NCBI RefSeq assembly: GCF_900112025.1
Contig: NZ_FOKL01000003.1
Coordinates: forward strand, 434,001-498,000
Origin: Janthinobacterium sp. 344
Lineage (GTDB): Bacteria; Pseudomonadota; Gammaproteobacteria; Burkholderiales; Burkholderiaceae_D
Direction of reading: 5' to 3'
Length of the DNA: 64,000 nt
Every line of letters begins with the position of its first letter. Position 1 is the stretch's first letter. This document shows, piece by piece, positions 1 through 64,000 of the stretch. A program made the translations under genes and the position numbers. Below the pieces are notes generated by a model. It searched no databases, had not been told where the DNA came from, and worked only from the letters and a program-made list of their open reading frames with translations.

Positions 1-33
1 GGTCCGGCACGAAGGGGCTGGCGTGTTGCGGGC

Positions 34-1224
<1,191 letters not shown>

Positions 1225-1318
1225 GGGCCGACTATACCGCGCGCCATCTGCAGGCGTGAACGAATGGTGCCGCGCTAGCTTATCCGGATTTTGCATATGC
1301 GCGCCGCCGCTCCCCTGC

Positions 1319-1334
1319 TGGCCCGAAGCTTGCA
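1319..1334 (+). promoter_or_regulatory. Sigma54 (-24/-12) promoter of the FMN monooxygenase
   Basis: TGGCCCGAAGCTTGCA matches the sigma54 consensus TGGCACG-N4-TTGCA at all but one fixed position. The invariant GG and GC are exactly 10 bases apart. It lies 49 bases before the ATG of the monooxygenase gene and beside a sigma54 activator gene. Two short palindromes just upstream, ATCCGGAT (1282-1289) and GCATATGC (1293-1300), may belong to an activator site, but that is only a guess. Confidence 0.75.
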
Positions 1335-1382
1335 TCCACATTGAGGCAAACCCTGTCGCCACCCCACCACGGAGCTTCGCCC

Positions 1383-2720
1383 ATGCCAGCACGCCAGCTA
1401 GTCCTGAACGTCTTCCTGCAACGCCACGGCCACCACCCTGCCGCCTGGCGCCATCCGTCGGCAAGCGCCAGCGGGCGGCCCGACCTGGCCTGGTGGCTGC
1501 ATGCCGCCCGGCTGGCCGAGGCGGCCAAGTTCGACAGTTTTTTTATCGCCGACTTCATCGGCCGCTCGGGCGACGTCACGCCGGAGACGGGCCGCGCCGC
1601 CATCGGCCTGCCCTTCGAACCCTACACCCTGCTGTCGGCCATCGCCGCCGTGACGCGCCATATCGGCCTGATCGCGACCGTCAACACGAATTACGAGCAC
1701 CCGTATCACGTGGCGCGCAAATTCAGTTCGCTCGACCACCTGAGCGGCGGGCGCGCGGGCTGGAATATCGTCTCCTCGTTCGCCGAGCATACGGCGCGCA
1801 ATTTCGGCATCGATGCGCCGCGCAGCCACGCGCAGCGCTATGCGCGCGCCGATGAATTCGTCGCCCTGTCCAAGGCCCTGTGGGACAGCTGGGACGACGA
1901 TGCCTTCGACCGGCCCGACCGCTCCGGCGGCCAGTTCTACCAGCCGACGGCGGGCCATGCGCTCGATTTCCAGGGCGAGTATTTCGCCTCGCAAGGCTTG
2001 CTCGACCTGCCCCGTCCCGTGCAGGGCCACCCCGTGCTGGTCCAGGCGGGCAATTCCGAGACGGGCCGCGAATTTGCCGCGCGGCTGGCCGAGATGGTGT
2101 ACTGCTCCGCCACCTCGCTGCCCGTGGCGCAGGCGTATTACGCGGACGTCAAGGGCCGCATGGCCAAATACGGCCGCGCGGAAGATCAGTTGAAGGTGAC
2201 GCCGGGGCTGTCGGTGGTGGTGGCGGAAAGCGACCAGCAGGCGCAGGATCAATTTGACGAACTGCAGGCGCTGGTCGACTTCAGCAATCTGGAATTTGGC
2301 GGCTTCGACTTGTCCGGCTATCCGCTCGACGGCCCCCTGCCCGACCTGCCCTACGTGGCGGGCGACAATGGCAAGGGACGCTTCCGGCAGCAGCTGGAGC
2401 TTGCCCGCCGCGAGCACCTGACCCTGCGCCAGCTGGTGCTGCGCTTTCGCGTGGCGCGCGGCCATCTGCAAGCCGTCGGCTCCGTCAAGACCGTGGCCGA
2501 CGTGATGGAGCAATGGTTCGTGGAACGGGGCGCGGACGGCTTCAACATCGTGCCACCCTTGCTGCCGCAAGGCTTCGAGGACTTTACCCGGCTGGTGGTG
2601 CCGGAACTGCAGCGGCGCGGCCTGTTCCGCACCGAGTATGCGGCCAGCACCCTGCGCGGCCACCTGGGCCTGGCGCGGCCGGCCAACCCGCATACGGGGA
2701 CGCGGGCGCGGGCCGCCTGA
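1383..2720 (+). CDS. NtaA/SnaA/DszA-family FMN-dependent monooxygenase
   Basis: 445 aa luciferase-like (LLM) flavin monooxygenase of the NtaA/SnaA/DszA/SoxA group. Its members use FMNH2 from a separate reductase to oxidise sulfur- or nitrogen-containing organics (for example dibenzothiophene sulfone, nitrilotriacetate, sulfones). Family signatures include the N-terminal [49 protein letters not shown], and GWNIVSS followed by RYARADEFV. The ATG at 1383 is preceded by GGAG at a good distance; the frame is open upstream but without a site. It sits behind a sigma54 promoter and opposite an SfnR-like activator, so expression under sulfur limitation is likely. No flavin reductase is encoded nearby. 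Substrate unknown. Confidence 0.85.
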
Positions 2721-2723
2721 CGA

Positions 2724-4025
2724 TCACTGGTCCGGGTCGAAATGCTTGCGCAAGCCTTGCCAGCACTCGAAATAATCCTGTTGCAGCAACTCGCTGTCCA
2801 AGGCGAACGGCGTGGGCTTGAGGATGGTGCGCGTCTCGAACATGAAGGCCATGGTGTCCGCCACTTTCACGGGCGTGGCCGTGTCGCTGTGCGAGGCACG
2901 TTCGAAGGTCTGCGCATCGGGGCCGTGGCCGGACATGCAGTTGTGCAGGCTGGCGCCGCCCGGCACGAAACCGGCCGCCTTGGCATCGTACACGCCGTGG
3001 ATCAGTCCCATGAACTCGCTGGCCACGTTGCGGTGGAACCAGGGCGGCCGGAACGTATGCTCGGCGGCCAGCCAGCGCGGCGGGAAGATGGCGAAGTCGA
3101 TGGCGCCGAACAGCGGGTTTTCGCTCGGCGCCTGCAGCACGAGGAAGATCGACGGGTCCGGATGGTCGTAGCTGATGGAGCCGATGACATTGAAGCGGCG
3201 CAGATCGTATTTGTACGGCGCATAATTGCCATGCCAGGCCACCACGTCCAGCGGCGAATGGTCCAAGGTCGTGCGCCACAGGTGGCCGCCGAACTTGGCC
3301 AGCAGCTCGCACTCGCCGTCGATATCTTCATACGCCGCGTGCGGCGTGAGGAAGTCGCGGGAGTTCGCCAGGCCGTTCGAGCCGATCGGTCCCATGTCCG
3401 GCAGGCGGAAGGCCGTGCCGAAATTTTCGCACACATAGCCGCGCGCCTGGCCATCCGGCAGGGTCACGCGGAAACGCACGCCGCGCGGGATGACGGCGAT
3501 TTCCTGCGGTTCCAACTCGATCAGGCCCAGTTCCGTGGCGATCGCCAGCCGCCCCTGCTGTGGCACGACCAGCAATTCGCCGTCGGCGGAATAGAAAAAG
3601 CGCTGCATGGAGCGGTTGGCGGCATACACGTGGATGGCGCAGCCGCTCATCGCTTCGGCGCTGCCATTGCCCGCCATCGTTTGCCAGCCGTCGATGAAGT
3701 CCACCGGCGTGGCGCTGTCGGGCGGCGGCAGCGGGTCCCAGCGCAGCTGGTTCGGCGGCGTGGGCGGCATGGCGTGGAAATCGCTGACGATGCGGGTATT
3801 CTGCAGCAAAGTGAATGGCGGATGCTGGCTGGCGGGACGGATGCGGTACAGCCACGAGCGCCGGTTCTGCGCGCGCGGCGCCGTGAAGGCCGTGCCCGAC
3901 AGTTGTTCCGCGTACAGACCCAGCGGCGCCCGCTGCGGCGAATTCTGCCCCTGCGGCAAGGCGCCGGCGATGGCTTCCGTGGCAAACTCGTTGCCGAAGC
4001 CGCTTTGGTAGCCGGCGCCTATCAT
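2724..4025 (-). CDS. hmgA: Homogentisate 1,2-dioxygenase
   Basis: 433 aa, the usual family length. This non-haem iron dioxygenase opens the ring of homogentisate to maleylacetoacetate in tyrosine/phenylacetate catabolism. The N-terminal [14 protein letters not shown] and the iron-site segments [16 protein letters not shown] and [10 protein letters not shown] (His, Glu and His ligands) are present. The start at 4025 overlaps the stop of the small DUF2783 gene by four bases (ATGA), so the two are translationally coupled. It is the last gene of a four-gene minus-strand operon. The next pathway enzymes (maleylacetoacetate isomerase, fumarylacetoacetase) are not in the window. Its stop lies 3 bases from the convergent monooxygenase gene. 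Confidence 0.95.
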
Positions 4026-4207
4026 GCGCTCTCCGCCAGGCCGTCGGCCGCGTCGCGCAGCAAGCCCTGCACCACGTCCGCCTGGCCGATGGCGCCCATG
4101 GCCAGCAGGGCGAAGCGGGCCAGGAACAGGGACGAGCGCTGCTCGCCCAGGCCGCCCATGGTGTGGCACAGCTCGGTGTACAAATTATCCAGTTCGATGT
4201 CGGTCAT
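4022..4207 (-). CDS. DUF2783 small protein of homogentisate cluster
   Basis: 61 aa, mostly helical, with no signal or membrane segment; begins [19 protein letters not shown]. It resembles the DUF2783 family, small proteins that in betaproteobacteria are found beside MhpA-like FAD hydroxylases and aromatic-ring dioxygenases. Function is unknown; an accessory or stabilising partner of a neighbouring enzyme is an inference from gene order. An AAGGAGAC-type site precedes the ATG. It overlaps hmgA by four bases and follows the FAD hydroxylase gene by 12 bases. Confidence 0.75.
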
Positions 4208-4219
4208 GTTGTCTCCTTG

Positions 4220-5899
4220 TTACTTTGATTGGGCGATGCCGGCCGCCGCCAGCGCCCGCGCCACCTGCCCTGCTTGCACTTGCCGCCAGCGCCCCAGCAC
4301 GTGCCCATCCGGGCGCACCAGGTAAAACGTGCCGGGCCGGGCGCCGAACAGCGAGCATGCCTGCCCCGCATGGTCCCAGGCGCCCCCTTGCGTCCCGCTG
4401 CGGGCGATCGCCACAGTCGTCAAGGGCCAGGCATCGCCCAGTGCCAGCAGTTCGGCCGGCGCCGCGCCATCGTCGCTGAAGTACAGCCCCGTGAAATGGC
4501 CATCGTCGCGCTTGAGCAAATCGCTAATATACCCCGCTTTTTGCCCGCCGTCGTGCGGCAGCGCCAACGGACATTCGGGCAGGACCGTGCCCGGCGCGGG
4601 ACCGCCGGCAAAGCCGTCCTGGTCGGGCGCGCTCAAGGCCGACTGCGCATACGCGATGGCGCTGGTCTGGCGCGGGTTGATCAGCGAGCGCACGTGCGCA
4701 TGCTTGCCCGCCAGCCCCAGCACGGCCGTGCGCATCAGCTCGAAGGCGAAGGTAGGCGGCGCCATGAATTCCGTGCTCTTCGTGCCGTGACGCAGGTTTT
4801 CATGGGCGGCGAACACGCGTTCGTCCGAATAGCTGTCCAGCAAGCCATGCTCCGCCTGGCCGTTGACGACATACGCCAGCTTCCACGCCAGGTTGTCCGC
4901 GTCGTCGATGCCGGAATTGGCCCCGCGCACGCCGAAGATGGGCACCAGGTGGGCGGCGTCGCCCGCGAACAGCACGGGGCCATGCCGGTATTTCTCCAGG
5001 GTCAGCGCGTTGGCCTTGTAGATGGTGATCCACACGGGGTGCCACGGCGCCGTCTCGCCCATCATGGCCAGCAGGCTGTCCACGCGGGGCGCCACGTTTT
5101 CCAGCAGCACGGCCGCCTGCGCATCCTCGTCGTCGCGCAGCTGGTAATCGATGCGCCAGATATCGTCGGGCTGCTTGTGCACCAGCACGGTCGAGCCGGG
5201 ATTCGACGCCGGGTCGAAATACGCGAGCCGCTCCGTCGGACGTTCGCTTTTCAGGTGGATATCGACGATGACATAGCGGCCCTCGTAGCTGGTGCCCTGC
5301 AATTTGAGGCCCAGCGCCTCGCGCACCACGCTGCGCCCGCCATCGGCCGCCACCAGCCAGTCCGTCTCGATCTGGTAGGTTTCATCGGGCGTGGCCACGG
5401 TGACGGTGGCGCCATCGGCGCGCCGCTGCACGCCCGTGACGCGCGTCTGCCAGCGGATATCGATCAGCTCCGGCTGGCGTTCGGCCGCATCGAGCAGGAA
5501 TTGCTCGATATGGTATTGCGCCAGGTTGACCATCGGCGGCAGTTTCTGGTGCGCGTCTTGCGGCATCGTAAAGTGCAGCACTTCCTCGTCGCGGTAAAAG
5601 CTGCGCCCGCCCGCCCACGGCAAGCCCTTGGCCAGGAAACCGTCAAGCGCGCCCAGGCGTTCGATGATTTCCAGGCTGCGCCGCGAGATGCAGATGGCGC
5701 GGCTGCCCGTGCAGACGCCGTCGTCCGCCTCGATCAGCACCGAGCGCACGCCGTGGCGGGCCAGGCCCAGGGCCGTGGCCAGTCCCACGGGGCCGCCGCC
5801 GACGATCAATACGGGCACATGCTGGGTGCCTCCAGCGGCGGGTTTGCCGGGCGGATACACTGTCGGCACATGGGGATAAGGGTGGAACGTGTCGCTCAT
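4220..5899 (-). CDS. FAD-dependent aromatic hydroxylase (MhpA-like)
   Basis: 559 aa class A flavoprotein monooxygenase (PheA/TfdB/MhpA family, FAD_binding_3). It shows the dinucleotide motif VLIVGGGPVGLATALGLA near residue 30, the DG motif VAADGGRSVVREALG, and the GD motif VLFAGDAAHLVPIFGVRGAN, followed by a thioredoxin-like C-terminal domain with degraded sequence. These enzymes use NAD(P)H and O2 to hydroxylate phenolic acids. Between an MFS aromatic-acid carrier and hmgA, it may produce homogentisate, for example from a hydroxyphenylacetate, but the substrate is inferred from context only. The ATG at 5899 is preceded by AAGGAAG; the open frame further upstream is in the shadow of the transporter gene. 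Confidence 0.85.
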   Translation of the reverse strand: MSDTFHPYPHVPTVYPPGKPAAGGTQHVPVLIVGGGPVGLATALGLARHGVRSVLIEADDGVCTGSRAICISRRSLEIIERLGALDGFLAKGLPWAGGRSFYRDEEVLHFTMPQDAHQKLPPMVNLAQYHIEQFLLDAAERQPELIDIRWQTRVTGVQRRADGATVTVATPDETYQIETDWLVAADGGRSVVREALGLKLQGTSYEGRYVIVDIHLKSERPTERLAYFDPASNPGSTVLVHKQPDDIWRIDYQLRDDEDAQAAVLLENVAPRVDSLLAMMGETAPWHPVWITIYKANALTLEKYRHGPVLFAGDAAHLVPIFGVRGANSGIDDADNLAWKLAYVVNGQAEHGLLDSYSDERVFAAHENLRHGTKSTEFMAPPTFAFELMRTAVLGLAGKHAHVRSLINPRQTSAIAYAQSALSAPDQDGFAGGPAPGTVLPECPLALPHDGGQKAGYISDLLKRDDGHFTGLYFSDDGAAPAELLALGDAWPLTTVAIARSGTQGGAWDHAGQACSLFGARPGTFYLVRPDGHVLGRWRQVQAGQVARALAAAGIAQSK

Positions 5900-5910
5900 G
5901 ATGCTTCCTT

Positions 5911-7275
5911 TCAACTTGGTTTTTTGCCGCCGCGGGCGATGGGCAGGGTCAGCACGATGGCCGCGCCCGCCACCAGCAGCACGCTGGCGTACAGCAGGCC
6001 GGTGGCAAAGCTGTGCGTCAAGTCCTTCAGCCAGCCCACGACGACGGGGTTCAGGGCCGAGCCGATATTGCCCGTGGCATTGATGACGGCGATGCCGATG
6101 GCGCGCGCGCCCAGGCTCAGGGCACGGTCCGGCGTGGTCCAGAAGACGGACATGGCCGTATACGCGCCCGTCGAGGCCATGCACACGCCCAGCAGCTGCA
6201 CCACGGGATTGCCGGCATACGCGGTGAACAGCCAGCCGGCGGCCGACAGCAGCATGGGCCAGACGATGTGCCAGCGGCGCTCCTGCAGGCGGTCCGAGCG
6301 GCGGCCCCAGGCGATCATGCCGATCACGGTGCACACTTGCGGGATGGCCGCCAGCAAGCCGATCTGCGTGTTGCTGGCGTTGCTATTAAAACTTTTCACG
6401 ATCAGCGGCGTCCACACGGCCACCATCGCCAGGGTGTTGACCAGGCAGAAATAGGCGATGCCGAATTTCAGCACGGTGGGCGAACACATTTCCGCCAGCA
6501 CCGGGACTTTTTGCGGGGGCGCATCCGGCTTGTGCTCGGCCGCCAGCATGCGCGCCAGCACCTGCTGTTCCAGCTTGCCCAGCCAGTTCACCTTGTGGGG
6601 CGCATCGTCGAGGTAGCCATACACTGCCAGGCCCAGCAGCACGGACGGCATGCCTTCGAGCAGGAACAGCCATTGCCAGCCCTTCAAGCCCCAGTGGCCA
6701 TCGAGGCCCAGGATCAGGCCCGACAGGGCCGAGCCGATGGCGGCCGTCACGGGCATGGCGATCATGAACAGGGCATTGGCGCGCGCCCGGTAGGCGCTGG
6801 GAAACCAGTAGGTGAGGTAGAGCAGCATGCCGGGCAGGAAGCCCGCCTCCGCCACGCCGACCAAAAAGCGCAGCGCATACAGGCTGGCCGGGCCGCTGGC
6901 GAACAGGGTCGCCGTCGAGGCCAGGCCCCAGGCGATCATCATGGAGCCTATCCATTTACGGGCGCCGATGCGCGCCAGCACGATGTTGCTGGGAATGCTG
7001 CAGGCGATGTAGGCGATGTAGAACAGCGTGGTGGCAAAGCCGAACTGGGTGCCCGACAAGCCCAGATCCTGCATCATGGTCAGGCCGGCGAAGCCGATGT
7101 TGATGCGGTCAAGAAAGGAAAACACGAATAGCAGGAACAGGAATCCCAGCAGATGGCGCGATACCTTGCGCATCACCTGCTGTTCCAGTTGTACGCTGGC
7201 CGCGTCGAGGACGGGCGCCGGGGCGGCGCCGATGGCGGGGGTTGCCCCCTGGGCGATGGTCATGCTGGTCTCCAT
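5911..7275 (-). CDS. MFS transporter, anion:cation symporter (phthalate permease-like)
   Basis: 454 aa major facilitator with about 12 membrane helices. Family-specific pieces include FSFLDRINIGFAGL in the first helix, RFLVGVAEAGFLPGMLLYLTYWFP in helix 4-5, and AIGIAVINATGNIGSALNP late in the protein. These fit the ACS/tartrate-phthalate family that imports organic and aromatic acids. The start at 7275 has GGAGGG upstream; an alternative ATG lies four codons inside. It is the first gene of the operon leading to the FAD hydroxylase, DUF2783 and hmgA, so it probably imports the aromatic acid degraded by them. Confidence 0.85.
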   Translation of the reverse strand: METSMTIAQGATPAIGAAPAPVLDAASVQLEQQVMRKVSRHLLGFLFLLFVFSFLDRINIGFAGLTMMQDLGLSGTQFGFATTLFYIAYIACSIPSNIVLARIGARKWIGSMMIAWGLASTATLFASGPASLYALRFLVGVAEAGFLPGMLLYLTYWFPSAYRARANALFMIAMPVTAAIGSALSGLILGLDGHWGLKGWQWLFLLEGMPSVLLGLAVYGYLDDAPHKVNWLGKLEQQVLARMLAAEHKPDAPPQKVPVLAEMCSPTVLKFGIAYFCLVNTLAMVAVWTPLIVKSFNSNASNTQIGLLAAIPQVCTVIGMIAWGRRSDRLQERRWHIVWPMLLSAAGWLFTAYAGNPVVQLLGVCMASTGAYTAMSVFWTTPDRALSLGARAIGIAVINATGNIGSALNPVVVGWLKDLTHSFATGLLYASVLLVAGAAIVLTLPIARGGKKPS

Positions 7276-7430
7276 AAGGTGTCGCCCTCCCCTGTTTATT
7301 GTTCTTGGGTGAGAGCGGCCGGCTACTCCGGCGTGACACACAGTATGCAGACGACGACGCCGGCGGCTGTCCCCATTTTGGGGACAAGCGCCGGCCGGAC
7401 GACCTGGCGGGCGGCACTGCCCGGCGCAGG

Positions 7431-7466
7431 CAAAAACGGCGGCGCCCCCGGCAAGAGCGCCGCCGT
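7431..7466 (-). terminator. Rho-independent terminator after DUF1842 gene
   Basis: A perfect 10-bp stem (ACGGCGGCGC at 7436-7445 pairing with GCGCCGCCGT at 7457-7466) has an 11-base loop. On the minus strand it is followed directly by a run of five T. It lies 28 bases past the stop of the minus-strand gene ending at 7495, and upstream of the transporter operon. Confidence 0.8.
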
Positions 7467-7494
7467 CCAGGCAGGCCGCCGTCAGCGGGCCAGC

Positions 7495-7893
7495 TTAGCC
7501 GCGCTTCTTGATCGGCACGTTATCGATTTTCTGCTGGTCATAGCTGAAGGAACCATGGCCACTCCAGTTGTTGTCGGTGACAAAGGTGGCGTCGAATTTG
7601 GCCAGGTAGCTGCCGATGGCCGGCGGCGGCACGGAGACGACGTATTCGCCGCTCAGGCTGAAGACGCGCGTGGCGCCGCCAATGCCCAGGCCGTGCACGG
7701 GGCCGCTGACGGGGCGGATCACCACGCGGCCATGCGGTGGGGCGATCGATTGCGTGATCAGCGCTTCGCCGCTCACGGTGCCGTCGTCGGGATTGTAGAA
7801 CAGGGCCAGATTCAGGATGGGTGCGCCAGGCAAGCCGAGGTTGCCGGCGATCAGATAGACGTGTTCTACCGCATTCAATTCAGTTGAGGACAC
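7495..7893 (-). CDS. DUF1842-like hypothetical protein
   Basis: 132 aa if started at the GTG at 7893, which has a strong AAGGAG site six bases away. The longer open frame upstream lacks such a site. The conserved stretch VYLIAGNLGLPGAPILNLALFYNP and the following beta-rich segment resemble the DUF1842 family (unknown function, found in Burkholderiales). No signal peptide or membrane helix is visible; it is probably a cytoplasmic beta-sandwich protein. The gene stands alone, with its own terminator after it and a LuxR regulator gene upstream on the same strand. Confidence 0.65.
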   Translation of the reverse strand: MSSTELNAVEHVYLIAGNLGLPGAPILNLALFYNPDDGTVSGEALITQSIAPPHGRVVIRPVSGPVHGLGIGGATRVFSLSGEYVVSVPPPAIGSYLAKFDATFVTDNNWSGHGSFSYDQQKIDNVPIKKRG

Positions 7894-8052
7894 AATGCAC
7901 TCCTTCGGGGAAAGTTTCCTGAGCCATGAAAACAGAGATCGCGGGGGTGCGACAGGCACTGGCTGTCAGCCTTGCTGATGGCCCTCATGCTTCAGCGCAT
8001 CAACACTCTGCAGACAGCATAGTCCGCATTTTCATAGCAATATGCTCACATT

Positions 8053-8073
8053 ATTGCCTTGAATTCTGGCAAT
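8053..8073. promoter_or_regulatory. Candidate operator palindrome upstream of DUF1842 gene
   Basis: ATTGCC and its complement GGCAAT are separated by nine bases in an AT-rich 216-base intergenic stretch. The neighbouring LuxR-type regulator could be the binder, but nothing proves it. Confidence 0.3.
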
Positions 8074-8109
8074 TTTATGCTGTGCCCGGCATGCGGCGTG
8101 CGCTAGCAT

Positions 8110-8928
8110 TCATGCGGCATGCGGCCCTAGACATAGCGCAAACAATTGCCGCTGGCTGGAAATGCCCAGGCGTTTATACGCGCGCTTTTGATACGTGATC
8201 ACGCTCGATGGCTGCACGCCCATGGTCTCGGCGATCTCCGCGGCCGTCAAGCCTTCGAGCACGCCGCGCAGCACGTCGAGTTCGCGCTTGCTCAATTGCG
8301 GGCCATGCTGGCGCAAGCGGGCCAGCATCATGGGCGAGACGCCTTGCGCGGGCTGGCCGTTCAGGCTGTAGTGGTGCCTGGCCGCATACGCGAACAGCGG
8401 CGACAGGGTTTCGATGGCGGCGATTTCGCCGGGCTGGAACTGGCCCTCGCCGCTGTCGCGGTAGAAATTGACGGAAAGCCAGATATCGCTGGCCGGCTGC
8501 ACCAGCAGGGACAAGCGGTCCGACACGTTCGGTTTCTGGTAGCACGCGGCGCGGTAGCCGGGATGGCGGATCTCGTCGCTGGCCTGCTGGTGCAGCACCA
8601 TGGCGGGATCGCTTTTCACGCCTGGCGCCGGCGCGATGATGCTCTGGTTGCCGTCGAGCGCATAGTAATGGCGCGCGTAGCTGTCGGCGATATCCTGCAA
8701 AAAGCGTCCGCCGCGCCGGTCGGCCACGGCCACCGTGCGCGGGCGGTTGCCAAATTCATACGCAAAGATCGTGCACTGGGCGATGGAGGCGGCCGTGCTG
8801 GCGGTTTTCAGGATGGCGCCCGCCATCGTGTTGACATCCGCGTGGCCGATGGCCGACACCAGGTCGAGGGCGCGCCCCAGATCCAGCTGTCCATCGGCCT
8901 GCCGCCGTTCCACCCGCCAGTAGCGCAT
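8110..8928 (-). CDS. LuxR-family transcriptional regulator
   Basis: 272 aa. The last ~65 residues form a LuxR/GerE helix-turn-helix: LSKRELDVLRGVLEGLTAAEIAETMG, then PSSVITYQKRAYKRLGI. The N-terminal ~195 residues are an unassigned sensor-like region. It lacks the WxxxY and D-P-W pattern of acyl-homoserine-lactone binding domains and is not a receiver. No luxI gene is nearby. It is an orphan regulator between msrA and the DUF1842 gene; the target is unknown. Confidence 0.8.
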   Translation of the reverse strand: MRYWRVERRQADGQLDLGRALDLVSAIGHADVNTMAGAILKTASTAASIAQCTIFAYEFGNRPRTVAVADRRGGRFLQDIADSYARHYYALDGNQSIIAPAPGVKSDPAMVLHQQASDEIRHPGYRAACYQKPNVSDRLSLLVQPASDIWLSVNFYRDSGEGQFQPGEIAAIETLSPLFAYAARHHYSLNGQPAQGVSPMMLARLRQHGPQLSKRELDVLRGVLEGLTAAEIAETMGVQPSSVITYQKRAYKRLGISSQRQLFALCLGPHAA

Positions 8929-8953
8929 GAGCGCCTCCCCCGTCGCCGCGCGC

Positions 8954-9463
8954 TTATTGTCCGCGCTGCGGCAAGACCCAGTCCGGCCGGATGTAGTGGC
9001 AGGTGTAGCCGTGCGGCAAGCGCTGCAGATAATCCTGGTGTTCCGGTTCCGCTTCCCAGAACGGGCCGGCCGGCGCCACTTCCGTCACCACCTTGCCGGG
9101 CCACAGGCCCGAGGCGTCGACGTCGCGGATCGTGTCTTCGGCCACGCGCCGCTGCTCGTCGCTCGTGTAAAAGATGGCCGAACGGTAGCTGGTGCCGCGG
9201 TCATTGCCCTGGCGGTTTTCCGTGCTGGGATCATGGATCTGGAAGAAGAATTCCAGGATCTTGCGGTAGCTGATGAGCTTTGGGTCGAAGATGATCTCGA
9301 TCGCTTCCGCATGCGTGCCGTGGTTGCGGTAGGTGGCGTTGGCCACGTCGCCGCCGCTGTAGCCCACGCGCGTGGCCAGCACGCCCGGATAGCGGCGCAG
9401 CAAGTCTTGTACGCCCCAGAAGCAGCCGCCGGCCAGGATCGCGGTGTCGTTGTCGTGTGCCAT
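8954..9463 (-). CDS. msrA: Peptide methionine sulfoxide reductase A
   Basis: 169 aa. It reduces the S-epimer of methionine sulfoxide in oxidised proteins. The catalytic motif GGCFWG sits near residue 12, followed by [24 protein letters not shown], the usual substrate-binding region. The ATG at 9463 has GGGAAAG upstream. An upstream in-frame ATG at 9481 would add six residues but has no binding site. No signal peptide, so cytoplasmic. msrB is not adjacent. Confidence 0.93.
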
Positions 9464-9518
9464 GGTGTCTTTCCCGTTCATTCAGAAGCAGCTATCTTAC
9501 TCTGTCGCGCGACTTTCT

Positions 9519-10862
9519 TCAGCGGGCCAGCAAGCGCTTGAGCTGCGCCGCCTGGTAGGCGCCGATGGCGTCGTTGAACAGGCAGCGGATCAGCGGGTCG
9601 TCGACGATGTCGGCCTGCGCCAGTTCGGCCCGCGTGGCGGCGTCGAACGGGCCATCGTTGATGCGCATGTACATCGACGTCAGCGATTCGCCCAGCACCA
9701 GCGCCGCATGGCATTTCACCAGCGGCACTTCGGTGGTCCAGCCCGGCGCTTCGCCCGTCTCCGGCACGAGGTCGATCAAGTCGCCATGCGTGCGGTAATG
9801 CAGGACCGTGGCGGCGCCGTCATGGCCGTACAGGGCCAGGCGCCACAGGCGCGGCTGCTGGAAGTAGCTGTCCTCGGGCAGTTCCATGTCGCGGTAGCGT
9901 TCGAGCAGGCCGTGGCGGCAGAAGTCCAGCACCAGCGCTGCTTCCGCTGCGCCCAGGGGCGCGAAGCGGCGCGCGATCTCCGCCGTGGCGGGCGCAAGCG
10001 CCTCGGGGCGGTAGTCGAAATCCACGTCCTGCGGCCCCATGGGCAGCACCCAGGGCAAGGGGTCGGCGCTGCTCGCTGCGTGCGCGTCGAGCCGCACGGC
10101 CATGGACGGGTCGAGCCGGAAAATGTGCGTCTCGGGCAGCGCGGTGCCGATTTCCTCTGCAAAGCGGCGGTAGCTGATGGGGAACATCGCATGGTTGTAC
10201 CACGACCAGTCTTCCTGCACGAACTGGCACGAGCTGGGCACGAGGTAACGGGGCGCCAGCGCGCGCAGCTGCGGCACCCAGTCGTCGGGAAGTTCGACCG
10301 GGCCTCGCGCCGCCAGCGACGGCGCGATGACGGCGATCTCGCGCATGGTCTGGAATGGCCACAAGACCATGTCCCACGGCGCGAACGCGGCCAGCTGCGC
10401 CAATGTCTCCGGGCCGATCCAGGAATCGACGACATTGAGCACATTCATGCCCGCCGCGCGCACCTGGAACAGCGAATCGACATCGTCATCGAGCGCCCGG
10501 CGCGGGATCACTTCGATGGCGCCCACGCGCACGGGCACGTCCACCTGCAGCTTTTCCACCCGCGAAAAACCCAGCGCGCGCAGCATGGCGAACAGTTCGT
10601 CGAAGACGCAGTACAGATAGATGGGGGTGGCGCGGTCGAGCACATCGAGGCTGTCGAGCGAACAGTGGTCGTCGTGGAAGTGCGAGATGAAGACGGCATC
10701 CCAGCGCAGCCGGCGCACGGCGTCGAGGTCGAAGCGCACGGAGGGAAAGGCGTGGCAGTTGCGGCTGAACGGATTCTCGACGATGGGGTCGAAGGCGATG
10801 GCCGTGCCTTCGCATTCGAAGACATAGCCGGCGTGCAGGATGCGGGAGATTTTCAGGGGCAT
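9519..10862 (-). CDS. MBL-fold metallo-hydrolase, UlaG-like
   Basis: 447 aa. The N-terminal half carries a metallo-beta-lactamase fold with the metal motif FISHFHDDHCS (HxHxDH) near residue 60, preceded by the strand ILHAGYVFECEGTAIAFDP seen in UlaG/RomA-type hydrolases. The C-terminal ~200 residues, with W/Y-rich segments, are unassigned. No signal peptide. Substrate unknown. It stands alone between msrA and hemB; a palindromic repeat lies just upstream of its start. Confidence 0.75.
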   Translation of the reverse strand: MPLKISRILHAGYVFECEGTAIAFDPIVENPFSRNCHAFPSVRFDLDAVRRLRWDAVFISHFHDDHCSLDSLDVLDRATPIYLYCVFDELFAMLRALGFSRVEKLQVDVPVRVGAIEVIPRRALDDDVDSLFQVRAAGMNVLNVVDSWIGPETLAQLAAFAPWDMVLWPFQTMREIAVIAPSLAARGPVELPDDWVPQLRALAPRYLVPSSCQFVQEDWSWYNHAMFPISYRRFAEEIGTALPETHIFRLDPSMAVRLDAHAASSADPLPWVLPMGPQDVDFDYRPEALAPATAEIARRFAPLGAAEAALVLDFCRHGLLERYRDMELPEDSYFQQPRLWRLALYGHDGAATVLHYRTHGDLIDLVPETGEAPGWTTEVPLVKCHAALVLGESLTSMYMRINDGPFDAATRAELAQADIVDDPLIRCLFNDAIGAYQAAQLKRLLAR

Positions 10863-10898
10863 GGGGGAAAGCTAAGAATACCCAACAGCATGAATACC

Positions 10899-10925
10899 GG
10901 GGTCGGACCCTGAGGGTCCGACCCC
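10899..10925. repeat. Dispersed palindromic repeat, copy 1
   Basis: A 12-base arm GGGGTCGGACCC and its exact complement flank the three-base loop TGA. There is no T-tract on either side. It sits between hemB and the metallo-hydrolase gene, both on the minus strand. Related copies lie at 38511-38537 and 56996-57022. Confidence 0.8.
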
Positions 10926-10963
10926 AGACTTTGCCTTTGGGGTGAGAAAAACGCCGGAAATGC

Positions 10964-11938
10964 TCAATACGGATTATTCAGCACATCCATCGCAAAATAC
11001 GTAAAGATCATGTCCGCGCCCGCGCGCTTGATGGCGCCCAGGGTTTCCTGCACCACGCGGCGCTCGTCGATGGCGCCCGCCTGCGCGGCGAACTTGATCA
11101 TCGCGTATTCGCCGCTGACCTGGTAGGCGCCGATCGGCAAACGCGTCACTTCGCGCAGGTCGCGGATGATGTCCAGATACGCCCCGGCCGGCTTGACCAT
11201 CAGCGCGTCGGCGCCTTCGGCTTCGTCGATGAGGGACTCGCGGATCGCTTCGCGGCGGTTCATCGGGTCCATCTGGTAGGTCTTGCGGTCGCCTTTGAGG
11301 GTGCTGCCGGCCGCGTCGCGGAACGGGCCATACAGGCCGGAAGCGAACTTGGTCGAATATGCCATCACGGGCGTGTCGTGGAAACCGGCCGCATCGAGCG
11401 CGCTGCGGATCGCCGCCACCTGGCCATCCATGGCCGCCGACGGCGCGATGATGTCGGCGCCCGCCTGGGCGGCGATGACGGCCTGCTTGCCCAGGTTCAG
11501 CACCGTGCTGTCATTGTCGACCGTGTCGCCATGCAGGATGCCGCAATGGCCGTGGTCCGTGTATTCGCAGAAGCAGGTGTCGGACATGACCACCATTTCC
11601 GGCACGGCGTCCTTGATGATGCGCGACATGCGCGCCACCAGGCCGTCCGGATTCAGCGTATCGCTGCCATGGCCATCCTTGTGGTGCGAAATGCCGAAGG
11701 TCATGACCGAACGCAGACCCGCGCGCGCATAGCGCTCCACTTCCTGCGCCAGCTTCGCTTCGGGAATGCGGCGCACGCCGGGCATGGAGGTGATGTCGAT
11801 GAAATCGCTGGCGCCCTCGTCGACGAAGATGGGCAGGACCAGGTCGCGCGGGTTGATCTCGGTTTCGCGGAACAGCTCGCGCAGCTGCGGGGTCGCGCGC
11901 AGGCGGCGCATGCGCGAAGTGGGGAATTGTGCTGGCAT
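10964..11938 (-). CDS. hemB: Delta-aminolevulinic acid dehydratase (porphobilinogen synthase)
   Basis: 324 aa, full family length. It condenses two 5-aminolevulinate molecules to porphobilinogen in haem synthesis. The two Schiff-base lysine regions are present: [16 protein letters not shown] and [14 protein letters not shown]. The cysteine-rich metal-site segment [16 protein letters not shown] marks the zinc-using form. Cytoplasmic. It is an isolated minus-strand gene. Confidence 0.96.
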
Positions 11939-12025
11939 GGTAACTGGCTTCAGGTTGAGAACGCCGGTAAGTATACGCCCATCGCGCCGGTTGCGCCGGG
12001 CCGCCTGGCAAAAAAGCCGCGCAGG

Positions 12026-12976
12026 TCAAGAAACGCCGGCGCACAGCGGCGCCAAATGGCCGCCCGGCGCGACGGCCGGCTGGTTCAGCAAGACGCCCAG
12101 CTGGCGCCGCAGGTCCGCCGCCAGCTGCACCAGCATGGCGCCGCGGCGGCGCGCATCGGCGCGCTTCCTGGACGGCAGCAGCGCCAGGTCCGGCATCTTG
12201 CACGGGCCGCACGGCAGGCGGTAATTGCCGTCGCTGGCGGGCAGCGCATGCAGTTCCTGCCACGCCTGGTCGTAATCGCACGAGATGTGGCGGCGCCGGC
12301 GCCAGTTCAGCGCGATGCGGTTGGCATTGCTGACCAGGCTCAGATGGTCGCAGCCAAAAAAATCGCCGAAGTCGCGCAAGGCCGCCACCATCAGGTTTTT
12401 CGGCCGGCAGCCATGCAGCGCCCGCGTGGCGTCGCGCACGGCCTGCGCACCGGCCGCCGAACGCAAGCCCTGCAGCGCGCCCAGCGCGATGGCGCCGCCG
12501 CCGGGCTGGGGACGGAACAGGAAACTGGCCAGGTACAGCGAGACGCCGTCGCGCGTCAGGCGCAGGCACAGCTCGCCCTCGCGGTGGCTTTCGTGGATGG
12601 CCGTCAGCTGCACGCGGTAGGTGGCGCCATCCTTGCCCTCGATACTGGCCAGCACCAGCGCGCGGCGCGCCGCGTATTCCACCAGCGGACGGGCCCCCGC
12701 CTGCCACAGGAAACGGTAATGCCCGCACAGCAGGTCCACCCTCGCCGCGCAGGCCAGCTGGCGATTCGCGTAGGGCCGGTAGATTTTATACAGCAGGCTG
12801 GGATGGGCTTGCGCCAGCGCGGCCAGGCCCGGCGTAGCGGCGATGAAGGCTTGCCAGCGCGCGCGCTGCAGGGGAAACACCAGGGCCCCCAGGGCGGCCT
12901 TGAGGCGATGGCCATGCTGGCGCGTTGCTGGCTGCGGCGGCGCGGACGGTTCCCCGCTGGCGGTAAGAGTGTGCAT
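12026..12976 (-). CDS. VirK/YbjX family protein (DUF535)
   Basis: 316 aa from the ATG at 12976; a TTG at 13009 would lengthen it by 11 codons, and neither start has a clear ribosome site. Family signatures include YKIYRPYANRQL, LCLRLTRDGVSLYLASFLF, and LMVAALRDFGDFFGCDHLSLVSNANRI. DUF535 proteins (E. coli YbjX, Shigella VirK) are linked to virulence-protein export or antimicrobial-peptide resistance, but their biochemical role is unknown. Alone in context, downstream of a two-component operon and upstream of hemB on the same strand. Confidence 0.8.
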   Translation of the reverse strand: MHTLTASGEPSAPPQPATRQHGHRLKAALGALVFPLQRARWQAFIAATPGLAALAQAHPSLLYKIYRPYANRQLACAARVDLLCGHYRFLWQAGARPLVEYAARRALVLASIEGKDGATYRVQLTAIHESHREGELCLRLTRDGVSLYLASFLFRPQPGGGAIALGALQGLRSAAGAQAVRDATRALHGCRPKNLMVAALRDFGDFFGCDHLSLVSNANRIALNWRRRRHISCDYDQAWQELHALPASDGNYRLPCGPCKMPDLALLPSRKRADARRRGAMLVQLAADLRRQLGVLLNQPAVAPGGHLAPLCAGVS

Positions 12977-13153
12977 GCGAACGGTTCTGCGACGGAGTGA
13001 AACAGGCAATCCGCGGCAAGCCGCGGGCAGCCCGGAACAGGCGGCTGCACGCGGGCAGCCGCTCTACGCCGGGTAGAGCGGATGATAGGGGGAGGTGAAA
13101 ATGACGGGGGTTACAAGTTGGTAATGTGCCGGCAAGCCACCGGCACCGGCAAC

Positions 13154-14506
13154 TTAGTGCAGCAGCCGCAGCCGCAGCCGCAAGCCCGGCGCCGCATCCT
13201 CGATTTCCAGGCTGCCGCCATGCAGGGCGGCGATGGCCGCGACGATGGACAGGCCCAGGCCATTGCCGGGCAAATGGCGGCTCTTGTCGAGGCGGTAGAA
13301 GCGCTGCGTCAGTTTCGGCAGCTCCTCCACCGGCACGCCGGGGCCATTGTCGCGCACGGCCAGCCAGCTGCCATGCGCATCGCTGCCGGCCGACACCTCC
13401 ACCGTGGCGCCCCGCCCCGCATATTTGATGGCGTTGTCGACCAGGCTGGCCAGCGCGCTGCCCAGCAGGTTGCGGTCGCCGCGCGCGGGCACGCCGTCGC
13501 CGTACATCTGCACCAGCAGCACGCCCTGCTCGTCGGCCGTCGCTTCGTACATTTCCACGATGTCGGCGCCGATCTGCTGCAGGTCGATGCCGCTGAAGTT
13601 CTCGGGACGCATGCCCGATTCGGCCGCCGCGATCTGCAGCAGCTTGTCGAATACGCGGGTCAGGTCGTCGATATCGTCGATGGCCGCCTGCGCCGCGCTC
13701 TCATGGCCGGCCACGTCCTGCTGCTGGCGCAAGGCGCCATCAAGCTTGTTGCGGATGCGCCCCAGCGGCGTGCGCAGGTCGTGGGCGATGGCGTTCGACA
13801 CGTGGCGCACGCCTTCCATCAAGTGTTCGATGCGGTCGAGCATGCGGTTGATGTCGCGGCTCAGCAGGCCGAATTCATCTTCGCTGGTCACGGGAATGCG
13901 CCGGCTCAAGTCGCCGGCCTCGATTTCGCCCGCCGTGCGGCGGATCTGGCCGATGCGCGCCTCCAGCTGGCGGCGGAACAGCCAGGCGCCCGCCACCACC
14001 AGCAGGATGGCCACGCCGCCGCCATACGCCAGCGAACGCAGCACCAGGGCGCGGATCGACTTGCCCTCTTCCATGTCGCGCCCGACGTACAGGCGCGCGC
14101 CGCCATCGAGGTCGCGGATCAGCAGGCGCGCGGGCACGCGCCGCCCTTCGCGCGTGACGTCGCGGTGCAGCAGCAGGCCCACGGGGCTGTCCGCATCGGG
14201 CCAGGACGACAAATTGCCGGCCACGCGCCGGCCCCTGGCGTCCGTCAGCAGGAAAATTTCCGTGTCGCTGTCGGTGCGGTCCGTCAGCAAATGGGCGATT
14301 TCGGCCATCGTGCCGCTGGCATCGTCCGGGCGGTACAGGGCGGCCAGCCGCTCCGAGAGCAACGTCAATTTGCGGTCCACGCTGCGGTCCAGCACGCCGA
14401 TGGTGCCGAAATAGAAGACGGCGCAGACGATGCTGATCGAGACGACCACCAGCACGCCATAGCCAAGCGCCAGGCGCGCCGCGATCGAGCGGTGCAGCTT
14501 ACGCAC
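13154..14506 (-). CDS. Two-component sensor histidine kinase
   Basis: 450 aa. A membrane helix lies near the N-terminus (about 12-33), followed by a periplasmic sensor of ~120 residues and a second helix near 165 (LAYGGGVAILLVVAGAWLF). Then come a HAMP domain, the phospho-acceptor motif NAIAHDLRTPLGRIRNK and a GHKL ATPase (DNAIKY, DNGPGVP, GNGLGLSIV). It overlaps the upstream response regulator gene by eight bases and is its partner. The HDLRTPL motif places it in the QseC/PhoQ-like HisKA group. Signal unknown. Confidence 0.9.
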   Translation of the reverse strand: MRKLHRSIAARLALGYGVLVVVSISIVCAVFYFGTIGVLDRSVDRKLTLLSERLAALYRPDDASGTMAEIAHLLTDRTDSDTEIFLLTDARGRRVAGNLSSWPDADSPVGLLLHRDVTREGRRVPARLLIRDLDGGARLYVGRDMEEGKSIRALVLRSLAYGGGVAILLVVAGAWLFRRQLEARIGQIRRTAGEIEAGDLSRRIPVTSEDEFGLLSRDINRMLDRIEHLMEGVRHVSNAIAHDLRTPLGRIRNKLDGALRQQQDVAGHESAAQAAIDDIDDLTRVFDKLLQIAAAESGMRPENFSGIDLQQIGADIVEMYEATADEQGVLLVQMYGDGVPARGDRNLLGSALASLVDNAIKYAGRGATVEVSAGSDAHGSWLAVRDNGPGVPVEELPKLTQRFYRLDKSRHLPGNGLGLSIVAAIAALHGGSLEIEDAAPGLRLRLRLLH

Positions 14507-15185
14507 TGTCGAGCACGCCCAGGGTGTAGCCGACGCCGCGCACGGTGTGGATCAGCGGCGGCGAAAATTCCTTGTCCACCTTGGTGCGCAAGCGGCTGAC
14601 CTGCACGTCGATGACATTCGTCTGCGGGTCGAAATGGTAGTCCCACACGGCTTCGAGCAGCATGGCGCGCGTGACGGACTGCCCCTGGTGGCGCATCAGG
14701 TATTCCAGCAGGCGAAATTCGCGCGGCTGCAGCGCGATCTGCCGGTTGGCGCGCGTCACGCGCATGGTGCGCATGTCGAGCACCAGGTCGGCCACCTGCA
14801 GCTGCGTCGATTCCGGCACGGGCGCGGCGCGGCGCAGCAGCGCCTCGATGCGCGCCAGCAGTTCGGCGATGGCGAACGGCTTCGACAGATAATCGTCGCC
14901 GCCGCTGCGCAGGCCGCGCACGCGCTCATCGACGCTGGACAACGCCGACAGCACCAGCACGGGCGTGTTGCGGCCCATGCCGCGCAGGCGCGCGACGATG
15001 GCCAGGCCGTCGATCTCGCCGGGCAGCAAGCGGTCCAGCACCAGCGCATCCCAGTCCTCGCCGCAGGCCAGGCGCATGCCGTCGATGCCATTGTCGCAAG
15101 CGGTCACGTCGTGGCCCGCCTCGCGCAGGCCGGCACAGATATAGCGGGAAGTTTCGGCTTCGTCTTCGATGACCAGGCAGCGCAC
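14499..15185 (-). CDS. OmpR-family response regulator
   Basis: 228 aa from a GTG at 15185, which has AAGGAA seven bases upstream; the longer open frame has no such site. The receiver domain begins RCLVIEDEAETSRYI, with the phospho-acceptor in ALVLDRLLPGEIDG and the conserved lysine in DYLSKPF. The winged-helix output domain spans ~130-225 (LQPREFRLLEYLMRHQ; VIDVQVSRLRTKVD). It is first in the operon with the kinase gene. Target genes unknown; the divergent DUF481 gene is one candidate. Confidence 0.9.
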   Translation of the reverse strand: MRCLVIEDEAETSRYICAGLREAGHDVTACDNGIDGMRLACGEDWDALVLDRLLPGEIDGLAIVARLRGMGRNTPVLVLSALSSVDERVRGLRSGGDDYLSKPFAIAELLARIEALLRRAAPVPESTQLQVADLVLDMRTMRVTRANRQIALQPREFRLLEYLMRHQGQSVTRAMLLEAVWDYHFDPQTNVIDVQVSRLRTKVDKEFSPPLIHTVRGVGYTLGVLDSA

Positions 15186-15470
15186 GGTGGTTCCTTGTAA
15201 AAATCGGGGGCAATTAGGCGCAGCATACGCCAGGCGCGCGCTGCTTGCCAGCCCTGGCGCAGGCTCGGGCCATGAATATGGCGGCATCCGGGCGCGCCGC
15301 AGCGTGCGGCGGGCGATGACAGGGTCGGGTACAATACAGCCTCGACAATGTAAGACCGCGCCCGCGCGCGCCTGTTTCAGGCGCCGCCCGGCTTGCCGCG
15401 GCCCGCATAGCCATCACTGCCACTAACGAACAGCAGGCGCGCCTGGCGCGCGCCACACACAAATACAGCC

Positions 15471-16247
15471 ATGAAATCGACCCACTCTCTCGCACTGGCG
15501 CTGGCCCTGGCCATCACCTGCGGCGGCGCCGCCGCCAAAGACACCAAGCAAAGCCTGTTGTTCGATGAAATCCCCATCGGCAGCTGGAGCACCTCCGCCG
15601 AACTGGGCGCCATCACCACCTCGGGCAATACGGTCGGCACTTCCGTCACGGGCAAGATCGACGCGCGCCAGGAGCTCGATGACTGGAGCAACCAATACAT
15701 CTTCAGCGGCTACTTCAAGGAAGATGAAACGACGAACGATGATGGCACGAAGATCCGCGAACGCTCGGCCGAGCGCTTTTCCGCCTCCGCCAAGGCCGCC
15801 TACAAGCTGATGTCCGACAATGAAAAACTGTTCGTGCTGGCGTCGCACGTGAACGACAAGTTCGGCGCCTACACCAAGTACTCGACCCTGGCCGTCGGTC
15901 ATGGCTCGCGCTGGTACCAGTCGAGCGACAAGAGCGTCGACGTGGAAGTCGGTCCGGGCTACTTCAGCGGCACCAACGACACGGGCGAATCGGAACACGG
16001 CCTGACGGTGCGCGGCGCGGCCGCCATGAAATGGAAAATCAGCCAGTCGGCCATGTTTACGCAAACGGTCAGCGTGGAACGGGGCACGTCGAATACCCAC
16101 TCGATCGCCGAAACGGCCCTCAGCACCAAGATCAACGGCACCATGCAGATGAAGGCCGCCTTCAGCGCCCGCAACGACACGCGCGTGCCCGATGACAAAA
16201 AGAACACGGATACGCAAACGTCGCTGACCCTGGTCTACTCATTCTGA
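15471..16247 (+). CDS. Outer-membrane DUF481 family protein
   Basis: 258 aa with a signal peptide (cleavage near AAA-KD at about residue 23). The mature part shows alternating beta strands and ends in a C-terminal phenylalanine (SLTLVYSF), typical of outer-membrane barrels. The pattern GSWSTSAELGAITTSGNT matches the DUF481 family of salt- or stress-induced barrel proteins. Function unknown. It is followed at one base by a lipoprotein esterase gene, so the two are co-transcribed. Confidence 0.8.
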   Translation: MKSTHSLALALALAITCGGAAAKDTKQSLLFDEIPIGSWSTSAELGAITTSGNTVGTSVTGKIDARQELDDWSNQYIFSGYFKEDETTNDDGTKIRERSAERFSASAKAAYKLMSDNEKLFVLASHVNDKFGAYTKYSTLAVGHGSRWYQSSDKSVDVEVGPGYFSGTNDTGESEHGLTVRGAAAMKWKISQSAMFTQTVSVERGTSNTHSIAETALSTKINGTMQMKAAFSARNDTRVPDDKKNTDTQTSLTLVYSF

Positions 16248-16248
16248 C

Positions 16249-18126
16249 ATGCCGGCCATGCTGATGCGGCGCCTGCGCCTGGGCGCCCTCGTGTGCGCGG
16301 CGGCGCTGCTGAGCGGCTGCGCCGCCGTCACCGTCAGCGCCATCTCACCGGCAGAATACCTGCAGCAGCGGCGCGGCGACATCCTCACCACGGGGAAATT
16401 GAGTGCCGCGGCCAGCGAGGTGCTGCGCATCATCGGCGGCGACATCGCCGCCTGCGAGGCCAATGCGGGCAGCTGCCGCGCCGACCTGGCCCGCTCCGAG
16501 CTGCTCAGCGACGAGCAGCGCCTGGCCACCCTCTCGGAGCTGTGGCTGGAAAGCGCGCTGGCCGAGGAAAAACAGGGCGGCCACCCCAGCGCCGAACTGC
16601 TGGCCGCCTGGCTCGAATCGGCCCGCTACGCCTACGCCTACCTGTTCTACACCACCCGCACGCCGGGACAGCGCGCCTTCGAGGAACGCCAGACGCAAAT
16701 CCGCGACTACTACAACTACGCCGTGCAGAAAGCCGTCGGCAACCTGTTCCGCCACCGCGGCGAATACCGCCCCGATGGCCATGTCATCCACGTGGCCGGC
16801 TGGCAGATCGACAGCGAACTGTCGGCGCTGCGCCTGCCCGAGGACGGCACCCTGCCCGAGGAACTGCTGCCCGCCACCTCGCTGTCGTTTTCCGGCCTGC
16901 GCAATGTGTACCGGCGCGACGGTTTCGGCGCCGACCTGGTGGCCGTCATGCCCAAGGCCGCGCAGGCCAATGAGATGGCGTTCCAGGAAACCCGCTTCCC
17001 CGTCGTCACGGCGCTGATCCGCTTCGACGGCGACAGCCTGCAGGCAGTGCTGGCCACCCAGCAGCTGATGGTCATGCTGGTCGATCCCTACCGCAGCGCC
17101 AGCATCCGCATGGCCGGGCAGGAACTGCCCGTGGCGGCCAACTTCACGGCCGGCTATGGCTTGTGGCTGGCCCGCTCCGGCTTCGGCGTGCAGGCGCTGC
17201 GCACCCTGTTCGGCCGCGCCGACGGCATCTCGCGCCCGCAGGTGCACCTGATGCAGCCGTATGATCCGGCCAAGCGCACCATCGTCATGCTGCACGGCCT
17301 GGCCAGCAGCCCGGAAGCGTGGATCAACGTGGCGAATGAACTGATGGGCGACGAGCAGCTGCGCCGGCGCTACCAGATCTGGCAGGTGTACTACCCCAGC
17401 AACGCGCCGCTGGCCGCGAATAACGCCGCCATCCGCAAGGCGCTGGCCGCCACCCTGGCGCAGTTCGACCCGGCGGGCAAGGCCGACGCGGCAAACGACA
17501 TGGTCTTGATCGGCCACAGCATGGGCGGCGTGCTGGCGCGCCTGATGGTGTCCGACGCCAGCAACACGCTGCTCGACGCCATCACGGAAGAATACCATTT
17601 GAAGGGCAGGAAGGCGGAAAAAGTGCGCGCCGGCCTGGCGCCCTACCTGAACTTCACGGCCATGCCGCAAGTGAACCGCGCCATCTTCATTGCCGCGCCG
17701 CACCGCGGCACCTCGTTCGCCAACCACAAGGTGGCGCGCTGGATCGCCAACCTCGTCACCTTGCCCATCACCATGCTCGACCAGCTGTCGGACGCGGCCG
17801 GCAGCCTGGCGCAGCTCGACACGGGCGGCAGCGAACCGCTGCGCATCCCCAACAGCATCGATAACCTCAGCGACAAGGACCCGTTCGTGCGCCTGGTGGC
17901 CGACCTGCCCATCAGCCCGAAAGTGCGCTACCACTCCATCATGGGCAACGACACGCCGGACCTGCCGCTGGCCGAATCGAGCGACGGCGTGGTGCCCTAC
18001 GCCAGCGCCCACCTCGACGGCGCCGTGTCGGAAAAAGTCATCCCGTCCTGGCACAGCGTGCAGGAAAGTCCGCAGGCGATCCTGGAGATACGGCGGATCT
18101 TGCGGCTGCCGGACAGCTTGCCCTGA
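16249..18126 (+). CDS. Lipoprotein alpha/beta-hydrolase
   Basis: 625 aa. A lipobox LLSGC at about residues 20-24 predicts lipidation and outer-membrane or inner-membrane anchoring. The C-terminal ~300 residues are a lipase-like hydrolase: oxyanion region IVMLHGLASSPEAW, nucleophile elbow IGHSMGGVLAR, and a likely catalytic His in the last 30 residues (SWHSVQ). The N-terminal half is an unassigned helical region. It starts one base after the DUF481 gene stop. A role in envelope lipid or ester turnover is an inference. Confidence 0.8.
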   Translation: MPAMLMRRLRLGALVCAAALLSGCAAVTVSAISPAEYLQQRRGDILTTGKLSAAASEVLRIIGGDIAACEANAGSCRADLARSELLSDEQRLATLSELWLESALAEEKQGGHPSAELLAAWLESARYAYAYLFYTTRTPGQRAFEERQTQIRDYYNYAVQKAVGNLFRHRGEYRPDGHVIHVAGWQIDSELSALRLPEDGTLPEELLPATSLSFSGLRNVYRRDGFGADLVAVMPKAAQANEMAFQETRFPVVTALIRFDGDSLQAVLATQQLMVMLVDPYRSASIRMAGQELPVAANFTAGYGLWLARSGFGVQALRTLFGRADGISRPQVHLMQPYDPAKRTIVMLHGLASSPEAWINVANELMGDEQLRRRYQIWQVYYPSNAPLAANNAAIRKALAATLAQFDPAGKADAANDMVLIGHSMGGVLARLMVSDASNTLLDAITEEYHLKGRKAEKVRAGLAPYLNFTAMPQVNRAIFIAAPHRGTSFANHKVARWIANLVTLPITMLDQLSDAAGSLAQLDTGGSEPLRIPNSIDNLSDKDPFVRLVADLPISPKVRYHSIMGNDTPDLPLAESSDGVVPYASAHLDGAVSEKVIPSWHSVQESPQAILEIRRILRLPDSLP

Positions 18127-18243
18127 TCGGCCGCCTATATCTCGCTATCCGATGCAGGAAACATGCGCTTTTCGCTTGATAAAGTTGCGAAACATGATAA
18201 TCTTGTGTGCAGCACGCCTGGCGCATATATCCGAGGAGCGAAC

Positions 18244-18888
18244 ATGACAGCGCATCCGCATCACGACACCCTGGCGCCCGAGCACCGGGAATGGACCGAC
18301 AACGACCTGCGGGTAGTGGAACAATTCTCGCAATTGGTGAGCGCACAACTCGACCTGTTGGCGCAAGGTCCCGAGCGCCAGCGTGTGATCGGCCTGGTCA
18401 CGCGCGCCCTCGACGAGGCACGCGCCTCCCTGGGCGCATCGCCGCCGGGCATGCCACGCCAGCTTCCCGTGTCAAAACTCAAGGTATCCGATGTCATTGG
18501 GCAAGGATGGGTGGAACTGTCGCAGGCGTCGCTGTATCGCGCCGTGGAAAGCCGGCGGTTCTATTGCGTGACGCCCAAGGGGCGCAGTATCGGCAAGGCG
18601 TTTCCGGCCTGGCAATTTGTCCAGCCCGTGCCGGAACTGATCGCGCCCGTGCTGGCCGTCCTCGCGGGCCAGCCCGGTAGTGACATCCATGCCTTCTGGA
18701 TCAGCAGCGCAGACGAACTCAACGAACTTTCGCCGGCAGAGATGCTCGCAGGAAAATCATTCGAAACGCGGGCCGACATCCACCCCAGTCAGCAGGCGCT
18801 GCTGGATTTGCCCGCCAGCGAGAGATTGCGCAAGGTGCTGGCGGCGGCGAAGTGGCAGCATAGGGACATGGCCGACATCGCAGGCTAG
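18244..18888 (+). CDS. Antitoxin of RES toxin (Xre/MbcA/ParS type)
   Basis: 214 aa. The middle holds a DNA-binding-like helix pair and strand, LSQASLYRAVESRRFYCVTPKGR, followed by FPAWQFVQPV, then a toxin-binding tail (LNELSPAEMLAG) like the MbcA/ParS/Xre antitoxins (DUF2384) that partner RES toxins. The ATG at 18244 has GAGGAG seven bases upstream; an in-frame ATG at 18163 exists but lacks a site. The RES gene starts six bases after its stop. It is longer than usual antitoxins of this class because of an extra ~70-residue N-terminal region. Autorepression is expected from the family. The upstream stretch is AT-rich. Confidence 0.75.
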   Translation: MTAHPHHDTLAPEHREWTDNDLRVVEQFSQLVSAQLDLLAQGPERQRVIGLVTRALDEARASLGASPPGMPRQLPVSKLKVSDVIGQGWVELSQASLYRAVESRRFYCVTPKGRSIGKAFPAWQFVQPVPELIAPVLAVLAGQPGSDIHAFWISSADELNELSPAEMLAGKSFETRADIHPSQQALLDLPASERLRKVLAAAKWQHRDMADIAG

Positions 18889-18894
18889 CCCCGC

Positions 18895-19575
18895 ATGACG
18901 CTACAACTGAAAGAGACGCCCATCCCGTCAGAAATGACCGCGCGCCTGCCGGCGCTCGAATCGCTGCGCACGCAATTATTAAGCAATATCGTCACCATTC
19001 CATCGGGCCAGCTCCTGGTGCGCGCGGCGTGGAACACGGCATCGATCTGGCCGTTGACCGTCCAGCGCACATATCGCTTCGGTCCACCCGCCGAGTTGGC
19101 TGGTCCGAGCGGCTTCCCCTATCACTGGGTGTATCTTGCGGACGATGGCTACACGGCGGCCTGGGAAGCCCAGCTTTGCCGTAACGACGTCACGCGCCCG
19201 GGCACCTTTTACATTGATCACAACGCGCAACAAGCGCTGATTGCAACCCTGTCATTCAGCGCCCCGCTGCCATTGCTCGATCTGACCGGGCTGGCCGCCA
19301 GCCGGCTGGGTATCTATGACCAATTGCACAGTCCCGACCACGCCTGGTGCCAATGGCTGGGCTGGCAGCTGGACCAGATCATTGCGCAGGAGGCAGGCGC
19401 GATTCACGGCTTCATGTATCCATCGCGCCGACAACCCGGCAAACTTGCCTATGCCATGTCATCACGCCACATGGCAACCTTGGGCAAGGCCATGGCGTGC
19501 TCACAGCTGGCATTCGGCGACAGCCCTGCGTATGCACGGTTGCTGGCGGATCGCCTGCGCGTGGACCCGCCCTGA
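18895..19575 (+). CDS. RES-domain toxin
   Basis: 226 aa. RES-fold toxins deplete NAD+ by hydrolysis or phosphorolysis. The domain's Arg, Glu and Ser positions are visible: RTYRFGPP (Arg), TAAWEAQLCR (Glu) and GFMYPSRR (Ser). The aromatic FPYHWVYLADD is where family members bind NAD+. It lies six bases behind its antitoxin gene. The ORF is intact, so the module looks functional. Confidence 0.8.
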   Translation: MTLQLKETPIPSEMTARLPALESLRTQLLSNIVTIPSGQLLVRAAWNTASIWPLTVQRTYRFGPPAELAGPSGFPYHWVYLADDGYTAAWEAQLCRNDVTRPGTFYIDHNAQQALIATLSFSAPLPLLDLTGLAASRLGIYDQLHSPDHAWCQWLGWQLDQIIAQEAGAIHGFMYPSRRQPGKLAYAMSSRHMATLGKAMACSQLAFGDSPAYARLLADRLRVDPP

Positions 19576-19586
19576 GCAGATGCTCG

Positions 19587-20582
19587 CTACGCCGGCTCGC
19601 GCCACTTGTCCTTGATTTCCAGCATGGCCGGCAGCTGCTCGATGAACAGGGCCAGCAAGTCCGGATCGAAGTGGGTGCCGCTGTCGCGCCGCATGGCGGC
19701 GATGGCTTCGTCGACCGTCCAGGCGCGCTTGTACGGGCGTTCGCTGGTGAGGGCGTCGAAGACGTCGGCGATGGCGACGATGCGGCCCTCATGCGGGATG
19801 TCCTCGCCCTTGAGGCCTTGCGGATAGCCGCTGCCGTCCCATTTTTCATGGTGCGTCAGGGCGATGGTGCGCGCCATTTTCAGCAGGCCGCCCGCGTGCT
19901 CGCCGATGATGGCCGCGCCGATCTCCGCGTGGCTGCGCATGACCTGCCACTCGTCCGCATCGAGCTTGCCCGGCTTTTGCAGGATGGCGTCGGGAATGCC
20001 GATCTTGCCCACGTCGTGCATGGGCGCCGCGTTCAATAAATCTTCCGCCTGGGCCGCGCTGTAGCCGGCCGCCAGCGCCAGCTGGCGCGCGTAATAGCTC
20101 ATGCGGATGACGTGCATGCCCGTCTCGTTGTCCTTGTATTCGGCCGCCTGGCCCAGGGTCTGGATCACCTGCAGGCGCGAGCGGCGCAATTCCTCGGCAT
20201 CGACCAGCGACAGGTGCGTGCGCACGCGGGCGCGCACGATGGGCGGGCTGACCGGCTTGGTGATGTAGTCGACGGCGCCCGCGTCAAAGCCGTCCGCCTC
20301 GTCCTTCACGTCGCACAGGGCGGTCACGAAAATGACGGGAATGGCGGCAGTGGCCGGCATGGCTTTCAGCTGGCGGCACACTTCATAGCCCGTCATGGCG
20401 GGCATCATGATGTCGAGCAGGATCAGCTCGACAGGATTGTTCTGCGCCAGTTCCAGCGCCTTGTCGCCATCCTTGGCGTACAGCAGGCGGTAATCGTCCT
20501 GCAGGATCTGGCGCAGCACTTGCAGGTTGGTCGCTTCATCGTCGACCAAGAGCAGGATCGGTTTGTCTTCGTGTAAGGTCAT
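19587..20582 (-). CDS. Response regulator with HD-GYP c-di-GMP phosphodiesterase domain
   Basis: 331 aa. A receiver domain (residues ~8-125; phospho-acceptor in LILLDIMMPAMTGYE, lysine in YITKP) is joined to an HD-GYP domain with all hallmark motifs: HDVGKIGIP, HHEKWDGSGYP and ADVFDALTSERPYK. It therefore should hydrolyse c-di-GMP under phosphorylation control. The start at 20582 follows the large hybrid-kinase gene by 13 bases, so the two form an operon and probably a signalling pair. Confidence 0.9.
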   Translation of the reverse strand: MTLHEDKPILLLVDDEATNLQVLRQILQDDYRLLYAKDGDKALELAQNNPVELILLDIMMPAMTGYEVCRQLKAMPATAAIPVIFVTALCDVKDEADGFDAGAVDYITKPVSPPIVRARVRTHLSLVDAEELRRSRLQVIQTLGQAAEYKDNETGMHVIRMSYYARQLALAAGYSAAQAEDLLNAAPMHDVGKIGIPDAILQKPGKLDADEWQVMRSHAEIGAAIIGEHAGGLLKMARTIALTHHEKWDGSGYPQGLKGEDIPHEGRIVAIADVFDALTSERPYKRAWTVDEAIAAMRRDSGTHFDPDLLALFIEQLPAMLEIKDKWREPA

Positions 20583-20595
20583 GTCTCGTTCCAGA

Positions 20596-23500
20596 TCAGG
20601 AAAGCGCGGCAGGCACAGGCGCCTCCAGCCACTCCAGCAATTGCCGCAGCACGGCCACGGCGCGCGCGAATTCAAAGTCGTCGATGGCGCCGGCCAGCGC
20701 CTGCAGGCGCTGCTGCTGGCCATGCGGCGCCAGCATGGCGGCGATCCGCGCCATCAGCGCGTCGTCGAGCTGGCCGCCTTCCAGGCTGGCGATGGCTTGC
20801 CGCAGCACGCTGCCGGCGGCGGCGCCGTCAAGCGGCGCGGCCACATCCGGCGTGGCGCCGGACTGCGCCGGCACGCCCTCTTCCAGTTCGCCGGCCAGCG
20901 CCATGAAGGCGGCACCCAGCTGCACCAGCAATTCGGTGACGGGCAGCTGGCGCGCGATGGCTTGCTCGATGCGCCCCAGCAGGCTCTCGACCTGCACCAG
21001 GCACAGGTTGCCGGCCGCGCCCTTGATACGGTGCAGCAGATGGCCGGCCACGCTGCTGCCGCCCCGTTCCAGCTCGGCCGCCAGCATGGCGGCGCAATCA
21101 CCATTCGCCTGCACGAAACGCGCGATGGCGCGCTGCAAGGTCGCGCGCCCGCCCCACAGGGCGATGCCGCGCTGCCAGTCGACCTGCCCGGAGCCGGCCC
21201 GCGCCGCCGCGCCGGACGCCGGGGGCGGCATGGCCACGGCGATATCGAGCAGGCGGGCGATTTCCGCCGTCAGCTTGTGCATCTCCAGCGGCTTCGAGGC
21301 GAAGCCGTTCATGCCGGCCGTCTGCGCGGCGCGCCGGTCCTGTTCCAGCACGCTGGCCGTCAGGGCGATGATGGGCGTCGCCTTGAGGCCCTGCTCGCGC
21401 TCGTGCACGCGGATCAGGCGCGCCGCCTCCAGGCCGTCCATGCGCGGCATCTGGACGTCCATCAGCACGATGTCGAAACTGCCCTTGCCAAACTCGCGCA
21501 CGGCGCTCTCGCCATCGCCGGCCGTGATCACCTGGTGGCCGGCCGCGCCCAGGCTGATCAGCAGCAGCTCGACGTTCTGCGGCACGTCGTCGGCCGCCAG
21601 GATGCGCAGCGGCGGCAAGGCCACCGCCGGCTGCTCGCTGCGGCGCGCCACGGCCTTGCCCGGCGCCAGCGGCAGCAGCACGTGGAACACGCTGCCCACG
21701 CCCAGCGTGCTTTCCACCGTGATGGTGCCTCCCATCAGTTCGACCAGCTGCAGCGAAATCGTCGTGCCCAGGCCCGTGCCGCCAAAGCGTCGGCTCATCG
21801 ACGAATCGGCCTGCGTGAATGGCGCGAAGATCTTGTCCAGGCGGTCGGCGGGAATGCCGATGCCCGTGTCATGCACGGCGATGTGCACCTGCTCGCCCTG
21901 CATGCCGACCGCCACGCGCACATGCCCCACTTCCGTGAACTTGACGGCGTTGCCGATCAAATTCGTCAGCACCTGCTGTATGCGGCGCGCGTCGCCGAGG
22001 AAGAACTGGCCCATGCCCGGGTCAATGTCGACATGCAGCACCAGCTCGCGCGCATGCGCCGTGATGCGCAGCGACGCGGCCACGTGGTCGACCAGGTCCG
22101 GCAGCGAAAAGTCCACCAGTTCCAGCTCGGTGGCGCCCTTTTCCAGCTTGGCCGTGTCGAGGATGTCGTTGAGCAGCTCCAGCAGCGAGCGCGCCGACTG
22201 GCGCACCGTGCCCAGGTGGCGGCGCTGCAGGCTGTCCAGGGCCGTCCCCAGGAGCACTTCCGTGAAGCCGATGATGGCGTTCATTGGCGTGCGGATTTCA
22301 TGGCTCATGTTGGCCAGGAAGCTGGTCTTCGATTCGGCGGCCAGCTCGGCGCGGTCTTTCGCCGCGCGCAGGTTTTCCTGCATGGCGCGCCGTTCGCTCA
22401 CGTCGGTGGCCAGCTTGACCACCTTGAACGGCTTGCCGTCCGTGTTGAAGATCGGGTTGTACGAAGCCTGTATCCACACTTCCTTGCCATCCTTGCCGAT
22501 GCGCTTGTACTCGCCCGCGTTGAACTCGCCATGCGCCAGCTGCTGCCAGAAGGCGCCGTAGGCGGGCGACGTCACGTATGCCGGCTCGCAGAATATGCTG
22601 TGGTGCAGGCCCAGCACGTCCTCCAGCCGGTAGCCGACCAGGTCGAGGAAATTCTGGTTGGCTGCCAGGATACGGCCCTGCAGGTCGAATTCCATGACCG
22701 CCAGCGCGCGCGAGATGGCCGTCACCTTGCCTTCGTATTCGGCGTTGCGCAACTCGCTTTCCGTGATGTCGAGGATGACGCCGTCGATCCAGCGCACCAC
22801 GCCGTCGTTATCGAGCACGGGGCCGCTGCTTTCGCGCACCCAGCGCTCGCGCCCGTCGCGGTGGATCATGCGGTAGACGTTCTCGAAGTCGCGCTTGTCA
22901 TTGGCCGCCTGCACGCAGGTGTCGTTGACGCGCTGGCGGTCGTCAGGGTGCACCAGGTCAAACACGTGGACACGGCCTTCGATGAAGTCCTGCGGCATCC
23001 AGCCCGTCAGGTTGAAGACGGCGTCGCTGATGAAGATCATCTTCCACTCGGGCGCAAAGCTGCAGTGGAAGGAGACGCCGGGGATGTTGCGGATCAGGGT
23101 GCGGTACTGACGCTCGCTGTCCTTCAGCGCCTGCTCCATGTTGCGCGACGAGCGCATGTCCGTGACAAACGCCACGAACAGGGGCTGGCCCGGCGTCTCG
23201 ATCTTGCCGATCGCCACGCGCATGGGCAGGACGGCGCCGTCCCGGTGGCAACCATCGAGTTCGCGGCCCGTGTCGAGGATGCGCGAAGTGCCCGTTTCCA
23301 GGTAGTCGCGCAGATAACCGAGGTACCGGGCCGCGTCGGCAGGCTGCAGCAGCATGCTGGCGTCGCGGCCCACGATATCGGCTTCGCGCCAGCCGAACAG
23401 CGCTTCGGCGGCCGGATTGAAGGAGCGTACCTTGCCCTGGCCATCGATGGTGATCAGGCCATCGGCAGCCGTGTCGACGATGGCGCGCAGGCGCGATTCG

Positions 23501-24300
23501 CTGGCATTCGCATGGCGCAGCAGCTGGCGGTAGCGCAGCAGGCCATTCGCGGCGGCCACGAAGACGGTCAGGGTAACGGTGATCAGGGCCACGGCCAGCG
23601 CCACGAACGACGCCTGCACGGTGATGGTGTTCTCGCCCATGGTCGGCGTGCCGGAAAAGCGCGCCGCCAGCATGCCCGTGTAATGCATGCCGGAGATGGC
23701 CAGGCCCATCACCACGCTGCTGACCAGCAGCGAAGCGAGCGGGCTCAGCCGCACGCGCAAGGCGTTCAGGCCAAAGCGTATCCACAGCGCCAGCATGGCC
23801 ATGGCGACGGCCACCAGCAGCGACAAGGCGAACAGCCACGGCTGATAATGCAGGGTCAGCGAGGTTTGCATGGCGGCCATGCCGCTGTAGTGCATGGAAC
23901 CGATGCCCAGGCCCACCAGCACGCCGCCCACCGCCAGCTGGCGCCAGCTGATGCGCGGGCGCGCCAGCAGGTGCAGCGCCACCCACGACGCCGCCACGCC
24001 TGGCAGCATCGACAGCAGGGTCAGGCCGGGGTCGAACGAGACGCGCGTGCAGATGTCGAAGGCCAGCATGCCGATGAAGTGCATCGACCAGATGCCGCCG
24101 CCGAGGGCGATGGCGCCCGTGACGATGGCCGTCTGGCGCTGGAAGCCGCGCTCGCTGCTGCGCGCCATGCCGGCGATCTGCAGGGCCATGAACGAGGCAA
24201 AGATGGCGATGCCGATGGAAAACAGCACCAGCCAGTAATCATGCGTGCCATAGATGTAGGGCAGCGCAGTGTCGGAGACGTCAAACATGGAACTTAACAT
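20596..24300 (-). CDS. MHYT-PAS hybrid histidine kinase with receiver and Hpt
   Basis: 1234 aa. The N-terminal ~250 residues form a seven-helix MHYT membrane sensor (SMHFIGM, SMHYSGM and SMHYTGM-like repeats), a proposed copper-linked sensor of diatomic gases. Three PAS domains follow (about 290, 420 and 555), then HisKA with FLANMSHEIRTPMNAIIG, an ATPase (NAVKFTE, DTGIGIP, GTGLGTTIS), a receiver (DIVLMDVQMPRMDG) and a C-terminal Hpt domain with HRIKGAAGN. It can run a full internal phosphorelay ending on the HD-GYP regulator 13 bases downstream. An alternative ATG lies four codons inside. The last ~100 residues are a second, degraded helical module. Confidence 0.88.
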   Translation of the reverse strand: MLSSMFDVSDTALPYIYGTHDYWLVLFSIGIAIFASFMALQIAGMARSSERGFQRQTAIVTGAIALGGGIWSMHFIGMLAFDICTRVSFDPGLTLLSMLPGVAASWVALHLLARPRISWRQLAVGGVLVGLGIGSMHYSGMAAMQTSLTLHYQPWLFALSLLVAVAMAMLALWIRFGLNALRVRLSPLASLLVSSVVMGLAISGMHYTGMLAARFSGTPTMGENTITVQASFVALAVALITVTLTVFVAAANGLLRYRQLLRHANASESRLRAIVDTAADGLITIDGQGKVRSFNPAAEALFGWREADIVGRDASMLLQPADAARYLGYLRDYLETGTSRILDTGRELDGCHRDGAVLPMRVAIGKIETPGQPLFVAFVTDMRSSRNMEQALKDSERQYRTLIRNIPGVSFHCSFAPEWKMIFISDAVFNLTGWMPQDFIEGRVHVFDLVHPDDRQRVNDTCVQAANDKRDFENVYRMIHRDGRERWVRESSGPVLDNDGVVRWIDGVILDITESELRNAEYEGKVTAISRALAVMEFDLQGRILAANQNFLDLVGYRLEDVLGLHHSIFCEPAYVTSPAYGAFWQQLAHGEFNAGEYKRIGKDGKEVWIQASYNPIFNTDGKPFKVVKLATDVSERRAMQENLRAAKDRAELAAESKTSFLANMSHEIRTPMNAIIGFTEVLLGTALDSLQRRHLGTVRQSARSLLELLNDILDTAKLEKGATELELVDFSLPDLVDHVAASLRITAHARELVLHVDIDPGMGQFFLGDARRIQQVLTNLIGNAVKFTEVGHVRVAVGMQGEQVHIAVHDTGIGIPADRLDKIFAPFTQADSSMSRRFGGTGLGTTISLQLVELMGGTITVESTLGVGSVFHVLLPLAPGKAVARRSEQPAVALPPLRILAADDVPQNVELLLISLGAAGHQVITAGDGESAVREFGKGSFDIVLMDVQMPRMDGLEAARLIRVHEREQGLKATPIIALTASVLEQDRRAAQTAGMNGFASKPLEMHKLTAEIARLLDIAVAMPPPASGAAARAGSGQVDWQRGIALWGGRATLQRAIARFVQANGDCAAMLAAELERGGSSVAGHLLHRIKGAAGNLCLVQVESLLGRIEQAIARQLPVTELLVQLGAAFMALAGELEEGVPAQSGATPDVAAPLDGAAAGSVLRQAIASLEGGQLDDALMARIAAMLAPHGQQQRLQALAGAIDDFEFARAVAVLRQLLEWLEAPVPAALS

Positions 24301-24674
24301 ACGGTCGTGGCATAAGTAGGGTGAAAACGGACGTCGCAAAACATGACGGCGCACCGCGCGCCGGCGCCAGGCTTTTACCAAAGCGGCAACACAGCGGAAA
24401 TGACAACGGTAGCAGTCGACCAGGGCAAGGCTCGGTCATCACGCCCGCGCCTGCCGCGCGGGGGAAAGGTGCTATTTCAGACAGAAAAAGCGGATTGCGG
24501 TCAAACTCTGGCGCGGATTTCTGGCCGCCAGCGTGACGATGATTTTTTCAAGAGTCATGAGTATAGTTGCTTTACGAAAATATTCATAGGACTTCAGCAA
24601 TACAATTGCCACAAAGAACATATTCCGCGGCCATCCTGCGACACTTGCCCGTCGCCGGCCTTGGCGCACCGCCG
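24301..24674. other. 374-base intergenic region, no gene recognised
   Basis: Lies between the divergently placed N-terminus of the MHYT kinase gene and the end of the GNAT gene. The right half is AT-rich. I found no convincing ORF, RNA fold, terminator or riboswitch. The kinase promoter should be at its left end. Confidence 0.4.
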
Positions 24675-25142
24675 TCACGCCGGCGCGCGCACCGCCATCA
24701 TCTCGCCATCCGGGTCGATGCCCGTTTCGACAAAGCCGGCGGAAGCGTACAGTTGCCGCGCCAGTTGATTGTCCGGCGCGTAATACAGCGCCACCCGGGC
24801 CGCGCCGCGCGCCCGCATGTCGGCCAGCAGCAGGTCCAGCGCCCGGCGGCCATGGCCCTGCCCCTGGCTGCCGGCGGCGATCATCAGCCGGTACAGCACG
24901 TGGGTATCCTGCCGGCCTGCGGGGCCCGGTTCCGCATACAGGGCAAAGCCGACCAGCACCTCGCCGGCGTGGATGGCGCGCGCATGCATATGGGCGTGCC
25001 CCGCAGCCATGGCCAGCGAATCGGCATTGCTGGCGATAAAGCCTTGCTGCGCTGCCTGCGGCGCCAGCGCGCGCACCGCATCGATATTGGCCGCATCGAC
25101 GGGACGCAGCGACAGGCATGGCACGCCCAGCCGCGCCGGCAT
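24675..25142 (-). CDS. GNAT-family N-acetyltransferase
   Basis: 155 aa. A GNAT fold with the acetyl-CoA binding segment LMIAAGSQGQGHGRRALDLLLADM (Q-x-x-G-x-G) and C-terminal YYAPDNQLARQLYASAGFVETG. It resembles spermidine/diamine-type acetyltransferases, but the substrate cannot be set from sequence. The ATG shares one base with the stop of the preceding NTF2-like gene, so translation is coupled. Confidence 0.8.
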   Translation of the reverse strand: MPARLGVPCLSLRPVDAANIDAVRALAPQAAQQGFIASNADSLAMAAGHAHMHARAIHAGEVLVGFALYAEPGPAGRQDTHVLYRLMIAAGSQGQGHGRRALDLLLADMRARGAARVALYYAPDNQLARQLYASAGFVETGIDPDGEMMAVRAPA

Positions 25143-25627
25143 TATTTATTCTCGCGGTGACCGTAGCTGAGCACGCGCGTCATTTGCCAGCCTGCGGGAT
25201 TGTGCTTCCAGATGATGGTGAAATCGGCCAGGCCGTCGCAACTGCCTGTATCAAACTGGCAAAAGCGGTGCGCGCCCTGCTCGATGGCGCCAAAGTCCTT
25301 GATGGGATAGACACGCTGGGAGCCGGCGACAATTTCGCGGCGGAACTTGCCGCACACATGTTGTTGCGTGTTGGCCAGCATGGCGTCGCGGTTCCACGTG
25401 ACGCCGCCCTGGTCGTGATAAAACTCCACGTCGGGGGCAAAGTACGTGGCGTGCTCCTGCAGGCGTCCCGCTTCGGCACAGTGATTGAAGGCATCGAATG
25501 CCTTGGCGTCCAGCGCCACGATGGTCGCTTCCAGGGTGGGCTCGGCGGCGCTGGCGGGCATGGCAAAGGCGGAGCCGGCAAGCACGGCGCACACGGACAG
25601 GAAGGGACGAGGCAAGCAAAAACGCAT
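25142..25627 (-). CDS. Exported NTF2-like (DUF4440/SnoaL) protein
   Basis: 161 aa with a signal peptide ending near ASA-AEP (residue ~27). The mature part has an NTF2-like cone fold pattern: AFDAFNHCAEAGRLQEHATYFAPDVEFYHDQGG, as in ketosteroid-isomerase-like DUF4440 proteins. Several cysteines could form disulfides in the periplasm. Enzymatic role unknown. Coupled to the GNAT gene by a one-base overlap. Confidence 0.7.
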   Translation of the reverse strand: MRFCLPRPFLSVCAVLAGSAFAMPASAAEPTLEATIVALDAKAFDAFNHCAEAGRLQEHATYFAPDVEFYHDQGGVTWNRDAMLANTQQHVCGKFRREIVAGSQRVYPIKDFGAIEQGAHRFCQFDTGSCDGLADFTIIWKHNPAGWQMTRVLSYGHRENK

Positions 25628-25687
25628 GGCATTTCCTTTTTACCGGCGGTTCAAGGAGCCGGCTCCCGCCCATCATAGCATCGCCGT

Positions 25688-26341
25688 TCAAGCCTGCGGC
25701 CAGCCTGCGCGGATGGCGCCGGATTGCTGACCGGGCGCGCCGGCCGTCTCGCCGACAGGGACAGCGGCCAGCTTACAGCGGCGGCGCAGTTCTTCCTTGA
25801 TTTGCAGCAACGACCAGCGCTGCGGCATGCGCAAGTCCAGGCCCACCACGCGGATCAGCGGATAGTCGGCCAGGGTCGTGTGCAGCAGCATTTCCACGCG
25901 CGCCATGGGCGGCGCGCCCCGGTAGACTTGCTGCACGCCCCCATGCGCGACCAGCTCCAGCCGGCGCAATTGCGCCAAATCAAGCTGCACCGTCTTGTCC
26001 CAGCCCGGCAAGCGCCGTGCCTGGCGCCGCAAGTGCAGGCCAGCGTCGTCGAATGCGACATGGAAGAGAAAATTGCGCCCTGGAAATACGACCAGGCCGG
26101 CGATCCAGGCAGGCAGCGCCAGCGCGCCGAGCAGCACGGCCTCGCCCGCATACGCCGCGTCGCGCCAGACGGCTTGCGCGACAACACCCAGGATCAGCGC
26201 GCAGCCGGCCAGCAGCACGCTGCGCCACAGCATGGGGCGCGCATTGGCCAGCAGCGCCGCCTGGGCCGCCGCGTCCTCGGCGGGCGAAAAACAGATCCAC
26301 TCGGCGCGCGCCTGCAGCGCCGATGCGGCGCTGCCGCTCAA
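25688..26341 (-). CDS. Hypothetical membrane protein
   Basis: About 217 aa if started at TTG 26341, which overlaps the stop of the SseB-like gene (TTGA); the frame is open upstream but there it is the shadow of that gene. Two adjacent membrane helices are visible (LWRSVLLAGCALILGVVAQAV and VLLGALALPAWIAGLVVF), then a soluble ~120-residue basic/beta region. No family recognised. The start is uncertain. Confidence 0.5.
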   Translation of the reverse strand: MSGSAASALQARAEWICFSPAEDAAAQAALLANARPMLWRSVLLAGCALILGVVAQAVWRDAAYAGEAVLLGALALPAWIAGLVVFPGRNFLFHVAFDDAGLHLRRQARRLPGWDKTVQLDLAQLRRLELVAHGGVQQVYRGAPPMARVEMLLHTTLADYPLIRVVGLDLRMPQRWSLLQIKEELRRRCKLAAVPVGETAGAPGQQSGAIRAGWPQA

Positions 26342-26706
26342 GCGGCCATGGCTGGCATGCGGCGGAACCACGCCAGCTGCTCGCGCGTGAGGTAATTCGC
26401 GCCATCGCCATGCAGCAGGACGATCTCGACCTCGGAGGGAATCGATGCGATCAACTGCGCCCCCGTCACGGGAATCTTTGGAAACGCGATGCCCGCCAGG
26501 AAAGCCGGGTCTTCCGCCACCGTCACGCACTGACGCTCGGGATTCGGCGACGGCACGAGGAACAGGTCGATCTGCTCGCTTTGTCCGCCGATAACGACGT
26601 GCAATTGCGCGGCCAGCAGCTCTGGCAGGATCAGCTCGATGTTGTTCTGCGCGCGCGATTGCTGGAAAGCGTTTTTCAGGGGCGTAAGGACGGGTGTCGC
26701 GGACAT
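26338..26706 (-). CDS. SseB-like protein
   Basis: 122 aa, soluble, no signal. The N-terminal TPLKNAFQQSRAQNNIELILPELLAAQLHVV resembles the SseB N-terminal domain (enhanced serine sensitivity family). Function unknown. Overlaps the downstream membrane protein gene by four bases. Confidence 0.55.
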   Translation of the reverse strand: MSATPVLTPLKNAFQQSRAQNNIELILPELLAAQLHVVIGGQSEQIDLFLVPSPNPERQCVTVAEDPAFLAGIAFPKIPVTGAQLIASIPSEVEIVLLHGDGANYLTREQLAWFRRMPAMAA

Positions 26707-26792
26707 GGGAAGCGTGAAAAAGTGGGGACGGCGGCAGTGTAGCAGAGGCGCCGCAAAGGGCGCGCTCCGCTACGCGCCTCCGCTACCCGCCC

Positions 26793-29288
26793 TTACATCT
26801 TGTAGTTCAGCGACACCAGCACGCTGCGCGGCGCGCCATAGCGCTCCAGGCCGCCCGACCAGGCATAGCCGAGCGCCTGGTAGTAGCGGCGATCGAACAG
26901 GTTCTCCACATTCACGCGCAATTGAAGCTGCTCGCTGAGGCGGTAGCCTGCCGTCAGGCCGACGAGCGCGTAGCCGCCCTGCCGCGTCAGGTAGCCCGTA
27001 TCGCGGCGGTAGATCTGGTCCTGCGCGTACACGGAGCCGCCCACGTTCCAGCGCGCCAGGCTGCCGCCCAGCTGCACGTTCGTCAACAGCTTGAACAGCT
27101 GCTTCGGCTCGTCGGTGGCGATGCGCTGGCCGATATTCGCCGCCACGCTGTCCTGCGTGTACTTGGCCAGCACATAGGTGTAGCCGCCGCTGATCTGCCA
27201 TCCCGGCAAGGGCGAACCGCCAAGCTGCAAGTCGATGCCTTCGCTGTTTACCTGCCCCGCCGCGCGGGCGCAATAGATGGCCCCGCCCGTGGGACAATTC
27301 TGCTCGTCGGCCATGGCGCGGTTGTTTTGCTTGATGCGGAACACGGCGCCGCTGGCATTGAGCCTGCCGCCGAAATACTCGCCCTTGACGCCCACTTCCA
27401 GGTTGGTGCCGCTCAGCGGCGGCAAGGTATTGCCGCTGGCATCGAGCGAACTTTGCGGCTCGAAAATCTGCGTGCCGCTCGCATACACGGAATGGTGCCG
27501 GTCGACGTCGTAGACGAGGCCCGCATAGGGCGTGAATTTCGCCTTTTCCGTCAGGCTGCGGCGCCAGACGGGATGGGTGGCATACCAGCCCGTGACATCC
27601 TGCGCGTACCAGCCGAAGCGCCCGCCCAGTACCAGGCGCAGCGGATCGGCCAGGCTGAAATTGCCAGCCGCATACAGGCCCTTCTCGTTCGTCTTGCGGC
27701 CCCAGTTGTAGGGCTCGAACGCCGTGCCGTGCATCGGGTAGGCGTAGGGATTCCAGTGGCGGATGTCGATCACGCGCGTGCCGGCGCCCTCCCAGCTCTG
27801 GCCCGCGTCGGAATCGTCGTGGCGGTAGCTGGCGCCCACGATGACGTCATGCTGGCGGCCGAACCAGGTGACGGGACCGCTCAGGCGCCAGTCCGCCACC
27901 ACCTGTTGCGTGCCGTACTTCCAGCCGGTTTCCGACTGGCTGAAGCGGTAGACTTCATCATCGATGCGGCTGTTGGTGGTGTTGCGCGTCGACGAGGAGG
28001 CATCGATGCGCGTGATGGCGAAGCGGCTGCGCCAGCCCTGCGCCAGCCGCGTTTCCAGGTCGGCGAAGACGACGTTGTTGTCGCGCTTCTGGAACGAGTC
28101 GGCATTGTTCAGGAACGTCGAGCGTGGCAATGGCATGTGACGGCCATCGGCAAAGGTGGGCAAGCCGACAAACACGCCATCCGTGCGGCTGTGCTGGCGC
28201 GAAAAACCGATGCCGGCCGTCGTCGACGGCGTCAGGTCCGCTTCCACGATCGCATACACGGTGCCGTTCCGATTCTTGACGACGTCGACGAAACTGTCGC
28301 TGTCGCGCCAGCTGGCCGCCACCCGGCCGCGCACGCTGCCCGATTCATTCAGCGCGTTGCCAGCGTCCACGGTCAATTGCCGGTCCTGCCAGCTGCCCAG
28401 GTGGGCGGACAGGTTCAGCAGCGGCGTGGCCGTGGGACGCTTGCGCAGCAGGTTGATGCTGCCCGAGGGCGCGCCCGCGCCTTCCATCAGGCCCGTGGCG
28501 CCGCGCACCACTTCCACGCGGTCATACATCAGCATGTCGGCGGACACGTTGCGTTCATTAAAACCCGTGACATCGAGCGGCAAGCCATCGACGTTGACGT
28601 GGCTCAGGGCAAAGCCGCGCGCGAAATACGTGGTTTCCTGGTCGGACACGCCCTGCGACTTGCCATAGATGCCAGGCGTGGCGCGCGCCACGTCCTGCAA
28701 GGTCGTCAGGTCAAAGTCTTCCATTTGCTGGCGCGAAATAATGCTCACCGTTTGCGGTGTGTGGCGCTGCGACAGGTTCAAGCCCGTGGCCGTCGACATA
28801 TTGCGCGCCGTATACAGGCCCGTGCCTTCCGTGGCGCGGTCGGCTTCGGCGCTGACGACGACGGCCGGCATGCTGGCCAGGCCGCCATCGGCCGTGCTGG
28901 CAGTGATCTTGCGCAACAGGTAATTGCCATTGCCGCCATCGCTCACTTCCAGCCCGCTGCCTTGCAGCAATGTTTGCAGGCCGGCCATGACGCCATGGCG
29001 GCCCTGCAAGCCCGGCGTCGCCAGGCCGTCGAGCGCCACGCCCTGCGTCGACAGGTTGACGCCGGCGGCGATGGCGAACGAGGACAGCGCATTGCGCAGG
29101 CTGCCGGCGGGGATATGGTAGTCGCGCACGCCGTCCGCCTCGCTGGCCTGGGCCGCCAGTGCCATGGGCGGCAAACTGGCGCCGGCGGCGCCCACGGCGA
29201 GGAACAGGAGCAGCGCGGCGCGCACGGCGCCCGTGGTCGGATGGAGCGTCAATCGTGCTGGTGCAAAAATACGGTGCTGCAAAGCCAT
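26793..29288 (-). CDS. TonB-dependent siderophore receptor (FecA/FpvA-type)
   Basis: 831 aa. A signal peptide is followed by an STN signalling domain (~50-130: YHIPAGSLRNALSSFAIAAGVNLS), a plug domain (TPQTVSIISRQQMEDF; TYFARGFALSHVNVDGLPLD; RVEVVRGATGLMEGAGAPSG) and a 22-strand barrel ending in VLVSLNYKM. The STN domain lets the receptor signal to a FecR-type anti-sigma factor, which is encoded just upstream with its FecI sigma factor. The ATG at 29288 was chosen because the long open extension upstream has no signal peptide. The substrate is probably a ferric hydroxamate or other siderophore; its identity is unknown. Confidence 0.92.
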   Translation of the reverse strand: MALQHRIFAPARLTLHPTTGAVRAALLLFLAVGAAGASLPPMALAAQASEADGVRDYHIPAGSLRNALSSFAIAAGVNLSTQGVALDGLATPGLQGRHGVMAGLQTLLQGSGLEVSDGGNGNYLLRKITASTADGGLASMPAVVVSAEADRATEGTGLYTARNMSTATGLNLSQRHTPQTVSIISRQQMEDFDLTTLQDVARATPGIYGKSQGVSDQETTYFARGFALSHVNVDGLPLDVTGFNERNVSADMLMYDRVEVVRGATGLMEGAGAPSGSINLLRKRPTATPLLNLSAHLGSWQDRQLTVDAGNALNESGSVRGRVAASWRDSDSFVDVVKNRNGTVYAIVEADLTPSTTAGIGFSRQHSRTDGVFVGLPTFADGRHMPLPRSTFLNNADSFQKRDNNVVFADLETRLAQGWRSRFAITRIDASSSTRNTTNSRIDDEVYRFSQSETGWKYGTQQVVADWRLSGPVTWFGRQHDVIVGASYRHDDSDAGQSWEGAGTRVIDIRHWNPYAYPMHGTAFEPYNWGRKTNEKGLYAAGNFSLADPLRLVLGGRFGWYAQDVTGWYATHPVWRRSLTEKAKFTPYAGLVYDVDRHHSVYASGTQIFEPQSSLDASGNTLPPLSGTNLEVGVKGEYFGGRLNASGAVFRIKQNNRAMADEQNCPTGGAIYCARAAGQVNSEGIDLQLGGSPLPGWQISGGYTYVLAKYTQDSVAANIGQRIATDEPKQLFKLLTNVQLGGSLARWNVGGSVYAQDQIYRRDTGYLTRQGGYALVGLTAGYRLSEQLQLRVNVENLFDRRYYQALGYAWSGGLERYGAPRSVLVSLNYKM

Positions 29289-29485
29289 GGCTACCCTTTC
29301 GGTGGTTCGGATGATTCCTTCTCTACCTTGTATGACGAAGGACGCCGCAAAAAGGGACAGGCAAGCTGGAAATAATGCGCAGGCCGGCTTGGCGGGGCAA
29401 GGCCGCGCGTCAGCCGACAAGCCCAGCCAGCGCCACGTTGACCATCGACGCGACCAGACAGACGCACACGTCAGCACATGCCGGC

Positions 29486-30451
29486 TCAAGCCGCCTCGAC
29501 GCTGATCCAGTAGCGGGTGCGGCGTGTCATGCGTATCGGCAGGGAATGCTGCAGCAAGGCGAGGATCTTCTCCGGGTCCTGCAACTGGAAGATGCCATCG
29601 ACGGGCATGGCCGCCAGCGCCGGATCGCAGCGGATCACGCCGTAGCGATAGCGCGCCACGGACTCCAGCACCTCGCCCAGCGGCATGCGCTCGGCGATCA
29701 GCACGCCCTGCAGCCACGCGCCCGCATGCGGCGCCAGCGGCGTCAGGGGGGAAACAGCCGTGTCGTCGAAGCTGCCCTGCTGCCCCGCATTCACCAGGCG
29801 CAAGGCCTGCGGCGCCTGGGCCGGCTGAATCTCGACAGCGCCCTGGCTGACGCCCACCTGCGTGCGCGGCGCCAGCAAGCTGCCGCCGTGGCGCACGCTG
29901 AAGTGCGTGCCCAGCGCGCGCACGACGCCATTGCGGCTGTGCACGAGGAAGGGGCGCGCCGGCGTGAGCAGGTCAGGCGCCGTGCCGACGTGCAGCTCGC
30001 CCGCATGCAGCACGATGGCGCGCGCCTTCGCATCGACATGCACGTCGATGGCCGTATCCGTGTTGAGCACCAGTTGCGTGCCATCGGGCAAGTTGATGTG
30101 GCGAATCTCGCCCCTGGCCGTGCGGATGGTGGCGCGCCACGCCAGCCACGGCGCCGACTGGCTGGCCAGCCACAGCGCGGGTCCCGCCACGATCAGCCCG
30201 GCCAAGCCAAGCACCAGGGCGCGCCGCTGCGGCGCGCGCGGCGTCTCCTCGGCCGCCTGGCGCAAGGCGGGCGGCACGCTGGCCAGGGTGCTGCACACCA
30301 GCTCGGCCCGCTGCCACGCCGCCTCATGCGCAGGGTCGCCGGCGCGCCAGGCCTGGAACGCCAGCTGCTCGTCCGGCTTCAAGGCGCCCGCATGCAGGCG
30401 CACCAGCCATTGCGCCGCCTCGCGGGCGGCGCGCGGGTCGACGATCACCAT
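29486..30451 (-). CDS. fecR: FecR-family anti-sigma/sigma regulator
   Basis: 321 aa from ATG 30451; a GTG four codons earlier overlaps the fecI stop (GTGA) and is an equal candidate. The cytoplasmic N-terminus has the DUF4880-type sequence AAQWLVRLHAGALKPDEQLAFQAWRAGDPAHEAAWQR, then one membrane helix (~85-105) and a periplasmic FecR domain (TARGEIRHINLPDGTQLVLNTDT) with a C-terminal STN-binding tail. It relays receptor occupancy to the FecI sigma factor. Confidence 0.9.
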   Translation of the reverse strand: MVIVDPRAAREAAQWLVRLHAGALKPDEQLAFQAWRAGDPAHEAAWQRAELVCSTLASVPPALRQAAEETPRAPQRRALVLGLAGLIVAGPALWLASQSAPWLAWRATIRTARGEIRHINLPDGTQLVLNTDTAIDVHVDAKARAIVLHAGELHVGTAPDLLTPARPFLVHSRNGVVRALGTHFSVRHGGSLLAPRTQVGVSQGAVEIQPAQAPQALRLVNAGQQGSFDDTAVSPLTPLAPHAGAWLQGVLIAERMPLGEVLESVARYRYGVIRCDPALAAMPVDGIFQLQDPEKILALLQHSLPIRMTRRTRYWISVEAA

Positions 30452-30459
30452 CCCCGCGT

Positions 30460-30966
30460 TCACAGGATCAGCAGGATGCAGCGCTCGAAGGCCTGCACCA
30501 TGTAACGCTTGATGCTGCGCTCGCTCACGCCCAGGCGCTGGGCGATGTCCGCGTAGCCCAGGCCATCGACGTGCGCCAGCAGAAAGGCGCTGCGCACCAG
30601 CGGCGCCAGGCCGTCGAGCATGGCGTCGATGCGCTGCAAGGCTTGCAGCACGATCAAGCGCTCCTCCGGCGACTGCATCAGCAGCTCCGGCTGCTGCGCC
30701 AGGGTTTCCAGCCACGCTTGCTCCAGCGACAGGCGCCGGTAATGGTCGATCAGCAGGCGCTGCGCCACGGTGGTCAGATAGGCGCGCGGTTCGCGCAAGC
30801 TCTGGCGATTGTCGTGCGGCGCCGACAGCAGGCGCATGAAGGTATCCTGCGCCAGGTCGGCCGCGTGATCGGCGCATTGCAGCTTGGCGCGCAGCCAGCG
30901 CATCAGCCAGCCATGATGGTTGCTGTAGATGACGGCGATCGATTCGCTGGACTGGGCAATGCTCAC
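30460..30966 (-). CDS. fecI: FecI-family ECF sigma factor
   Basis: 168 aa from a GTG at 30966 with GGAG five bases upstream; the longer frame would add 38 residues without family similarity. Region 2 (HHGWLMRWLRAKLQCADHAADLAQDTFMRLL) and region 4 (LAHVDGLGYADIAQRLGVSERSIKRYMVQAF) are typical of iron-uptake ECF sigma factors. It directs transcription of the downstream receptor. A Fur box precedes it, so iron represses the system. Confidence 0.92.
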   Translation of the reverse strand: MSIAQSSESIAVIYSNHHGWLMRWLRAKLQCADHAADLAQDTFMRLLSAPHDNRQSLREPRAYLTTVAQRLLIDHYRRLSLEQAWLETLAQQPELLMQSPEERLIVLQALQRIDAMLDGLAPLVRSAFLLAHVDGLGYADIAQRLGVSERSIKRYMVQAFERCILLIL

Positions 30967-31037
30967 TGGGACTCCGTTGCGCCCGATGCGAGGCGCTGCG
31001 TGGGATGATGGCCGGCTGCACAGCAACCAACCCAATT

Positions 31038-31056
31038 GATAATAGTTCTCATTATC
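31038..31056. promoter_or_regulatory. Fur box upstream of fecI
   Basis: GATAATAGTTCTCATTATC matches 15 of 19 positions of the Fur consensus, with perfect outer arms GATAAT and ATTATC. It lies 72 bases upstream of the fecI start, where the promoter should be. Confidence 0.85.
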
Positions 31057-31125
31057 ACAAATCATCGCGCCCGGCGTCAATGCCGGCGTCCCTGCATGCC
31101 TGAAAACTGTTGTTTCGCGCCGCGG

Positions 31126-31608
31126 TTAACGGTTGCTATAGATACTTTTCATCACCATGCCACCGCGCATTTTCTTCGCGCCCGGCGCCAGCCCGGCCGG
31201 GCAAGCGCCCAGAAACACGCCCGCCAGCGCCAGATGCTGCACCTCGGCCTTGCCGTTCAGTTCCATGGTGGTGTCGCTGCTCAGCGTGTAGGCCTTGGCG
31301 AGATCTCCCTTGAAGTGGCCCGCCAGCCTGGCGCCGGGGCAGCTGGACTGGAAATCGTAACGGTCGCCATCGCGGTGTTGCGACTCGATCGTGCATTCCT
31401 GCTCGAAGTCGCTCCACAGGTCGTCCTCGATCAGGCGGTCGCGCTCGTGGTCGACGCAGATTTCCCAGGAAAAAGGCGACGTGGCGGGCGTGACTTTCCA
31501 CAGCCCGGACGCGCGCTGCAAACGCTGCGCCGGCTGCGCCGCCGACGCGGCCGTGACGCCGCACAGGGACAGGATGGTGATCAACAACAGGGGTGCGCTG
31601 CGCTGCAT
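31126..31608 (-). CDS. Exported DUF3617-like protein
   Basis: 160 aa with a signal peptide ending at about ASA-AQ (residue 24). The mature domain starts SGLWKVTP and has four cysteines (WEICVD, QECTIE, SSCPGAR, GACPAG) and a TMELNGKAEVQ strand, as in DUF3617 periplasmic proteins. Function unknown. Located between the fec system and the molybdenum hydroxylase operon, on the minus strand. Confidence 0.65.
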   Translation of the reverse strand: MQRSAPLLLITILSLCGVTAASAAQPAQRLQRASGLWKVTPATSPFSWEICVDHERDRLIEDDLWSDFEQECTIESQHRDGDRYDFQSSCPGARLAGHFKGDLAKAYTLSSDTTMELNGKAEVQHLALAGVFLGACPAGLAPGAKKMRGGMVMKSIYSNR

Positions 31609-31674
31609 GGGGTTCTCTTCCGGCTAAAACGCCGACTATAGCAAACGGCCACGCGCGCCGGCCGCACCTGACGT

Positions 31675-33969
31675 TCAGGGCCGCATCACCTTGTCGGGCG
31701 TCATCGGCGTGCTGCGCAGGCGGCGGCCCGTGGCGTGGTAGATGGCGTTGGAGATCGCGGCCGCCACGCCGACGATGCCGATCTCGCCCACGCCCTTGGC
31801 CCCCAGGCGGCTGACGACGCGGTCATCTTCCTGCACGAAGATGACGTCGATGGCGTGGATATCGGCGTTCACGGCCACGTGGTATTCGGCCAGGTTGTGG
31901 TTCATGTAGCGGCCCAGTGCATGGTCCATCAGGGTTTCCTCGTGCAGGGCCTGGCTGATGCCCCACACCACGGCGCCGCTGACCTGGCTGGCGGCCGTGC
32001 GCGGATTGAGGATGCGCCCCGCCGCCACGGCGCTGACCACGCGCGTGACCTTCACCGTGCCCAGTTCCTCGTCCACGCGCACCTCGCAAAACACGGCCGA
32101 ATGCACGGCGCGCGTATAGTTGCGCTGCTTGAGCAGGTTCGGCAGCAGCAGGTATTTTTCCTCGATCTGCGCCACCTCCGCCGCCCGCAGCAGGTCCGCC
32201 AGGCCGATGCCAGCGTCGTGCGCGCGGCGCAGGCGTATCCGCCCTTCCGCGAACTCCACGTCGGCCAGGCGCGCGTGGGGAAACGGCGAGTCGGGCAGCT
32301 GGCAGGCCAGCTTGAACAGGGATTTTTTCAGTTTCCCGCAGGCGCCCTGCACGGCCGACCCCACGGTGGCCACGTGCGACGATCCACCCTCGACGGGCGC
32401 CACCGGCAAGGTCGAGTCGCCCAGCCGGAACGCGACCATTTCCAGCGGCAGGCCCAGTTCTTCGGCGGCGATGGTGGCCATGACGGTGTAGGTGCCGGTG
32501 CCGATATCGCTGGCCGCGCTGCTGACCACCAGGCGGCCATCCGCATGCAGCACGGCGCTGGCGCGCGCGAACATCTGCATCGCATCCCAGATGCCGGTGG
32601 CCATGCCCCAGCCCACCCACTGCGTGCCTTCCTGGCGGCTGCGCGGCGCCAACGGCCGGCCGCTCCAGCCGAAGCGCTCGGCGCCCTGCGCATAGCAGGC
32701 GCGCAGTTCCTTGGTCGAATACGGCAAGCCGTCGACGGGATTGGCTGCCGCGTAATTTTTCAGGCGGAAGGCCAGCGGGTCCATGCCCACCGCGTACGAT
32801 AATTCATCCATCGCCACTTCCAGCGCATGCACGCCGTGGGCGGCGCCGGGCGCGCGCATGTCCATGGGACTGAACTGGTCAAGCGCGACCAGCTGGTAGC
32901 CCAGGCGGATATGCGCGCAGGCATACAGCTGCCCGGACCAGTTGACCACCGCTTCCACATAATCTTCAAAGCGCGACGTTTCCGCCACCGCCTCGTGCCA
33001 GATGGCCTGCAGGACGCCGTCGCGGCTGGCCGCCAGCCTTACCCGCTGCCAGGTCTCGGGGCGGTGGCCAAAGGTGAACATCTGCTGGCGCGTCATCACC
33101 ACGCGCACGGAGCGCTGCCATTTCAGCGCCGCCATCACCGCCAGCGGCAGCTGGTACTGGGGCCGCAAGCCGGCACCGAAGGCCCCGCCCACATAGGGGT
33201 TGCGCACCGTGACCGTCGATTTCGGCAGGCCGAACACGCGCGACACGTACCAGCGGCTGTTTTGCGAACTCTGCGTCTTGTCGTAGATGGTCAGGTGGCC
33301 GTCGGGGGAACGGATGACGGTGGAGGCGAACAGCGCCATCGGGTTGTGGTGCTCGGCGCCGCTATAAAATTCGGCGTCGATCCTGCAGTCGGCGCCCTGC
33401 CAGGCCTGTTCCGCATGGCCCTTCTCGCCGGGCGGCGGCGTGTAGCCCGCCTTCAGCCCCTTCGGCTTGTGCCCCCGCGCCAGGTGCCGCAGCAAGCCTG
33501 TCGCATGCGGCTGCTCCGCGTATTCCACCTGCACCAGCGCCGCCGCATGGCGCGCCGCCTCGAAGGTCTCGGCCAGCACCAGCGCCACGGGCTGGCCGTT
33601 GCTGACGATCTGTGCATCGTACAGGGGCCGGAACGGCGCGCCGCCGGGCGCCGTCATGTCCTTGTAGAACAGGTCGTAACTGCGCATCTTCGGCCGGTTC
33701 TGGTACGTGATGACATCGACCACGCCGGGCTGGGCCAGCGCCGCGCCGGTATCGAACGACACGATGCGGCCCCGCGTGATGGCGCTGTTGACCACCACCC
33801 CGTACAGCAGGCCGTCCACCGGCAATTCCGCCGCATAGCGCGCCGCGCCCGTGACCTTGTCGCGCCCATCGACGCGGGCGACGGGCGTGCCCGTCTTCAC
33901 GTAACCGGTGCCCATGTCGGCCGTCGGCGTGCGCAGTTCGGCAATCAAGCCCGGCGTCGAGGCGTTCAT
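31675..33969 (-). CDS. Molybdopterin-binding subunit of aldehyde/xanthine oxidoreductase (PaoC-like)
   Basis: 764 aa. Large subunit of a xanthine-oxidase-family enzyme. N-terminal VDGRDKVTGAARYAAEL and later YVGGAFGAGLRPQYQ, MRAPGAAHGVHALEVAMDELA-like and GAKGVGEIGIVGVAAAISNAIYHATGRR (with the catalytic glutamate in GVGE) mark the Mo-pterin site. It overlaps the FAD-subunit gene by four bases. Order 2Fe-2S, FAD, Mo matches E. coli paoABC (periplasmic aldehyde oxidoreductase), but here no export signal is present. Substrate is probably an aromatic aldehyde or purine. Confidence 0.88.
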   Translation of the reverse strand: MNASTPGLIAELRTPTADMGTGYVKTGTPVARVDGRDKVTGAARYAAELPVDGLLYGVVVNSAITRGRIVSFDTGAALAQPGVVDVITYQNRPKMRSYDLFYKDMTAPGGAPFRPLYDAQIVSNGQPVALVLAETFEAARHAAALVQVEYAEQPHATGLLRHLARGHKPKGLKAGYTPPPGEKGHAEQAWQGADCRIDAEFYSGAEHHNPMALFASTVIRSPDGHLTIYDKTQSSQNSRWYVSRVFGLPKSTVTVRNPYVGGAFGAGLRPQYQLPLAVMAALKWQRSVRVVMTRQQMFTFGHRPETWQRVRLAASRDGVLQAIWHEAVAETSRFEDYVEAVVNWSGQLYACAHIRLGYQLVALDQFSPMDMRAPGAAHGVHALEVAMDELSYAVGMDPLAFRLKNYAAANPVDGLPYSTKELRACYAQGAERFGWSGRPLAPRSRQEGTQWVGWGMATGIWDAMQMFARASAVLHADGRLVVSSAASDIGTGTYTVMATIAAEELGLPLEMVAFRLGDSTLPVAPVEGGSSHVATVGSAVQGACGKLKKSLFKLACQLPDSPFPHARLADVEFAEGRIRLRRAHDAGIGLADLLRAAEVAQIEEKYLLLPNLLKQRNYTRAVHSAVFCEVRVDEELGTVKVTRVVSAVAAGRILNPRTAASQVSGAVVWGISQALHEETLMDHALGRYMNHNLAEYHVAVNADIHAIDVIFVQEDDRVVSRLGAKGVGEIGIVGVAAAISNAIYHATGRRLRSTPMTPDKVMRP

Positions 33970-35000
33970 GCCGCGCCCCTTGCCATCACGGTGCTGGCAT
34001 GGCCCGTGTTGTTGTGCGTGCCCGCCACCGCCATCGCCAGGGCCCGCACGATGGCGCGCCGCGCCATGACGATTTTAAAATCGTTGCCGCCCTGCCCGTG
34101 CGCCCCTTCCAGCAGGCGGTCGGCAAAAGCGCCGAAGCGGACAGGATCGGGCGCGCCCCGCAGCAGCGCCTCCGCTTCCGGCACGCGCCACGGCTTGTGC
34201 GCCACGCCGCCCAGCGCGACGCGTGCTTCGCGTATCGAGCCGTCCTCGCCGATATCGAGCATGGCGGCCACCGACACGAGCGCGAACGCATACGAGGCGC
34301 GCTCGCGCAGCTTCAAGTAGACCGCATGGGCGGCAAACTGCGGCGCCGCCGGCAGCGCGATGTGCGTGACCAGTTCATCGGGCGCCAGCGTCGTGTCGAT
34401 ATGCGGCTGGTCTCCGGGCAGGCGGTGAAAATCGCCGAAGGCGATCGCCCGTTCGCCCTCCTGCGAGGCCACGTGCACGACGGCGTCGAGCGCGCGCAGG
34501 GCCACGCACATGTCCGATGGATGGGTGGCGATGCAGCTGTCGCTGGCGCCCAGGATGGCGTGCTGGCGCGACAGGCCGCCAATGGCCGGGCAGCCGCTGC
34601 CCGGTTCGCGCTTGTTGCACGCGACGTCCACGTCATAAAAATAGTGGCAGCGCGTGCGCTGCAGCAGGTTGCCGCCATTGCTGGCCATGTTGCGGATCTG
34701 CGGCGAGGCGCCGGCCAGGATGGCGGCGCTGAGCAGCGGATAGCGCTCCAGCACCAGCGGGTGGTAGGCCGTGGCGGCATTGCGCGCCAGCGCGCCCAGC
34801 AGCAAGCCGCCATGGTCATCCTCTTTGATGCTGTCGAGCGCCAGGCGATTGATGTCGATCAGCCGCTGCGGCAGCATCACGCGCTCCTTCATCAGGTCGA
34901 TCAGATTGGTGCCGCCGGCAACAAAGCGCGCGCCTTCCGCGCGGATCTGCGCCAGCGCGGCGGGCACGTCGAACGGCACCACGAACGACAGCGGATTCAT
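33966..35000 (-). CDS. FAD-binding subunit of the molybdenum hydroxylase (PaoB-like)
   Basis: 344 aa. The flavin-binding loop FVAGGTNLIDLMKE (near residue 30) and NMASNGGNLLQRTRCHYFYD are typical of CO-dehydrogenase/xanthine-dehydrogenase FAD subunits. The cysteine-containing RTRCHYFYDVDVACNKREPGSGCPA resembles the extra 4Fe-4S site of the PaoB/HcrB branch. C-terminal domain RARVALGGVAHKPWR-like. Start at 35000 overlaps the 2Fe-2S gene by four bases. Confidence 0.88.
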   Translation of the reverse strand: MNPLSFVVPFDVPAALAQIRAEGARFVAGGTNLIDLMKERVMLPQRLIDINRLALDSIKEDDHGGLLLGALARNAATAYHPLVLERYPLLSAAILAGASPQIRNMASNGGNLLQRTRCHYFYDVDVACNKREPGSGCPAIGGLSRQHAILGASDSCIATHPSDMCVALRALDAVVHVASQEGERAIAFGDFHRLPGDQPHIDTTLAPDELVTHIALPAAPQFAAHAVYLKLRERASYAFALVSVAAMLDIGEDGSIREARVALGGVAHKPWRVPEAEALLRGAPDPVRFGAFADRLLEGAHGQGGNDFKIVMARRAIVRALAMAVAGTHNNTGHASTVMARGAA

Positions 35001-35569
35001 GCCGGCACCATGCCGGCCGGCGCGCTGGCCCCGCCGTCCTGCGAGTCCGCTGGCAACTGCATGGCCTCGGCCAATGCCTCGACGATTTGCGGATAGGCGC
35101 CGCAGCGGCAGAGGTTGCCGCTCATCAGTTCGCGCACTTGCGCGCGCGTGCGTGCCTGCCCTTCGGCGATCAGTCCCATGGCCGAACACAGCTGGCCCGG
35201 CGTGCAATAGCCGCATTGAAAAGCATCGTGCGCGATGAACGCCTGCTGCAGCGGATGCAGCTGCGCGCCGTCGGCCATGCCCTCGACCGTGGTGACGCTG
35301 CGCCCTTCCTGCATCAGCGCCAGGGTCAAACAGGAATTGATGCGCTTGCCGTCCACCAGCACCGTGCAGGCGCCGCACTGGCCATGGTCGCAGCCCTTCT
35401 TGGTGCCCGTCAGCCCCAGGCGCTCGCGCAGCAGGTCGAGCAGGCTGACCCAGGCTTCCACATACAATTGATGCCGCTGGCCATTGACACCCAGGCTGAG
35501 CGGATACAGTGGGACGGGTGGCGCGGCCTGGCGGGAGGCAAGCGGAGAAATGGCTGAACGGGTATCCAT
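34997..35569 (-). CDS. 2Fe-2S subunit of the molybdenum hydroxylase (PaoA-like)
   Basis: 190 aa. Two [2Fe-2S] domains: plant-ferredoxin motif GCDHGQCGACTVLVDGKRINSC and the C-terminal QCGYCTPGQ with CRCG (in NLCRCGAYPQI). First gene of the operon, with AAGGG upstream of the ATG. Unlike E. coli PaoA it has no twin-arginine signal, so the enzyme is predicted to be cytoplasmic. No molybdenum-cofactor insertase (XdhC/PaoD) gene is adjacent in the window. Confidence 0.9.
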   Translation of the reverse strand: MDTRSAISPLASRQAAPPVPLYPLSLGVNGQRHQLYVEAWVSLLDLLRERLGLTGTKKGCDHGQCGACTVLVDGKRINSCLTLALMQEGRSVTTVEGMADGAQLHPLQQAFIAHDAFQCGYCTPGQLCSAMGLIAEGQARTRAQVRELMSGNLCRCGAYPQIVEALAEAMQLPADSQDGGASAPAGMVPA

Positions 35570-35892
35570 GGCAAACCCTTCGTGACGAATCGTGGGGATG
35601 CCTGAATAGTAAGATTGTAGCGACGGTTCTTATATGCGCTTTCGCACATATGGGGAATTAACGTCCATTCATGCGCCGCGTTGCCAGCACCATGCGATGG
35701 CGACCGCCACCGCGAGTTTTTTGCGCCGGCAAGCGAATGGGACGCCGCCGATTCACGGCGCAGCGGCCCTCGGCCGCGGCGGCCGGCCTGGGCACCAAGC
35801 GCCAAGCCAGCCTGCGCCAGAGTGCACCATGGCGGAATGCGATACCGCCAGGCCGACCTAGGGCCTGGCGGGCATCAGCGGGCGATCACCGC
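35570..35892. other. 323-base intergenic region upstream of the molybdenum hydroxylase operon
   Basis: Contains the promoter region of the operon on the minus strand (a TACAAT-like -10 near 35615) and an inverted element at 35633-35654 with arms ATATGCG and CGCACATAT around CTTT. The right part shows no gene, terminator or fold I can support. Confidence 0.35.
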
Positions 35893-37353
35893 TCAGTGCT
35901 GCCCGATCTTCATGATCTTCAGCGCATTCGTGCCGCCCACCTTGCCCATCGGCTCGCCCCAGGTCAGCACGACGGTGTCGCCCTTGGCCACGACTTTATG
36001 CTCCAGCAGCAAGTCTTCCGCCTGTTGCAAGACCTTGTCGCGGTCCGTGCCGGACGTCAGTTCCAGGGTGCTGACGTTGCGGTACAGGGCCAGCTTGCGG
36101 CGCGTGCCCACGCTGGGCGTCAGGGCCACGATGGGGATATCGATGTTGCAACGGCTCATCCACAGGGCCGTGGAACCCGATTCCGTCAGGGTGGCGATGG
36201 CTTTCACGCGCAGGTGATGGGCCGTAAACAATGCGCCATACGCGATCGACTGGTCGATGCGCGAGAACGTGGCGTTGAGGAAATCGGCGTCCAGCTTGCA
36301 GGTATCCCACTTTTCCGCGTCGAGGCAGATGGCGGCCATCGCTTCCACCGTCTCGATCGGATAGCGGCCCGACGCCGTCTCGGCCGACGTCATGACGGCA
36401 TCCGTGCCGTCGAGCACGGCGTTGGCCACGTCGGACACTTCCGCGCGGGTCGGCACGGCGTTGACGATCATCGATTCCATCATCTGCGTGGCCGTGATGG
36501 CTAATTTATTCGACGCGCGGGCCATCTTGATCATGCGCTTTTGCAAGGCCGGCACGGCCGCATTGCCCACTTCCACGGCCAGGTCGCCGCGCGCCACCAT
36601 GATGCCGTCGGAGGCGTCGAGAATCTCTTGCAGCGCGGGAATGGCTTCCGCCCGTTCGATCTTGGCGATCATCATCGGCTTGTGGTCCCACGCTTCGCCG
36701 GCGATATTGGCCAGCTGGCGCGCCATGACCATGTCGGTGGCGTTTTTCGGGAAGGAAACGGCCACGTAATCGGCCTGGAAGCTCATCGCCGTTTTCACGT
36801 CTTCCATATCCTTGGCCGTCAGGGCCGGCGCCGACAAGCCGCCGCCCTGGCGGTTGATGCCCTTGTTGTTCGATAACTCGCCGCCGATTTTTACCGTCGT
36901 GTGGATTTCGCTGCCGATGACTTTATCCACCGTCAGGACGATCAGGCCATCGTTGAGCAGCAGCACGTCGGCCGTGCGCAAGTCGCGCGGCAATTCCTTG
37001 TAATCGAGGCCGCAGCGCTCGAGGTTGCCCAGTTCGCCGTTCTCGCCCCACTTCGCGTCGAGGATGAACTTCGCGCCATTGACGAGGAAAATCTTGCCTT
37101 CTTCAAACTTGCCGACGCGAATTTTCGGGCCTTGCAAGTCGGCCATGATGGCCACTTCACGTCCGCACAGGGCGGCCGCTTCGCGCACCATGCGGGCGCG
37201 GTCGATATGGTCTTGCGCCTTGCCATGCGAGAAATTCAGGCGCACGACGTCGACGCCGGCCTTGAACATGCGGACCAGGGTATCGATATCGTTCGAGGCG
37301 GGGCCGATGGTGGAAACGATCTTGGTGGCGCGTTGCTGTACTTGCATGGTCAT
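35893..37353 (-). CDS. pyk: Pyruvate kinase
   Basis: 486 aa. Converts phosphoenolpyruvate and ADP to pyruvate and ATP. N-terminal TKIVSTIGPAS, the loop GEL..NKGINRQGG, catalytic KIERAEAIPALQEIL and MVARGDLAVEVGNAAV, and the C-terminal allosteric domain (TWGEPMG) are all present. The start is the first of two nearby ATGs (37353/37347). Downstream of gap with 91 bases between, so probably co-transcribed. Confidence 0.95.
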   Translation of the reverse strand: MTMQVQQRATKIVSTIGPASNDIDTLVRMFKAGVDVVRLNFSHGKAQDHIDRARMVREAAALCGREVAIMADLQGPKIRVGKFEEGKIFLVNGAKFILDAKWGENGELGNLERCGLDYKELPRDLRTADVLLLNDGLIVLTVDKVIGSEIHTTVKIGGELSNNKGINRQGGGLSAPALTAKDMEDVKTAMSFQADYVAVSFPKNATDMVMARQLANIAGEAWDHKPMMIAKIERAEAIPALQEILDASDGIMVARGDLAVEVGNAAVPALQKRMIKMARASNKLAITATQMMESMIVNAVPTRAEVSDVANAVLDGTDAVMTSAETASGRYPIETVEAMAAICLDAEKWDTCKLDADFLNATFSRIDQSIAYGALFTAHHLRVKAIATLTESGSTALWMSRCNIDIPIVALTPSVGTRRKLALYRNVSTLELTSGTDRDKVLQQAEDLLLEHKVVAKGDTVVLTWGEPMGKVGGTNALKIMKIGQH

Positions 37354-37390
37354 GGTGTGCTGCTTTCTATAAAGTTCGTGCTGCTACAAG

Positions 37391-37411
37391 GGCCGGCCTT
37401 GTGGGCCGGCC
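37391..37411. terminator. GC hairpin between gap and pyk
   Basis: Self-complementary GGCCGGCC occurs at 37391-37398 and 37404-37411 with a five-base loop. There is no T-run after it on the minus strand, so it is more likely an attenuating or mRNA-stabilising hairpin than a full terminator. Confidence 0.35.
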
Positions 37412-37444
37412 GTCCTGGTGCGCTGGATCAGCGGTACTACGTTC

Positions 37445-38455
37445 TTACTTGGCCGCCATCAGGGCGACCGTGGTGTCCAACATGCGGTTCGAGAAGCCCC
37501 ACTCGTTGTCGTACCACGACGACACTTTCACGAGGCGGCCCGAGACCTTGGTCAAGGTCGCATCGAAGTTCGACGACGCGGGGTTATGGTTGAAATCGAT
37601 GGAAACGAGCGGTTCCGTCTGGTACGTGAGGATGCCTTTCAGCGCGCCTTCCGAGGCCGCCTTCAGCAAGGCATTGACTTCGACCACCGTCGTGTCGCGC
37701 TTGGCGATGAAGGACAGGTCGACCAGCGAGACGTTGATCGTCGGCACGCGCACGGCGAAGCCATCGAGCTTGCCATTCAGCTCCGGCAGGACGAGGCCGA
37801 CGGCCGCGGCCGCGCCCGTCTTGGTGGGGATCATCGAATGCGTGGCCGAACGGGCGCGGCGCAAGTCTTCATGCATCACGTCGGACAATACCTGATCGTT
37901 CGTATAGGCGTGCACGGTGGTCATCAGGCCCGATTCGATGCCGATGGCGTCGTTCAGCGGTTTCACCAAAGGCGCGAGGCAATTCGTCGTGCACGAGGCG
38001 TTGGAAATGACCGTGTCCGATGCCTTCAAGACATGCTGGTTGACGCCGAACACGATGGTCGCGTCCACGTCCTTGCCGCCCGGCGCGGAAATGATGACTT
38101 TCTTTGCCCCGCCCTTCAGGTGCGCCGAGGCTTTTTCCTTGGTGGTGAAGAAACCCGTGCATTCGAGCACGACATCGACACCGAGTTCGCCCCAGGGGAT
38201 CAGGGCCGGGTCGCGCTGCGCGAAGACGCGGATGCGGTCGCCGTTGACGAGCATATTCTCGCCATCGATGGTGACGACACCGGGAAACTTGCCGTGCACC
38301 GTGTCGTAGCGCGTCAGATGCGCATTCGACTTGGCGTCGCCCAGGTCGTTGATGGCGACGATCTCGATATCCTGCTGCTTGCCGCCCTCATAAAACGCGC
38401 GCAAGACATTGCGGCCGATGCGGCCATAGCCATTGATGGCAACTTTGATGGTCAT
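37445..38455 (-). CDS. gap: Glyceraldehyde-3-phosphate dehydrogenase
   Basis: 336 aa type I enzyme. NAD-binding [15 protein letters not shown] at the N-terminus, catalytic cysteine in [15 protein letters not shown], and [15 protein letters not shown] near the end. Asp in VAINDLGD after strand 2 favours NAD+ over NADP+. AAGGAG lies upstream of the ATG at 38455. Followed by pyk in the same direction. Confidence 0.96.
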
Positions 38456-38510
38456 GCTGTCTCCTTGTTGTTTTCTACTGAGTTCGTAAAGCCAACCCAA
38501 GTGCAAAGCC

Positions 38511-38537
38511 GGGGTCGTACCCTGAGGGTACGACCCC
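38511..38537. repeat. Dispersed palindromic repeat, copy 2
   Basis: A 12-base arm GGGGTCGTACCC, loop TGA, and the exact complementary arm. Compared with copy 1, one base pair is changed on both arms (G-C to T-A), keeping the pairing. It lies between the ppc stop and the gap start, 56 bases upstream of gap. Confidence 0.8.
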
Positions 38538-38564
38538 AGCCCTAGCTGTTGGGTTTGATTTTCA

Positions 38565-41330
38565 TTAACCGCTATTTCTTAAACCCGCCGCAATCCCATT
38601 GATCGACAAATGAATCCCCGTGCGCGCCGCCGCATCCTGTTTACCCTCGCGGAAACGCTTCAACAGCTCCACCTGCACGTGGTTCAGCGGATCGATGTAC
38701 GGGAAGCGGTTGCGTATCGAGCGCTGCATCAGCGGATTGGCCTGTTGTAATTCTTCCTGGCCCGTGATCAGCTTCAAGGCGTCCAGGGTGGCCGCATATT
38801 CGGCGCGGATACGCGTAAAGATGGCGTCGCGCAAGGCCTTGTCCTTGACGAGTTCCGCATACTTGCCGGCGATGGCGATGTCGCTCTTGGCCAGCACCAT
38901 ATCCATGTTCGACAGCAGGGACGTGAAGAAGGGCCAGTCCGTGTACATGCCGCGCAGCACGTCCGCGCCGTCGGCGGGATGGGCGGCCAGGTAGGCTTGC
39001 ACGGCGGAACCGAAACCGAACCAGCCCGGCAGCATCAAGCGGCATTGGGCCCAGCTCAAGACCCACGGGATGGCGCGCAAATCCTCGATCGAGGTGGACT
39101 TCTTGCGCGAGGCGGGACGGCTGCCGATGTTCAGGGCGGCAATTTCCGCGATCACCGTCGATTCCCAGAAATACTGTTCGAAGCCGTCCGTGCCATACAC
39201 GAGGTCGCGGTAGGCATTCAGGGCCGTGCCGGACAGTTCTTCCATGGCGGCCAGGTGGCCCGCGCCGGCCGATGCCTTCGGCTGCAGCTGTGCCTGCGGC
39301 AGCAGGGTCGACTGGATGGTGGCGGCCACCAGCACTTCCAGGTTGCGGCGCCCCACTTCCGGGTTCGCATACTTGGCCGTGATGACTTCGCCCTGCTCCG
39401 TCAGGCGGATCTGTCCCTGCACGGCGCCGGCCGGCTGGGCCAGGATGGCTTCGTAGCTGGGGCCGCCGCCGCGTCCCACGGAACCGCCGCGCCCGTGGAA
39501 CAGGCGCAGCTTGATCCGGTATTGCTTGAAGACATTCACCAGCTCGATCTCGGCCTTGTAGAGTTCCCAGCCGGACGTGAGGAAGCCGCCGTCCTTGTTG
39601 CTGTCCGAATAACCGAGCATGACTTCCTGCTGGTCCGCGCGCGAGGCCAGCAAGCCCCGGTAGAACGGCAGGCCGAACGCGCGCGCCATGATGGCCGGGC
39701 CGGCGCGCAAGTCGTCGATGGTTTCAAACAGGGGAATGATGTTGACGTCCACTTCGCCGCTGTCCTGGCGCAGCAAGCCCACTTCCTTCAGCAGCAAGGC
39801 CACTTCCAGCAAGTCCGAGACGCTGGCCGCCTTCGAGATGATGCAGTTCGGCACCGATTCCTTGCCATATTTGACGTGCGCCTCGCGCACGGCGCGGAAA
39901 ATGTCGAGTTCGGACGTCGTTTCTTCCGAGTACTGCGCATACGGCGACGCCAGCAGGCGCGGCGACGCGAGTTCGGCCAGCAGCACGGCGATGCGCTGCT
40001 CTTCGTCGAGGTCCAGGTAGACCAGGCCAGGCTGGGCGCCGGCGAACAGTTCGCCCACGACACGCTCGTGCACGTCGGAATTCTGGCGCAAATCGAGCGG
40101 CGCCAGCGAGAAGCCGAATACCTTGACGGCGCGGCGCAGCTGGCGCAGGCGGCCGCGCGCCAGCGAACGCAAGCCATTGCTGACGAGCGAATGCTGGACC
40201 ACGTCCAGGTCGGCTAGCAGCTCCGCGGCGGCCGCGTACGCCTGCACGCCGTCGGCCGGCTTGCCCCCGTTGCCAGCCTTGTTGGAAAGCAGCACGCGCG
40301 TGGCTTCCAGGCGCGCATGGATGCCGTGCAGGGCGCGGCGGTACGGCTCGTCCACACGGTGCGGCGAGGCATCGGCCGAGCGCTCGGCCAGCGCCCGCAG
40401 CGGCTCGCTGCAGGAATTCAGTATTTGCGCCAGCGACAGTTGCGAAGCGAGCTTGCGCAATTCACCCAGGTAAAAGTCGAGCACCTTGTCGGCTTGCGTC
40501 TGCAGGGTGCTGCGCAGGATGTCGGCCGTGACGAAGGGATTGCCATCGCGGTCGCCGCCGATCCAGCTGCCCACTTTCATGAAATTCGGCAATTCCACGT
40601 CTTCCCAGCGGGCATCGCGCTGGGCCAGCATGGTTTCCAGCGATGAATACAATTTCGGCAGTTCGCGCAGGATCGTGTGGTCATAGAACGACAGGCCATT
40701 GGCCACTTCATCCATGACGGACAGCTTGCTCGTGCGCAGCAAGCGCGTTTGCCACAAGGTGACGATGCCGCGGCCCAGCGCTTCTTCGTTCTGCTCGGCT
40801 TCCTCCGGCGTCATTTGCACGCGGTCGCGCTCGTTCAACAGGCGCGCGATGGCCATCTGGCAATTCTGGATGCTCTTGCGCTGCACTTCCGTCGGATGCG
40901 CCGTGAAGACGGGGCTGACAAAGGCATCGTCAAAGAAGGTTTCCAGCGCATCGGCCTGGCCCGCGTCGAGCACATTGCCGACGGCATGGCTGAGGCTCCC
41001 CTGGCGCGGCGGCGAGCCGGCGATCAGGTGGGCGCGCGTGCGGCGGATGTGGTGCTGGTCTTCGGCAATATTGGCCAGCAGCGAGAAATAGCTGAAGGCG
41101 CGCGTCAATTGGGTGGTCTCTTCCTGCGACAGCGCTTGCAGCGCGTCGGACAGTTGCGCGCGGGCATCCTGGTCATTGTCACGGCGGAAACGGATGGCCA
41201 GCTGGCGCACGTGCTCGATGCGCTCGAAGGCGGGGTCGCCCAGGTGGTTGCGGATGGCGTCGCCCAGCAGACGGCCCAGCTGGCGGATATCGCTGCTCAG
41301 CAGCTCGTCTTTCACTTCATTCATTTGCAT
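38565..41330 (-). CDS. ppc: Phosphoenolpyruvate carboxylase
   Basis: 921 aa from ATG 41330 (AGGA ten bases upstream); another ATG three codons earlier is possible. Anaplerotic formation of oxaloacetate from PEP and bicarbonate. Catalytic motifs [13 protein letters not shown] (His), [31 protein letters not shown] and the C-terminal [20 protein letters not shown] and RNSG (C-terminal glycine) are intact. The upstream intergenic region carries a possible sugar-catabolism operator and an FNR-type box. Confidence 0.96.
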
Positions 41331-41421
41331 GGTATTCATTTCCTGGGGCGGCCACCGTGCCGGCACCGCACAGATTGCGTAGTACGCGCTCCCCGGCCGG
41401 GAAACGCCCATCATCCAAATT

Positions 41422-41436
41422 TGTAGTAAATTTACC
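41422..41436. promoter_or_regulatory. TGTAGTAAATTTACC operator (HexR-like) by ppc
   Basis: Near-palindrome with the core GTAAATTTAC. It resembles the RpiR-family HexR consensus TGTARTWWWATTACA that controls central carbon genes in proteobacteria. It overlaps a possible -10 element for ppc. An inverted 11-base copy of part of it (AAATTTACTAC) lies at 41532-41542. Confidence 0.45.
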
Positions 41437-41455
41437 TTATTGTTTCACCATCCTC

Positions 41456-41469
41456 TTGATTTCCATCAA
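41456..41469. promoter_or_regulatory. FNR/Anr/Dnr-type box between ppc and nsrR
   Basis: TTGATTTCCATCAA is a perfect TTGAT-N4-ATCAA site. A TTTAAA -10-like element at 41491-41496 lies at the spacing expected for a class II activated promoter (box centred near -41) reading toward nsrR. Confidence 0.65.
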
Positions 41470-41511
41470 TAAAATTGCCACCCCAAGGGCTTTAAAGGGC
41501 ATGCGAGCTAT

Positions 41512-41540
41512 TTGACTGGGCAACAATATGAAAATTTACT
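41512..41540 (+). promoter_or_regulatory. Sigma70-type promoter toward nsrR
   Basis: TTGACT (41512-41517), 17-base spacer and TTTACT (41535-41540). The -10 lies inside the inverted copy of the TGTAGTAAATTT element. Predicted start of transcription near 41547. Confidence 0.45.
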
Positions 41541-41546
41541 ACGCAT

Positions 41547-41634
41547 TTGAACGGAAGGCAACCAACTTTTGTCTTTCGAGGCGGAAAAGTGACGCCTGCC
41601 TGCGCCGCCGGTGGGCTCGGCGCAGGCGCTTTTC
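41547..41634 (+). ncRNA. Candidate small RNA or attenuator leader upstream of nsrR
   Basis: Bounded by the predicted start near 41547 and a hairpin with a short T-run ending at 41634, giving about 88 bases before the nsrR gene. It may be a free small RNA or a leader in which termination controls nsrR. Only these two signals support it. Confidence 0.25.
41599..41634 (+). terminator. Hairpin terminator/attenuator before nsrR
   Basis: Nine-base stem CCTGCGCCG (41599-41607) with CGGCGCAGG (41618-41626), ten-base loop, then CGCTTTT. It lies 60 bases before the nsrR start and after a plus-strand promoter. Confidence 0.5.
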
Positions 41635-41693
41635 CTGTATGCTGGCGGCTTGAAACAAGGATGTCATCCACATCTTTACCGACCCCACTGCCG

Positions 41694-42149
41694 ATGCGAC
41701 TGACTGCCTATACTGATTACACCTTGCGCACCTTGATGTACCTGGGCACGCACCGCGACCGGCTCGTGACCATCCAGGACATCGCCGACCTGCATTCCAT
41801 CTCGAAGAATCACCTGATGAAGGTGGTGCACCAGCTGGGCTTGTCCGGCATCGTGGAAACCGTGCGCGGCAGAAATGGCGGCCTGCGCCTGGCGCGCGAC
41901 CCCGCCGAGATCAATATCGGCACCGTCGTGCGCGATACGGAAAGCGATTTCTTCATGGCCGAGTGCTTCAACCCGGACAGCAACACCTGCCCGCTGACGC
42001 CCGATTGCCTCTTGAAGGCCAGGCTGGGACAGGCCACGGCCGCCTTCCTGGCCGTGCTCGATACCGTGACCCTGGCGGCGATCCTCGCACCGGCACCGGA
42101 CGCGCCGGCATTGGCGCCGGGCGTGATTCCCCTGCGCGTGGCAACGTAA
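41694..42149 (+). CDS. nsrR: Rrf2-family nitric-oxide-sensing repressor NsrR
   Basis: 151 aa. N-terminal MRLTAYTDYTLRTLMYLG and the helix-turn-helix ISKNHLMKVVHQLG are NsrR-specific, with three cysteines in AECFNPDSNTCPLTPDC for the Fe-S cluster. NO destroys the cluster and relieves repression of NO-detoxifying genes, of which hmp and a hemerythrin gene lie 2-4 kb away with an NsrR operator. ATG 41694 fits the family start although it has no clear ribosome site; ATG 41661 would add 11 residues. Confidence 0.9.
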   Translation: MRLTAYTDYTLRTLMYLGTHRDRLVTIQDIADLHSISKNHLMKVVHQLGLSGIVETVRGRNGGLRLARDPAEINIGTVVRDTESDFFMAECFNPDSNTCPLTPDCLLKARLGQATAAFLAVLDTVTLAAILAPAPDAPALAPGVIPLRVAT

Positions 42150-42162
42150 GCGCGCCAGAAAC

Positions 42163-42190
42163 AACAATGCCCGGCGAACCGGGCATTGTT
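42163..42190. terminator. Bidirectional terminator between nsrR and actP
   Basis: Perfect 12-bp stem AACAATGCCCGG / CCGGGCATTGTT with tetraloop CGAA, flanked by T-rich ends on both strands. Sits between the convergent genes nsrR (+) and actP (-). Confidence 0.8.
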
Positions 42191-42213
42191 TCCTGCAGTA
42201 TTTACCTACAACA

Positions 42214-43902
42214 TCAATGCGCGCTGGCGCCTGCCGCGCCGATGCCCGTTTCCGAGCGCATCTGCTGCGCTTCGTAGCCGGCACGGTCGATGCGCGCGCG
42301 CGGGCTCTTGTCGAGCACCGAGAACAGCCAGATGCCGACAAAACCGGCCGTCATCGAGAAGATGGCGGGCGAGGCGTACGGGAACAGCGCCTCGCCGTGG
42401 CCCAGCACGTCGACCCACACGGATTTCGACACCACCGTCAAGCCCACGGCCGTGATCAGGCCCATGAAACCGCCGATGGTGGCGCCGCGCGTGGTGCAGT
42501 CTTTCCACAGCACCGACATGAACAGCACGGGGAAGTTGGCCGAGGCGGCAATGGCGAAGGCCAGCGACACCATGAAGGCGATGTTCTGCTTTTCAAAGGC
42601 GATGCCGAGCACCACGGCAATGATGCCCAGCACGATGGTGGTCACGCGCGACACCTTCAATTCATTGGCGCCCGTCGCCTTGCCCTTCTTGATGACGGTG
42701 GCGTACAGGTCGTGCGACACGGCCGAGGCGCCGGACAGGGTCAGGCCTGCCACCACCGCCAGGATGGTGGCGAACGCGACGGCCGACATGAAGCCGAGGA
42801 AGACGTTGCCGCCCACAGCCTTGGCCAGGTGCACGGCCGCCATGTTATTCCCGCCCAACAATTTACCGGCCGCATCCTTGAACTCGGGATTGGTGCTCAC
42901 CAGCACGATGGCGCCGAAGCCGATGATGAAGGTCAGGATATAGAAATACGCGATCCAGGTGGTGGCCCAGAACACGGACTTGCGCGCTTCCTTGGCATTC
43001 GGCACGGTGAAGAAACGCATCAGGATATGCGGCAAGCCGGCCGTGCCGAACATCAGCGCCATGCCGAACGAGATGGCGGAAATCGGGTCCTTGATGAAGC
43101 TGCCAGGGCCCATGATGGCGTCCTTGGTGGCATGCACTTCCACGGATTTGGCGAACAAGGCTTCCGGACTGAAGTTGAATTGCGCCAGCACGGCGATGGC
43201 CATGAAGCTGGCGCCGCCCAGCAGCATCACGGCCTTGATGATCTGCACCCAGGTGGTGGCCGTCATGCCGCCAAACAGCACGTAAATCATCATCAGGGTA
43301 CCGACCAGCACGACGGCGATCCAGTATTCCAGGCCGAACAGCAGCTTGATCAGCTGGCCCGCGCCCACCATCTGCGCGATCAGGTAGAAGGCCACGACCA
43401 CCAGGGTGCCGGAGGCCGAAAAGATGCGGATCGGCGCCTGCTTGAAGCGGTAGGCGGCCACGTCGGCAAAGGTAAAGCGGCCCAGGTTGCGCAGGCGTTC
43501 GGCCATCAGGAAGGTGATGACGGGCCAGCCGACGAGAAAGCCGATGGCGTAGATCAGCCCATCGTAGCCGTTCAGGAAGACGGCGGCGGAAATGCCGAGG
43601 AAGGATGCGGCCGACATGAAGTCGCCGGCGATCGCCAGGCCATTCTGGAAGCCCGTGATGCCGCCTCCGGCCGTGTAGAAGTCGGAGGCCGACTTGGTCT
43701 TGGCGGCCGCCCATTTGGTGACGAACAGGGTAAAGACGACGAAGACGGCGAACATGATGATCGCCGTCCAGTTGGTGGGCTGCTGCTGGGCCTGGCCCAG
43801 GTCGGCGCCGGCCGCCAGCACGCCATTGCTGGCGGTCGCGCCCAGCAAGGTCAGGGCCGCCAGGCGGGACAGTTTGCGCTGCGTCAGGACGGCGCCGCTC
43901 AT
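42214..43902 (-). CDS. actP: Cation/acetate symporter ActP
   Basis: 562 aa sodium:solute symporter with an N-terminal signal-like segment and about 13 membrane helices. [31 protein letters not shown] and [18 protein letters not shown] are ActP signatures. Imports acetate and other short monocarboxylates. Overlaps the DUF485 gene by four bases, the usual yjcH-actP pair. An acs gene is not in the window. Confidence 0.92.
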
Positions 43903-44207
43903 GCCTGCACCCGCGCCTGGATGGCTTGCGTCAGGTCGTCGTACTGCTTGTTGGCGCGGCGCACATACACACCGGTGATCAGCACGGTAAACACGATGAC
44001 GAACAGGCCGATCGGCATGCCCCAGGTCATCACGCCGGCGCCCGTTTTCGAGGCGAGGAATTCCTTGTTGAAGGCGATGAGCAGGATGTAGCCGTAATAC
44101 ACCAGCATCATCAGGGCCGTCAGCGTCCAGCCGAAGCGGGAACGCACCCTGACCAGCTCGTGATAGCTGGGGTCGCGCTTGATTTGTTGCACCAGATCGT
44201 CATGCAT
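43899..44207 (-). CDS. yjcH: DUF485 inner-membrane protein (YjcH)
   Basis: 102 aa with two membrane helices ([18 protein letters not shown] and [18 protein letters not shown]). Always paired with ActP; probably a small partner or stabiliser of the permease. AGGAGG precedes the ATG at 44207. Confidence 0.9.
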
Positions 44208-44292
44208 TGTGTTGCCTCCTGTTATGTAAAAGCTGCTCTTTTGTTGTCGAGCTTGGATTCACAGTACAGCGCGAGGCTTACCCGCCCCTTAC

Positions 44293-44311
44293 GGCAAGAA
44301 AATTTCTCGCC
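44293..44311. promoter_or_regulatory. Palindrome upstream of yjcH-actP
   Basis: GGCAAGAAAATTTCTCGCC: eight-base arms with one mismatch around three bases. It is 86 bases upstream of yjcH and 24 bases past the hmp stop. It could be an operator of the acetate operon or a weak hmp terminator. Confidence 0.3.
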
Positions 44312-44334
44312 AGGACAACACAAAGCGGGCGACG

Positions 44335-45516
44335 TCAGTTCAGCGCGGCAGCGGGGCCAAAGAATTCATGATGCGTCTGCTGTTCCGGCACGCCCAGTTC
44401 GCGCAGGTACTGTTTCACCGCCCGCATGAATGGCTGCGGCCCGAGGAAATACGCGTCGACGTCGCGCGAGGCAGGCAGCCACTGCGCCAGGCGCTCCTTG
44501 CTCAGCAAGCCGACGGCGTCCGGCGCATCGTGCGCGCCAGCATGTTCCGCATAGCAGTAATAACGCGTCAATTGCGGGTGCCGCGCGGCCAGCTCGTCGA
44601 TCTGCTGGCGAAACGCATGCACGCCCTGGTGGCGTGCCGCGTGGATGAAGTGCACGGGACGCTTGCCGCGCAGGGCCGCCGCCAGCATGGCCAGGGTCGG
44701 CGTGATGCCGACGCCGCCGCTGATGAGCACCAGCGGCTTGTCGCCATCCTGCAGCACGAAGTCGCCCGAGGGCGGCGTCAGCTGCACCGTGTCGCCCGCC
44801 CGCACGTGGTCGTGGAAATGGTTCGACACCTTGCCGCCCTGCTCGCGCTTGACGCTGATGCGGTAGGTCTGGCCATTGCTGGCGGCCGACAGGGAATACT
44901 GGCGGCGCATGGACACGCCATCGACCGTGGCCAGCACGCCGATATATTGGCCCGGCGCAAAGTCGAGCACGGGCCGGCCGTCGGCGGGCGCCATCAGGAA
45001 CGAGGTGATCTCGGCGCTTTCCACGATTTTGCTTTGCACGATAAAGTCGCGCGCGCCGCTCCAGCCGCCGGGCGCGGCGGCCTTTTCCTTGTAGATGCGC
45101 CCTTCCTCGCCGGCCAGGATCTCGGCCAGCTGGCCGTAGGCCGCGCCCCAGGCATCGATGACGGCGTCGCTGGCGACCTCTTCTCCCAGCACTTCGCGGA
45201 TGGCTTGCAGCAGGCTGGCGCCCACCAGCGGATAGTGTTCGGCGCGGATCTGCAGGGCCACGTGCTTGTTGACGATGACCGACACCAGGCCGCCCAGCGC
45301 ATCGAGCTGGTCGATATGCTTGGCATACATCAGCACGCCATTGGCCAGCGCGCGCTGCTGCTCGCCGCTGTGCTGGTGCGCCTGGTTAAAGTACGGCAGC
45401 ACTTCGGGATGGTCGCGGAACAGGTTCTGGTAGAAATGGCGGGTCAGCGCTTCGCCGCCCTGCTCGAGGATGGGGACGGTGGCGGTGATGATGGCGCGTT
45501 GTGCTTGGGTCAGCAT
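44335..45516 (-). CDS. hmp: Flavohemoglobin, nitric oxide dioxygenase
   Basis: 393 aa. Globin domain 1-140 with the proximal histidine in VLMYAKHIDQLDALGGLVSVIVNKHVALQI, then an FAD domain (RRQYSLSAAS) and a NAD(P) domain (LISGGVGITPTLAML; YFLGPQPFM). Oxidises NO to nitrate using O2 and NAD(P)H. Second in an operon with a hemerythrin gene 32 bases upstream. An NsrR operator controls the promoter. Confidence 0.95.
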   Translation of the reverse strand: MLTQAQRAIITATVPILEQGGEALTRHFYQNLFRDHPEVLPYFNQAHQHSGEQQRALANGVLMYAKHIDQLDALGGLVSVIVNKHVALQIRAEHYPLVGASLLQAIREVLGEEVASDAVIDAWGAAYGQLAEILAGEEGRIYKEKAAAPGGWSGARDFIVQSKIVESAEITSFLMAPADGRPVLDFAPGQYIGVLATVDGVSMRRQYSLSAASNGQTYRISVKREQGGKVSNHFHDHVRAGDTVQLTPPSGDFVLQDGDKPLVLISGGVGITPTLAMLAAALRGKRPVHFIHAARHQGVHAFRQQIDELAARHPQLTRYYCYAEHAGAHDAPDAVGLLSKERLAQWLPASRDVDAYFLGPQPFMRAVKQYLRELGVPEQQTHHEFFGPAAALN

Positions 45517-45548
45517 GTGGAACTCCTGTGTCAGGTGGAAATAGTCAA

Positions 45549-45962
45549 TCAGGCCAATGATGCAATGGCGGGATACAGATCGTGGTCTTCGCGCCGCATG
45601 CGCTGGTGCAGCGCGTGCAGCACGGCATTGGCTTCGCTGCGGAAGGCATCGGGCTCGGCCTCCAGGCGCACCGGCGTGTTCCAGCGGCTGGCGAATGCCA
45701 GGTAGGCGCCGGCGATGCCCTCCATCTCGTGTTCATACTGGCGCGCCAGCTGGGCAATTTTTGCCACGCCGCACGCCTGTGCGGCCGGATACAGATATCG
45801 CTGCTCGACGGCCAGGTGCAGCTTGATCAAGCCGCTCATGGCGATGATCTGGCTGGCGATCGCCTGCGCCTGGGCCGCCACGCCACCGCGCGCCAGCTGG
45901 CGCAAGTCATCGATGGCGGCCAGGATGGCCAGGTGCTGCTGTTTGAATTTGTCGATATTCAT
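45549..45962 (-). CDS. Hemerythrin HHE-domain protein of the hmp operon
   Basis: 137 aa four-helix bundle. Di-iron ligands: HLAILAAI, HLAVEQRYLYP, YEHEMEGIAG and REDHDLYPAI supply the H, H-x3-E and H-x3-D/H pattern. Related to small hemerythrins that bind NO or O2 or help repair Fe-S proteins. First gene of the hmp operon, directly under an NsrR-controlled promoter. Confidence 0.85.
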   Translation of the reverse strand: MNIDKFKQQHLAILAAIDDLRQLARGGVAAQAQAIASQIIAMSGLIKLHLAVEQRYLYPAAQACGVAKIAQLARQYEHEMEGIAGAYLAFASRWNTPVRLEAEPDAFRSEANAVLHALHQRMRREDHDLYPAIASLA

Positions 45963-45989
45963 GGCGTTCTTCTCTTGTTGAGTAAGGCG

Positions 45990-46018
45990 AGTGTAGCGGA
46001 ATTTCCTTAAACATGCAA
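45990..46018 (-). promoter_or_regulatory. Promoter of the hemerythrin-hmp operon
   Basis: Minus-strand -35 TTGCAT (46013-46018), 17-base spacer, -10 TACACT (45990-45995). The -35 lies inside the NsrR operator. Confidence 0.6.
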
Positions 46019-46032
46019 ATCATATACATCTT
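46010..46032. promoter_or_regulatory. NsrR operator
   Basis: 11-1-11 inverted repeat, arms AACATGCAAAT and (other strand) AAGATGTATAT, matching the NsrR half-site AANATGYATNT. It covers the -35 box of the hemerythrin-hmp promoter. Confidence 0.75.
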
Positions 46033-46094
46033 TAAACCGGCATCGTTAGCCAAGGAAATGTTGATCCAACTAGCCATTATGTGCGCCAGAGAAC

Positions 46095-46123
46095 ATAACA
46101 ATATGGTCATGTCTGCTTATAAT
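46095..46123 (+). promoter_or_regulatory. Promoter of the stressosome operon
   Basis: -35-like ATAACA (46095-46100), 17-base spacer, perfect -10 TATAAT (46118-46123); predicted start near 46130, 57 bases before the rsbR ATG. A housekeeping-type promoter. Confidence 0.55.
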
Positions 46124-46186
46124 TTATGGACACAGCGCGGCGTCGTTGCGGCCGCGCCGCACCCTCCACTCCAGCCAAGGATGAGC

Positions 46187-47065
46187 ATGAAAAACAAGAC
46201 GGGCATGGGCCAGCCGCAGCAGCTGGCCAGCATCATCAGCGAACACCACACGGAATTGCTGGACGGCTGGATGGCCGGCCTCATCTCGCGTTTGGTAAGG
46301 CGCGACAAGATTGCGGAAAATGAATTGCGCCAGCAGGCATCGCAATTCCTGCCCCTGCTGGTGAGCGCGCTGGAAAGCGGCGACTCCTTCGACATCGAAG
46401 GCGGCGCCTGGGACGACACGCGGCAGCTGCTCAGTGAAATATCGCAGTCGCGCGTGCGCCAGGGCTATTCGCCGATCGACACGGCCAGCTTCGTGTTTTC
46501 CCTCAAGGAACCACTGTTCAGCTACCTGCGCACGGAACTTGCTGCGCAGCCACAGCAGCTGGGCGACGCCGTCGTTGCCACCAGCAAGCTGTTCGACGAG
46601 CTGGGCCTGCTGACCATCGCCATCTATCAAAAAGCGCGCGAACAGGTGATCCTGCGCCAGCAGCAGGAATTGCTGGAGCTGTCCACGCCCGTGGTGCAGC
46701 TGTGGCAAAACGTGCTGGCCCTGCCCCTGATCGGCACGCTTGACAGCGCCCGCACGCAAGTGGTGATGGAAAGCCTGCTGCAAAAGATCGTCGACACGGG
46801 CGCCCTGATCGCCATCATCGACATCACGGGCGTGCCCACCGTCGACACCCTGGTGGCGCAGCATTTGCTCAAAACCATCGCGGCGGCGCGCCTGATGGGC
46901 GCCGACTGCATCATCAGCGGCATCCGCCCGCAGATCGCGCAAACCATCGTGCACCTGGGCGTCAACCTGGAAGACGTGATCACCAAGGCCACCCTGGCCG
47001 ACGCCTTTGTCGTGGCCCTGAAACGCACGGGTTCCACCATCACTTACCAGCAGCAGCAACACTGA
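46187..47065 (+). CDS. rsbR: RsbR-type stressosome protein
   Basis: 292 aa. An N-terminal helical sensor-turret domain (~1-160, RsbRD-like; no haem or PAS motif) is joined to a STAS domain. Both phospho-threonine sites of B. subtilis RsbR are kept: VPTVDTLVAQHLL and GIRPQIAQTIVHLG. With RsbS it should build the stressosome shell that holds RsbT until stress. AAGGA is five bases from the ATG at 46187. First gene of a six-gene operon; rsbS starts seven bases later. Confidence 0.9.
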   Translation: MKNKTGMGQPQQLASIISEHHTELLDGWMAGLISRLVRRDKIAENELRQQASQFLPLLVSALESGDSFDIEGGAWDDTRQLLSEISQSRVRQGYSPIDTASFVFSLKEPLFSYLRTELAAQPQQLGDAVVATSKLFDELGLLTIAIYQKAREQVILRQQQELLELSTPVVQLWQNVLALPLIGTLDSARTQVVMESLLQKIVDTGALIAIIDITGVPTVDTLVAQHLLKTIAAARLMGADCIISGIRPQIAQTIVHLGVNLEDVITKATLADAFVVALKRTGSTITYQQQQH

Positions 47066-47072
47066 GGCGCGC

Positions 47073-47435
47073 ATGGAGAGAATCCCCATTTTACGCATGG
47101 GCCGGCTGCTGCTGGTGACGATCCAGGTGGACATGCATGACCGCCTGGCGATGACCTTGCAGGACGACCTGACGACGCGCATCGTCAAGGACCGCGCCAC
47201 GGGCGTGCTGATCGATATTTCGGCGCTCGACATCGTCGACTCCTTCATCGGCCGCATGATCAGCAACACGGCGGCGATGGCCAAGATCCTCGACGCGCGC
47301 ACCGTGGTCGTCGGCATGCAGCCCGCCGTCGCCATCACCCTGGTGGAGCTGGGCCTGGCGCTGGAAGGCGTGAGCACGGCGCTGAACGTGGAGCTGGGCA
47401 TCAAGCTGCTGGAACGGGGCAGCCTGTGGGAATGA
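47073..47435 (+). CDS. rsbS: RsbS-type STAS scaffold protein
   Basis: 120 aa single STAS domain. The phosphorylatable serine sits in ISALDIVDSFIGRMI, as in RsbS. Forms the stressosome core with RsbR and binds RsbT; phosphorylation by RsbT releases the kinase. Tightly placed between rsbR and rsbT. Confidence 0.92.
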   Translation: MERIPILRMGRLLLVTIQVDMHDRLAMTLQDDLTTRIVKDRATGVLIDISALDIVDSFIGRMISNTAAMAKILDARTVVVGMQPAVAITLVELGLALEGVSTALNVELGIKLLERGSLWE

Positions 47436-47451
47436 CGCGCACAGGTGCCGC

Positions 47452-47910
47452 GTGCTAGGCGCGGGCGCGCGGCTTGGCCTGCAGGAGCGCACGCAGGCCG
47501 GTGCGCAGGAAGCGGCGCAGGTGCTGCCGCTGCACACCGATGAAGACGTGGTGCGCTTGCGCAAGCAGGTGCGCGACAGCATGGTCGCCATGGGTTTTGG
47601 CCTGATCGAACAAACCAAGATCATCACGGCGGCCAGCGAACTGGCGCGCAACACGCTGCGCTACGGCGGCGGCGGCGAAGCGCACATCGAGCGCGTGCGC
47701 GACGGCGCGCGCCTGGGTCTTGAACTGAGTTTTATCGACAAGGGACCCGGCATCGAAGACATCCCCCTGGCGCTGACCGATGGCTATACCAGCGGCGGCG
47801 GGCTGGGACTGGGGCTGGGTGGCGCCAAGCGCCTGGCCGACGCATTTCACATCGACACGGCGCCCGGCATGGGCACCACCGTCACCATCGCGAAATGGAA
47901 GCTGTTTTGA
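47452..47910 (+). CDS. rsbT: RsbT-type serine kinase
   Basis: 152 aa from GTG 47452; an internal GTG at 47521 with AGGAAG upstream would give 129 aa, closer to the family, and is a good alternative. GHKL ATPase motifs: ASELARNTLRYGGGG (N box), DKGPGIED (G1) and GLGLGLGGAKRL (G2). Phosphorylates RsbS and RsbR; once freed it activates a downstream partner. Here that partner is probably one of the next gene products. Its end overlaps the next gene by 16 bases. Confidence 0.88.
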   Translation: MLGAGARLGLQERTQAGAQEAAQVLPLHTDEDVVRLRKQVRDSMVAMGFGLIEQTKIITAASELARNTLRYGGGGEAHIERVRDGARLGLELSFIDKGPGIEDIPLALTDGYTSGGGLGLGLGGAKRLADAFHIDTAPGMGTTVTIAKWKLF

Positions 47911-48986
47911 ATCACCTGGAGCCGTACCCTGCCCCGCGCAGGCAACAACGTTTTTCCATCGGCGAACCGAGCGAGATCGCCGCGGCGCGCCGGGCCGGCA
48001 ACGAGCTGGCGCGCCACATCGGCTTCGACGACGTGCGCACGGGCCAGTTGGCCATCGTCATCAGCGAGGCGGCCACGAATATCGTCAAGCACGCGCGGCA
48101 CGGTGAAATCCTGCTGCGCAAGGTGCTGCGCGGCGGCACCAGCGGCATCGAAGTGCTGGCCATCGACAGCGGCCCCGGCATGGCGAACGTGCGCCAGCAC
48201 ATGCAGGACGGCCATTCCACCACGGGCACGTATGGCGTGGGCCTGGGCGCGATACGCCGATTGAGCCAGGAATTCGACCTGTACACGGCGCCCGGCAAGG
48301 GCACGGCGCTGATGATGGTGATATGGGGACCGCACGCCAGCAGCGCCATCCCCGCCAGCCCGAACTGGCAGATCGGCGCCGTGTGCCTGCCGCTGGCCTC
48401 GGAACACGTGTGCGGCGACGCCTGGAACGTGGTCTGCGAAGGGCATGAACTGAGCCTGATGGTGGCCGATGGCCTGGGCCACGGCCCCCTCGCGGCGCAG
48501 GCGTCGGAGCGGGCCAGCGCGCTGCTGGAAGACAGCTCGCCCGGCCTGCCGCCCCTGCCTGCCCCGTTCATCGATCTGGCCCACGGCGCCCTGCGCGCCA
48601 CGCGCGGCGCGGCGCTGGCCGTGGCGCACATCGACAGCGCGCAGCGCGAGCTGCGCTTCGCCGGCGTGGGCAATATCGCCGCCTGCGCCTTCGATGCCCA
48701 CCAGCGGCGCCATCTGCTGTCGCATAACGGCATCGTCGGCAGCAATCTGCGCAAAGTGCAGGAATTCCGCTATCCATGGCAGCTGGGCACCATGCTGATC
48801 ATGCATTCGGACGGCCTGCACACGCGCTGGGACCTGGAGCAGTATCCGGGCCTGGCGCACTGCCACCCCAGCCTGATCGCCGCCGTGCTGTACCGCGATT
48901 TTTCGCGCGGACGCGACGACGTCACCGTGGTGGTGCTGCGCGAACACGAGGAACATGACGCCGTGGCGGGACAAGACACGGCATGA
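47895..48986 (+). CDS. GHKL ATPase-PP2C fusion (RsbT/RsbX-like)
   Basis: 363 aa. Residues ~15-145: an RsbW/RsbT-type ATPase (SEAATNIVKHARHG, DSGPGM, YGVGLGAIRRLS). Residues ~165-350: an RsbX/SpoIIE-type PP2C phosphatase (GDAWNVV, LMVADGLGHGPLA, HSDGLH, GRDDVTVVVL). The phosphatase should reset phospho-RsbR/RsbS, as RsbX does; the fused ATPase may tether it or act as a second switch. Start codon ATG 47895 lies inside the rsbT end. The usual RsbV/RsbW pair is missing. Confidence 0.85.
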   Translation: MEAVLNHLEPYPAPRRQQRFSIGEPSEIAAARRAGNELARHIGFDDVRTGQLAIVISEAATNIVKHARHGEILLRKVLRGGTSGIEVLAIDSGPGMANVRQHMQDGHSTTGTYGVGLGAIRRLSQEFDLYTAPGKGTALMMVIWGPHASSAIPASPNWQIGAVCLPLASEHVCGDAWNVVCEGHELSLMVADGLGHGPLAAQASERASALLEDSSPGLPPLPAPFIDLAHGALRATRGAALAVAHIDSAQRELRFAGVGNIAACAFDAHQRRHLLSHNGIVGSNLRKVQEFRYPWQLGTMLIMHSDGLHTRWDLEQYPGLAHCHPSLIAAVLYRDFSRGRDDVTVVVLREHEEHDAVAGQDTA

Positions 48987-48999
48987 GGAAAGGTAGCGT

Positions 49000-50823
49000 A
49001 TGACACAACGCATATTGACAGCCAATATCGCCAGCGAACTCGATGTGGTGGGAGCGCGCCAGCGCGCGCGGCAGATCGCGGCCCTGTGCGGCTTCGGCGT
49101 GCAGGACCAGGTGCGCATCGCCACGGCCGTATCGGAACTGGCGCGCAATGTCTACAACTACGCGGGCAGCGGCAAGATCCATTTCGCCATCGATGGCCAG
49201 ACGGCGCCGCAGCTGTTCAGCATCCGCATCGAAGACCAGGGTCCCGGCATCGCCCAGCTTGAGCAGGTGCTGGCCGGCACCTACCGCTCGCAGACGGGCA
49301 TGGGCCTGGGCATCCTGGGCGCGCAGCGCCTGATGGACCGCTGCCACATCCGCAGCGCGCCGGGCGCAGGCACGGAAATCACCCTGCAAAAGCTGTTCCC
49401 GCGCGACGCACCCCTGCTCGACGGGCAAAAGATCGGCGCCCTGGGCGGCAGCCTGCAGGCTTTGCCCTCGGACATCACGGTGGCCGAAGTGCAGCAGCAG
49501 AACCGCGAGCTGCTGGCCACCCTGGACGAGCTGAAAACGCGCCAGGAAGACCTGCTGCAGCTGACGCGCGAACTGGAAGACACCAATCGCGGCGTGGTGG
49601 CCCTGTACGCGGAACTCGATGAAAAAGCCGACCACCTGCGCCGCGCCGACCAGATGAAGTCGCGCTTCCTGTCGAACATGAGCCATGAATTCCGCACGCC
49701 CCTCAGTTCCATCCGCGCCCTGTCCAAGCTGCTGCTGGACCGCGTCGACGGCGAGCTGACGGACGAGCAGGAAAAGCAGGTGCTGTTCATCCTGCAGGGC
49801 GCCGTCAGCCTGAGCGACCTGGTGAACGACTTGCTGGACCTGGCCAAGATCGAGGCGGGCAAGGTCGACGTGCACGCCAACAGCTTCCAGGTGGCCGACC
49901 TGTTCAGCGCCCTGCGCGGCATGCTGCGCCCGCTGCTGGTGTCCGAGTCGCTGACGCTGACCTTCATCGCTCCCGATCCGGCCCTGCACATCCACACGGA
50001 CGAAGGCAAGCTGTCGCAAATCCTGCGCAACTTCATCTCCAACGCCCTCAAGTTCACGGAAGCGGGCGCCATCATCGTCAGCGCCACGCCGCTGCCGGAG
50101 CGGGACGCGATCCGCTTTTCCGTCTCCGACACGGGCCTGGGCATCGCCGACGACGACGTGCAGGTGATCTTCGAGGAATTCAGCCAGGTGGAAAACCACA
50201 TGCAGCGCAAGGTCAGGGGCACTGGACTGGGCCTGCCCCTGTGCCGCAACCTGGCGACCCTGCTCAATGGCACGGTGGAGGTGCAAAGCACCCCGGGCAA
50301 GGGTTCGCTGTTTTCCGTCGTCCTGCCCGTCAGCTACCAGGCGCCCGAAGGCAGCCAGTCGCCGTGCGCGCCTGCCAACGACAATGGCAACGACCAGCGC
50401 ATCCCCGTGCTGGTGGTGGAAGACAACCCGCCCATCCGCCTGCTGTACGAGAAATTTTTGGCCGGCAGCGAATTTCGCGTGGTGGCCGCGCGCAGCGTGC
50501 GCGAAGCGCAGGAGCGCTGGGAACAGCAGCGCCCCGCCGCCGTCATCCTCGACATCCTGCTGCACGGCGAAAATGCCTGGCACTGGCTGGCGGAACTGAA
50601 AAACGACCCGCTGCGGCGCCAGGTGCCCGTCATCGTCGCCACCGAGATCGACGACAAGCGCAAGGGCCTGGCGCTGGGCGCGGACGCGTATTACGTCAAG
50701 CCCCTGCTGCGCCAGCAACTGCTGTCGACCCTGCGCGCGCTGATCGGCCACACCCACCACCGGCAAGAGCCGGCACCGCCGCAAGGCACCACCACCAGGG
50801 ATAATGCGCATGCTACCGGATAA
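49000..50823 (+). CDS. RsbT-like ATPase/histidine kinase/receiver fusion
   Basis: 607 aa. Residues 1-135: an RsbT-like ATPase (SELARNVYNYAGSGK, DQGPGI, GMGLGILGAQRL). Residues ~165-215: coiled coil. Residues ~218-450: HisKA with FLSNMSHEFRTPLSSIR and an HATPase (NALKFTEAG, DTGLGIA, GTGLGLPLC). Residues ~470-590: a receiver (VLVVEDNPP; ILDILLHGENAW; KPLLRQQ). It appears to replace the partner-switch target of RsbT with a two-component kinase. GGTAGCG precedes the ATG. Its end overlaps the next gene by 20 bases. Confidence 0.88.
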   Translation: MTQRILTANIASELDVVGARQRARQIAALCGFGVQDQVRIATAVSELARNVYNYAGSGKIHFAIDGQTAPQLFSIRIEDQGPGIAQLEQVLAGTYRSQTGMGLGILGAQRLMDRCHIRSAPGAGTEITLQKLFPRDAPLLDGQKIGALGGSLQALPSDITVAEVQQQNRELLATLDELKTRQEDLLQLTRELEDTNRGVVALYAELDEKADHLRRADQMKSRFLSNMSHEFRTPLSSIRALSKLLLDRVDGELTDEQEKQVLFILQGAVSLSDLVNDLLDLAKIEAGKVDVHANSFQVADLFSALRGMLRPLLVSESLTLTFIAPDPALHIHTDEGKLSQILRNFISNALKFTEAGAIIVSATPLPERDAIRFSVSDTGLGIADDDVQVIFEEFSQVENHMQRKVRGTGLGLPLCRNLATLLNGTVEVQSTPGKGSLFSVVLPVSYQAPEGSQSPCAPANDNGNDQRIPVLVVEDNPPIRLLYEKFLAGSEFRVVAARSVREAQERWEQQRPAAVILDILLHGENAWHWLAELKNDPLRRQVPVIVATEIDDKRKGLALGADAYYVKPLLRQQLLSTLRALIGHTHHRQEPAPPQGTTTRDNAHATG

Positions 50824-52324
50824 CAACAGCGATGCTCTGATCCTCAACGTCGATGACAGCGACGGCGCACGCTACGCCAAGTCGCGCATCCTCACGCGCG
50901 CCGGCTTCAAGGTGATCGAGGCCTCGAATGGCGGCGACGCGCTGCTGCGCGCGCGCCAGGACCGCCCCAACCTGATCCTGCTCGACGTCAAGCTGCCCGA
51001 CATCAACGGCCTCGAAGTGTGTCGCCAATTGAAAGGCGGCGCCGAGACGAACACCATCCTGGTGCTGCAAACGTCGGCCTCGTGCATCGGCACGGCCGAC
51101 AAGATCCGCGCCCTCGACGGCGGCGCCGACAATTATCTGGTCGAACCGATCGAGGCGGACGAACTGATCGCCAACGTGCGGGCGCTGCTGCGCCTGGGCC
51201 AGGTCGAGCGCGAACTGCGCGAAGTCGACCGCCGCAAGGACGAATTCCTCGCCACCCTGGCGCATGAACTGCGCAATCCGCTCGGCCCCATCCGCACGGC
51301 GCTGGCCCTGCTGTGCAAGCTCGATCCCGTCGTGCCGGCCATGCAGGACAACGCGCGCCGCACCATCGCCCGCCACACCGACCACCTGGTGCGCCTGGTG
51401 GACGACCTGCTCGACGTGTCGCGCATTTCGCTGGGCAAGATCTCGCTGCAGTGGGAAAGCGTGAGCCTGGCCAGCGTGATCCGCAGCGCGCTGGAAACGA
51501 GCTCGCACAGCATCGAGGCGCGCGGCCATGCGATCGACATCGACCTGCCCAAGGAGGAACTGTGGGTCTGCGGCGACGCCGTGCGCCTGTCGCAGATCGT
51601 CGCCAACCTGCTGCTCAACGCGGCCAAGTTCACGGCGCCGGGCGGGCGCATCGCCATCGGCGCCGCGCGCGACGGCGACAACGTGCGCATACGCCTCGCC
51701 GACAATGGCATCGGCATCGCCGCGACCAGCATCGACAGCATCTTCGGCCTGTTCGCGCAGAGCGGCCATTCGCCGGACCGGGTGCAGGATGGCCTGGGCA
51801 TCGGCCTGTCGCTGGTGCGCACCCTGGTGGAACTGCACGGCGGCCAGGTCAGCGTCAGCAGCCCCGGCGTGGGGCTGGGCAGTACCTTCGAGGTCCATCT
51901 GCCGCTCGACGCCAACGTGCCCTTGCCCGCCGCCGCGCCGGCGCCGGCGGCCGACGGCAGCAGCCAGCGCGTCCTCGTCGTCGACGACAACAGCGATGCG
52001 GCCGACACGCTGGCCGAACTGCTGGAAATGTACGGCCACACGGTGCGCACGGCCTACACGGGCGCGCAAGCCACCGAACGCACGCTGGAATTCAAGCCCG
52101 ACATCGTCTTCCTCGACATCGGCCTGCCCGACATGAGCGGCTACGAGGTGGCCGTCAAATTGCGCCAGCTGCCGATCCCGCAACAGTTCCTGCTCGTCGC
52201 GCTGACGGGCTACGGCCAGGAACACGACCGGCAGTCGGCGCTGGCGGCGGGTTTCAACGAACACTTTGCCAAGCCTGTCGACTTCGGCAAGCTCGCCGCA
52301 TTGGGACTGCATATCGGCCAGTAA
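50804..52324 (+). CDS. Receiver-histidine kinase-receiver protein
   Basis: 506 aa. N-terminal receiver (LILNVDDSDGARYA; LILLDVKLPDINGLE), kinase core with FLATLAHELRNPLGPIR, NAAKFTAPGG, DNGIGIA and DGLGIGLSLV, and a C-terminal receiver (VLVVDDNSDAADTL; VFLDIGLPDMSGYE; HFAKPVD). No DNA-binding or enzyme output domain, so the final effector must lie elsewhere. Overlaps the upstream gene by 20 bases; last gene of the stressosome operon. Confidence 0.88.
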   Translation: MRMLPDNNSDALILNVDDSDGARYAKSRILTRAGFKVIEASNGGDALLRARQDRPNLILLDVKLPDINGLEVCRQLKGGAETNTILVLQTSASCIGTADKIRALDGGADNYLVEPIEADELIANVRALLRLGQVERELREVDRRKDEFLATLAHELRNPLGPIRTALALLCKLDPVVPAMQDNARRTIARHTDHLVRLVDDLLDVSRISLGKISLQWESVSLASVIRSALETSSHSIEARGHAIDIDLPKEELWVCGDAVRLSQIVANLLLNAAKFTAPGGRIAIGAARDGDNVRIRLADNGIGIAATSIDSIFGLFAQSGHSPDRVQDGLGIGLSLVRTLVELHGGQVSVSSPGVGLGSTFEVHLPLDANVPLPAAAPAPAADGSSQRVLVVDDNSDAADTLAELLEMYGHTVRTAYTGAQATERTLEFKPDIVFLDIGLPDMSGYEVAVKLRQLPIPQQFLLVALTGYGQEHDRQSALAAGFNEHFAKPVDFGKLAALGLHIGQ

Positions 52325-52368
52325 TGCCCGTCCCGTGGCGCGCCTGGTTTTTTATATAACGCTTCGGC

Positions 52369-52401
52369 TATAATCGGGCCGTGCGAAACGCGACAGTTTC
52401 G
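52369..52401 (+). promoter_or_regulatory. -10 element and hairpin before binding-protein gene
   Basis: A perfect TATAAT (52369-52374) lies 62 bases before the ATG; the -35 is weak. A 6-bp inverted repeat CGAAAC/GTTTCG (52384-52401) follows the expected start site and may be an operator or leader hairpin. Confidence 0.4.
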
Positions 52402-52435
52402 GGACACCTGGGATGATCAATTGCAGCTTCAACCG

Positions 52436-53272
52436 ATGTACGATGGCGTCCTTGCGCCTGCTCCGGGGCGCCGCCACCGCCGTGCGTGGCCGCTGGCCGC
52501 CGCGCTGGCCGCCGCGGCCCTGCTATGCGCGGCGCCCGCCGGCGCCGACGATACGCTGCCGGCCCGGCTGGTATGCCATGACGATGTCTTCGTGCCCTAC
52601 TTCATGCAGAACCAGGGACGCATCGAGGGCTTGAATGTGGATGTGCTGCGCGAGGCCGCATCGCGCCTGGGCATCGCCATCGAATTTCGCGCCATGCCAT
52701 GGCGGCGCCTGGAAAGTGAACTGGCCAGGCCGCAGGGCACGGTCGATTGCGCCTTTGCCATGAGCCGCACGCCGGCGCGCGAGCAGTACCTGGAATTTGG
52801 CAAGGTGCCCTTGCAGCCGACCGAGTATGCGCTGTTCGTGCGCCAGGCCGGTGCTTCGGCGGCCGTGAGCAGGCTCGATGACCTGGCAGGCAAGGTGATC
52901 GGCGTGCGCGCGGGCTTTCGCCTGCCCGAGGCCATTGCCAGCGGCGCCGCGCAAGGCCGCTGGAGCATCGCCGAAGTGCCGACGGACGCCGCCAATTTCC
53001 AGAAACTGGCGCTGCGCCGCATCGACGCCGTGCTGGCGGACGGCGTCGTCGGCCAGTACACGGTGAAGCAGCTGAAACTGGAGGGCATCGCGCGCGTGGC
53101 GACACCCGCCTCCCCATCCATGCGCTTCGATACCTATATCGTGTTTCGCAAGAACGCGGCATCGCCGGCGCTGGCCGCCGCCTTCGACCGCGCGTTCCGG
53201 CGCATGCGCCAGGATGGCAGTTTCGCGCGCATCACTTCCGCCTATCTGGGCACCCCACTTCTGGAACCATGA
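52436..53272 (+). CDS. Periplasmic amino-acid-type substrate-binding protein
   Basis: 278 aa from ATG 52436; TTG 52421 would add five residues. Signal peptide (RRAWPLAAALAAAALLCAAPAGA), then an SBP_bac_3 fold (FVPYFMQNQGRIEGLNVDVLREAASRLGIAIEFRAMPWRRL and DLAGKVIGVRAGF). No ABC permease or ATPase nearby, so a lone binding protein, as often seen in this group. Stop is one base from the next gene. Confidence 0.82.
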   Translation: MYDGVLAPAPGRRHRRAWPLAAALAAAALLCAAPAGADDTLPARLVCHDDVFVPYFMQNQGRIEGLNVDVLREAASRLGIAIEFRAMPWRRLESELARPQGTVDCAFAMSRTPAREQYLEFGKVPLQPTEYALFVRQAGASAAVSRLDDLAGKVIGVRAGFRLPEAIASGAAQGRWSIAEVPTDAANFQKLALRRIDAVLADGVVGQYTVKQLKLEGIARVATPASPSMRFDTYIVFRKNAASPALAAAFDRAFRRMRQDGSFARITSAYLGTPLLEP

Positions 53273-53273
53273 C

Positions 53274-54395
53274 ATGAAAACCCGCACGCCCCTGCTGCGC
53301 ATCACCATGATACTCGGCGCCCTGCACGCCCTGCTGGGCTGGCTGCTGCTGCCGGCGCTGCCCGTCGGCCTGGCTGGCTGGCTGCTGGGCGGCCTGGTCT
53401 TGCTGGCCTCGACCATGCTGATGCCGATGACGATCTTTGCCCGCGCCGTCACCCATGACGGGCGCCTGGCCGACCGCCTGAGCTGGGCCGGCTCGCTGTG
53501 CATGGGCTTTTTTTCCTCGCTGTTCGTGCTCACGCTGCTGCGCGCCCTGCTGATGCTGATTCCCACCCTGCGCCCGCACGCGCAGGCGTCCGCCGTGGCC
53601 GTCCTGCTCCTGGCGCTGCTGGCCACCGTCGTCGGCTTCATCAATGCCCGCAAGGTGGCGCGCGTGCGCGAAGTCACCGTGCCGATCGCCGGCCTGCCGG
53701 CCGCCCTGCACAATTTCACCATCGTGCAACTGAGCGACATCCACGTGGGCGCCACCATCAAGCGCGCCTACGTGGAGGCCATCGTCGCGCGCGCCAACGG
53801 CCTGCAGGCGGACATCATCGCCATCACGGGCGACGTCGTCGACGGCACGGTGGAGCAACTGGGCAGTCACACGGCGCCGCTGGGCGAGCTGCGCGCGCGC
53901 CATGGCGTGTTTCTGGTGACGGGCAACCACGAATACTATTCGGGCGCCGCGCCGTGGGTGGCGCAATTTCGCCGCCTGGGCTTGCGCGTGCTGATGAACG
54001 AGCACGCCGTGCTGGAGCACGATGGCGCGCGCCTGGCCCTGGCCGGCGTCACCGACTTCAATGCGGCCGCCTTCGATCCGGCGCAGGCGAGCGACCCGCA
54101 AGGCGCCATCGCCGGCGCGCCGGCCGGCATTCCCCGCATCCTGCTGGCGCACCAGCCGCGCAGCGCGTCCGAGGCGGAAGCGGCCGGCTACGACCTGCAA
54201 CTGTCCGGCCACACGCATGGCGGCCAGTTCTGGCCCTGGAATCTGTTCGTGCCGCTGCAGCAGCCCTACGTGGCGGGCCTGCACCGGCAAGGCCGCCTGT
54301 GGATTTACGTCAGCCGCGGCACGGGCTACTGGGGCCCGCCGAAACGTATCGGCGCGCCGGCGGAGATTACGCGACTCAGGCTGGTGGCGGCGTAA
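53274..54395 (+). CDS. Membrane metallophosphoesterase (YaeI-like)
   Basis: 373 aa. Four N-terminal membrane helices (~1-130), then a calcineurin-like domain with the full metal set: LSDIHVGATI, ITGDVVDG, TGNHEYYSG and LSGHTHGGQFWPW. Similar proteins (E. coli YaeI, LpxH-like relatives) cleave lipid- or nucleotide-linked phosphate; the substrate is not known. Starts one base after the binding-protein gene. Confidence 0.85.
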   Translation: MKTRTPLLRITMILGALHALLGWLLLPALPVGLAGWLLGGLVLLASTMLMPMTIFARAVTHDGRLADRLSWAGSLCMGFFSSLFVLTLLRALLMLIPTLRPHAQASAVAVLLLALLATVVGFINARKVARVREVTVPIAGLPAALHNFTIVQLSDIHVGATIKRAYVEAIVARANGLQADIIAITGDVVDGTVEQLGSHTAPLGELRARHGVFLVTGNHEYYSGAAPWVAQFRRLGLRVLMNEHAVLEHDGARLALAGVTDFNAAAFDPAQASDPQGAIAGAPAGIPRILLAHQPRSASEAEAAGYDLQLSGHTHGGQFWPWNLFVPLQQPYVAGLHRQGRLWIYVSRGTGYWGPPKRIGAPAEITRLRLVAA

Positions 54396-54397
54396 GC

Positions 54398-55153
54398 CTA
54401 TTGCGCCCAGCTGGCCATCCACGCCTCGTAACGCGCCACCACGGCCGGCGGATTCAAACGCGCCAGCGCGCCTCCTTCCACCGGCTCGCTGTCGCTGACC
54501 TCGAACAGCAGCACGCTCCCGTCGCGCTGCGCGCCCGTGCCGAGGATGCCTTCCGTGTCGAGCCGCGCCAGCGCCGCGATGCAGGCGTCGAACACGCCGC
54601 TGCGGAAGGTGGCGAAGTCCACGTCGAACGGCAGCTCGCGGTGCGCCTGCAGCAGCAAGCGGTAGGCGCTGTCGAAATACGCGCCACCGTCGTCGAACGC
54701 CCACTCGGCCGGATTCCACAGCATCTCTTCGCCGTATTCCGAGGCGGCCAGCGCCTCGCGGCTGTTCGCCATGCATGCTATCGTCATGGCGCTGTCGTCG
54801 CTCACCAGCGCGAACGCGTCGATGTGCTGGTCCGGATGCGCGCGGCGCACGGCCGCGACAGCCAGGCGCGCGGCATCCGTCACCAGGGTTTGCAGCAGCG
54901 CGAAATCGAACACGGCCGGGTCGATCAGACTTGCGCGCGCCAGCACATGGCCATCGGCCAGCGCGGCCTGGCAATGCGCCAGGTAGGCGGCGTGCGCCGC
55001 GGCTGCGCTGGCGTAGTCCTTGCGCGCCGCCTCCCCCCAGGTCATGGCGGCGCCGCTGGCCGTCCAGACGGTCGTGCCGAACACGCGCGCTTCCTGGAAG
55101 CGGGCCGGCTGGTCGCCGTCGAAGGTATAGAACAGGCTGTAGTTGCTATGCAT
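54398..55153 (-). CDS. WGR-like plus DUF4303-like protein
   Basis: 251 aa, soluble. The first ~70 residues (YTFDGDQPARFQEARVFGTTVW then MTWGEAARKDYASAAAAHAAYL) resemble a WGR domain, the rest (HIDAFALVSDDSAMTIACMANS; EMLWNPAEWAFDDGGAYF) a DUF4303 domain. WGR domains bind nucleic-acid ends; DUF4303 is often in polymorphic-toxin immunity neighbourhoods. No toxin gene is adjacent. Function unknown. Confidence 0.55.
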   Translation of the reverse strand: MHSNYSLFYTFDGDQPARFQEARVFGTTVWTASGAAMTWGEAARKDYASAAAAHAAYLAHCQAALADGHVLARASLIDPAVFDFALLQTLVTDAARLAVAAVRRAHPDQHIDAFALVSDDSAMTIACMANSREALAASEYGEEMLWNPAEWAFDDGGAYFDSAYRLLLQAHRELPFDVDFATFRSGVFDACIAALARLDTEGILGTGAQRDGSVLLFEVSDSEPVEGGALARLNPPAVVARYEAWMASWAQ

Positions 55154-55169
55154 GGCAATGATTTCTCGT

Positions 55170-56093
55170 TTAATCGGGCCGCACCTGCGCGGCGAAATCG
55201 CGCTGGCGGAACTGCTCCAGCAGGAAATCGACGAACACGCGCGTCTTCGCGGGCAGCAGCTTCTTGCTGGGATAGTACACGGACAGGGGGCCGGAATCGG
55301 CATGCCAGCCGGGCAGCAAGCGGATCAGCGCGCCGCTGCGCAAATGCGCCAGCGCGTGCGGCATGGGCAGCAGCGCCACGCCGACGCCCAGGATGGCCGC
55401 CTGCGCCATCGCCTCCGGGTCGTCGAAGATGGCGCGCGGGCGCGATTCGGCCACGCCTTCGCCGCCCTGGCCATCGCGCAGTATCCAGCTGCGCAAGCGC
55501 CCGCTGCCGGCCGAACGGCGCACCACGCCATCGAATTGCGCCAGCTCCGATGGATGCGCGGGCATGGCCTTGCCCTGCATGAAGGCGGGCGACGCCGTGG
55601 CGACGATGTGGGCGTGTCCCAGTTCGCGCGCCACCACGCCGGGCGTCAGCTCGATGCCGCCGCCGATGGCGACGTCAAAGCCTTCGCCGATCAGGTCCAC
55701 CTGGCGGTTGTCGAAATGGCAGTCGGGGACCACGCCCGGATAGCGCGCGATGAACTCGCCCAGCAAGGGCACCACGTAACTGCGGCCGAACGACGGCGCC
55801 AGGCTGATTTTCAAGACGCCGGCCGGCTGGCCGCCCTCTTCCGCCACGCCGGCGATGGCCTCCTGCAGGGTGGACAGGGCTCCGCCTATCTGCTGCAGGA
55901 AGCGCTCGCCCCCTTCCGTCAGGGTCAGGCGGCGCGTGCTGCGCTGGAACAGCCGCAGTCCCAGGCCCGCTTCCAGGCGCGCCACGTTCTTGCTGACGGC
56001 GGCCGGCGTCTGTCCCAGGCGGCGCGCGGCCGCCGAAAAGCTGCCCAGCTCGGCCGACAGCACGAATGATGGCAAGTGATTGAATGCGTCCAT
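55170..56093 (-). CDS. LysR-family transcriptional regulator
   Basis: 307 aa. Winged helix at the N-terminus (FVLSAELGSFSAAARRLGQTPAAVSKNVARLEAGLG) and a two-lobe effector domain of the CrgA-like subgroup. Divergent from the SDR gene across 122 bases, its most likely target. Confidence 0.9.
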   Translation of the reverse strand: MDAFNHLPSFVLSAELGSFSAAARRLGQTPAAVSKNVARLEAGLGLRLFQRSTRRLTLTEGGERFLQQIGGALSTLQEAIAGVAEEGGQPAGVLKISLAPSFGRSYVVPLLGEFIARYPGVVPDCHFDNRQVDLIGEGFDVAIGGGIELTPGVVARELGHAHIVATASPAFMQGKAMPAHPSELAQFDGVVRRSAGSGRLRSWILRDGQGGEGVAESRPRAIFDDPEAMAQAAILGVGVALLPMPHALAHLRSGALIRLLPGWHADSGPLSVYYPSKKLLPAKTRVFVDFLLEQFRQRDFAAQVRPD

Positions 56094-56215
56094 GCCCTAT
56101 TCTACCCGCGTATTTGATCCGAATGGTTGAAAGTGATTGTAGCGATTCATGGCTAGTGCCGCAGGAATGAAAGGCAGATACTGAGCTTCTCGACTCCTCA
56201 CACAGAAAGCCCATC

Positions 56216-56986
56216 ATGCAAACCGCCACCAGCAGCACCACCGCCACCCAGCCACTGCACGACAAGATCGCGTTTGTGACGGGCGGCTCGCGCGGCATCG
56301 GCGCCGCCATCGTCCAGCGCCTGGCGCGCCAGGGCGCCACCGTCGTCTTCACGTATCAACATTCCGCCGCCGAAGCGCAGGCGCTGTCGGCGACAGTGGA
56401 AGCGGCGGGCGGCAAGGCCCTGGGCGTGCAGGCCGATGCGGCAGACGCCGCCGTGTTGACGGCGGCCATCGCCAAGGTGGCGGCGCAGTTCGGCCGGATC
56501 GATATCCTCGTCAACAACGCGGGCGTATTCCTGCCCGGCGCCATCGACGATTTTTCGCTGGAAGACTTCGACAAGACCGTGGCCGTCAACGTGCGCGCCG
56601 TGTTCGTCGCCATCAAGGCGGCCGTGGCGCACATGCAGACGGGCGGACGCATCATCAACATCGGCAGCACGAATGCGCACCGCATGCCGTTCGGCGGCGC
56701 GGCCGCGTATGCCATGAGCAAATCGGCGCTGAGCGGCCTGACGCAAGGCCTGTCGCGCGACCTGGGGCCGCGCGGCATCACCATCAACAACGTGGAACCG
56801 GGCCCCGTCGCCACGGACATGAACCCGCCGACGGGCGATTTCGCCGACCTGATGCATGGCCTGATGGCGCTGCCCCGCCACGGCACGGCCGAAGAAATCG
56901 CCGGCATGGTGGCCTACCTGGCCAGCGACGAGGCGGCCTTCGTCACGGGCGCCGGACTGAAGATCGACGGCGGCTTCGCGGCGTAA
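56216..56986 (+). CDS. SDR-family oxidoreductase
   Basis: 256 aa classical short-chain dehydrogenase. Cofactor motif TGGSRGIGAAI near residue 22, NNAG at ~98, catalytic YAMSK and Ser in NIGSTNAH, C-terminal VTGAGLKIDGGFAA. Resembles 3-oxoacyl-ACP reductase/quinone-type SDRs; substrate not deducible. Divergent from a LysR regulator. Followed by a terminator-repeat. Confidence 0.9.
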   Translation: MQTATSSTTATQPLHDKIAFVTGGSRGIGAAIVQRLARQGATVVFTYQHSAAEAQALSATVEAAGGKALGVQADAADAAVLTAAIAKVAAQFGRIDILVNNAGVFLPGAIDDFSLEDFDKTVAVNVRAVFVAIKAAVAHMQTGGRIINIGSTNAHRMPFGGAAAYAMSKSALSGLTQGLSRDLGPRGITINNVEPGPVATDMNPPTGDFADLMHGLMALPRHGTAEEIAGMVAYLASDEAAFVTGAGLKIDGGFAA

Positions 56987-56988
56987 AC

Positions 56989-57022
56989 AAAAAAAGGGGC
57001 CAGACCCTATGGGCCTGACCCC
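56989..57022 (-). terminator. Palindromic repeat copy 3, used as terminator
   Basis: Arms GGGGCCAGACCC (56996-57007) and GGGCCTGACCCC (57011-57022) around TAT. Two positions are mismatched on the plus strand, but on the minus strand they become G-U wobbles, and there the hairpin is followed by seven T. It lies 34 bases past the cytochrome gene stop, so it should terminate that operon. On the plus strand it sits just after the SDR stop. Confidence 0.7.
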
Positions 57023-57056
57023 GGCTTTTGCCGCAGGGTTTGTGCTTACATCGCCT

Positions 57057-58463
57057 TTACACCGATTTGCGCCGCCGTCCCCGCCACCACAGCAGCAATG
57101 CCAGCAGCACCAGCACGCCGACGATGATGCCGGCGCGGGCCAGGCCGATCAGGTTCGAGGCTGGACCGCCGTTGCGCAGGGTCGTCACCTGTTCCGCCGT
57201 CACCTTGACGTCGGGATTGCCGTACATCTTCTGCACGTAATTGCCGAGGGTGACGATCTGCTCGTCCGACAGCGTCTGGCGGAAGGCGGGCATCCGGTGG
57301 CCGGCATGGCTCCCCTTGCCATCCTGCCGCTCGACGCCATCGAGGATGGCCATCACCAGGTTGTTGCTGTTGCTGCGGCCCGTCACCGAGTTGTGGAACA
57401 GCGGCGGCAGGCTGCCATCGAAACTGCCCTCGCCCTTGGCCTGGTGGCAGCTGGCGCACTGCGCATCGTACAACTGCGCCCCCGACATCTTGTTCAGGTT
57501 CTGCGGCAGCGGCACGCCACGGATGGAACTGAGCTCGTCGCCCGCCTTGCCCCATTGCGTCACCGGCTGCGTGTCCGCCTTGTCGCGGATGGCCGGCACG
57601 CCCTTGACATAGTGCGCGATGGCGTTCAGGTCGGCGTCGCTCAGGTGCTTCAGGCTATGGTCGATGGCTTCGGCCATCGGTCCCGCCGCCTGCGCCTTGT
57701 TGGCCGCGCGGCCCGTGCGCAGGTAGTCGACCAGTTCCTGCTGGCTCCAGCCACCCACGCCGCTGTGGATGTCCGAGGTGATGTTCGGCGCATACCAGGT
57801 GCCCAGGTCGGCGCCGCCCAGCTCCTTCGACAGCTGCTCGGCCATCAGCGCATTGCGCGGCGTATGGCAGGTGGTGCAGTGGGCCAGGCCCTGCGCCAGG
57901 TAGGCGCCGCGGTTCCACTCCATGCTCTTGGCCGTATCGACGACGAACGGCTTCTTGTCCAGGAAGAGCAGGTTCCAGCCCGCCATCGACAGGCGGATGT
58001 TGAACGGGAACGGCAAGTCCGTCTGCTTTGCCGGCGCCGTATCCACGGCCGCCACGCCATGCATGAAGTAGTCATACAGGGCCGCCGTGTCCTCGTCTGT
58101 CACCTTGGCATAGGCCGTGTAGGGCATGGCCGGGTACAGGTTGGCGCCATCGGCGCGCACGCCATGGCGCACGGCGTCGGAAAACTGCTTGAGCGTGTAG
58201 TTGCCGATGCCGTGCGTTTTCGACGGCGTGATATTGGTGGCGACGATGTCGCCGAGCGGCGTGGCCAGGGCCAGGCCGCCCGCCATCGGTTTGCCGCCTG
58301 GCACGCTGTGGCAGGCGATGCAGTCGCCGGCCGTGGCCAGGTAGCGGCCACGTTCGATCGCCGCCGCATCCGGGCCGGCCGCGCCGGCCACATCGGCCGC
58401 CAGCACGGGCAAGGCCAGGGACAGCAAGGCGGCGCCGGCCGCCATTCTGAAGGTCGCCATCAT
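57057..58463 (-). CDS. Triheme cytochrome c subunit of sugar/polyol dehydrogenase
   Basis: 468 aa. Signal peptide, three c-haem motifs (CIACH near residue 47, CTTCH near 195, CASCH near 330) and a C-terminal membrane helix (LIGLARAGIIVGVLVLLALLLWW). Same layout as the cytochrome subunits of gluconate-2-dehydrogenase and membrane alcohol dehydrogenases; passes electrons to ubiquinone. Overlaps the flavoprotein gene by four bases. Terminator follows. Confidence 0.9.
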   Translation of the reverse strand: MMATFRMAAGAALLSLALPVLAADVAGAAGPDAAAIERGRYLATAGDCIACHSVPGGKPMAGGLALATPLGDIVATNITPSKTHGIGNYTLKQFSDAVRHGVRADGANLYPAMPYTAYAKVTDEDTAALYDYFMHGVAAVDTAPAKQTDLPFPFNIRLSMAGWNLLFLDKKPFVVDTAKSMEWNRGAYLAQGLAHCTTCHTPRNALMAEQLSKELGGADLGTWYAPNITSDIHSGVGGWSQQELVDYLRTGRAANKAQAAGPMAEAIDHSLKHLSDADLNAIAHYVKGVPAIRDKADTQPVTQWGKAGDELSSIRGVPLPQNLNKMSGAQLYDAQCASCHQAKGEGSFDGSLPPLFHNSVTGRSNSNNLVMAILDGVERQDGKGSHAGHRMPAFRQTLSDEQIVTLGNYVQKMYGNPDVKVTAEQVTTLRNGGPASNLIGLARAGIIVGVLVLLALLLWWRGRRRKSV

Positions 58464-60070
58464 GCTGTGCCTCCCTGTTGTTCGTCGAGGATATGCTTGA
58501 CGGTGCGCAGCGCCACGGCCAGGCCGTTTTCCGTCGAATTGCAGGTGCCGGACGTGGGCAGCACGCCGGTACTGCACAGGAACAGGTTGGCATGGTCGAA
58601 GGTGCGGCCCCACTGGTCGCAGACGGCCTTGGCGGGATCGGAACCCATCGACAGGGTGCCGCAGATGTGCTGGTTGTTGGCGAACACGCCTTCCTTGCTG
58701 TGGCGCAGGTTGGTGCCGCCCATCAGCTTGGCGATCTGCTCGAAATCCTGCTTCGAGCGCTCGTGGCCGCGCCGGGTGTACTCGTCGATCGAGTAATGCG
58801 CCTGCGGCTTGGGGATGCCCATGGCATCCTTTTCGCTGCTCAGGGCGATGCGGTTTTCCGGGTTCGGCAGCACTTCCAGCACGTTCTTCAGGCTCATTTC
58901 ACGGGCCGAGCGGAAACGCAGCTGCTGTTCGAATTCCTCGCCGAAGACGCCCTTGCCGATCAGCTCCTTGGTCGCGCCATCGACGCGCGAGATGTTCGTG
59001 AAGTCCAGGCGGTACGGCGAATGCTGGCTGCGGAAATCGCCATCGCGCATGGTGTTGATGGAGTTCGGGCTTTGCGGGCCGCGGCCCAGCCACAGGTCTT
59101 CATCGGCGTCGAAGGTGATCGAGGTGCTCGGGTGGTCCATCAGGTTGCGGCCCACCATGTCGCTGCTGTTGGCCAGGCCGTTCGGGTATTTCTCCGAGGC
59201 GGAAACGAGCAGCAGGCGGGGGCTTTCGATGCCGTTGGCGGCCAGAATGAAGGTCTTGGCCGTGACCCGGTGGCTCTTCTTGTCGACGTCGTAGTACAGG
59301 GCGGCCGTGATGCGGCCCTGCGCGTCGTGCTCCAGCTTGTACACGTTGGCATTGCAGACGATGGTCACGCCGGCCGCTTCGGCCTGCTGCGCGGCGATGC
59401 CGCCGTGGTATTGCGCGTCGATGGGGCAGATCGGCTGGCAGCTGTTGTTGCCGCAGCAGGCCGGGCGGCCATCGTAGCTGACGCTGTTGCGCGCCACCGT
59501 GTTGCCCACCACCTTGAACGACGGGTCCAGGCGTTCGCGGATGCGGCGCATGGCGTACGGCTCCGTCACGGAATCCATCGGGAAGGGCTGCTTGCGCGGC
59601 GAGCCCGTATTCTCGGCACCCGAGACGCCCATGATTTCTTCCGCTTCCTGATAGAACGGCTCCAGGTCTTCGTAGCTGATCGGCCAGTCGACGCCCACGC
59701 CGTACAGGCTGTGGATGCGGAAATCGTTCGGCACGTTGCGCCAGGCCTGCGCGGCCCAGTGCCACGACGTGCCGCCGAACTGGCGGATGTATTCGGCAGG
59801 GTACGGATACGGGCCGGCCTGCACCAGGTAGCCGTTGTCCTTGGGCTGGTAGATCGGATGCGGCGCCGTGGCCACCGACGGATACGGCGACATCCAGTCG
59901 CTGCGGCGCGTCGTGTTGCGGAAACGCGCGACGATTTCACCGCGCGACACGCGCGGCCCCGCTTCCAGGATCAGCACCGAGGCGCCCGCCAGCGCCAGCT
60001 TGCGCGCGGCCAGGGAGCCAATGATGCCGGAGCCGATCACGAGGTAATCGGCGGAGAGTTGTTCAGCCAT
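58460..60070 (-). CDS. GMC-family FAD dehydrogenase, large subunit
   Basis: 536 aa. FAD motif YLVIGSGIIGSLAARKLALAGASVLILEAG at the N-terminus; C-terminal GMC signature with HICGTLSMGSDPAKAVCDQWG and LFLCSTGVLPTSGTCNSTENGLAVALR. The catalytic subunit of a membrane-bound gluconate/sorbitol-type dehydrogenase. No signal peptide of its own; exported as a complex with the Tat-signal small subunit. Confidence 0.9.
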   Translation of the reverse strand: MAEQLSADYLVIGSGIIGSLAARKLALAGASVLILEAGPRVSRGEIVARFRNTTRRSDWMSPYPSVATAPHPIYQPKDNGYLVQAGPYPYPAEYIRQFGGTSWHWAAQAWRNVPNDFRIHSLYGVGVDWPISYEDLEPFYQEAEEIMGVSGAENTGSPRKQPFPMDSVTEPYAMRRIRERLDPSFKVVGNTVARNSVSYDGRPACCGNNSCQPICPIDAQYHGGIAAQQAEAAGVTIVCNANVYKLEHDAQGRITAALYYDVDKKSHRVTAKTFILAANGIESPRLLLVSASEKYPNGLANSSDMVGRNLMDHPSTSITFDADEDLWLGRGPQSPNSINTMRDGDFRSQHSPYRLDFTNISRVDGATKELIGKGVFGEEFEQQLRFRSAREMSLKNVLEVLPNPENRIALSSEKDAMGIPKPQAHYSIDEYTRRGHERSKQDFEQIAKLMGGTNLRHSKEGVFANNQHICGTLSMGSDPAKAVCDQWGRTFDHANLFLCSTGVLPTSGTCNSTENGLAVALRTVKHILDEQQGGTA

Positions 60071-60079
60071 GATGGCTCC

Positions 60080-60604
60080 TTAAATTGGTTTTCTGGCCCA
60101 GCTGCCGTAGGCGCCGTAGGAATACGTGGGGGGCTTGAGCACGTCGGCCACGACGGCCGCGTTCAGCGCCTGCTCATAGGCGACGCAGACGGCCGCCTCG
60201 CCCGTGCCGACGATGCCCAGGTACCAGGCACTGGCGATCTGGCGCGGCAAGGCCGCCAGCGGCGACTGCGCCGGATCGAGCGCATCGAGCGCCTGCTGCA
60301 GGCCGGCCGCCTGCAAGCCCTGCGCGTTGATCAGGGCCAGCAGCGCGCGCACGTTGGCGGGGAAGGCGGCGTCCTGCGCCACCAGCGCGTCGTACAGGCG
60401 CCGGGCCAGCGCCGGGTCGAGCACCTGGCGCCCGACCAGCATGGCCGACACGCCCAGGAAGGCGCCCTGCTCCGCGTTGGCGACCGGTTCGGCCAGCGCC
60501 CAGGGAATCAGCGCCGCGGCCGAAGCCGACAGCAGGCCGGCCAGCACCATGCGGCGGCCGGGATTCAGAGGGCCGCGGCCCTCCTTGTGATGTGTAGCGT
60601 CCAA
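60080..60604 (-). CDS. FAD-SLDH-type small subunit with Tat signal
   Basis: 174 aa from TTG 60604, which has GGGAG six bases upstream; the longer frame is a porin-gene shadow. Twin-arginine signal NPGRRMVLAGLLSASAAALI, then the D-sorbitol-dehydrogenase small-subunit pattern (AFLGVSAMLVGRQVLDPALARRLYDAL) and the C-terminal YGAYGSWARKPI. Carries the flavoprotein through Tat. First gene of the three-gene operon. Confidence 0.85.
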   Translation of the reverse strand: MDATHHKEGRGPLNPGRRMVLAGLLSASAAALIPWALAEPVANAEQGAFLGVSAMLVGRQVLDPALARRLYDALVAQDAAFPANVRALLALINAQGLQAAGLQQALDALDPAQSPLAALPRQIASAWYLGIVGTGEAAVCVAYEQALNAAVVADVLKPPTYSYGAYGSWARKPI

Positions 60605-60632
60605 TTGAAGCTCCCGTGAGTTCAGCAACCGT

Positions 60633-61799
60633 TCAGAAAGAATGCTTGAGACCGACCATGACCACCGTCTGGCCGCCGTTCGACGATGGCGTGCCGTTTT
60701 GCGAATCGCCGACCGAGGCGACGGCATCGACGATGGCGCCGTTCTGGCCCAGGGTCTGGCCGCGCGCCACCTGGCGCGCTTCGATCAGGTAGATCGCGGT
60801 GCGCTTCGACAGCGCATAGTTCTGCTCGAACGACAGCTGGCGGTAGCGCGCGCGGTCGCTGATGCCGTTGGCGCGGCTGGCGAAGGTATCGCTGTAGCCG
60901 GCGGCCAGGAACCACTGCGGCGTCAGCTGGTAGCTGGCAATCAGGCCGGCCGTGTTGAAGATGGCCGTGTCGCGGAAGGCGGAGCGGGTGCCGGCCTGGT
61001 ACTGCACGTTGCTGGCGTTCGCGCCCACCATCCACTTGCCCATGGTGTAGCGCGCGCTGGCGGCGATGAACTCGATGCTGTCGGCCGTGGCATAGCCCTC
61101 GTTGAGGGCGGAGATGCCGAAGCTGCCCGAGGCGTTGCTGCTCCAGCCCGTGCCGTTCTCGCCATTTTTCAGTTTCAGGTAGCCGAGCGCGAATTCGGCC
61201 GGCGCGGTGCTGTACTTGACGGCGGCGCTAAAGCTGCTGCCCACGGCGTTGCCGTCGGATGCCTCGCCGAAGCCATACTGCGCGCTGGCCTGCAGGCCGC
61301 GCCATGCGGGCATGCTGTAGCTCACGGAGTTATTGATGCGCACGGTCGTATCGAGGCCGTCGATATCGCCAGGATGGGCACCGGTGGCGCCCGTCAGGAT
61401 ATTGCTCGACGCCAGGGAACCGACCAGCAGGTAGTACGGCGTGTACTGGCGGCCAGCCGTCACGGTGCCGTAGGCATGCGATTGCAAGCCCACATAGGCC
61501 TGGCGGTTGAACAGCGAACCGGCGGAACTTTGCGCGCCCGTGTCGCTTTCAAAACCGCTTTCCAGCAAGAACAGCGCCTTCATATCGCCGCCCAGGTCTT
61601 CCACGCCCTGGAAGCCGATTTTGCTGGCGGACAAGCTGCCGCTGCGCATGTAGGTATTCGAGTTGCCACCCTGGTTGCTGGTGTACGCCATGGCCGCGTC
61701 GACCACGCCATACATGCTGACATTGCCCTGCGCGCAAACGTTTGCGCCGACGAGCGTGGAGAGGGCCAGCGCGATGGTGCGCATGCGAGTATTTTTCAT
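60633..61799 (-). CDS. Gram-negative porin (OmpC-like)
   Basis: 388 aa. Signal peptide (residues 1-23, ending CAQG), first strand NVSMYGVVDAAMAYT, then SKIGFQGVEDLGGDMKALFLLESGF, RQAYVGLQSHAYGTVTAGRQYTP and the final VVMVGLKHSF. A 16-strand trimeric porin of the Burkholderiales type. AGGAAA lies upstream of ATG 61799. Just upstream of the dehydrogenase operon, 28 bases before its start. Confidence 0.93.
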   Translation of the reverse strand: MKNTRMRTIALALSTLVGANVCAQGNVSMYGVVDAAMAYTSNQGGNSNTYMRSGSLSASKIGFQGVEDLGGDMKALFLLESGFESDTGAQSSAGSLFNRQAYVGLQSHAYGTVTAGRQYTPYYLLVGSLASSNILTGATGAHPGDIDGLDTTVRINNSVSYSMPAWRGLQASAQYGFGEASDGNAVGSSFSAAVKYSTAPAEFALGYLKLKNGENGTGWSSNASGSFGISALNEGYATADSIEFIAASARYTMGKWMVGANASNVQYQAGTRSAFRDTAIFNTAGLIASYQLTPQWFLAAGYSDTFASRANGISDRARYRQLSFEQNYALSKRTAIYLIEARQVARGQTLGQNGAIVDAVASVGDSQNGTPSSNGGQTVVMVGLKHSF

Positions 61800-61820
61800 T
61801 TTTCCTGACTTTCCTGTTTT

Positions 61821-61858
61821 ATTGTACGCCGGCCGAGTGTTTCCGCCTGATGCGGAAA
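61821..61858 (-). promoter_or_regulatory. Porin promoter region with overlapping palindrome
   Basis: Minus-strand -10 TACAAT (61821-61826); the -35 region is covered by a perfect 7-5-7 inverted repeat TTTCCGC-CTGAT-GCGGAAA (61840-61858), a likely repressor site. Confidence 0.5.
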
Positions 61859-61917
61859 TACGGGCTGAGGCGCCGCATTGCCATCCCGCCTGACGACGGG
61901 AAGGTCCGCTTTTCTTC

Positions 61918-61931
61918 TTGATTTGGATCAA
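61918..61931. promoter_or_regulatory. FNR/Anr-type box upstream of porin
   Basis: TTGATTTGGATCAA, a perfect TTGAT-N4-ATCAA site, about 119 bases upstream of the porin ATG. Confidence 0.6.
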
Positions 61932-61987
61932 GTGAGGCAAATTATACGCTGATTTACTCACATATAAGTGATTGACTGTAAGGCATA

Positions 61988-62024
61988 GTCTTATAGCAAA
62001 ACATTCCTTTGTCTTATAGCAAAA
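61988..62024. repeat. Direct repeats GTCTTATAGCAAAA upstream of porin
   Basis: Two identical 14-base copies at 61988-62001 and 62011-62024, 23 bases apart (about two helical turns). The 366-base region 61800-62165 holds no gene; beyond these repeats and the sites listed, its right part near the HpaR gene end shows nothing I can name. Confidence 0.6.
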
Positions 62025-62165
62025 GATGCGAACGCACGGGCGCAAGCCCCGCAGGGCGTGGAAATTATCAAAAACAGCATGGAAAAAGCAGCGGCGGCGC
62101 GTGTCGAAAACCACGCGCCGGGCAGATCCGGGAAGGGAGAAAAACGGGGCGCGGCGGCGGGGCGC

Positions 62166-62621
62166 TCAGCGCAGGATGGCGGGCGCCACGGGCAAGGTTT
62201 CCAGGGCGATAAAAGCGTCAAGCGCGCGGCGCATGTCGTCGAACACCTGCTTGCCGTAGGCCGCCTCCAGGCTGGCATACTGCAAGTCGATCAGCTTGCC
62301 CATCTGCAGCAACAGGCTGGCGCCCGCCTCCGACAGGTGCACCTTGCGGCGGCGCTGGTCGCCTTCGAACTTGCTGCGCCCGATCAGGCCGATTTCTTCC
62401 ATGCGCGCCAGGATGCCGCTCATGCTGGGACTGGAGATCTGGCAGATGTCGCACAGCTCGCGCGGCTCCAAGGTCGGGCTTTCATTGAGCGCGCGCATGA
62501 TGCGCCACTGCTGCTCCGTCACCCCGAAGTGATTGAGGATGGGGCGAAAGTGCTGCAGCAGGCTTTCGCGCGCCTTCAGCAGCAGTTGCGGCATGTTCGG
62601 ATAACGGATCGGTAACTGCAA
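62166..62621 (-). CDS. MarR-family regulator, HpaR-like
   Basis: 151 aa from TTG 62621 with GGGAG upstream; this gives the usual ~10 residues before LLLKARESLLQHFRPIL. TEQQWRIMRALNESP and SPSMSGILARMEEIGLI form the MarR winged helix, closest to HpaR, the homoprotocatechuate operon repressor. No hpa genes are in the window, so the controlled pathway may differ. ATGs at 62594 and 62657 are alternatives. Confidence 0.8.
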   Translation of the reverse strand: MQLPIRYPNMPQLLLKARESLLQHFRPILNHFGVTEQQWRIMRALNESPTLEPRELCDICQISSPSMSGILARMEEIGLIGRSKFEGDQRRRKVHLSEAGASLLLQMGKLIDLQYASLEAAYGKQVFDDMRRALDAFIALETLPVAPAILR

Positions 62622-62759
62622 GCGGAACTCCCGGGGTGGCCAGCGAATGGGTGTCATTATACGACTCGCCCGGGGGGAATGGCAGGCGGAAATGCGCGGC
62701 AATACGGCGGAGCAATACGCCCGCTGCCCGCACGCCGCCTGCCCTCGTCCTGTCTACGG

Positions 62760-62799
62760 CGCGCTGACCGCACGCGGCGCGCCGCGTGCGGTCAGCGCG
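62760..62799. repeat. 40-bp perfect palindrome abutting DUF885 gene stop
   Basis: Twenty base pairs on each side of the centre (62779/62780) match without exception, core GGCGCGCC. It begins directly at the stop codon of the minus-strand gene. No T-run follows, so it is not a standard terminator. Confidence 0.75.
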
Positions 62800-64000
62800 T
62801 CAGCCCCTGGCTTTTTTCTGCTCGGGGATGAAATGCTCGCGCACGGCCTTGGCCAGCAGGTCCGGCGGCAGCAAGCCCTGGCCCAGCAGGAAGTTATTGA
62901 AGGCCAGGCGGTCGAATTTGTCGCCCAGCGCCAGCTCCGTTTCCGCGCGCAACTGCAGGATGCGCGTGTAGCCATAGAAGTAGCTGCCCGCCTGGCCCGG
63001 CATGTTGAAGGTGTAGCGGTCCAGTTCCTGGCGCGCCATCGGTTTCGACAGCATCACTTCGTCCGTCAGGATGCGCCCCGCTTCCTCGCGCGTGACCTGC
63101 CCCAGGTTCAGCATCGGGTCGAGCATGGCGCGCGCCGCGCGCAGCATGCGGAACTGCAGCGCGATGAACTGGCCTTCGGCCGGCTCGTAGGGGATCATCT
63201 CCGCTTCCGCGTACAGGGCCCAGCCTTCCACGTTGACGCTGTTGAACGCATACAGGCTGCGCGCCTGCGACACGCCCCGTTCCACCATGGCGCTGAACTG
63301 CAGCTCGTGGCCGGGACGGCCCTCGTGCGCGCTCAGGGTCCAGGCGGCGCCGGCGAAATTGAAGTCGTCATACGCTTCGCCCTTGCCGCTGCTGGTCGGA
63401 TTGCTGACGGGGAGGACGAACTGGCCGTGTTCCCCCGTGTTGCCGATCAGCGGAGGCGGACGCATATGCGGCGCCGGCTGGGCCGCCGATTCGGCGCTTG
63501 ACGCCAGGCGCATGGTCATGGCGCGTTGCGGCACGTCGACCACGCGCTGCGCGCGGATGCGTTCTTCCAGCTGCGTATTGACGCCCTTGTAGTGCGCTTC
63601 GAGCTGCGCGTCGGGGATGGAATCGCTTTTCAGCGCGCGCAGCACCTGGCGGTAGTCACTGCCATCGACGCCCTTCAGCGCCAGCTTGGCCGCCACCACG
63701 GGCGCCAGCGCCTGCATGGCGGCGCGCGTTTCCAGGTAGGCCACCTCGGCCCGTTCCACCAGCGCGCGCGGCTCAATGTCGATGCCCACCTGCTTCAGGC
63801 GGAATGCATACAGCTCGGGCGCCATGCGGAAATCCGTGCGCGACAGCGGCAGCACGACCTGCTTTTCCCATGCCGCATAATCGTTCAGCTGCTGCTCCAT
63901 GGCCGCCAGCGCGCTGTCCGCCCCCGCAATTTTCATGTCGGCGAACAGCTTGCGGATGCCGGCGACATAGGTCGGCACGTTTTCCAGCGACTGCTCCACC
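62800..64000 (-). CDS. DUF885 family protein (metallopeptidase-like), 5' part outside window
   Basis: About 400 C-terminal residues; the start lies beyond the right edge. The zinc-peptidase-like motif LSAHEGRPGHELQ (HExxxH type) is intact, followed by EGWALYAEAEM. DUF885 proteins are mostly exported and structurally like M32/thermolysin-type peptidases; substrates are unknown. Alone at the window edge. Confidence 0.85.
   Translation of the reverse strand, partial: VEQSLENVPTYVAGIRKLFADMKIAGADSALAAMEQQLNDYAAWEKQVVLPLSRTDFRMAPELYAFRLKQVGIDIEPRALVERAEVAYLETRAAMQALAPVVAAKLALKGVDGSDYRQVLRALKSDSIPDAQLEAHYKGVNTQLEERIRAQRVVDVPQRAMTMRLASSAESAAQPAPHMRPPPLIGNTGEHGQFVLPVSNPTSSGKGEAYDDFNFAGAAWTLSAHEGRPGHELQFSAMVERGVSQARSLYAFNSVNVEGWALYAEAEMIPYEPAEGQFIALQFRMLRAARAMLDPMLNLGQVTREEAGRILTDEVMLSKPMARQELDRYTFNMPGQAGSYFYGYTRILQLRAETELALGDKFDRLAFNNFLLGQGLLPPDLLAKAVREHFIPEQKKARG

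Follow-up and report, generated by a model that had tools for sequence, protein, structure and literature searches.

The 64,000 nucleotides analyzed here (the window) come from Janthinobacterium sp. 344, whose genome comprises 6.44 Mb in 27 contigs, and they include six contiguous genes, all on the plus strand, in the order RsbR – RsbS – RsbT – ATX – THK – RHR (Table 1). Our gene calls, together with a Pfam profile search of the six products, agree with the positions and domains proposed in the initial annotation, and the gene overlaps remarked upon there amount to 16 bases for RsbT/ATX and 20 bases for THK/RHR. Judged by its gene content (RsbR, RsbS, RsbT and an adjacent PP2C phosphatase), the locus has the makeup of a stressosome module. 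The sensor of RsbR is an RsbRD_N domain, with no globin family detected by Pfam at E 0.001. RsbT falls just below the cut-off for PF13581 (26.2 versus 27.4 bits) and above that for HATPase_c; its start is more likely the GTG at 47521 than the first in-frame GTG at 47452, given the AGGAAG ribosome site 8 bases upstream and the size of the product (129 amino acids). ATX, an RsbT-like ATPase joined to a PP2C phosphatase, is a candidate RsbX. In THK an RsbT-like ATPase (residues ~1-135) is followed by a coiled-coil linker (~142-211) and then by a HisKA plus HATPase_c kinase and a receiver (REC) domain. Promoter-like sites are weakly in excess, two having been found in the region against 0.7 expected in shuffles.

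Table 1. Features of the six-gene locus, in window coordinates.
Feature	Position	Strand	Domains and remarks
rsbR	46187..47065	+	RsbRD_N sensor (PF14361, 90.2 bits) and STAS (PF01740, 48.6 bits)
rsbS	47073..47435	+	single STAS (PF01740, 30.4 bits); Ser in VDSFI
rsbT	47521..47910	+	GHKL Ser/Thr kinase; HATPase_c, 39.2 bits
ATX	47895..48986	+	HATPase_c_2 (PF13581, 59.1 bits) and SpoIIE/PP2C (PF07228, 43 bits)
THK	49000..50823	+	HATPase_c_2, HisKA, HATPase_c and REC (Pfam)
RHR	50804..52324	+	REC-HisKA-HATPase_c-REC (Pfam)
promoter-like site ATAACA-17-TATAAT	46095..46123	+	64 bases before rsbR; consensus match only

The search for the same gene order among relatives, which had been recommended with the initial annotation, was productive. 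With THK residues 1-212 as the query and a threshold of 1e-10, 71 of 195 family genomes gave matches (RsbT-only matches included), among them the genome itself and 12 more of the same genus. Of the 60 family loci fetched from these matches, 53 contain the complete set of six; the other seven are six stand-alone THKs and one locus (L104) of another kind. A scan of named genomes found 188 relatives, of which 80 were kept, 73 of the 80 with all six genes, the exceptions being incomplete (L140, L167, L173, L177) or stand-alone (L170, L178, L180). The two sets consist partly of the same genomes, and their 140 THK rows reduce to 104 distinct N-domains. The hosts span three proteobacterial classes, the Bdellovibrionota, the Acidobacteriota and one cyanobacterial MAG; they include Oxalobacteraceae, Burkholderia sp., Methylobacillus, Cellvibrio, Peristeroidobacter and Asticcacaulis, as well as MAGs binned as Bdellovibrionaceae, Bryobacterales and Pantanalinema. 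Such recurrence of all six genes together is far above chance, and it supports the view that stressosome and kinase genes have been conserved here as a single unit.

Across 31 diverse loci, no further neighbor was shared by more than 5, and the gene for the output presumably lies elsewhere for that reason. The commonest extra neighbor cluster comprises 5 loci, and its example row is a near relative in L135. An hmp neighbor had suggested a role in NO detoxification, an idea that we dropped on finding the hmp association limited to the genus. Some of the sixth genes are long; no extra Hpt domain was found in the 10 proteins scanned, and their additional length is PAS wherever a domain was found.

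The phospho-sites, described in the initial annotation as complete, are so throughout the 53 six-gene loci of the family survey: the P-T-V-D-T phospho-acceptor motif of RsbR and the V-D-S-F-I motif of RsbS with its phospho-Ser are both present in 53/53. The same count applies to the N-box, G1 and G2 of RsbT (patterns also found in 128/128 RsbT open reading frames of a wider set that includes near-duplicate genomes), to the E/N/D residues of the ATX ATPase and the active-site Asp residues of its PP2C domain, and to the kinase His and the REC1 phospho-acceptor Asp of RHR. In THK the HisKA His is conserved in 59/59 and the receiver Asp in 29/29 where REC exists. Of the 91 distinct THK open frames from six-gene loci, 61 have that REC domain; since part of the THKs are without it, RHR remains as the candidate acceptor common to the family. 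The first REC of this candidate acceptor lacks the usual Lys, having Glu in 39 and Ala in 14 (n = 53).

The initial annotation had reported no RsbU, RsbV, RsbW or sigma factor and had raised the question of an RsbU/SigB-type target for RsbT elsewhere in the genome. No such target was found above cut-off: RsbU_N gave a single match of 16.3 bits against a cut-off of 25.5, and SigB/F/G-type sigma factors gave 9 matches, all weaker than the cut-off. With regard to RsbV the claim needs qualifying, since STAS_2 scores above cut-off in a 125-amino-acid open frame on contig C4, and an RsbV-like or MlaB-like single STAS protein thus probably exists in the genome. PF01740 has four matches, two within the operon, one in a 495-amino-acid frame that we read as a SulP-like transporter and one in a frame of 556 amino acids. 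HATPase_c_2 has 28, none in an open frame shorter than 273 amino acids, those outside the locus being in frames of at least that length. Besides ATX there is one other SpoIIE gene, which we take to be SiaA-like, its neighbors resembling SiaB and SiaC.

The N-terminal domain of THK is closer to the RsbT of its own operon (40% identity over 122 amino acids) than to the ATPase of ATX (27%). Against the sequence of B. subtilis RsbT, the operon's RsbT has 43% identity, THK 42% and ATX 37%; the THK domain is therefore no closer to the Bacillus protein than the operon's RsbT is. A quick tree was built for 154 ATPase domains, with few columns and many open forks; it separates the THK domains as a single group (SH-aLRT 99) from those of RsbT and ATX. 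The group holds 44 K rows, the domain of L232 and one THK that our script had labelled T. The predicted structure of THK residues 1-212 (pLDDT 87.3) finds its best PDB fold matches in SpoIIAB and RsbW, with histidine kinases lower down. PDB sequence searches with the same domain and with RsbT gave 0 matches each at E 0.01.

The ATP site of this fused domain has not survived everywhere. Counting a site as lost when at least two of its four ATP residues are gone, and considering the 104 distinct N-domains, 92 of which are from six-gene loci, we find it lost in 15 of these 92 and in one stand-alone (L098), with the motifs intact in the window THK and in the remaining 77 of the 92; the THK of L177 is missing one residue of the four. 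The ATPase of ATX, by contrast, keeps its motifs. Ten of the degenerate THKs were placed in trees, the other five from six-gene loci being left out, and they form one clade with a support of 99 in both trees. Among these ten the pairwise identity of THK is 0.81 in residues 14-48 (helices 1-2), 0.27 in residues 49-106 (the ATP region) and 0.73 in residues 107-116 (the C-terminal helix); the corresponding values are 0.78, 0.71 and 0.73 for the RsbT proteins of the same loci and 0.80, 0.62 and 0.66 for THK of 15 intact loci. The ATP site has been lost in this lineage and the partner-binding face retained. The model of a degenerate domain (pLDDT 84.5) has 19 PDB fold matches at E<=0.001, all of them RsbW/SpoIIAB/UsfX anti-sigma serine kinases, and many of these chains sit in complexes with STAS proteins. 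That the degenerate domain keeps both helices 1-2 and the anti-sigma-kinase fold is an observation in favor of docking.

For RsbT of B. subtilis, PMC12143880 implicates residues R19, R23 and N24 in the binding of RsbU and gives D92 as predicted to touch the linker of RsbU. The THK equivalents of R19 and R23 are Arg20, which like Asp113 is invariant (104/104), and Arg24 (Arg in 98/104, otherwise Lys in 4 and His in 2). ATX and RsbT likewise have an invariant Arg19, which is thus not specific to THK docking. At RsbT position 24, THK has mostly Gln. At the D92 position it has Gly rather than Asp in 96% of 28 intact domains, an observation against docking. A Listeria docking study has Gln20 of RsbT touching the RsbR linker, suspects Glu45 of being the base and proposes RsbT-RsbT contacts on the particle (PMC9237128). 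Gln20 is conserved in 96-100% of THK domains versus 45% of the operons' RsbT proteins, which fits docking to RsbR, short of proof. The catalytic Glu is invariant across the THK N-domains, the degenerate ones too (16/16), and its retention in a dead kinase, which a pure docking role does not explain, speaks against docking.

Further layouts came from a phylum-wide sample, in which query A1 matched 41 of 398 genomes and 34 of those 41 loci were read. Seven (L234-L240) have the fused THK, with no sixth gene found in L235 and L236. In another eight of the 34 (L214, L215, L216, L218, L219, L221, L222, L225), which we call type B, the order R-S-T-ATX-kinase-RHR is the same and the fused domain is absent, the fifth gene opening with no more than a short coiled coil, to which HisKA is joined directly. 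Locus L232 has an RsbT-like domain on a HisKA_2 kinase; we considered it as a second fusion, but the domain groups within the THK clade, though on a long branch, so that independence is not established. In L228, L241, L264 and L265 the ATX position is taken by two genes, one of them a further RsbT-like gene and the other a PP2C gene of its own; other loci have large HK-REC-REC or GGDEF-EAL proteins, or RsbT fused with PP2C, and L231 and L233 have no operon. RsbT-type domains thus shift among stand-alone genes, phosphatases and kinases. A quick kinase tree of 57 rows recovers the degenerate group (support 99), type B (100) and six stand-alones (97) each as one group, with type B falling among the fused forms. 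Its outgroup does not separate cleanly at any single branch, and there are long branches that join, so the direction of change is uncertain and the origin of type B by loss is a reading of that tree only. Taken at face value, the activity of the fused ATPase would have been lost once by decay and once by deletion.

As to the stand-alone THKs, each of the six genomes of the family set that carry one has, in addition, a THK of the operon type with an RsbT match next to it (6/6), and three of these partner loci (L101, L100, L076) are confirmed as six-gene. Twelve distinct stand-alone loci were read. In two of them (L267 and L271, from two genomes of one genus and with almost identical RsbR paralogues) the THK lies head to head with an RsbRD_N-STAS gene, that is, an RsbR paralogue, an arrangement that speaks for docking. 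The other ten have no RsbR-type gene within the stretch read, which speaks against it.

The wiring of a stressosome to two-component genes is already known, and the initial annotation was right to say so of Gram-negative bacteria (PMC9237108, PMC10014275). In Heinz 2022 (PMC9237108), rsbRSTX modules are described with HisKA/REC proteins downstream of them, and a phosphorelay is proposed as the output; the survey is restricted to globin RsbR, RsbU_N is named as the sole RsbT docking domain, and most downstream proteins of Gram-negative stressosomes are without it. A system of this sort has been studied by knock-out in Vibrio vulnificus, the downstream kinase included (Cutugno 2023, PMC10014275). 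As these two papers present it, the RSTX-D1-D2 locus of V. vulnificus resembles ours in having RsbR – RsbS – RsbT – phosphatase followed by two-component genes, no SigB, and a downstream kinase free of RsbU_N. It differs in that its RsbR has a haem globin and its RsbX is a single domain, whereas Janthinobacterium has RsbRD_N and a phosphatase fused to an RsbT-like ATPase; moreover, the Janthinobacterium kinase carries the RsbT-like domain, and its sixth gene is RHR instead of a c-di-GMP regulator. What appears to be new is the RsbT-like domain fused to THK: a search of the open-access literature, stressosomes in these genera included, gave no account of such a domain on a stressosome kinase.

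Other known systems are similar in part. RsbU_N histidine kinases and MtG-type outputs share an RsbT-type activator and a coiled-coil linker to a dimeric output enzyme (PMC12143880), but THK has no detected RsbU_N and carries an RsbT-like domain in its place, which would put activator and target in one chain. The RsbRST-RsbU-RsbV-RsbW-SigB system of B. subtilis has RsbR, RsbS, RsbT and the PP2C chemistry in common with the operon; here, RsbU_N and a SigB-type sigma are not above cut-off, and there are two-component proteins instead. The RsbW/SpoIIAB anti-sigma serine kinases have the same fold, whereas that of THK is fused to a histidine kinase and has lost its ATP site in one lineage. Finally, Rv1364c of Mycobacterium tuberculosis, a phosphatase fused to anti-sigma and anti-anti-sigma domains (PMC12143880), resembles ATX in having PP2C and an RsbW-type domain in one chain; ATX differs in that its ATPase comes first, it has no STAS or PAS domain and its partners are others.

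How might the six proteins work together? We tentatively suggest, with slightly less than even confidence, that the fused domain is a docking adaptor that places the histidine kinase under stressosome control. The module output would be a histidine-kinase phosphorelay. RsbR and RsbS would form the STAS core, as in their family, with RsbT as the catalytic switch kinase, ATX as the resetting phosphatase (the RsbX role) with an RsbT-type domain of its own, and THK as the output kinase. The N-terminal domain of THK would dock by the partner-binding face of RsbT (helices 1-2, R19/R23), a face that could also contact a coiled-coil linker, and the docked THK would be held by the RsbR/RsbS core; the structures predicted here are those of single chains, and this docking is a proposal. 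Under stress, RsbT would phosphorylate RsbR and RsbS, and RsbT and THK would be freed together. The linker of freed THK might then settle into an active dimer, and phosphoryl groups might pass to the REC of THK itself, in those proteins that have one, to RHR or to both, and on to an output protein encoded elsewhere. A docking rather than a catalytic role is favored by the loss of the ATP site in one lineage and of the whole domain in another. The initial annotation had supposed that freed RsbT or the fused ATPases gate a phosphorelay: the existence of one conserved unit is in keeping with this, but for the ATPase of THK the comparative data favor docking over catalysis.

The chief rival, which we consider rather unlikely, has free RsbT as the messenger, binding THK in trans on the coiled-coil linker or the fused domain and so activating the kinase. 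RsbT is known to activate RsbU through the N-terminal domain and linker of the latter, and RsbU_N-kinases occur with rsbT (both from PMC12143880). Within our own material, R19, R23 and D92 of RsbT are 100% conserved in 38 six-gene loci despite the lack of RsbU_N, and this domain is above cut-off in two sister operons, L264 (in a kinase) and L241 (with GGDEF). Moreover, type B operons must have a route that is independent of the fused domain; with only the short coiled coil in their kinases, RsbT is the obvious activator there, and they favor RsbT acting in trans. On the other hand, neither the linker of the window THK nor the type B kinases L214, L215 and L222 contain RsbU_N even at E 1, an interaction of VvRsbT with VvD1 was not detected by Heinz 2022 (PMC9237108), and RsbT in trans gives no reason for the binding face to be kept in the degenerate lineage. 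Type B operons need action in trans, and both this model and docking may hold in different lineages.

It is improbable, in our opinion, that the fused domain serves as an additional Ser/Thr kinase acting on RsbS/RsbR or on RHR, as a feedback on the stressosome. The catalytic Glu and the ATP motifs, intact in the window THK and in most distinct six-gene THKs, would suit such an enzyme, but the decay of that site in the others and the deletion of the domain in type B, while the rest of the operon stays, indicate that its kinase activity is not needed in general. Nor do we put much faith in the fused domain as a sensor of energy (ATP/ADP) controlling the histidine kinase, with the stressosome genes as a parallel input: most members do have intact nucleotide-binding motifs, yet in the degenerate lineage the domain persists although its site is gone, and the partner-binding helices are what is conserved instead, which makes a sensor very improbable. 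Mere co-location, with separate stressosome and two-component pathways in a shared operon, is hardly credible; the link drawn here between the two is a comparative one and stand-alone THKs exist, but the order is fixed across phyla, there is no other conserved neighbor, and the stand-alone genomes of the family survey hold an operon-type THK as well.

Docking can also be taken a step further. It is conceivable, at somewhat less than even odds, that the RsbT fold is a common stressosome plug, present in RsbT, ATX and THK (as a pseudokinase in one lineage), and that THK is an integral, exchangeable client of RsbR:RsbS and not a target of freed RsbT. THK would then perhaps fill the RsbR-bound, non-catalytic RsbT position that has been proposed for Listeria. 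If so, each extra stand-alone THK would be a further output arm on one particle.

The operon bears on how stressosomes lacking RsbU and SigB deliver their signal. It offers a natural series of fused ATP-competent, fused degenerate and domain-less forms, and its conserved face points to candidate functional residues of the fused domain. Partner switching and two-component signalling are usually studied apart; if our docking proposal is true, THK would be a direct physical bridge between them in environmental bacteria of several phyla.

Two genes lie upstream of rsbR in the window in divergent orientation, one for a flavohaemoprotein (hmp) and one for a hemerythrin-HHE protein. Among the 80 named loci, hmp is present in 16 of the 17 records titled Janthinobacterium and hemerythrin in 15 of them, whereas only one of the other 63 has an hmp (41% identity); the link of these genes to the operon is thus limited to the genus.

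Within the operon, the first receiver of RHR has the conserved receiver lysine replaced in all 53 family loci, by glutamate (39) or alanine (14), but the phospho-acceptor aspartate is retained in every one.

Operons L264, L265, L228 and L241 have two consecutive RsbT-like genes and a separate PP2C gene; RsbU_N scores over the cut-off on the kinase of L264 and on the diguanylate cyclase of L241. At L104 (genome G133, contig C11) there are two adjoining open frames of a weak RsbT-like-ATPase/kinase type, without stressosome genes.

The STAS motif of the RsbR paralogues beside two stand-alone THK genes (L267, L271) resembles that of the operon RsbR. Finally, the window's own genome has a second partner-switch-like unit (L005), in which the two small genes 3' of a SpoIIE phosphatase resemble SiaB and SiaC.

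Coordinates of the features discussed
Feature	Locus	Coordinates	Strand	Remarks
NO-inducible flavohaemoprotein (hmp)	window	44335-45516	-	NCBIfam match over cut-off
Hemerythrin-HHE protein	window	45549-45962	-	
RHR	window	50804-52324	+	
RsbR paralogue	L267	8804-9775		RsbRD_N + STAS; head to head with stand-alone THK
RsbR paralogue	L271	6844-7815		RsbRD_N + STAS; head to head with stand-alone THK
SpoIIE phosphatase and two small downstream genes	L005 (G000, C17)	277172-280786
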